IMG/VR virus record: IMGVR_UViG_3300009502_002390
Coordinates: 1 to 24,950 of that record
Direction: 5' to 3' (one strand)
Length of the DNA: 24,950 bases
Source of the DNA: a virus
The position numbers were made by a program, and so were the translations under genes. The number at the start of each line of letters is the position of its first letter. Position 1 is the first letter of the stretch. A model generated the notes under the pieces. It had not been told where the DNA came from, ran no database searches, and saw only the letters and a list, made by a program, of their open reading frames with translations. Below, piece after piece: positions 1 through 24,950 of the stretch.

Positions 1-20
1 AAATGTAGTCGTTTGATTAA

Positions 21-707
21 TCATAATATTCCAAAATTTATTTTATTTATTTTTATCAGACTTCCCTGTACTTTATTTTTTAAATTATATTGATGAATCA
101 CTTGCATTGCAATTAAATCATCGATTTTTTTTCCATTTAAAAATTTCGATACTGTGGAATGTTGTTCTATAAAAGAATAGCATTTTATTTTTCCGTTTAT
201 TCTTTTTTCATATGTAGAAACAAAGGGAGAAACAAATGTATTATTATATTTTTTTGAATCATATGCAATATTATTAATTGAATCATAAATGATTGAATCA
301 TTTAAATCAATATATTGCTCAATACCTGAAGATAGATGTGTTTTAACAATATTAACAAAATTCTTGTGTAAACAATCATCTCTATCTAATCTAGTTAAAA
401 TAACTGCATCACAATCGTTTAAATTAGAAACATATTCATTAATTGTATTGATAATATCATGTTTAATGCTATTGGTTGCTTTAACTTTTAAAATAATTTC
501 ATTTTCAAGAATATTTCCATAATTAGTAACACTATCATCAACCAATGATAGTATTGTGAAATTTTGATCTGTTTGATTTTTTAATGAAGGTCTACAATAA
601 TTATTCATTAAAAATATACTATTATTTAACCATTCATTCCAAGATAAATTTGTTTCTTGATATCTCCATTTTAAAGCTAATCTTGTTACAATAATATATT
701 TTATCAT
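21..707 (-). CDS. Putative glycosyltransferase, rhamnosyltransferase-like
   Basis: 228 aa. The N-terminal strand IIVTRLALKW and the acidic motif RLDRDD at residues 106-111, preceded by a hydrophobic strand (AVIL), resemble the putative rhamnosyltransferase family (Rhamno_transf), a GT-A-like group in which a TRLDxDD motif is expected to bind the metal and nucleotide sugar. There is no signal peptide or membrane segment, so it should be cytoplasmic. It is the last of four glycosyltransferase genes on this strand, starting 2 nt after the stop of its upstream neighbour, so it is almost certainly co-transcribed and translationally coupled. Sugar donor and acceptor cannot be read from the sequence. 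The glycosyltransferase call is good; the rhamnose specificity is only suggested by the family name. Confidence 0.72.
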   Translation of the reverse strand: MIKYIIVTRLALKWRYQETNLSWNEWLNNSIFLMNNYCRPSLKNQTDQNFTILSLVDDSVTNYGNILENEIILKVKATNSIKHDIINTINEYVSNLNDCDAVILTRLDRDDCLHKNFVNIVKTHLSSGIEQYIDLNDSIIYDSINNIAYDSKKYNNTFVSPFVSTYEKRINGKIKCYSFIEQHSTVSKFLNGKKIDDLIAMQVIHQYNLKNKVQGSLIKINKINFGIL

Positions 708-709
708 TT

Positions 710-1561
710 TTAATATTCAATAAATTTATTTATTTTTTTTTCAACATATATCGAGTTATTTGTTCTTGTCTGTATTATAATATCGTGATAATCTTTTCTA
801 ATTTTAGATGCAAGATTTGTTTCTGTTTTTTGTGATAAACTATTTGCATGGACTCTTCTACTAAATAATTGATTTTTTAAATATCCAATTTTAGTTATTT
901 TATTTATTCTTTCAATTAATTCACTATCAGCAGCACACGACCAAGGTTTATATCCACCTATAATATTTAAAATATTTTTTTTATAAAAAATTATACCAGC
1001 AGCATATCTATAATGTTCAGTAGTTTCTCTTCTATTATTAACAACAATAAAATCATTACATTTAATTCTCATTACATCAAATTTATTAATATTTTTCATT
1101 ATTTCTTTTATTAACTCAGGTAACATAATGTCATCACTATCAAATCTTAATACATTATCATATTTAACTAAATTTAATAAAGTATTTGTTGTAATATACG
1201 TACCCATATTACTTTTCATCATAAAAATTCTTAAATTTCTGTATTTATGATGAATATTTAATAATTTATCTAATGTATTTTGACAAGCATCGACACCCAC
1301 TAATATTTCGAAATCATTATTATTTATAAAACATGTTTGATTTTCAATTGAATCTAAACATTCTTCAATGAAGTTTTCTGTTTGATATGCAGTAATTATT
1401 ATTGATATTGGTTGTATTTCAATTGGTGATATTTCATTAACAACTGCATCTGTTTGAATATTTCTTTTTATATTTCTATCATTCATTATATTTCTTTTTT
1501 CTAAAAATAATAATTTTGAGTGCCTTTGTTCTATTCTTTTTAATGCTTCTTCTTTTTTCAT
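710..1561 (-). CDS. GT2-family glycosyltransferase
   Basis: 283 aa. After a charged N-terminal extension of about 50 residues comes a GT-A fold opening: ISIIITAYQTENFIEECLDSI (about 53-73), typical of GT2 enzymes. FEILVGVDACQ (about 84-94) carries the usual Asp after the second strand. The DxD metal-binding site is FDSDD (about 140-144). The C-terminal part has a GGYKPWSCAADSELIERI stretch, matching the usual acceptor-loop and catalytic region (compare the ED motif of GT2). The start is 3 nt after the upstream gene's stop. The N-terminal extension is mostly Lys/Glu/Arg and is unlike the classical GT2 start; it could mediate interaction with neighbouring enzymes (inference). Substrate unknown. 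Confidence 0.85.
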   Translation of the reverse strand: MKKEEALKRIEQRHSKLLFLEKRNIMNDRNIKRNIQTDAVVNEISPIEIQPISIIITAYQTENFIEECLDSIENQTCFINNNDFEILVGVDACQNTLDKLLNIHHKYRNLRIFMMKSNMGTYITTNTLLNLVKYDNVLRFDSDDIMLPELIKEIMKNINKFDVMRIKCNDFIVVNNRRETTEHYRYAAGIIFYKKNILNIIGGYKPWSCAADSELIERINKITKIGYLKNQLFSRRVHANSLSQKTETNLASKIRKDYHDIIIQTRTNNSIYVEKKINKFIEY

Positions 1562-1564
1562 TTA

Positions 1565-2200
1565 CTAAATACCATGTTTTTTCTTAATTGCCATAATAGC
1601 ATCAAACTCATTATTATTATTTGATGTAATACCGGAATCCAAATAATAAGCATAAAAGGTTACTGTTGGTACTAATATGCCCTTACCACCATTTTCAACA
1701 ATTGTTAAAAATAAACTCCAATCCTGTAATCTTTTTAAATTTTCATCAAACGTTGGAAATACTTCTCTACGCATTAACGACATCGTTGAAATATAATTTC
1801 CTCTTTTTAATGCTTCTTTATTAAATTCAATATTGGGTATTTGAAAATTACCATGCATCGGATGTGATTCTGGATATATAACGATACCATGATAACCTGA
1901 ATAAGCAAAAGCAATATCAGGATTTTTTAATAATACATCATAAAATGATGATATATAATTACTTGGCATTAATATATCGTCATCTACAAAGATGACAAAT
2001 GGTTGCGTTGATTTTTTAAATCCTTCGTTTCTTTTCTTGGGTGCGTTACCATCATTATCATTTACTATAATTTCATTTACATTATTTGCTTCTAATAATG
2101 GTAAAACCATATTATAAAAAAAAATTCTTCTGTTTCTACTTAATGGTACAATTATACTTATTGGTAAACCGTCATCTATTTTATCTATTGTTATTGGCAT
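1565..2200 (-). CDS. GT2-like glycosyltransferase (GT-A fold)
   Basis: 211 aa, a short single-domain GT-A enzyme. LPISIIVPLSRNRRIFF (about 12-28) is the first strand and loop, NEIIVNDNDG (about 42-51) carries the nucleotide-contacting Asp residues, and FVIFVDDDILMPSNY (about 68-82) is a clear DxD motif. LKRLQDWSLFLTIVENG resembles the catalytic QDW/EDW segment of GT2 enzymes, so the enzyme looks intact. It starts 9 nt after the stop of the upstream StrF-like gene and ends 3 nt before the next start, inside a four-gene operon. No membrane segments. Substrate cannot be deduced. Confidence 0.83.
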   Translation of the reverse strand: MPITIDKIDDGLPISIIVPLSRNRRIFFYNMVLPLLEANNVNEIIVNDNDGNAPKKRNEGFKKSTQPFVIFVDDDILMPSNYISSFYDVLLKNPDIAFAYSGYHGIVIYPESHPMHGNFQIPNIEFNKEALKRGNYISTMSLMRREVFPTFDENLKRLQDWSLFLTIVENGGKGILVPTVTFYAYYLDSGITSNNNNEFDAIMAIKKKHGI

Positions 2201-2209
2201 ATTAAAAAT

Positions 2210-2905
2210 TTATAATTCTAATAATTTTATTGGTAAATCTTTTTTGTATTTTTCAACAAATTGCAATCTATTTTTTTCCCATTGGTCATTTGTCATACCA
2301 ACTGATTGATGTAGAATTCTTATATCGGTTGTTACACCTATGTTACAACCATCCAAATAGTTAGGTATACATAATCCTCCTATATCGTAGAAATGAAAGC
2401 CTTTGAATTCTTCATCAAATTTATGTTCTATATCATTACAATCAACCGCCATAAAAAGACCATCAACTAAAACAACAGGAATTGTTTTACCTTTTATTGG
2501 TTTTGAATATTCATTTGTCCAAATCTTTACACCATCTGTATGTTCTACAACACCGACCATAGTTGATCTATCTGTCCACCAAACACCATTATCAGATAAA
2601 TAAGTTGTTCCTGCAACACCAATGATTTGAAAACCTGAATTATTAAATTTAGTTAATAATAATTTACCCCAATTATTAGGGCTTAAAATTTGAATATCGT
2701 TATGACAAAACACCATAATAGCATTTTCATTATTATGTTCAGCAATTCCTTTATTATATACTTCAGTTAAACTGTATTGATTTAAATTAGAATAACATAC
2801 AACAGAATGTTTAACACCAATAGTATTATCAATATGTTTAATAAATTTTTGATTTTCCTCATCTGATAAATGAGAAGAAAAAATGACAATAATATTATTT
2901 TTCAT
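2210..2905 (-). CDS. Glycosyltransferase with StrF-type (Glyco_tranf_2_5) domain
   Basis: 231 aa. The pattern fits the StrF-like glycosyltransferase domain: an N-terminal strand IIVIFSSH, a Tyr-rich segment followed by VYNKGI (about 49-54), MVFCHNDIQIL (about 64-74, with HND standing in for DxD), VDGLFMAVD (about 147-155) and FKGFHFYDIGGLC (about 167-179), where HFYD/DxxLC is the family's C-terminal signature. It is the first gene of the four-gene glycosyltransferase operon, with a Bacteroidetes-type promoter 20 nt upstream of its ATG, giving a very short leader. The short distance explains the choice of start. The acceptor is unknown. Confidence 0.82.
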   Translation of the reverse strand: MKNNIIVIFSSHLSDEENQKFIKHIDNTIGVKHSVVCYSNLNQYSLTEVYNKGIAEHNNENAIMVFCHNDIQILSPNNWGKLLLTKFNNSGFQIIGVAGTTYLSDNGVWWTDRSTMVGVVEHTDGVKIWTNEYSKPIKGKTIPVVLVDGLFMAVDCNDIEHKFDEEFKGFHFYDIGGLCIPNYLDGCNIGVTTDIRILHQSVGMTNDQWEKNRLQFVEKYKKDLPIKLLEL

Positions 2906-2924
2906 TTAAAAATCATTTAAATTG

Positions 2925-2955
2925 CAAATATATTAATTATTAATTAATAAAGCAA
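2925..2955 (-). promoter_or_regulatory. Bacteroidetes-type promoter of the glycosyltransferase operon
   Basis: Read on the minus strand: TTG at 2955-2953, a 20-nt spacer, then TATATTTG at 2932-2925. This matches the Bacteroidetes sigma-ABfr consensus (-33 TTG or TTTG, about 19 nt, -7 TAnnTTTG). The site lies wholly in the 63-nt gap between the gp53-like gene and the first glycosyltransferase gene, with 19 nt from the -7 box to the ATG. It would let host polymerase transcribe the glycosyltransferases independently of the tail genes upstream. Confidence 0.7.
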
Positions 2956-2968
2956 GTAAATAATATTT

Positions 2969-3283
2969 TTACTGTTTCTTATATTGTGTTAAAATTGCCT
3001 CATAATCAGCCTTTACCTTTTGAAGTGGAAATGGTATGCGGATTAATGCTTCGTCAGGAATATCAAATTCAGATAAATATTCTCCATTTGCTATAAGTAT
3101 AAAAAAATCGTAAAACGGATTACCATAATATTTTAACGCTAACTTATCATATCTATTAATTTCTTTATTCCAAGCAATATACTTATCACTTAAATTAATT
3201 GGCAATTCAACGAATGGCATTGAATCAATTGTTCCATCTCCATTTCTTAATATTGCATATCTATCGTAATCTTTGTGTGGCAT
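2969..3283 (-). CDS. 53: Baseplate wedge protein, T4 gp53-like (LysM-like)
   Basis: 104 aa. The core KYIAWNKEINRYDKLALKYYG followed by NPFYDFFILIANG, a DIP turn and IRIPFPL shows the compact LysM-like pattern of the T4 gp53 family: Tyr/Trp-rich helix, 'D-LA-KYYG', an aromatic PFYxxxI helix, then a 'DIP(D/E)-IRIP' strand. It is shorter than T4 gp53 (196 aa) but of ordinary size for the family in other phages. In T4 the protein clamps the wedges of the baseplate. The neighbouring large baseplate protein ends 12 nt upstream of its ATG, so the two are co-transcribed. The C-terminal 20 residues are a charged helix. Confidence 0.75.
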   Translation of the reverse strand: MPHKDYDRYAILRNGDGTIDSMPFVELPINLSDKYIAWNKEINRYDKLALKYYGNPFYDFFILIANGEYLSEFDIPDEALIRIPFPLQKVKADYEAILTQYKKQ

Positions 3284-3295
3284 AATTTGTTATAT

Positions 3296-6200
3296 TTAAT
3301 GAAGTCTGTTAAATAATGAATTTACTGCTTTACCTGCATTTTTTGTATTATTATCGTATGCAGTTTCTAATGCCTTTTTTTCACTATCTAAAACACCTTT
3401 TTGATATGATTCTTGTCTATTAGCCATATCAGAAGGTAATTTATAGAGACCTTTATTACTAAAAGTTGAATTAGCATAGTAATTAAACGATACTGCATTT
3501 TGAAGTGCATCAATAGGTCCTTTCAACGATTGACCACCAATTATTTTCATTGATAACGTTACTTTACATATCATGGGTTGCATACCAAAACCCTCCGGAT
3601 TGGTATCCCATGTTGTTTCAGAATAATCAAAGTTTATACTTTCAATAATTACTTTGGTATAAAAGAAATCACCAATTCTTAAAATGCAAATAGGTTGACG
3701 ACCAAAAACAGAATTTTTTGCTCTTAATATTCCATTAATATCTGGTTCTGAATTATATCTTTTTGCAGCACCCTGTCTTGTACACTGTTGTAAAAATGTT
3801 AATCTTCTATGAAAGTCTTCTGGTGTTTGTGTATTAAAAACAGGATAATAATAATTTCCTATCGATGATTGAAAACCATGTAGAATTGCTGTATCGCTAT
3901 CTTTTCTTTCATTCATTACAGAATAATCAGGAATATTTTTTAATGTATTAATTTGTGTTTGTATTTTTTCTTTTTGAGCAATTAAAGAATTTAATATAGT
4001 TTGTTCATCAACAGTTATTTTATTGCTTTTTGCAGTAACCTGAGTACTATTTCTTACAAATTTAATTGTTGCACTTCTTTCTTCTTTTACTTCTCTATAA
4101 CCAATTGCAGCAGATGTTGCTCCAACAATACCACTATTTGAACTACCAACAGAATTAGTTATAATTGTTATTCCTAATTGTTCGGGTGTTTTTCCATATA
4201 ATGTTTGTATTTTCTTTTCAATAAATATTTTAACAGCATTTGCTCTACGTAAACTAAGGGCAAGATTATAGTCATTACCCTTTTTAATATCATTTGGGTT
4301 ATATTCAGTATATAATTTTGATGCACTTCCTGTTATTTCAATATTGTAATATTTTCTAGCATCTTCATTATCAAGCATAGTTTTTAATGCAGAATTTAAT
4401 TCTGATTCATTACCAAATTGATCTGTCACACCTGTAGAAGTATATTGTGAAAAAGTAGGGTCTACAAAAAATGAATAATATAATACTCCTTCATTAAGAT
4501 ATGGACTAAGACCATCAATATAATAAATTGATTTATTTAAACCAAAATGACCAGAATCAAAACTAGTTGATATTACATTATCTAAAATTTCATATCCACC
4601 CGCATACATTTTATCAATAATAGTTGAGTCATTATCGTTTTTTGGAATATCATTAGGAAAATAAATTGAAAATGGTTTAGGAACATTAACTTCTGGTTCT
4701 GATATATGTGGGTCTTTATTAATTAAATTAATTTGATCTTGAATTTGTTTTTCTTTTAGTTCTAAATTAGGTACATTATCTGGAATTGTTATGTCGTTTC
4801 CGCCAAAACTAAAAAATTCGGCAATTTCTTTTTGTGTTGAATAATTTCTTAACTGTTGAGGATGATCTATTAATAATATAAAATTTAATACGGCTGTTCT
4901 TTCAGAATTTTGATAATTGTACATTGGTTCATTTCTACCAACCATTACTGTTGGTTCATACTTAGCATTTGCAACTTCCTGTACCTCTAATCCATAAGGC
5001 GGAAACCACATAATTCGACCATTAAACGGACCGACCTCACTTGCAGATATTTGTGATCCATATTCATCATCTATAATACCAACACCTTCTTTACTTATAA
5101 CTCTTACTGCAAGATTTTCAATACTAAGCATTAAATTCTTATTATTAATTTTTCCTTCATTATCTAATGACGGATGTATTTTAGGTAATACTGAATTATA
5201 TATAACTGAATTTTCATTTCCGCCATATACTTTATTACCGTCAAATCTAATTGCTTTTGCAAATCTATCATATTGATCTAAAACAGTATGTTGACGAATA
5301 CCCGTTTTTCCTGCAAATGCACTTAATGCTGTTGTTGGTGCTTTCCACATTGCAGAGCCATTAAAACCAACAATTTCACCACCATTGGTGAATGCTTTTC
5401 TTGTAATATCACCAATTCTTCCTTGTGTTGAATTAATTAAATTTCTGGTATATTCTAATAAACCACTTTTTATATTAAATTTAGATTGAACATCTTGAGT
5501 ATTACCTAAATTTATTCTAACCTCTTCTTCTGATTGTCCTTGTAATTGTGATAAATATTGATCTGTTTGTACATTAGTACCATCTCTACCCCAAATAAGT
5601 TTATTGGTTATGATATCATTTTTAAATTCAGTTTTATCATTAATCCAACTATTGGGAATATTATCATTTAATGTTTCTCTATTAACTAAGTTGCTAACTG
5701 CTGATCCAAAATTTTCTTTAACAAAATCAATGTTTGGTGCATATTCTGAATTAATTTTATATTCATTATTCATAGAATTAATCATACTAAGATTTGCATC
5801 TTTAATTGCTACGTCAGTATTGGGTAATATTGAAATTAAATTATATGGATTGAAATTATTATTATTAAAATCAAAATATTTTTTATTTATATTGCCTAAT
5901 AAACTACTTCTATTAATTAAAGGTACATTAACCTGTGTGGCATAATTATTAAATGTTTTATCAATATTAGTTGATGATTGATAATATAAATTTCTATTAA
6001 TATTGGTATATAATTGTCTTAACTGACCTTCCCCAGTATTTTTTATATAATCAGAATTAGTTGGATTATTATTAAATGGATTATCTGCATTTGAATACCA
6101 ATAAACAGAAGAATCTAAAAAATTCTGAAATGATGTATTAGTTGATTTACTAGTAATTCTATATTTTAATCTGGTTGTAAATAAATTACTATTTTTATCA

Positions 6201-6541
6201 AATAAATTAGAAGTATTAAATATTGGAAAATTTTCTCGTTCAATACTTGACATTGAATTTAAAGCAAATTGTTTTCCTAACATAGCTAAACCAATTGTTG
6301 CCAATGGTGTTCTATTGGTAACTAATCTTCCATAAACAGTATTTTCAAGATTATATGATTTAAACGGAGTTAATCCTGCAATAATTGTATTAATTGCATT
6401 AACAGTTTTGTTAATAGCAGATTTATTAGTACTAGGATATTCAACATCAGGTGTATACAAATTTCGAGTAATTAAATTTTCTCTATAGTTTGCAGTATTT
6501 ATTAATAATCTTGAAGTAGGTGTTTCGTTGTCAGAAGCCAT
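3296..6541 (-). CDS. Large baseplate/tail structural protein with an OmpA-like segment
   Basis: 1081 aa. The N-terminal half (about 1-490) is Asn/Ser/Tyr-rich, with no recognised domain. About 500-565 has GRIMWFPPYGLEV, then GRNEPMYNYQNSER followed by strands and DHP, like the beta-rich cores of baseplate tube-initiator/LysM-type tail proteins. About 685-830 looks like an OmpA C-terminal domain: a YYSFFVDPTF strand, an ITGSAS strand, the hallmark helix LALSLRRANAVKIFIEKK, and a final ERSATIKFVRN strand. About 945-1010 returns to a tail-like fold (IGDFFYTKVIIESINFDY, MICKVTLSMKIIGG), so the OmpA-like part may be inserted in the baseplate domain. It precedes the gp53-like gene and follows the 475-nt gap after the tape measure. 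A baseplate or central-hub role is inferred from position and from these segments. Confidence 0.65.
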   Translation of the reverse strand: MASDNETPTSRLLINTANYRENLITRNLYTPDVEYPSTNKSAINKTVNAINTIIAGLTPFKSYNLENTVYGRLVTNRTPLATIGLAMLGKQFALNSMSSIERENFPIFNTSNLFDKNSNLFTTRLKYRITSKSTNTSFQNFLDSSVYWYSNADNPFNNNPTNSDYIKNTGEGQLRQLYTNINRNLYYQSSTNIDKTFNNYATQVNVPLINRSSLLGNINKKYFDFNNNNFNPYNLISILPNTDVAIKDANLSMINSMNNEYKINSEYAPNIDFVKENFGSAVSNLVNRETLNDNIPNSWINDKTEFKNDIITNKLIWGRDGTNVQTDQYLSQLQGQSEEEVRINLGNTQDVQSKFNIKSGLLEYTRNLINSTQGRIGDITRKAFTNGGEIVGFNGSAMWKAPTTALSAFAGKTGIRQHTVLDQYDRFAKAIRFDGNKVYGGNENSVIYNSVLPKIHPSLDNEGKINNKNLMLSIENLAVRVISKEGVGIIDDEYGSQISASEVGPFNGRIMWFPPYGLEVQEVANAKYEPTVMVGRNEPMYNYQNSERTAVLNFILLIDHPQQLRNYSTQKEIAEFFSFGGNDITIPDNVPNLELKEKQIQDQINLINKDPHISEPEVNVPKPFSIYFPNDIPKNDNDSTIIDKMYAGGYEILDNVISTSFDSGHFGLNKSIYYIDGLSPYLNEGVLYYSFFVDPTFSQYTSTGVTDQFGNESELNSALKTMLDNEDARKYYNIEITGSASKLYTEYNPNDIKKGNDYNLALSLRRANAVKIFIEKKIQTLYGKTPEQLGITIITNSVGSSNSGIVGATSAAIGYREVKEERSATIKFVRNSTQVTAKSNKITVDEQTILNSLIAQKEKIQTQINTLKNIPDYSVMNERKDSDTAILHGFQSSIGNYYYPVFNTQTPEDFHRRLTFLQQCTRQGAAKRYNSEPDINGILRAKNSVFGRQPICILRIGDFFYTKVIIESINFDYSETTWDTNPEGFGMQPMICKVTLSMKIIGGQSLKGPIDALQNAVSFNYYANSTFSNKGLYKLPSDMANRQESYQKGVLDSEKKALETAYDNNTKNAGKAVNSLFNRLH

Positions 6542-7016
6542 TAATATTGATTTTTTAATAAATACTTGTAAAATTAATTTATATTAAGTATTTTTACCTT
6601 GGGAAATTATTGACTTAATCGAAGTATTAGAATAATTTATTTTTACCAAAACAATATTGGATTTTTAAAATAAAAAATTTAAAAATAAGACCTAAAGTGA
6701 AATTTTACTTGAAAATTTTGAAAAACTTTGCAAAATCCTTAAAATATAATTAACTTTAGAAAATATAATATAATTTTGAAAAAATTAGATATAGCTTTTC
6801 TTTTATTTTTAGTTTTGATTAAATTCGAAGAAGTCAATCATAAACTTTATAAATTTGTTATTTGGTTTGTAAAACTAAATAAAGAAGTGAGTGAGATTAT
6901 GATTGTCTGAAAGACATCCGCTTGAATAAGCGAAACTTCGTCAAAGTTATAAAAAATTTCTGAGATAATCAAGTGTTTTTAAATAAAACATTATTATTTA
7001 ATATAAATTTAACAAA
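6542..7016. other. 475-nt non-coding gap between tape measure and baseplate gene
   Basis: No credible coding frame was seen on either strand. The half next to the 1081-aa gene is A/T-only sequence with an 8-bp inverted repeat (6560-6567 / 6586-6593) that would lie in that gene's leader. The half next to the tape measure holds a cluster of hairpins (6858-6970) richer in G and C. On the plus strand three TAnnTTTG boxes occur (6771-6778, 6810-6817, 6850-6857), but none has a TTG at the right distance, so they are weak promoter candidates. This is the only gap above 300 nt in the window. Confidence 0.6.
6858..6970. ncRNA. Candidate structured RNA with cloverleaf-like fold
   Basis: Read by eye, five stems can be drawn. 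An 11-bp hairpin pairs 6858-6868 with 6872-6882. A closing stem GATTAT (6895-6900) pairs with ATAATC (6965-6970). Inside it are three nearly contiguous hairpins: 6904-6907/6913-6916 (TGTC/GACA, extendable by GA/TC around one bulged base), 6919-6923/6928-6932 (CGCTT/AAGCG) and 6934-6938/6944-6948 (AACTT/AAGTT). Strand is unresolved. A G-T pair in the first hairpin (6864-6876) is a G-U wobble on the plus strand but a C-A mismatch on the minus strand, mildly favouring plus; minus would make it a leader of the baseplate gene. It is not a tRNA: there is no 7-nt anticodon loop or T-loop. Confidence 0.35.
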
Positions 7017-9554
7017 TTAACCAACTTCTTGACCATTTCTGGCTTCAACTTGTTTTCTAATTGCTACTTTTGAACTATATGTTTTTTCCATGAATTTATG
7101 ACCATCAATATTTAGTGTGATATCACTTACAATGGCAACTTTATTGTTTGCAAATTCAACTTTTAATGGACTTTTTAGTAAATTAGCAAGATCAGCTAAC
7201 ATGCCACCACCTTTAGTATTAACTTTAGATATGGATTCAACAGCATTTTGAATGGCAACCCAATCATCTTTACTTCCTGACATTGCTAAATTTATTTGTT
7301 TAAATGAATCACCAACTTTTGAAATAGCATCTGCATTTTTTGATATTATTTTCATTGTTGCAGCAAATGGTATAAGACCAAGTGCCCCAACAGAAAATCC
7401 AATCATAGATGCTGATATTAATGCAATTCCTTTACCCACATCAAGTAAATCTTTACCAGCACCTTTACTTGATTCAACAAGTTTTGCTAAACCCATTACC
7501 ATTAAACCAATTCCAGAAGCAGCAATACCAATACCTGCACCTATACCAAGTACAGCTAAACTAAATAAACCTAATTCTGGTGCAGCAGCACCAGCAGCAA
7601 TTGCTATTCCCATAATAGCAGCAGCAAACAAAGCACCAACACCAACAACAATACTAATTGAATTAACAATTCTTTCTAATGTTTTTGCTTGTTCTGGTGT
7701 TAATTTACTCATTGAATCTGCTAATTTACTTATACCAGCAGCAGCAAGTCCAATTCCTGCACCTGCACCAAGTGCAGCAGCACCAATTCCTGCACCAACA
7801 CCAAGTGCTCTTGCTCCTTGTGCTTTCATTAATTCAGGTGCACCCTTTCTAACCATTCCTGTTTTAGTAGTCCACCATTTTCCTGTAGATGTACCACCCC
7901 CACCTACTCCACTACCTACTCCACCGCCAATGCCACCACCAATACCAGTACCACGTGCTAATCTGGTTGCAGCACTATTTAGTAACATTCCTACATATTT
8001 CCATGCAACAGCACCACCAGCTAAAAGTCCAGCAGCAACAACAATTCCACCCCAACCAGTGTCAGAAAGTTTAGTAAGCATTTGTACTACAGGTCTGAAT
8101 GCATTTAAAACACCATTAACTGTTCTCAATATTGGTAATAATGTTGCTTTTAATATTTCAACTGTTGACTTTAATACTTCATTAAATGTTAATGCTTGTT
8201 GAGCACGTTCTTTTAATGATGATTGTTCTTTTGCAAATGATTTTGCTTGTGATTCTGTTAATGTACTAATATCAACCATTTTACCAGCAAGTTCTGCTTC
8301 AAATTTACCTGATCTAGCATTAAAAATAGCAGCACCTTGAACCAATTCTTTTTCTCTACTGGTTAAACCCATTCCTGCCATTTGTTTTGACATTAAATCC
8401 ATTTCAGCACGTCTTTGTGCTATTTGAGTTATTTCTTCATTACTCATTCCTAATGCTTTGGCAGCATATTCAAGTCTTTGTCTATCAGCAGGACTAATAA
8501 ATTTCTCAAATGTACCATCACTTTTTTTTCTAAAAGTAATAAGTCCTCTAGTCATTTCACTTATTTTCTTAACCCATTTATCAGGTTCATTACGAGAAGT
8601 ATAAAAGGCATCAAACATATCAATTTTAGCAAATTCACCCCCCATTACCTGTAATTTGGCAACAGCATCAATAGCACCTTCTAATGTTTTAGTTGTATCG
8701 GCAGCATTTAATGCCTGATTCATATTAACCTTTAATAATTCAGAATTCATTGCCATTTCAGCAATACCTTTACTACCTGATCTAAAGCTATATGTATTAA
8801 GTCTTTTAAAGTTATCATTTAAGTTTTTTAATACTTTGGTTGTATTAACACCCATTCTTTCCGAAGTATCAACAATTCCTTGAACATAGTCAATGGTTTT
8901 TCTAGCATCAAATCCCATTAATTCAAATTGTGCACCTAATTTAGCTGCTTGTTCAACGCCAAGACCAGTACCTTTTCCTACAGCAAGAATATCTTCAGCC
9001 ATTTGAGAGGATAATACACGTGCTCTGCCTGTTTCATCTGCATATCCTTCCATTATTGATCTAATATCAGTAAGATTAGCACCTAATAAAGCAGCAAAAC
9101 TAGCACTTTTTTCAAATGATGTTCTAATCATTTCTGCTTTAGTTCCCGACATTCCTAAATTAAGAATGGTTGTTCTAATAACTTTATCTGATTCTTGTAA
9201 ATATTTCCAACCTAATTTTATTTGATTTCCTAATTCCTTGACTAAATCAATTCCTCTTTGTCTACTTTTATTGGATTTATCAATTTGAGCAGTATGTTCT
9301 TTTTCAATTTTTAATGAATTACTTTGTTCTGCTTCTAATTTTGTTAAATATTTAATTTCATCTTGAGATAATTCAGAAAATCTTCTTTTTAATTCATTAA
9401 TATGTATTTGTCTTTCAGTATTAATTTCAGATTGTCTTGCTCTTTCACCTTCTAAATCATTAATATTTTTACTTAATTGTAATTGTATTTTAAGATAATT
9501 ATTTAAATCGTCATATTCTTTTGCAAGAGTAGAAATTTTCTTTTTGGCTGCCAT
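7017..9554 (-). CDS. Tail tape measure protein
   Basis: 845 aa. Residues 1 to about 115 form a charged coiled coil (KLEAEQSNSLKIEKEH and neighbours). About 120-480 is a long helical region. From about 500 there are Gly/Ala-rich hydrophobic helices (GGIVVAAGLLAGGAVAW near 500-520; GAGIGAAALGAGAGIGLAAAG near 580-605; three more to about 730), interrupted by a Gly-rich linker (about 535-555). That is the usual layout of a tape measure, whose hydrophobic part may enter the host membrane during DNA ejection. At about 1.5 angstrom per residue it would set a tail near 125 nm (inference; T4 gp29 is 590 aa). It sits downstream of the frameshifted chaperone-like pair, the standard position. The ATG at 9554 begins MAAKKK with only an AT-rich leader. 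Confidence 0.85.
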   Translation of the reverse strand: MAAKKKISTLAKEYDDLNNYLKIQLQLSKNINDLEGERARQSEINTERQIHINELKRRFSELSQDEIKYLTKLEAEQSNSLKIEKEHTAQIDKSNKSRQRGIDLVKELGNQIKLGWKYLQESDKVIRTTILNLGMSGTKAEMIRTSFEKSASFAALLGANLTDIRSIMEGYADETGRARVLSSQMAEDILAVGKGTGLGVEQAAKLGAQFELMGFDARKTIDYVQGIVDTSERMGVNTTKVLKNLNDNFKRLNTYSFRSGSKGIAEMAMNSELLKVNMNQALNAADTTKTLEGAIDAVAKLQVMGGEFAKIDMFDAFYTSRNEPDKWVKKISEMTRGLITFRKKSDGTFEKFISPADRQRLEYAAKALGMSNEEITQIAQRRAEMDLMSKQMAGMGLTSREKELVQGAAIFNARSGKFEAELAGKMVDISTLTESQAKSFAKEQSSLKERAQQALTFNEVLKSTVEILKATLLPILRTVNGVLNAFRPVVQMLTKLSDTGWGGIVVAAGLLAGGAVAWKYVGMLLNSAATRLARGTGIGGGIGGGVGSGVGGGGTSTGKWWTTKTGMVRKGAPELMKAQGARALGVGAGIGAAALGAGAGIGLAAAGISKLADSMSKLTPEQAKTLERIVNSISIVVGVGALFAAAIMGIAIAAGAAAPELGLFSLAVLGIGAGIGIAASGIGLMVMGLAKLVESSKGAGKDLLDVGKGIALISASMIGFSVGALGLIPFAATMKIISKNADAISKVGDSFKQINLAMSGSKDDWVAIQNAVESISKVNTKGGGMLADLANLLKSPLKVEFANNKVAIVSDITLNIDGHKFMEKTYSSKVAIRKQVEARNGQEVG

Positions 9555-9597
9555 TATAATAAATTATATAATATAAATACAAAAGATCAAATTTTTA

Positions 9598-9774
9598 TTA
9601 TCTTGATCTTACATTATTTTTATTTCTTGTCCTGTCTTGAATTTTTTCAATTTCTTCATTTTCTTTATCTAAAAGAAATAAGAAATGTCTTCTTCTATAT
9701 ATAGGCAGTTTTTCAACGTATTCAGCCTGAAATTTAGCATGCTTGGTCAATATATAAATTTCTTCATCGACCAT
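9598..9774 (-). CDS. Short frame expressed as -1 frameshift extension of the upstream baseplate/chaperone gene
   Basis: 58 codons from the ATG at 9774 (MVDEEIYILTKHAKF) to TAA at 9598. The frame is open further upstream, back through the T9 run of the preceding gene, reading PLNLAGEYKK before that ATG. It lies in the -1 frame of the preceding 300-aa gene, so slippage would give a fusion of about 365 aa. The peptide has a helix, then EKLPIYRRRHFLFLLDKENEEIEK, similar in feel to the LPxxxRRxxxxxL motif in C-terminal parts of phage tail-assembly chaperones. It lies between that gene and the tape measure, where lambda-type G/GT frameshifts occur. It might also be initiated on its own from an AGGGG sequence 11 nt before the ATG, but that sequence is in the hairpin. 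Confidence 0.7.
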   Translation of the reverse strand: MVDEEIYILTKHAKFQAEYVEKLPIYRRRHFLFLLDKENEEIEKIQDRTRNKNNVRSR

Positions 9775-9785
9775 TTTTTTATATT

Positions 9786-9813
9786 CCCCTGCTAAATTGA
9801 GGGGAAAAAAAAA
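9786..9813 (-). promoter_or_regulatory. Programmed frameshift site: T9 slippery run plus hairpin
   Basis: On the minus strand nine T (9813-9805) are followed directly by a hairpin CCCCT (9804-9800), 9-nt loop, AGGGG (9790-9786). The zero-frame stop TAG (9794-9792) falls in the loop. Reading GAT TTT TTT TTC in zero frame, a one-base back-slip gives TTT TTT CCC CTC and enters an open frame of 68 more codons. GC-only arms are conspicuous in this AT-rich genome. The spacer of 0-2 nt is shorter than the usual 5-9 nt, so RNA-polymerase slippage on T9 is a real alternative to ribosomal slippage; both give the same -1 product. Confidence 0.7.
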
Positions 9814-10694
9814 TCCAGACCGATTGTTAATTTTGCATTAAAGGTATAATTATCTTTTGTACAGAATTCATAATTCATATCTACATCAGGTGATACATCT
9901 AATATTTTTTTACGAATAGTATAACAATCTAATGCAGGCATTGCATCAACAAATTTATTAATATATGATCTATCCATTTTTTCATTAATTGCAACAATAC
10001 TTGCTTTTAATTTTAATGTATTAAATTGACTAACTTCTTCATTATAATTTTCTTTAATTGCTTCTGCTTCTTTAAATATTCTATCTTCTTCGCCAGAAAA
10101 TAATAGTTTAATTGTAGCAATTTTTTTACGCATAGGTAATTCAACCTTAAAATGTCCAAATTCATCAGGATTTTCACCAATATGTTTATATTTTAGTTTC
10201 AATAAATCAACCTTTGTTGTAAATGGTATACCTGTCCTAGGATCAGTCACTTGCACAGTATAGGTTGAACCATAACTTGAAGTACGCAGGAATAAAAGAA
10301 TAGCATTTCTATCACCAGCCAATAAATCTTCAACAACAATACCCGGAGTTTTAATTTTTCTTTTCAAAAGTAAATCTAATATCATCCCATTTTCAATTAA
10401 AGATGGCGTTGTTAATAAATCTTCATCTTTAGATGTCATATATTCAACACTTACTTCTGAAATTCCATGTGAATAATACATACCATTTGATGGTAATTTA
10501 ATAATTTCATAAGAAGTCATTAAATCTGGATCAGTTTCCTTCGACATTGTTTTTTCAAAATCCATTGGATTATATGATGTTTTAGGTATTGAATTTCCTA
10601 CTGCTTTATTTCCTTCAGCATTAATAGTACTTTTATATTTTTTTAAAACATCTGTAATGTTTTCTTTTTGTGGTATATTACTATCGGTTTCCAT
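9792..10694 (-). CDS. T4_baseplate-family protein (gp26-like hub/tail assembly protein)
   Basis: 300 aa. The N-terminal 60 residues are polar and probably disordered. The core resembles the T4_baseplate family: YEIIKLPSNGMYYSHGISEVSVEYMTSKDEDLL (about 62-94), SLIENGMILDLLLKRKI (about 97-113) and VVEDLLAGDRNAILLFLRTSSYGSTYTVQVTDP (about 119-151), the last being its most characteristic block. T4 gp26 belongs to this family and is a baseplate hub component. The normal end, FFFPSI and TAG at 9792-9794, lies just past a T9 run and hairpin; a -1 slip would replace the last three residues with a 68-residue tail. By position it corresponds to the tail-assembly chaperone upstream of the tape measure in siphophages (inference). 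It is transcribed divergently from PhoH. Confidence 0.75.
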   Translation of the reverse strand: METDSNIPQKENITDVLKKYKSTINAEGNKAVGNSIPKTSYNPMDFEKTMSKETDPDLMTSYEIIKLPSNGMYYSHGISEVSVEYMTSKDEDLLTTPSLIENGMILDLLLKRKIKTPGIVVEDLLAGDRNAILLFLRTSSYGSTYTVQVTDPRTGIPFTTKVDLLKLKYKHIGENPDEFGHFKVELPMRKKIATIKLLFSGEEDRIFKEAEAIKENYNEEVSQFNTLKLKASIVAINEKMDRSYINKFVDAMPALDCYTIRKKILDVSPDVDMNYEFCTKDNYTFNAKLTIGLDFFFPSI

Positions 10695-10806
10695 GTTTAT
10701 AATTTTTTATAATTTATTATTATTCTTTGCATAAATAGTATAAAAATTATTTTTTATTCAAGATAATTTATTTTTTATCGTAATAATAGATATAAATTAA
10801 TATTTT
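10695..10806. promoter_or_regulatory. Divergent intergenic region between baseplate operon and PhoH operon
   Basis: 112 nt, nearly all A and T, separating two divergently transcribed operons, so promoters for both should lie here. No TTG-N19-TAnnTTTG match was found on either strand. TATAAATT at 10791-10798, 8 nt before the PhoH ATG, differs in one base from the T4 late-promoter box TATAAATA; CATAAATA at 10732-10739 is another one-mismatch match. In such AT-rich DNA these may be chance. Confidence 0.35.
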
Positions 10807-11628
10807 ATGAGTGAAGAAAAAGATTTTAAAGAAATAATTTCGACAAATAATGATGCACAATTTTCAAAAATAAAAAAAGAAATAAATAAATTTATACCGA
10901 ATGATTTAAAACTAGAAGCAAAAAATGAGAGTCAAATAAAATTAATTAATTCAATTAAAAATAATGAAATTACAATCTGTGCCGGTCCTGCTGGATGTGG
11001 AAAAACTTTTATCTCAGTAGCCTATGCACTTTCCTTATTAAGAAAATCAAATAATAAATATAAAAAAATATATTTAGTTAAATCTGTAACCCCATTAAAG
11101 GGCGAAGACATCGGTTATCTTAAAGGAAATGTTGACGAAAAAATATTACCATTTTTCTTCAGTTATTTTGTTAATATAGAAAAAATAATTTTAGATACAT
11201 CACTTAAAGGATTACTTGATAAAGAAATAATTAAACCATTTCCTCTCACATACATGCGTGGTGTTACTCTTGATGACTGTATTATTATAATTGATGAAGC
11301 ACAGAATATATCATTAGATAATTCTCGTACATTATTAACACGTATTGGAGAAAATTCTAAAGTTATTTTGCTTGGAGATACAAATCAAATTGATTTAAAA
11401 AACAAAGAAGAAAGTTCATTAAAAACTTTAATTAACATGTTCGAAGATACTGATAATATTGGAATTATCGAAATGAATGAAGATGATAAAAACATCAGAA
11501 ATCCAATAATTACAGTAATTGAGGCTAAATTTAAAGAATATCTTGCCATGTCGGGCAGTACAAAAACAAACATTAAAAATAATAAAAAACAATTATTGGT
11601 TGAAAATGAGATATTGGACGGAAAATGA
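10807..11628 (+). CDS. phoH: PhoH-like P-loop ATPase
   Basis: 273 aa. After about 40 helical residues comes the PhoH ATPase core: Q43 region (ESQIKLINSI), Walker A GPAGCGKT at 60-67, VKSVTPLKGEDIGYLKG (about 91-107, the PhoH signature R/KSVxxxGExxGxLPG-like segment), Walker B IIIIDEAQN (159-167) and ILLGDTNQID (187-196) as sensor motif. All expected ATPase residues are present. PhoH-like proteins are common in T4-like and marine phages; an RNA/helicase-type role is usually proposed and not proven. The last about 25 residues (from MSGSTK) are polar and overlap the start of homing endonuclease 1 by 23 nt, so the C-terminus may have been reshaped by that insertion. First gene of the plus-strand operon. 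Confidence 0.88.
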   Translation: MSEEKDFKEIISTNNDAQFSKIKKEINKFIPNDLKLEAKNESQIKLINSIKNNEITICAGPAGCGKTFISVAYALSLLRKSNNKYKKIYLVKSVTPLKGEDIGYLKGNVDEKILPFFFSYFVNIEKIILDTSLKGLLDKEIIKPFPLTYMRGVTLDDCIIIIDEAQNISLDNSRTLLTRIGENSKVILLGDTNQIDLKNKEESSLKTLINMFEDTDNIGIIEMNEDDKNIRNPIITVIEAKFKEYLAMSGSTKTNIKNNKKQLLVENEILDGK

Positions 11629-12592
11629 AATAAATTATTTGGTTAATAATTACGGATTAATTAGTAATAAAGAACTTGGAATAATATTAAATAGATCAGC
11701 AAAATCTGTCTATGATAAATACCTTTTAATTAATTTCAAAGGAAGAGCAATTAATGAAAAAAATAAACTAAACTTTAATACACTTAAACAAATTGCTTTA
11801 CAATATAAAACAAGAGGTGAATTTCAACAAAAAAATTCAAGTGCTTATACTACTTCATTTCGTTATAATATATTAGATGAAATATGTATTCATATGATAC
11901 CACAAGGTTATAGTACACCACAACTTTTATTATACGAAATATTAAAAATATTAATTCCAAATGATAATATAACATATAATGACAGAAAAATAATCAAGCC
12001 ATATGAAATTGATATCTATTATAATGACTATTCACTAGGTTTCGAATATAATGGTAAAAAATGGCACACCAATAATATCAAAGACGAAATTAAAATTAAT
12101 TTATGTAATAAAAATAATATTAATTTAATTATTATAAACGAAAATAATAGAAATTATGTTTTAGATATTAAAAATCAGTTAATTAATAATTTAAATAAGA
12201 TAAATAATATTACTGGATTAAATATTAATGAATCTGAAATATTAGATATTGACGAAACAAATTTATATGAACTAATAAAATTCAATATTATTAATATCAA
12301 TTATATTGATAATACTATTAATAAATATACAAATGCACATGATTTTAAATTGAATGAACCTAAATTATATCATTTTTTATCTAAAAATAAATTATTAAAA
12401 AATTACACATCTAATTTGAAAAAAAATAGAATTGATTGGAATGAAGATAAAATAATTAAAATTGTTAGTCAATATATATACTATAATGACTTTCAGAAAA
12501 ATAATAATGGATGTTATTTGTTTGTCTGTAGACATAACTTAAAACACTTATTAGATAATTTAATAAAAAGAAAAAATAACAAAAAACAATGA
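11606..12592 (+). CDS. Homing endonuclease 1, EDxHD/Vsr-like, with SANT-like HTH and repeat modules
   Basis: 328 aa from ATG 11606; upstream in-frame codons run inside PhoH and are not used. Residues 1-45 (RYWTENEINYLVNNYG, then RSAKSVYDKYLLINF) form a SANT/Myb-like HTH. About 58-97 is a DNA-binding module (LKQIALQYKTRGEFQQ, then AYTTSF, ILDEICIHM) common in phage homing enzymes. The nuclease core follows: E111 in QLLLYEILK, D136 in KPYEIDIYY, and GFEYNGKKWH with H154, the EDxHD set of the Vsr/I-Bth0305I type. About 235-325 holds two more copies of the 45-50-aa Y-x2-Y-x-DF-...-L-x2-L module. It starts inside PhoH and its TGA overlaps the next ATG (ATGA), so it is embedded in the operon without breaking it. 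A free-standing mobile gene. Confidence 0.82.
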   Translation: MRYWTENEINYLVNNYGLISNKELGIILNRSAKSVYDKYLLINFKGRAINEKNKLNFNTLKQIALQYKTRGEFQQKNSSAYTTSFRYNILDEICIHMIPQGYSTPQLLLYEILKILIPNDNITYNDRKIIKPYEIDIYYNDYSLGFEYNGKKWHTNNIKDEIKINLCNKNNINLIIINENNRNYVLDIKNQLINNLNKINNITGLNINESEILDIDETNLYELIKFNIININYIDNTINKYTNAHDFKLNEPKLYHFLSKNKLLKNYTSNLKKNRIDWNEDKIIKIVSQYIYYNDFQKNNNGCYLFVCRHNLKHLLDNLIKRKNNKKQ

Positions 12593-12867
12593 ACAATAAT
12601 CTTTTAGTATTTTACATTGGTGTAAAATCTCTTAATCCAGAGGATGTTGAAGAATATATATATAAAGTAAAAGAAAGAGTTATGCCCGTTACTTTTGAAG
12701 GTGAAATAATTTTTATTCCAGTATCATCTTCAGATTCAAGAATTGAATGTCTTAATCCTGTTTATATAACCGATGCTGAATTAATTAAAGAACATACGGA
12801 AAAAATGAAGGAATTATATGAACATCTTCAAAATCAAATAGATCAATTAAAAGCAAAAAATATTTAA
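12589..12867 (+). CDS. Conserved-looking small protein of unknown function
   Basis: 92 aa. It starts with a hydrophobic strand (LLVFYIGVKSL), then a helix (PEDVEEYIYKVKERV), strands EGEIIFIPVSS and SRIECLNPVYITD, and a charged C-terminal helix/coiled coil (ELIKEHTEKMKELYEHLQNQIDQLKAKN). The layout suggests a small alpha/beta domain with an oligomerising tail. I do not recognise a family. It begins on an ATGA overlap with homing endonuclease 1 and ends 2 nt before homing endonuclease 2, so it is sandwiched between two paralogous mobile genes. It probably belonged to the original PhoH - HAD-like operon. Confidence 0.6.
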   Translation: MNNNLLVFYIGVKSLNPEDVEEYIYKVKERVMPVTFEGEIIFIPVSSSDSRIECLNPVYITDAELIKEHTEKMKELYEHLQNQIDQLKAKNI

Positions 12868-12869
12868 TT

Positions 12870-14198
12870 ATGGGATATCATATAAAATATATTTGGAAAG
12901 ATGAGGAAATTGAATATTTAATTGAAAATTTTGAAAATTCATATAATTCAGATTTATCTATTATATTAAATAAATCTGAATTTGTTATCATGAGTAAAGC
13001 ACATGAATTAAATTTAAAAAAGAATAAATTACATCTAACACAAATAGGTATAAAAAGCAGAAAAAATTTTAATAGAAATCTAACAAACGAAGATTTGAAA
13101 AAAATTGCATTAAAATATAAAACAAGATATGAATTTCAAAAAAATGATAGTAGAGCATATGCAATTTGTTGTAAACAAAAAATATTAGATTCTGTTTGCA
13201 TGCATATGTTTACTAAAAAATATAGTACGCCACAATTATTATTGTTTGAAATGTTAAAAATAATATTTTTAAATAATGACATTAAATATAATGATCGAAG
13301 TATTATTAAGCCATATGAAATCGATATTTTTATAAAAGATTTCAATTTGGGTTTTGAATATAATGGAAAATATTGGCATAAAAATAATTATTCTGACGAT
13401 ATTAAAATTAAATTATGTAATGAAAATAATATTAATTTAATTATTATAAAAGAATATAGTAAAAATTATTGTATTGATATTAAAAATCAATTAATAGATA
13501 ACTTAAAATTAATTAATGATGTCAGTAATTTACAAATTAATTCTGATGATATTTTATATATAGATAATAATATTCTATATCAAAAAATTAAAAATAATAT
13601 AATTAATGTTGAAGATATTAAAAATATAATAGGAAAATATATATATTTTTCTGATTTTAGAAAAAATGAATATATTTTATATATAAAACTTGCTAATAGT
13701 AAACAACTAGATTATTATACGAGTAATTTAATTAGAAATAAAATAAATTGGAATATTGATAGTATTATTAAAGTAATAAATAAGTATAAAAATTATTCTG
13801 ATTTTATAAATGAAAACAATTCCTGTTACAAATATATAAAGGCGCATAAATTAGAATATTTATGTGATAATTTAGTTAAAAACAAAAATTATTGGAATAT
13901 TGATAGTATTACAAATATAATTAAACAATATAATAATTATTCTGATTTTATAAATGAAAATAATAGTTGTTATAAATATATAAAAAAACATAAATTAGAA
14001 TATTTATGTGATAATCTTAATAAAACAACTAAAATTAAATGGAGTTTTGATATGATTAAAGAAATAATATACGAAAATAATATTAAATCAATATCTGAAT
14101 TTAATAAAAAATACGGAGGTGGATGTAAATTCATTTATAAAAATAACTTAACAAATAAAATTAATATGATATTTCAAAAAGACAATTACTATGAATAA
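12870..14198 (+). CDS. Homing endonuclease 2, EDxHD/Vsr-like, with four C-terminal repeats
   Basis: 442 aa, paralogue of homing endonuclease 1 with the same order of parts. Residues 5-50 are the SANT-like HTH (YIWKDEEIEYLIENF, then HELNLKK). About 73-113 is the LKKIALKYKTRYEFQ-type module. The nuclease core has E127 (QLLLFEMLK), D152 (KPYEIDIFI) and GFEYNGKYWH with H170. From about 240 there are four 47-49-aa repeats, two of them almost identical. The start is 2 nt after the 92-aa gene, and its last 8 nt overlap the start of the HAD-like gene. It is even more A/T-biased than its neighbours (long AAT/ATT codon runs), fitting a mobile gene. Confidence 0.82.
   Translation: MGYHIKYIWKDEEIEYLIENFENSYNSDLSIILNKSEFVIMSKAHELNLKKNKLHLTQIGIKSRKNFNRNLTNEDLKKIALKYKTRYEFQKNDSRAYAICCKQKILDSVCMHMFTKKYSTPQLLLFEMLKIIFLNNDIKYNDRSIIKPYEIDIFIKDFNLGFEYNGKYWHKNNYSDDIKIKLCNENNINLIIIKEYSKNYCIDIKNQLIDNLKLINDVSNLQINSDDILYIDNNILYQKIKNNIINVEDIKNIIGKYIYFSDFRKNEYILYIKLANSKQLDYYTSNLIRNKINWNIDSIIKVINKYKNYSDFINENNSCYKYIKAHKLEYLCDNLVKNKNYWNIDSITNIIKQYNNYSDFINENNSCYKYIKKHKLEYLCDNLNKTTKIKWSFDMIKEIIYENNIKSISEFNKKYGGGCKFIYKNNLTNKINMIFQKDNYYE
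13749..14036 (+). repeat. Tandem 144-bp repeat inside homing endonuclease 2
   Basis: Two head-to-tail units of 144 bp (13749-13892 and 13893-14036), each beginning TGGAATATTGATAGTATT and encoding WNIDSI, then NYSDFINENNSCYKYIK, then HKLEYLCDNL. They are nearly identical in DNA and protein. A diverged third unit starts at 14040 and a fourth precedes at about 13600. This indicates recent in-frame duplication of a DNA-binding module. Confidence 0.85.
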
Positions 14199-14931
14199 AA
14201 AATTAAAAATTGGAATCGATATTAATGAAGTATTTCGAGCAAAATGCTTGCAATTTAATAGATTCTATGCCCAAGAATTCGGTGAAGAAGGAATTCCAGA
14301 ACAGTTCTATGTATATGATTTATTTAAAGAATATAAATGGAAAGATGTAACAGAAATTGAAAAGGAATTAAAAGAACCAGAGGATATGCCAGAAGATATT
14401 AATCCTTTGGATTATCAACACGATGAAAAATTGGGTGAAGCACCTGCAGATGCCTTTTTATTTAAATTACCTGTTGAAAATAAATTAACTGCAAAACAAG
14501 TATATAATAGATTTATGTATGAAGATTTTGTATATGAAATTCACGGTTCTGCACCTATTATGTATAAAGGTATGGATTTCGATGTTAATAAATTTTATTT
14601 AAAATATGGTGAACATTCTGATTTTACTTTATTTTCCGTAGAAAATCGTTTCAGTATTCCATCAACATTATTCTTTTTAAGTAAAATGACTGCTAGATTT
14701 AAAAATATATGCTTTGTTAATAAAGCAATTGATATGTGGGATGATATTGATGTTTTAATTACAACCGATCCTGAATTATTATTATTAGGTGCTCCTTGGG
14801 GCAAAAGATTAATTAAACTAAAAAGACCATATAATGAAAAAATAAAAGCAGGCTCTTTAGAGGTATTACAAATTAACGATTTAACAAATAATGAAGAATT
14901 TGAAAAAATAATTAAATATAAAAATAAATAA
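14191..14931 (+). CDS. HAD-like fold protein, function uncertain
   Basis: 246 aa. The N-terminal KIGIDINEVFRAKCLQFNRFY has the shape of HAD motif I (hhhhDxD), but the second Asp is replaced by Asn (D-I-N), so phosphatase activity is doubtful. FTLFSVENRFSIPSTLFFLSKM supplies a possible motif II/III region, and DVLITTDPELLLLGAPWGKRLIKLKRPYN resembles the C-terminal end of 5'(3')-nucleotidase-like HADs (acidic motif followed by the K/R strand). About 50-130 is an acidic insert (PEDMPEDINPLD). It overlaps homing endonuclease 2 by 8 nt and ends 2 nt before the glycosyltransferase start, so it may supply or sense a sugar-phosphate or nucleotide for that pathway (inference). Confidence 0.5.
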   Translation: MNKKLKIGIDINEVFRAKCLQFNRFYAQEFGEEGIPEQFYVYDLFKEYKWKDVTEIEKELKEPEDMPEDINPLDYQHDEKLGEAPADAFLFKLPVENKLTAKQVYNRFMYEDFVYEIHGSAPIMYKGMDFDVNKFYLKYGEHSDFTLFSVENRFSIPSTLFFLSKMTARFKNICFVNKAIDMWDDIDVLITTDPELLLLGAPWGKRLIKLKRPYNEKIKAGSLEVLQINDLTNNEEFEKIIKYKNK

Positions 14932-14933
14932 AA

Positions 14934-16079
14934 ATGAGTGAAAATTTAAATACACAATCAGTTCAACAAACTGAGTTAGAAAAAATAGAAAAAGTTAAAA
15001 TTGCATTAGATAAAATAACAAATAAGAAATCAAAATTCTTGTTTTGTGTACCTGAATCGCAAAGTCCTACAGCAAGTGTATATGAAATTTATTTTCATGC
15101 TACTGTAGTAAAAAATATGGGATATGATGTTTTAATATTGGTTGAAAGAGGTGATTATGTTGTTCCTATTTGGGTTGAAAAAGAACTTACTAATCATAAG
15201 CATATGTCTATGAGTGATCCTAAACTTACGGTAGGACCTGAAGACATTATGATTATTCCAGAGGTTTATTCAAACGTAATGGAACAAACAAAAAATTTAC
15301 CATGTCTCAGAATAGGATTATTGCAATCTGTTGATTATATGATAAATTCATTAATACCGGGAACAGATTGGTCATCATTTGATATTCATGATATTATTAC
15401 CACTTCTTTAACACTAAAAGAATGGATGGAATCATTTTATGGACGTAAATTCAATATTAAAACATATGATGTTGGTATTCCAGAATATTTTGAAAAATCA
15501 AAAATTCCTCAAAAACCAATTATTTCAATCATTGGTCGTAATGCTAATGAAATTTCAAAATTGGTTAAACTATTTTTTGCTAGAAATCCTCAATACAATT
15601 GGGTGACTTTTGACCCAATGTTAACAAAAAGTAAACCACCACAAGCAATGCGTAGAGTTGATTTTGCAAAAAGATTGCAAGGTAATTTCGCTGCTGTTTG
15701 GGTAGATAGAATTGCATCGTTTGGCACATTTCCATTGGAATGTATGAAATCTGGTGTTATTCCAATCTGTTTAAAACCAGATATTATGCCTGAATATATG
15801 ATTGAAAGAGATGAAAATAATGATATTGTTAAAACTATTGATGGCGGTGGAGTTTGGACTGATAGTTTCTATGACCTACCTGTATTAATTGGTGAAGTTC
15901 TCGTTAAATTTTTAGATGATAGTATTCCTCCCGAATTATATGATTCAATGGATAAATTATTGTCTAAATATAATCAGGAAGCATCCGAAATTAGACTTGT
16001 AGAAATTTATCAAGAATTTATCAATCAAAGAATTGAATTATTTAATGGTGCAATCCAGCAACCTGTTGAACAAAAATAA
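14934..16079 (+). CDS. GT-B-type glycosyltransferase
   Basis: 381 aa. After about 30 polar residues, KFLFCVPESQSPTASVYEIYFHATVVKNMGYDVLILVE gives a Rossmann-type N-terminal half. DIHDIITTSLTLKEWM followed by YDVGIPEYF matches the linker region of GT4-like enzymes. The C-terminal half has PIISIIGRNANEISKLVKLFF and then AAVWVDRIASFGTFPLECMKSGVIPICLK (about 255-280), where the FPLECMKSG stretch corresponds to the nucleotide-sugar-binding E-containing motif of GT-B enzymes. It lies 2 nt after the HAD-like gene and 21 nt before a GT-A enzyme, and they should be one operon. Acceptor unknown: DNA bases, virion protein or host surface are all possible. Confidence 0.72.
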   Translation: MSENLNTQSVQQTELEKIEKVKIALDKITNKKSKFLFCVPESQSPTASVYEIYFHATVVKNMGYDVLILVERGDYVVPIWVEKELTNHKHMSMSDPKLTVGPEDIMIIPEVYSNVMEQTKNLPCLRIGLLQSVDYMINSLIPGTDWSSFDIHDIITTSLTLKEWMESFYGRKFNIKTYDVGIPEYFEKSKIPQKPIISIIGRNANEISKLVKLFFARNPQYNWVTFDPMLTKSKPPQAMRRVDFAKRLQGNFAAVWVDRIASFGTFPLECMKSGVIPICLKPDIMPEYMIERDENNDIVKTIDGGGVWTDSFYDLPVLIGEVLVKFLDDSIPPELYDSMDKLLSKYNQEASEIRLVEIYQEFINQRIELFNGAIQQPVEQK

Positions 16080-16100
16080 TATAATATAATAAAATTTAAA

Positions 16101-16898
16101 ATGAATAATATTACAATAATAATTCCAATACATGAATATGATGAAAAGGTTTCTGAATATTTAGATAAAGCAATTGAATCAATCTCTAAGCAAGAACATA
16201 ATGTCGAAGATAAACCCAAATTAATTCTTGTTTATCCTCCCGAAATTGATGAAAAATTAAAATCATATATGTATGTTGATATTGACATTAATTATGTCAT
16301 AAATGAAGGTAAAACCGATTACCAATCACAAATTAATCTTGCTGTTGAGTCAGTAACTACTAATTATTTTAGTGTGCTTGAATTTGACGATGAACTTAGT
16401 CCAACATATACAAAAAACGTGAATAAATATATTGAATCTTATCCAGAAATTGATGTATTTCTAACAATGATGGTAGAAGTAAACGAAAAAAATGAAGGAC
16501 TTAAATTAACCAATGAAACTGTCTGGTCACAACAATTTGTTGGAGAAAACGGTGAAATGGGATATTTAAATGCCAATGCATTAAAACAATATACCGATTT
16601 TAAATTATCAGGTGCTGCAATAAAAAAATCAGAATTTAAAAATATTGGTGGATATAAATCAAATATTAAAATGACTTTCATGTATGAATTTTTACTTAGA
16701 GCAATAAATAATGCATGTAAAATATATTCAATTCCTAAAATTGTATATAAACATCTTGCCAAACGAGAAAATAGTTTATTTGATATTTATTCAAAAACAA
16801 TTCCAGTAAATGACAGAAAATTTTGGTTTGAAACTGCTGTTAATGAAGCAAATTTTATGAACGATAGAGTTATTGATATAACAAGACTTGGCAAGTAA
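16101..16898 (+). CDS. GT2-like glycosyltransferase (GT-A fold)
   Basis: 265 aa. NITIIIPIHEYDEKVSEYLDKAIESISKQ (about 3-31) is a typical GT2 opening. NEGKTDYQSQINLAVESV (about 69-86) is the usual helix before the metal site, and FSVLEFDDELSPTY (about 90-103) gives the acidic triad. SGAAIKKSEFKNIGGYKSNIKMTFMYEFLLRAINN has the acceptor-loop pattern with GGY and a Glu of the catalytic type. No membrane segments. It follows the GT-B gene closely, and is followed by an 8-bp AT-only hairpin before the sigma gene. Confidence 0.78.
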   Translation: MNNITIIIPIHEYDEKVSEYLDKAIESISKQEHNVEDKPKLILVYPPEIDEKLKSYMYVDIDINYVINEGKTDYQSQINLAVESVTTNYFSVLEFDDELSPTYTKNVNKYIESYPEIDVFLTMMVEVNEKNEGLKLTNETVWSQQFVGENGEMGYLNANALKQYTDFKLSGAAIKKSEFKNIGGYKSNIKMTFMYEFLLRAINNACKIYSIPKIVYKHLAKRENSLFDIYSKTIPVNDRKFWFETAVNEANFMNDRVIDITRLGK

Positions 16899-16906
16899 AA
16901 TGTAAA

Positions 16907-16930
16907 AATAATATTTATTTTGATATTATT
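16907..16930 (+). promoter_or_regulatory. AT-only hairpin just upstream of the sigma factor gene
   Basis: Perfect 8-bp inverted repeat AATAATAT (16907-16914) / ATATTATT (16923-16930) with an 8-nt loop. It ends 4 nt before the sigma ATG and begins 8 nt after the preceding stop. It could be a weak terminator or could hide the initiation region of the sigma gene. Stem stability is low, so this may be chance in AT-rich sequence. Confidence 0.3.
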
Positions 16931-16934
16931 CTAA

Positions 16935-17687
16935 ATGAAACAAAATGAAACAAATGAACCATATTTTGCTGAAAGAGAAGAACAGGCTGTTTTAGAATAT
17001 ATAAACACTAATTCAAAAAGTGAGAAAGATAGAATTTATAATGAAATTTTAATTGAGCCATTTCGTAAAATGATTGAATCCATATTAAGAAAATATCCAA
17101 TACATATTGGAAACTATGATATTCATGAAGTTGAAGAAAACGCATTAACTCATTTAATTGAACACATGGTTAAGTTCGATCCTAATAAAATTGGAAAGTC
17201 TGGTAATAAAACCAAAGCATTTAGTTATTGCCAGACAATAATTCGTAATTATTATAAAGATCATAGTAAAACATCTTATAAAGAGAAAAAAACTAATTTA
17301 TCGTTTGATGATTATGCTGATGAAATTGATGAAAAATTTGAATATCAATATGAGATGGAAGTTGAAAGTCAAAATCGTCTCGATAAACTAATTGTAGATG
17401 TAATTTGTGAAATAGAAAATAAAATTGATAATGATCCACAAATCAAAAAAAATGAAATAATTGTTGGCGATGCAATTATAAATATATTAAAAAACTGGCA
17501 TGTTTTATTTCTGGAAGATACTCCAGATGGCAAATACAATAAAAGAGTTACCAATAAATTTGCTAAAAATAAAATTCTACTTTTTTTAAAAGAACAAACA
17601 AACTTGTCAACAAAAGAAATCAGAATAGCAATTAAACCATTTAAAGAAATATACTTCATTGAAAAAATAGGTTGTATTGAAGATTAG
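16935..17687 (+). CDS. Sigma factor resembling T4 gp55 (late transcription)
   Basis: 250 aa. The central segment VKFDPNKIGKSGNKTKAFSYCQTIIRNYYKDHSKTSYKEKK (about 79-119) resembles sigma-70 region 2 as reduced in T4 gp55: 'FDP/E..., FxYxxxIxxNxxxxxxKK', the part that contacts the polymerase clamp and melts the -10 box. The rest is helical and acidic. Size is near T4 gp55 (185 aa) but with a longer C-terminal part (KFAKNKILLFLKEQTNLSTKEIRIAIKPF) that looks like a helix-turn-helix. It does not end in the hydrophobic clamp-binding motif of gp55. Role inferred: directing host RNA polymerase to virion genes. It stands between glycosyltransferases and structural genes. Confidence 0.62.
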   Translation: MKQNETNEPYFAEREEQAVLEYINTNSKSEKDRIYNEILIEPFRKMIESILRKYPIHIGNYDIHEVEENALTHLIEHMVKFDPNKIGKSGNKTKAFSYCQTIIRNYYKDHSKTSYKEKKTNLSFDDYADEIDEKFEYQYEMEVESQNRLDKLIVDVICEIENKIDNDPQIKKNEIIVGDAIINILKNWHVLFLEDTPDGKYNKRVTNKFAKNKILLFLKEQTNLSTKEIRIAIKPFKEIYFIEKIGCIED

Positions 17688-17747
17688 TATTTTTTAATTA
17701 TAAAACTATTTATAGTTAAATTACAATTAAAATAATATAAACAAACC

Positions 17748-18134
17748 ATGCGACCACAAAGAAAAAAATTAAAATTTGATGAAGAAAGTGTTAATAAACT
17801 TCTTCAGGAAGTTTATATTGATACCTGTAACAATAAAGCAAAAATTACCAGACTTTTTAGTAAATGGGAAACCAAGGTAAAAGAAAGTGGAGAAATTGCT
17901 GCGTTTGGTGATCAAATAGTTAAATTAATTGCAGCAGAAGCAAAAAACCAAGATCAAAAAATTATGCTTTTAAAATATTTAAAGGAAGTTGTTTTTGATG
18001 TAAAAACAGGTAATAATAACAATGAAAGTTCTAAATCAGATGGAAATGAAGAAATAACCACAGATAAAAGAAACGATTTATTGGATTTAGTTTTAAAAGA
18101 ACGTGAAAAAAGAGAAAAAACAAAAAATAAATAA
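17748..18134 (+). CDS. Small helical protein of unknown function
   Basis: 128 aa. Mostly helical and basic at the start (MRPQRKKLKF), with a folded-looking core up to about residue 88 (ITRLFSKWETKVKESGEIAAFGDQIVKLIAAEAKNQDQ). A Ser/Asn/Asp-rich linker follows, then a highly charged C-terminal helix (LLDLVLKEREKREKTKNK). No family recognised; a small DNA-packaging subunit or transcription co-factor next to the sigma gene are possibilities only. Its stop and the next gene's start share a base (TAATG), so the two are translationally coupled. The 60-nt region before it contains a minus-oriented TATTTATA box and no clear promoter. Confidence 0.55.
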   Translation: MRPQRKKLKFDEESVNKLLQEVYIDTCNNKAKITRLFSKWETKVKESGEIAAFGDQIVKLIAAEAKNQDQKIMLLKYLKEVVFDVKTGNNNNESSKSDGNEEITTDKRNDLLDLVLKEREKREKTKNK

Positions 18135-19456
18135 TGGGATTAGTTGATGATAAAAGAAAAGTTTTTACTACAATTGGTTCATATACTTCGTTTAACGAAC
18201 AAACCAATTCTCCTAAGTGGGGTGACCTATATCCATCAATAAATAATAAAGAAGATATTGTATCTTATTTATTGGATGTTTTAAAAACAATTGCAGGCAC
18301 TGAAGCATTAAACGAATTAATTGGTGGAATGTTTACAAAATTAATTGACAGTTCTGAACAAAAAATTAAAACAGCACTAAAAAAACAATTTATTCAATTT
18401 AATGCAGATAAACCATTACCAACTGATTTTGTCACAAATGGAATTTATGTTAAAGCAAAAGATATTGACATTAAAGGTAAATTGAAAATCGCCCCAACAT
18501 CTGATAGTGGACAATTAATATATAATGGTACTATTGATACTTTCGATAAAAAAGCACATGATGCAATTGTTAAAGCAGGTACTGATGTTCCTTTTCTTAA
18601 TATGAGTATTAAATATCTTGACAATACAGATAAATTTAATATTAAACCAACAAGTTCTACCAAAATAGGTGATTTTTTCACAGATTATATTGATAAAACT
18701 GAAATAATTAATAAAAATGAATTGCTAACTTCAATAACAGATGCAATCTATGGTGTTTTTTCAAAGAAAAATAATAAAACACCCGAACAAGTACTAGATG
18801 ATTTAAAAATTCAAAAAATATTGGATCAGGTATTAAATAATATTGATGATCCATTTACAATATTACCAAAAGATAATAATGAATTACTTAAACAAGCAAA
18901 TGATTTAGCTAATGGCATTGTTTATTACGATTTATGTTGTGGTTTAATGCCAGTATCATTATCATTTAATTCATTAACTAATTTAATTACTGTAGTGTCT
19001 GGATCAACAGACCCATTTGTTATTAGTAATGCAATTGCTTCGACAATTAATGAAAGTACAACTGGAAATACAATAACAACCGAAAAAAATAAACAAACAG
19101 TTACTGATGGATTTTTTCAAAAACTAATTAAATTATTTTTAAATCAAATGTTACATTTTACAATTCAATCGCCACAAATTAGAATATTACTCGGTATATT
19201 GAGTTCTATTAATAATAATGGTCAGGTCTTAATTCAAGAAGCCGTTAATGATATGAAAGATTTTGCCATAATGATTAAATGCATGGCAAAAGAAATACTT
19301 AAAATGATAGCAGAATTTATATTTAATCTGGCTGTTTCCTATTTAATTAAGTTAATAACGCCAGTAATCAAAAAAATTATAAAAGAAAAAATTAATCAAT
19401 ACATAAATATAATAAAAAGTCTAACACCAATAAGTAATTATTTAAATTCAACATAA
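18134..19456 (+). CDS. Putative virion (baseplate/tail) protein, unrecognised
   Basis: 440 aa. The N-terminal part has KWGDLYPSINN, then predicted helices (DIVSYLLDVLKTIAGTEALNELIGGM) and a beta region (GIYVKAKDIDIKGKLKIAPTS). The middle contains TILPKDNNELLKQANDLANGIVYYDLCCG. The last about 110 residues are long hydrophobic or amphipathic helices (MIAEFIFNLAVSYLIKLITPVI), possibly membrane-active or buried in an oligomer. No family recognised. A structural role is inferred because it heads a run of closely packed genes ending in the gp5-like hub protein (1 nt to the next gene). It may be a central baseplate component particular to this phage group. Confidence 0.5.
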   Translation: MGLVDDKRKVFTTIGSYTSFNEQTNSPKWGDLYPSINNKEDIVSYLLDVLKTIAGTEALNELIGGMFTKLIDSSEQKIKTALKKQFIQFNADKPLPTDFVTNGIYVKAKDIDIKGKLKIAPTSDSGQLIYNGTIDTFDKKAHDAIVKAGTDVPFLNMSIKYLDNTDKFNIKPTSSTKIGDFFTDYIDKTEIINKNELLTSITDAIYGVFSKKNNKTPEQVLDDLKIQKILDQVLNNIDDPFTILPKDNNELLKQANDLANGIVYYDLCCGLMPVSLSFNSLTNLITVVSGSTDPFVISNAIASTINESTTGNTITTEKNKQTVTDGFFQKLIKLFLNQMLHFTIQSPQIRILLGILSSINNNGQVLIQEAVNDMKDFAIMIKCMAKEILKMIAEFIFNLAVSYLIKLITPVIKKIIKEKINQYINIIKSLTPISNYLNST

Positions 19457-19457
19457 A

Positions 19458-19865
19458 ATGCCAATAGATTTTAGTAATATTAATGCGATAATTGCAGGAT
19501 TTGATAAAATATTAAGTCTCTCTTCGGTAGGTGGACCGCCACCCGTACCAACTCCATTAATTCTTGTTGGTGTACCTTTACGTACAGGATTATCGCCAAC
19601 AAAAATAGCATCCAGAATTATTGCTAGAAAAGGAGAAGCAGGTTTACCTGTTGGTGTTTTACCGTCTGGTCAAATTAGTCCTGATGAAATAATGGAAAGA
19701 ATCAGAATTGAAGAAATTATAAAAGCATTACAAGAAGAATCAATTATTACTGTTGCAATACCACCCGGAATTACATTAACGGCTGCAGGTATTTCACCAA
19801 CAGGACCTGTTACAGTATTTGGTTCAACTATAATATTTTCAAAGGGTTACGGAGTAATACAATAA
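19458..19865 (+). CDS. Small Pro/Gly-rich protein, candidate spike or hub accessory protein
   Basis: 135 aa. Begins with a short helix (FSNINAIIAGFDKILSL), then a Pro-rich segment VGGPPPVPTPLILVGVPLRTGL, a basic stretch (PTKIASRIIARKGEAG), a helix (SPDEIMERIRIEEIIKALQ) and a beta-rich Pro/Gly tail (VAIPPGITLTAAGISPTGPVTVFGSTIIF). The short repeating beta strands with Gly/Pro turns recall spike-tip or PAAR-like proteins, but the metal-binding His/Cys of a PAAR tip are not visible, so this is only a positional guess. It starts 1 nt after the 440-aa gene and lies two genes before the gp5-like gene. Confidence 0.5.
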   Translation: MPIDFSNINAIIAGFDKILSLSSVGGPPPVPTPLILVGVPLRTGLSPTKIASRIIARKGEAGLPVGVLPSGQISPDEIMERIRIEEIIKALQEESIITVAIPPGITLTAAGISPTGPVTVFGSTIIFSKGYGVIQ

Positions 19866-19869
19866 AATT

Positions 19870-20076
19870 ATGGAAGAACTATCAAAATATACACCAACAG
19901 AATTACTTAAAATAATTAAGGATACTGAAAATAATCATGATATTATAAAACAAGAAATTATTAATTATACTTTTGAGATTGAGGAAATTGTAAAGAAAAT
20001 TAGCGAAAAAGAAATTATAATTAATAAACTTGAAGAAAAATACATTGATTTAATTGAAGAAATAAACAATAGGTAA
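19870..20076 (+). CDS. Short coiled-coil protein of unknown function
   Basis: 68 aa, almost entirely charged helix with heptad-like spacing of Ile/Leu (IIKDTENNHDIIKQEI, then IEEIVKKISEKEIIINKLEEKYIDLIEEI). Such small coiled coils between tail genes often act as assembly factors, but there is no specific signature. It starts 4 nt after the previous stop, so it is probably translated in the same operon. A 53-nt gap with a tandem palindrome separates it from the gp5-like gene. Confidence 0.55.
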   Translation: MEELSKYTPTELLKIIKDTENNHDIIKQEIINYTFEIEEIVKKISEKEIIINKLEEKYIDLIEEINNR

Positions 20077-20100
20077 TATTGTTAATTATCATATTATAAG

Positions 20101-20124
20101 TATTTATAAATTGATTTATAAATA
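20101..20124 (+). promoter_or_regulatory. Tandem palindrome and late-promoter-like box before the gp5-like gene
   Basis: Perfect 24-nt inverted repeat: TATTTATAAAT (20101-20111), TG, ATTTATAAATA (20114-20124). Each half contains the palindrome ATTTATAAAT, so the site is also two direct copies at 12-nt centre spacing. It ends 5 nt before the ATG. It includes TATAAATA (20117-20124), identical to the T4 late-promoter box, on the coding strand. If used as a late promoter the mRNA would be nearly leaderless; it could equally be an operator or a weak terminator for the gene before. Confidence 0.4.
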
Positions 20125-20129
20125 ATATT

Positions 20130-21017
20130 ATGGCATACGAAAAACCCATTCTACAAACATCAATTAATCCGTATAAACCGCAAGGGAGTACTTATGAAAT
20201 AACCAGAACGATTTATTATGCTGAAGTAATTTCAATAGAAGATGAAACCGATGGTGGAAGAATAAAAGCAAGAATTCAAGGTTTTGATAATAATACTTTA
20301 AATGATAATTTACCTTGGTGTTATCCTTTATTGCCTAAATTTTTTCATTTATATCCACAAGTTGGCGAAATAGTAAGAATTTTCATAGAAAATATTAAAT
20401 ATCCAGAACGAAGCAGATTTTGGATGGGAAGTGTAATATCACAGCCACAAAAGATAGGCTTTGATACTATTTATACGGCACTTTCAACCACAAATTTAGG
20501 ACTTACTGTACCAGAACCAGCACCTAGTACCTATCCAGATGCAAGTGGCGTATTTCCTCTTAAAACAGACGTAGCGATAATAGGCAAAGTTAATACCGAT
20601 GTTATATTAAGAATTAATGAAGTACATATTCGTGCAGGTAAACATGAAAATGATAATATTTTAAAATTAAACACAAAAAATCCTGCAGAAATATCATTGG
20701 TTTTTGAAAACGGTGATAATGGATATCAAAGCAGTACAGTTATAACCAGCGATAAAATAGCATTAATTTCACACAATGGAAATCCACAGTTTAAAGCAGC
20801 AAGAGTAGAAGCAAAAGACAGAGAAAGAATATTCGATGAAGGACACCCAATGGTAAGAGGTGATGTTGTTAAGGAAATATTGGAAAAATTTAGAACAGCA
20901 ATAATTGCACATATTCATGGCTATTCAAATCTACCTGCAGATAAAGATGCTATCATAAGTGACTTGGAAAAAATTAATTTAGACGGTATGTTGCAGAAAA
21001 ATATTGTAATAAATTAA
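20130..21017 (+). CDS. 5: Baseplate hub/spike protein, T4 gp5-like OB-fold
   Basis: 295 aa. Residues about 28-112 form the gp5/VgrG OB-fold: YYAEVISIEDETDGGRIKARIQGFD, then LPWCYPLLPKFFHLYPQVGEIVRIFI and RSRFWMGSVISQPQ. The 'D..GRIKARI', 'PWCYPLLP' and 'P.VGE.V.V' pattern is the family signature. The middle (DVAIIGKVNTDVILRINEVHIRAGKH) and ISLVFENGD look beta-rich. GHPMVRGDVVKEILEKFRTAIIAHIHGY (about 240-270) is a conserved end also seen in gp5-like proteins. The lysozyme domain of T4 gp5 is absent, and there is no long beta-helix, so the spike tip must come from another protein. The start follows the palindromic site by 5 nt. Confidence 0.8.
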   Translation: MAYEKPILQTSINPYKPQGSTYEITRTIYYAEVISIEDETDGGRIKARIQGFDNNTLNDNLPWCYPLLPKFFHLYPQVGEIVRIFIENIKYPERSRFWMGSVISQPQKIGFDTIYTALSTTNLGLTVPEPAPSTYPDASGVFPLKTDVAIIGKVNTDVILRINEVHIRAGKHENDNILKLNTKNPAEISLVFENGDNGYQSSTVITSDKIALISHNGNPQFKAARVEAKDRERIFDEGHPMVRGDVVKEILEKFRTAIIAHIHGYSNLPADKDAIISDLEKINLDGMLQKNIVIN

Positions 21018-21033
21018 ATTTTATATATCTTTG
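21004..21033 (+). promoter_or_regulatory. Bacteroidetes-type promoter of the PD-(D/E)XK nuclease gene
   Basis: TTG at 21004-21006, 19-nt spacer, TATCTTTG at 21026-21033: an exact match to TTG-N19-TAnnTTTG. The -33 box lies in the last codons of the gp5-like gene, and the -7 box ends 17 nt before the nuclease ATG at 21051. Same geometry as the glycosyltransferase promoter at 2925-2955. Confidence 0.75.
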
Positions 21034-21050
21034 CTTTTTAAAAATTTAAA

Positions 21051-21827
21051 ATGTTCACAATACCATCAGAAATTTTTACTGCGTTTAATAATGTTACGTT
21101 TTATGATGAACCGCATAAATATTACATTGATAATAAAGAATTAATTTCTGTTACTACCTTAATTCACAAATATCAACCAGAATTCAATGGAGAATATTGG
21201 TCTAATATAAAAGGGAAACAATTTAATATAAAACCAAATGAAGTATTAAGGGCATGGAATTTTATTAATAAAAAGGGAACAATCAAAGGTTCTGCCATTC
21301 ATGATTATGCTGAAAATCTTTTTCAAAATAAAAAATACGAATATCCAAAAGAATTAATATTAAATGAATTTGGTTTTGATCCTGTATTAAAAGAATATGA
21401 GATAACAAAAAAACATGTTGATAATTTTTATAATGATGTAAAAGGTAAACTAATTCCAATACGTGCAGAATATGTTGTTTATGATAAAGAATATCAAATT
21501 GGTGGTATGTTAGATATGCTATTCTATAATGTAAAAAGAAAAGAATTTCAGGTATGGGATTATAAAACAAACAAAGATTTAACATTAGATTGCAAGGAAA
21601 GACATTTATTGAATGATTTATTTACTCTAGAAGATTGTGACATGGAAATATATTCAATACAATTGGAAATGTATAAGCAAATTATTGAAAGAAATATTCC
21701 AATTAAACTAGGACAATCTTATTTAGTCTGGTTTTCGCATAGAAATGATAATTATAAAGTAATTCCAACCAGAAATAGAGAGTACTATGCAAAAATAATT
21801 ATGGAAAACAGATTAAATGAATTATAA
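21051..21827 (+). CDS. PD-(D/E)XK nuclease, RecB/Cas4-type
   Basis: 258 aa. The nuclease motifs are all visible in order: H84 in KGSAIHDYAENLF, E140 in IRAEYVVYD, D155 in QIGGMLDMLFYN, D170-x-K172 in FQVWDYKTNKDL, and Q204/Y208 in YSIQLEMYKQII. This is the RecB-family set (H, GxxD, DxK, QxxxY) found in Cas4, AddB and phage exonucleases; there are no Cys residues of a Cas4 iron-sulfur cluster. Likely a DNA exonuclease for recombination, replication or host DNA degradation. It has its own host-type promoter. Its stop codon overlaps by 6 bp the end of a broken homing endonuclease gene on the opposite strand, leaving no room for a terminator between them. Confidence 0.82.
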   Translation: MFTIPSEIFTAFNNVTFYDEPHKYYIDNKELISVTTLIHKYQPEFNGEYWSNIKGKQFNIKPNEVLRAWNFINKKGTIKGSAIHDYAENLFQNKKYEYPKELILNEFGFDPVLKEYEITKKHVDNFYNDVKGKLIPIRAEYVVYDKEYQIGGMLDMLFYNVKRKEFQVWDYKTNKDLTLDCKERHLLNDLFTLEDCDMEIYSIQLEMYKQIIERNIPIKLGQSYLVWFSHRNDNYKVIPTRNREYYAKIIMENRLNEL

Positions 21828-23412
21828 AATTAATTCATATTTATTTGCACCGCAATCATAGATTTTATAAATACTTTTAATTTTTTCGTATCTAATTTTA
21901 TTTTTTGGTGAACGAAACATTCTATTTATTTCATTAGTTTCAAAATAAAAATAATTAGGTTTTATCTTTTTTATTAAATTAAAACCTAATTTTATATATT
22001 GATCTTCATCGTCATATCTTCTATTAGAATAATAAATTATTGATTTAGGATTATAATTATCAATAAAATAACTAATTATGTTTTCTTCCGCCTTATTAAT
22101 TTTATAATTAAGTTTATTCGCAAATCTAATTATTTTATAGTTGTCGGCATTTTTATTAATTAATGACATTATTGATATCAATTCCTTGTTATAATATAAT
22201 CCGAAATTTAATGTTGAAGTAGTACAACCAAGTAAATGATTTGTTTTAAAAAAATTATTAATAAGGTCAATATCAATTATTTTTTTAATATTACAATCAC
22301 TTGCATTTATCTCTATTTCTAAAATATCTAATTTAGATTTAATTAGATTTAAAATGCAATCATATTTATTTATAATTTCATCTTCAAATATGTGAATTAA
22401 TTTAACGTCATTTTCTTTAGATAATATGGTTTTATTTAAATGATAATGTTTGTTTTTAAATTTTTCTGAATGCCAAAATAAACCGTCAATTTCAATACCT
22501 AATTTAAAGTCAGGTAAATAAATATCAATTTCTTTTCCATGTAAAATTGTTCGATTATTTAAAATATAGTTGATATTATGTTTTTTTAACATTAATATAA
22601 TATTATCTAAAATAGACGAATATGATTTTAATTTATTACATTTAGTACATATTTTATATTTATTAACAATTCTCGAAATTAAAAGTTTATTACTAATTGA
22701 AAAATCATCGTTACAAGTTTTACAATGAAAATGATATAAATTGGAATTATAATCATGTTTAATAAAAATAATATTATCATCTGTAATTTTATTAAGCATT
22801 CTTTTTATATTTGTTGCAGTGCCGTTTTCAGATGATTTTATTCTGTTTTCAATTACATGTGGAATATCGTTAATGTTAGAAACACCATATTTTTTTATTA
22901 TTGCTTTTTGACAATTATCTTTTATTTCTGTTGATTTCATTGGACTATCAACACCGTATGTCTTAATCAAACTGTTTTTAAATTTCTTTTTTATTTCTTC
23001 ATTTTTCATTGGACTATCGACACCAAACTTATTAATATATGATTTTCTTTTCTTTAATAATATTTACTTGATTATGACTATCAACACCATATTTCTTTCG
23101 ATTAAATAATATAACTTGGCTTTTATGCTCTTCGGAACTATTTAAACAATCAATTGAACAATATTTATTATGCCCTTTCGCTAATGTTTCAACAAATTTT
23201 AGATATTTTCCACAGTTTGGACATATAGGAACATTTTGTAGATCATTTATAAACAACCAAATCTTTTCTTTAAATGGTATTTCTTTTCTAATTGAATTAT
23301 TTATTATTTGTAAATATAATTCAATTTGATTTTTAGATAACCATTTTTCAGTAGTTTTACAACCGCATTTATTATCAATAAAGAAATATATTTTTGCTTC
23401 TTCTTTAGTCAT
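21822..23412 (-). pseudogene. Homing endonuclease 3, EDxHD-type, split by a frameshift
   Basis: Two frames make up one protein. 23412-23032 encodes 126 aa with a zinc ribbon (CPNCGKYLKF, then YCSIDC) and ends KKYGVDSHNQVNIIKEKKIIY-stop. The remainder continues in the next frame, where reading just before the ATG at 23009 gives KSYINKFGVDSPMK. Removing one A from GAAAATC near 23050 restores a single frame of about 530 aa. The second part (23009-21822, 395 aa) has KEIDIYLPDFKLGIEIDGLFWHS and LIHIFEDE (nuclease core), then a C-terminal GNAT-like domain common in these enzymes (NHLLGCTTSTLNFGLYYNKELISIMSLI and IIYYSNRRYDDEDQYIKLGF). The helix that normally holds the catalytic Glu reads SSILDNIILML, so that Glu seems missing. 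Probably decaying, or a homopolymer sequencing error. Confidence 0.8.
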
Positions 23413-23422
23413 ATATTATATA

Positions 23423-23461
23423 AATAATGTCACAAAAATATACTAAATTTGTGACATTATT
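23423..23461 (-). promoter_or_regulatory. 14-bp hairpin with internal promoter-like box in front of homing endonuclease 3
   Basis: Perfect inverted repeat AATAATGTCACAAA (23423-23436) / TTTGTGACATTATT (23448-23461) with an 11-nt loop. On the minus strand it lies between the tail tube stop (23485) and the endonuclease ATG (23412), ending 10 nt before that ATG. No U-run follows, so a simple intrinsic terminator is doubtful. On the minus strand TATTTTTG (23440-23433), matching TAnnTTTG, sits in the loop and second arm; no TTG is found at the -33 distance. It may occlude translation in read-through mRNA. Confidence 0.6.
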
Positions 23462-23484
23462 AAGTAAAAATAAATAATCTAATT

Positions 23485-23976
23485 TTACATGTTAAGAATA
23501 CATCTGTAAGGTTGTATTTCTAAAACTATGTTTGTTAAATCATCAGTTCCGTAATCATTCTCGCCAAAATCAATTGATGTAATCATGCATTGCTCCAAAA
23601 ACCATTTTTCGACTTCGATACCTGCAGGGTCTAATGCTTTTAAAAGAATATTTTTCGCATAACCAGCCTTATATCCCATTCTACCTGTCAATGATTCTGC
23701 ATGTAAACGAACCCACTCCATAAGTTGCTGTGACGAAGATGGACCGATTGGATCAAGGAATGTTATACTCATTGTATCCCAAAAATATCTACCCGAAACA
23801 TAGTTTTTTTCGTTCATAAACGGAATTTCAACCGAATTTATTTTCATCGAAGGTCTTTTAAATTTTTGTACCTTCCAAACTTCTATACCCAAATCATCCG
23901 CAAATTCTGCGAAAAATCTATTTACCCTCTTAGGTTCATATTCAAAGGGAATTCCCCTTACCATTTCATTTGCCAT
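23485..23976 (-). CDS. 19: Tail tube protein, T4 gp19-like
   Basis: 163 aa, the same length as T4 gp19. YEPKRVNRFFAEFADDLGIEVWKVQKFKRPSM (about 13-44) is the usual N-terminal 'P.R.NRF...F....GI..W.V....RP' pattern of the gp19 family. Then come a beta strand IPFMNEKNYVSGRYFWDTMSITFLDPIGPSSSQQLMEWVR (about 51-90), the helix with LTGRMGYKAGY, and a C-terminal WFLEQCMITSIDFGENDYGTDDLTNIVLEIQPYRC. It forms the inner tube through which DNA leaves. It is isolated from the other tail genes, flanked by two related homing endonucleases, and no host-type promoter was found (AATAAATAC lies just before its ATG). Confidence 0.83.
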   Translation of the reverse strand: MANEMVRGIPFEYEPKRVNRFFAEFADDLGIEVWKVQKFKRPSMKINSVEIPFMNEKNYVSGRYFWDTMSITFLDPIGPSSSQQLMEWVRLHAESLTGRMGYKAGYAKNILLKALDPAGIEVEKWFLEQCMITSIDFGENDYGTDDLTNIVLEIQPYRCILNM

Positions 23977-24017
23977 AGTATTTATTATTAATTTTTATTG
24001 TTTTATAATTATTTTTA

Positions 24018-24057
24018 TATAAATACTGCAAATAATAAAAATTAATTAATATCTTTA
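24018..24057 (+). promoter_or_regulatory. Possible promoter elements of homing endonuclease 4
   Basis: TATAAATA at 24018-24025 equals the T4 late-promoter box, and TATCTTTA at 24050-24057 differs in the last base from the Bacteroidetes -7 box. There is no TTG at the -33 position. Both lie in the 94-nt divergent gap with the tail tube gene; either could be chance. Confidence 0.3.
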
Positions 24058-24070
24058 CATTTTAAAGTAT

Positions 24071-24950
24071 ATGGAAGAAAATAAAAAAGAATTAATAGAA
24101 TATTTTATTAAAGATAATCAGTCAGGATATAAAACCAGAGAAAAATATGTGAAAAAACATATAATTGGTTTGGCTGGTAAAATAAATGAATACAATAATA
24201 AATTTTTTGATATTGATTTTCCGTTTACACAAAAACTTTATAATTATCTTTATGATATTACTGAAATTCCTAAGTGTGATAATTGTGGTAAATCAATTAA
24301 ATGGAGAGGAGTTTTCACAGAAGGTTATTTAAAAAATTGTTCAAAAGAATGTAAAAATCGTAGTAAATTAAGAGTTGAAAGAACTAAAATAACAAATATT
24401 GAAAAATATGGAGTAGACTCGGTTTTAAAATATGATAAATTTAAAGCAAAAAGATGGGAAACAATGAATAAAAAAATTGTTGAAAAATTTAAAAAACATG
24501 GATATAATATAATTGAAACAAATAAAACCACACTAAAAATAATACATCCTGATGGTCATATTTTTGAAGGAAATAGAAAGCTATTTTCAAATAGACTTAA
24601 TGACGGATTTGAAATATCAACCAAATTATTGCCATTAAAATCAATACGTTCCACATATGAATTAGAAATACAATTTTTTTTAAATTCGTTAAATATTAAA
24701 TATGTTATAGGAAGCAGAAAAATATTAAACAGAAAAGAAATTGACATTTATATTGAACCAAATAAATTGGGCGTTGAATTTGACGGATTATATTGGCATT
24801 CAAATTTATTTGTAACAAATAATTATCATCTAAATAAAACAGAAGAATGTGAAAAACTAGGCATTGAACTTATTCACATATTTGAAGACGAATGGATTAA
24901 TAAGAAAGAGATCATTAAATCAATGATTAAAATAAAATTAGGTATATATG
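24071..24950 (+). CDS. Homing endonuclease 4, EDxHD-type with zinc ribbon (partial, cut by window end)
   Basis: 293 codons visible, open to the end of the window. A zinc ribbon is formed by C69 and C72 (CDNCGK) with C90 and C94 (NCSKEC). KYGVDSVLK (about 112-120) is the YGVDS module shared with endonuclease 3. The nuclease core is intact so far: Glu in STYELEIQFFL (about 194-204), D225 in RKEIDIYI, VEFDGLYWHS with H243, and LIHIFEDEW (267-275). By comparison with endonuclease 3, about 200 more residues with the GNAT-like C-terminal domain should follow. The start is preceded by TATCTTTA (24050-24057), a near -7 box, and TATAAATA (24018-24025). It is divergent from the tail tube gene. Confidence 0.8.
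   Translation, partial: MEENKKELIEYFIKDNQSGYKTREKYVKKHIIGLAGKINEYNNKFFDIDFPFTQKLYNYLYDITEIPKCDNCGKSIKWRGVFTEGYLKNCSKECKNRSKLRVERTKITNIEKYGVDSVLKYDKFKAKRWETMNKKIVEKFKKHGYNIIETNKTTLKIIHPDGHIFEGNRKLFSNRLNDGFEISTKLLPLKSIRSTYELEIQFFLNSLNIKYVIGSRKILNRKEIDIYIEPNKLGVEFDGLYWHSNLFVTNNYHLNKTEECEKLGIELIHIFEDEWINKKEIIKSMIKIKLGIY

Follow-up and report, generated by a model that had tools for sequence, protein, structure and literature searches.

What occupies the only long non-coding gap in a 24,950-base record of an uncultivated virus (the window below, that is, the whole stretch of DNA analysed)? According to the ORF list, the gap covers 475 nt (6542-7016) between two minus-strand ORFs, and its description as the only long one, given in the original prediction, holds for the window. 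On one side lies the presumed tape-measure gene (7017-9554, minus strand, 845 aa), and on the other the presumed baseplate gene (3296-6541, minus strand, 1081 aa). Pfam gave no match for either ORF, nor did PHROG at E<=0.001, and the sole hit of the 1081-aa ORF (E=0.06) is meaningless. The two names are used because of the position beside a baseplate-hub-like protein and because the original prediction had chosen them. That prediction placed a cloverleaf-like structured RNA at 6858-6970 of the gap.

Relatives were sought with both flanking proteins, singly and then as alignments, and the same gene pair was found in about 35 distinct uncultivated IMG/VR contigs, many of them 140-365 kb long. 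The gap of these relatives is mostly non-coding and about 375-475 nt, with inserted ORFs in several of them, and the gaps align with clear conserved blocks even though the flanking proteins are only 45-55% identical. A DNA pattern scan added one member (L012), and its other matches were known loci or unrelated places. In remoter tape-measure/baseplate pairs (about 30% identity), the element was not detectable. Relatives in cultured phages or bacterial genomes were also sought and none was found: tblastn with the tail proteins matched none of 50,697 phage records, and there was no match in 84,980 bacterial and archaeal genomes and no related provirus or host contig.

The folded strand

The minus strand was modelled first (model R1), since both genes beside the gap are on that strand and CTTG-N20-TAACTTTG had the look of a promoter for it. 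This model also gave strong covariation. However, covariation alone carries no strand information, so that the strand was decided by wobbles, energies, loops and the consensus fold. Read as minus-strand RNA, P4 and P5 contain 63 A.C against 6 G.U, and this excess of A.C means that the wobbles belong to the plus strand; the plus-strand model has 91 G.U against 14 A.C. The plus strand folds better in all 32 of 32 members (mean -37.7 kcal/mol, against -27.3 kcal/mol for the minus strand). GNA loops cap P4 in 25 and P5 in 26 of the 32 on this strand, and P6 ends in GNA or GNNA. RNAalifold applied to the minus-strand alignment returned zero pairs, hence no consensus fold. Model R1 was rejected on these four grounds. 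The folded strand is the plus strand, as the original prediction had folded it.

The same evidence bears on the idea that the element is a 3′ UTR of the minus-strand tape-measure mRNA, or a bidirectional structure at its end. The element does lie directly after the tape-measure stop codon, on the transcript of that gene, and the minus strand can be drawn with hairpins. However, a minus strand with no consensus fold, in which A.C mismatches dominate, is not what this idea predicts, and long insertions between the tape-measure gene and the element leave the element intact. We consider this explanation very improbable.

Conserved helices and their covariation

Covariance model R2 matches positions 6739-6952 of the window (plus strand) with 133.9 bits. 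Together with the fold energy and the pair counts given below, it places the structured non-coding RNA at 6763-6953 (plus strand, ends approximate). The element is about 190-210 nt long, is conserved in 33 distinct sequences and comprises five helices. From 5′ to 3′ on the plus strand, it consists of P6, a AUAGUUAUCC-like stretch, P5, and then H, which closes a junction with P4 and P1. Hairpin P6 (6768-6790) is of the AUUUU-GAA-AAAAU type with a GNA or GNNA loop. The sequence changes between relatives, but almost all of the 32 have a hairpin at this place (combined p 5e-17, uncorrected for relatedness). The register of P6 varies, which makes it the weakest part of the model, with 63% of its cells paired in alignment A8. 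A conserved single-stranded block follows at 6791-6800 (consensus AUAGUUAUCC, alignment A7). In hairpin P5 (6816-6840), capped by a GAA triloop, all 9 of 9 modelled pairs have changed on both sides and 95% are canonical. Helix H, formed by 6849-6857 and 6942-6950, emerged de novo from RNAalifold on the plus-strand alignment without being sought. Its outer pair is GC in 27 sequences, AU in 5 and GU in 1, and another of its pairs is UA in 27, CG in 3 and UG in 3. This long-range, covarying helix replaced an earlier candidate, P5a (a CAAA/UUUG hairpin). The 3′ strand of H (6942-6950) reads TAACTTTG on the minus strand.

Inside the junction, P4 is an 11-bp hairpin with a GUA triloop (6858-6882), in which 6 of 8 modelled pairs have changed on both sides (91% canonical), and P1 pairs 6884-6888 with 6935-6939, where 5 of 5 have done so (93% canonical). 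P1 carries a variable insert, made up in the window of hairpins P3 (UGUCU-GAA-AGACA, 6904-6916), which stands outside the covariation model, and P2 (CGCUU-GAAU-AAGCG, 6919-6932), which is not generally conserved. Judged by eye, the insert is similar in about half of the relatives, and a P3-type hairpin is seen in roughly half of them in alignment A7. A pairing of GUCAAGUUUUU at the 5′ side with AAAAACUUGUC at the 3′ side was discarded, since by eye it fails in L014, L107, L113 and L028. The baseplate-side third of the gap has no consensus fold.

This anatomy amends the original prediction in several places. Strong plus-strand hairpins do occur at 6858-6970, and its 11-bp hairpin is P4. A closing helix exists as well, but the conserved one is H instead of the 6-bp GATTAT/ATAATC stem that had been proposed (about 6894-6899/6965-6970). 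The supposed third hairpin, AACTTCGTCAAAGTT, is composed of the 3′ strands of P1 and H, and two further conserved hairpins, P6 and P5, lie 5′ of the interval. The interval as first drawn does fold, but its excess over shuffled sequence is modest (z -2.05, 9 of 200 shuffles as good), with z about -2 on either strand. With the comparative boundaries, 6762-6957, the comparison with shuffles that had been proposed as a check gives a clear excess on the plus strand (z -3.87, 0 of 200 shuffles as stable), against z -2.61 and 5 of 200 for the minus strand.

The covarying pairs looked for in homologous gaps, the other proposed check, are present across the 33 sequences. In alignment A8, 90.2% of paired cells are canonical and 144 cells are double changes, against a mean of 42 in shuffles (0 of 500 reach 144). 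Sliding the structure gives 27-35 such cells and a covariation score no higher than 0.111, compared with 0.414 in register. RNAalifold on the plus-strand alignment gives -5.19 kcal/mol and 29 pairs, 21 of which have changed on both sides. A tree-aware permutation test, purpose-written and modelled on R-scape, ranked pairs of P5 and P4 first in structure-free alignments (E 0.02-0.2), and pairs of P1 and P5 first in the model alignment (E below 0.01), which leans towards the structure and in which two diagonal neighbours of P1 pairs also score. R2 also matches members outside its training set, L026 with 70 bits and L012 with 127 bits. A chance structure in AT-rich DNA might be suspected from the z of about -2 of the interval first drawn, but it is refuted by the covariation in 33 sequences, the 500 shuffles, the slid controls and these outside matches, and its probability is negligible. 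A small conserved plus-strand protein was likewise rejected: the homologous frame is open in few members and interrupted in most of the 33, with open runs of mean 36.7 against 32.0 in shuffled sequence. From these sequence comparisons, we hold with high confidence that the element represents a structured-RNA family.

Promoter-like motifs and invading genes

The RNA occurs in one copy at a fixed place between the presumed tape-measure and baseplate genes. R2 finds one strong match per record, always on the expected strand, in 15 or 16 of 22 records (16 if G022, whose match is cut by the contig end, is counted), and wherever a record includes the tape-measure/baseplate gap, the match falls in it. 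L027 and L124 have no R2 match, and their gaps contain other sequence. The RNA is lost or replaced in L124 (10460-11335), L027 (6341-6965) and L029 (6122-6998), by TTTTCCTAATTAC tandem repeats, another small ORF and a repeat-bearing ORF, respectively, and all three retain the AAGTATTTAT motif before the baseplate-like gene.

Several relatives have received genes beside the RNA. On the strand of the RNA, an HNH-like ORF parts it from the tape-measure gene in L003 (7462-8178), L014 (5834-6529), L019 (5678-6460) and L106 (10540-11244). At 231-260 aa, these ORFs show a weak HNH match at best, and Pfam found no IscB or TnpB domain in them. They are related and share an insertion site, a hotspot for presumed homing endonucleases. 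In L026, four ORFs on the other strand separate the RNA from the tape-measure-like gene. In L023, two ORFs (4613-6854) have entered between the promoter of the RNA and the baseplate-like gene: one encodes 526 aa including an N6/N4 DNA methylase domain, and the other encodes 222 aa and has no family match. The RNA is intact in all six despite insertions on either side, which is the pattern expected of a stand-alone gene. As a separate observation, a 77-aa MerR-type helix-turn-helix ORF follows closely behind the RNA, on its strand, in L030 (6327-6560) and recalls the N-terminus of an IS607-type recombinase.

An mRNA leader, as offered in the original prediction, would require a gene to lead. 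A riboswitch-like or processing leader of a plus-strand gene could be imagined from L003, L014, L019 and L106, where the HNH-type ORF follows on the same strand, but most members have nothing on the plus strand before the opposite-strand tape-measure gene, and the HNH ORFs look like later arrivals. The RNA is read away from the baseplate-like gene and in opposition to the tape-measure-like gene, and thus is not the leader of either. The chance that it is a leader at all is very slight, even below that of the 3′ UTR.

A promoter for the RNA itself can be proposed. Bacteroidota housekeeping promoters consist of TTG and TAnnTTTG (PMC6847099), and the sigma-ABfr criterion applied here was TTG (-33) and TAnnTTTG (-7), about 19-21 nt apart. 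In the window, the putative element P+ on the plus strand has TTG at 6728-6730, a 20-nt spacer and TAACTTTA at 6751-6758, with a predicted start near 6763. Its box is TAACTTTA and not TAACTTTG, the last letter of the -7 consensus TAnnTTTG being replaced by A. TAnnTTTG occurs just 5′ of P6 on the plus strand in 15 of 29 relatives, against 2.8 expected and a maximum of 7 in 200 shuffles, and at the same place on the other strand in 0 of 29. A TTG at 19-20 nt accompanies the box in the window and in L022, L107, L103, L017, L113 and L023. Only about half to two thirds of members have a P+ that can be recognised, and L026, L019 and L106 are among the others. Upstream of ORFs in these genomes, TTG/TAnnTTTG is found 26 times in the sense and 5 times in the antisense direction. 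The promoter type suggests that the carrier phages probably infect Bacteroidota.

A second promoter-like element, P- (TTG, 20 nt, TAACTTTG; 6942-6972, minus strand), faces P+ and overlaps helix H and with it the 3′ end of the RNA. Its TTG lies exactly 20 nt upstream of the box in 20 of 32 relatives, the next best offset being found in 7 of 32. The box coincides with the 3′ strand of H, and TTCG variants of it come with compensating changes in H, so that part of the conservation of P- belongs to the RNA. P- is at least as conserved as P+, and the minus strand may therefore be transcribed too. One rival reading is an antisense unit, in which P- makes a long leader of the baseplate gene and the structured plus-strand RNA is its antisense regulator, or the reverse, comparable to the antisense pairs of plasmid copy-number control or of the phage c4 type. 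In its favour, the structured region is flanked by promoter-like elements that face each other, the transcripts would be fully complementary, and P- and the baseplate-like gene stand on opposite sides of the RNA. However, this gene has its own phage-type promoter: the start-proximal motif AAGTATTTAT (6558-6567, minus strand) lies 16 nt before its ATG at 6541. Moreover, the element is parted from the baseplate-like gene by the methyltransferase cassette in L023, and from the tape-measure-like gene by the four ORFs in L026. Antisense pairing also needs neither a plus-strand G.U bias nor GNA loops. Overall, we judge the antisense unit unlikely, though it is the strongest competitor of a stand-alone gene.

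The motif GTATTTAT occurs 75 times in the 45 nt upstream of 243 other ORFs, where 1.2 occurrences were expected, and is presumably a phage-specific promoter, perhaps of a late class. Sites of GTATTTAT(A) also lie upstream of 7017-9554, 20130-21017 and 23485-23976. At the site before the tape-measure gene, GTATTTAT comes straight after a hairpin that resembles a terminator (GACCGAG...CTCGGTCTTTTGTATTTAT), so that terminator and next promoter are fused.

The fold could also belong to DNA. Mini-hairpins of the C(GNA)G form are exceptionally stable in DNA, and if the plus strand folded as single-stranded DNA for replication priming, packaging or a hairpin promoter, the covariation, the tolerance of G.T and the mostly C-G-closed GNA triloops would look identical. 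In this sense the element may still be a packaging or recognition structure, as had been suggested. On the other side, the loops include GNNA and GAAA, which are ordinary for RNA, and an RNA promoter, the putative P+, is present. The GC-skew minimum is not at the element in two near-complete-sized contigs, which is not decisive for an origin; a replication origin at the element thus gained no support from skew in these two genomes. In one of the two, G011, gene orientation and skew slope switch within about 10 kb of the element. A DNA structure seems doubtful, the more so when set beside the antisense unit.

A separate RNA family and its possible role

Known families offer no name for the RNA. 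Rfam 15 gave 0 gathering-score matches in the window and seven related loci, permissive Rfam scans of the gap, L014 and L021 gave sub-threshold unrelated hits or none, and ARAGORN reported no tRNA or tmRNA. The earlier statement that no known tRNA, riboswitch or ribozyme is recognisable thus agrees with both searches. In a limited search of the literature, no RNA of this description came up. The RNA is a separate family among the structured phage non-coding RNAs without known function. The nearest in kind are GOLLD and ROOL, structured phage or prophage RNAs of 580-800 nt whose function is unresolved (PMC12286853, PMC2864571). Like them, the present RNA is phage-encoded, structured, non-coding and stand-alone. 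Unlike them, it is about 200 nt long, lies between tail genes and not near tRNAs, has a different fold and no Rfam match, and its hosts are probably Bacteroidota. Non-coding RNAs have also been reported for jumbo phage phiKZ (cited in the review PMC13282480). They are likewise non-coding RNAs of a very large phage, but the present phages are unrelated to it by the tail proteins tested (no tblastn match in the 50,697 phage records). The manA and wcaG motifs of T4-like cyanophages are, like this RNA, structured RNAs in large myophage-type genomes, but they are 5′ UTR elements of metabolic genes (PMC2864571), whereas the present RNA is on the strand opposite to both neighbours. If P- is active, opposed transcripts and richness in hairpins would recall the c4-type antisense RNA of P1-like phages (RF01695), which the present RNA does not match in Rfam and with which it would share an antisense role only under the rival hypothesis above. 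Finally, a same-strand HNH-type ORF adjoins the RNA in four relatives, as in HEARO and OMEGA RNAs, but 29 of 33 members have no such ORF, no nuclease domain of the IscB, IsrB or TnpB type was found, and there is no Rfam match. A cis-acting leader or riboswitch is also at odds with the lack of a same-strand downstream gene in most members.

On balance, we think it probable that 6763-6953 (plus strand) is a stand-alone structured non-coding RNA gene, or part of one, with a host-type promoter and an action in trans. In this gene, P+ just upstream would direct transcription by the host RNA polymerase, while the flanking tail genes would use the phage's own GTATTTAT promoter. The action in trans is suggested by the anatomy and by the fact that no neighbour can be the mRNA of this RNA. 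The stems vary freely while the shape and the GNA or GNNA loops are kept, which points to a protein partner: the short variable hairpins with these caps may form a scaffold that a protein recognises through shape and loop, and the RNA would then hardly be a guide pairing with one fixed target. Transcription from the convergent P- could yield an antisense transcript that limits the RNA.

A phage regulatory RNA, one of the possibilities raised at the outset, is possible. Its most specific form can be offered tentatively, as less likely than not: an undescribed class of phage regulatory or scaffold RNA that is made from a host-type promoter within the tail-gene block of large Bacteroidota phages, has its own convergent antisense promoter, and works in trans by way of a protein, of the phage or of the host, that recognises GNA-capped hairpins. 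If this is true, it may serve such ends as host takeover, anti-defence or virion assembly. The RNA has been held in place in about 35 divergent genomes despite the drift of its neighbours to 45-50% protein identity and the arrival of invading genes on either side, and so it must serve some need of the phage. Many metagenomes contain very large phages with Bacteroidota-type promoters, but to our knowledge their RNAs are almost unknown. A ready covariance model is now available for this family, and the two motifs, GTATTTAT for late-type genes and TTG-N20-TAnnTTTG, provide a first transcription map of the phage group.

Some further features of the window may be noted. Four successive glycosyltransferase-like genes (21-2905) adjoin the tail genes, and a separate TTG-N20-TAnnTTTG promoter belongs to the one that is transcribed first (2210-2905). 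The 25 kb also hold four ORFs resembling homing or HNH endonucleases (phrog_3339/559), at 11519-12592, 12870-14198, 21822-23009 and 24071-24949. The best matches of the ORF at 21822-23009 are in the huge uncultured phages LR756504 and LR756500.
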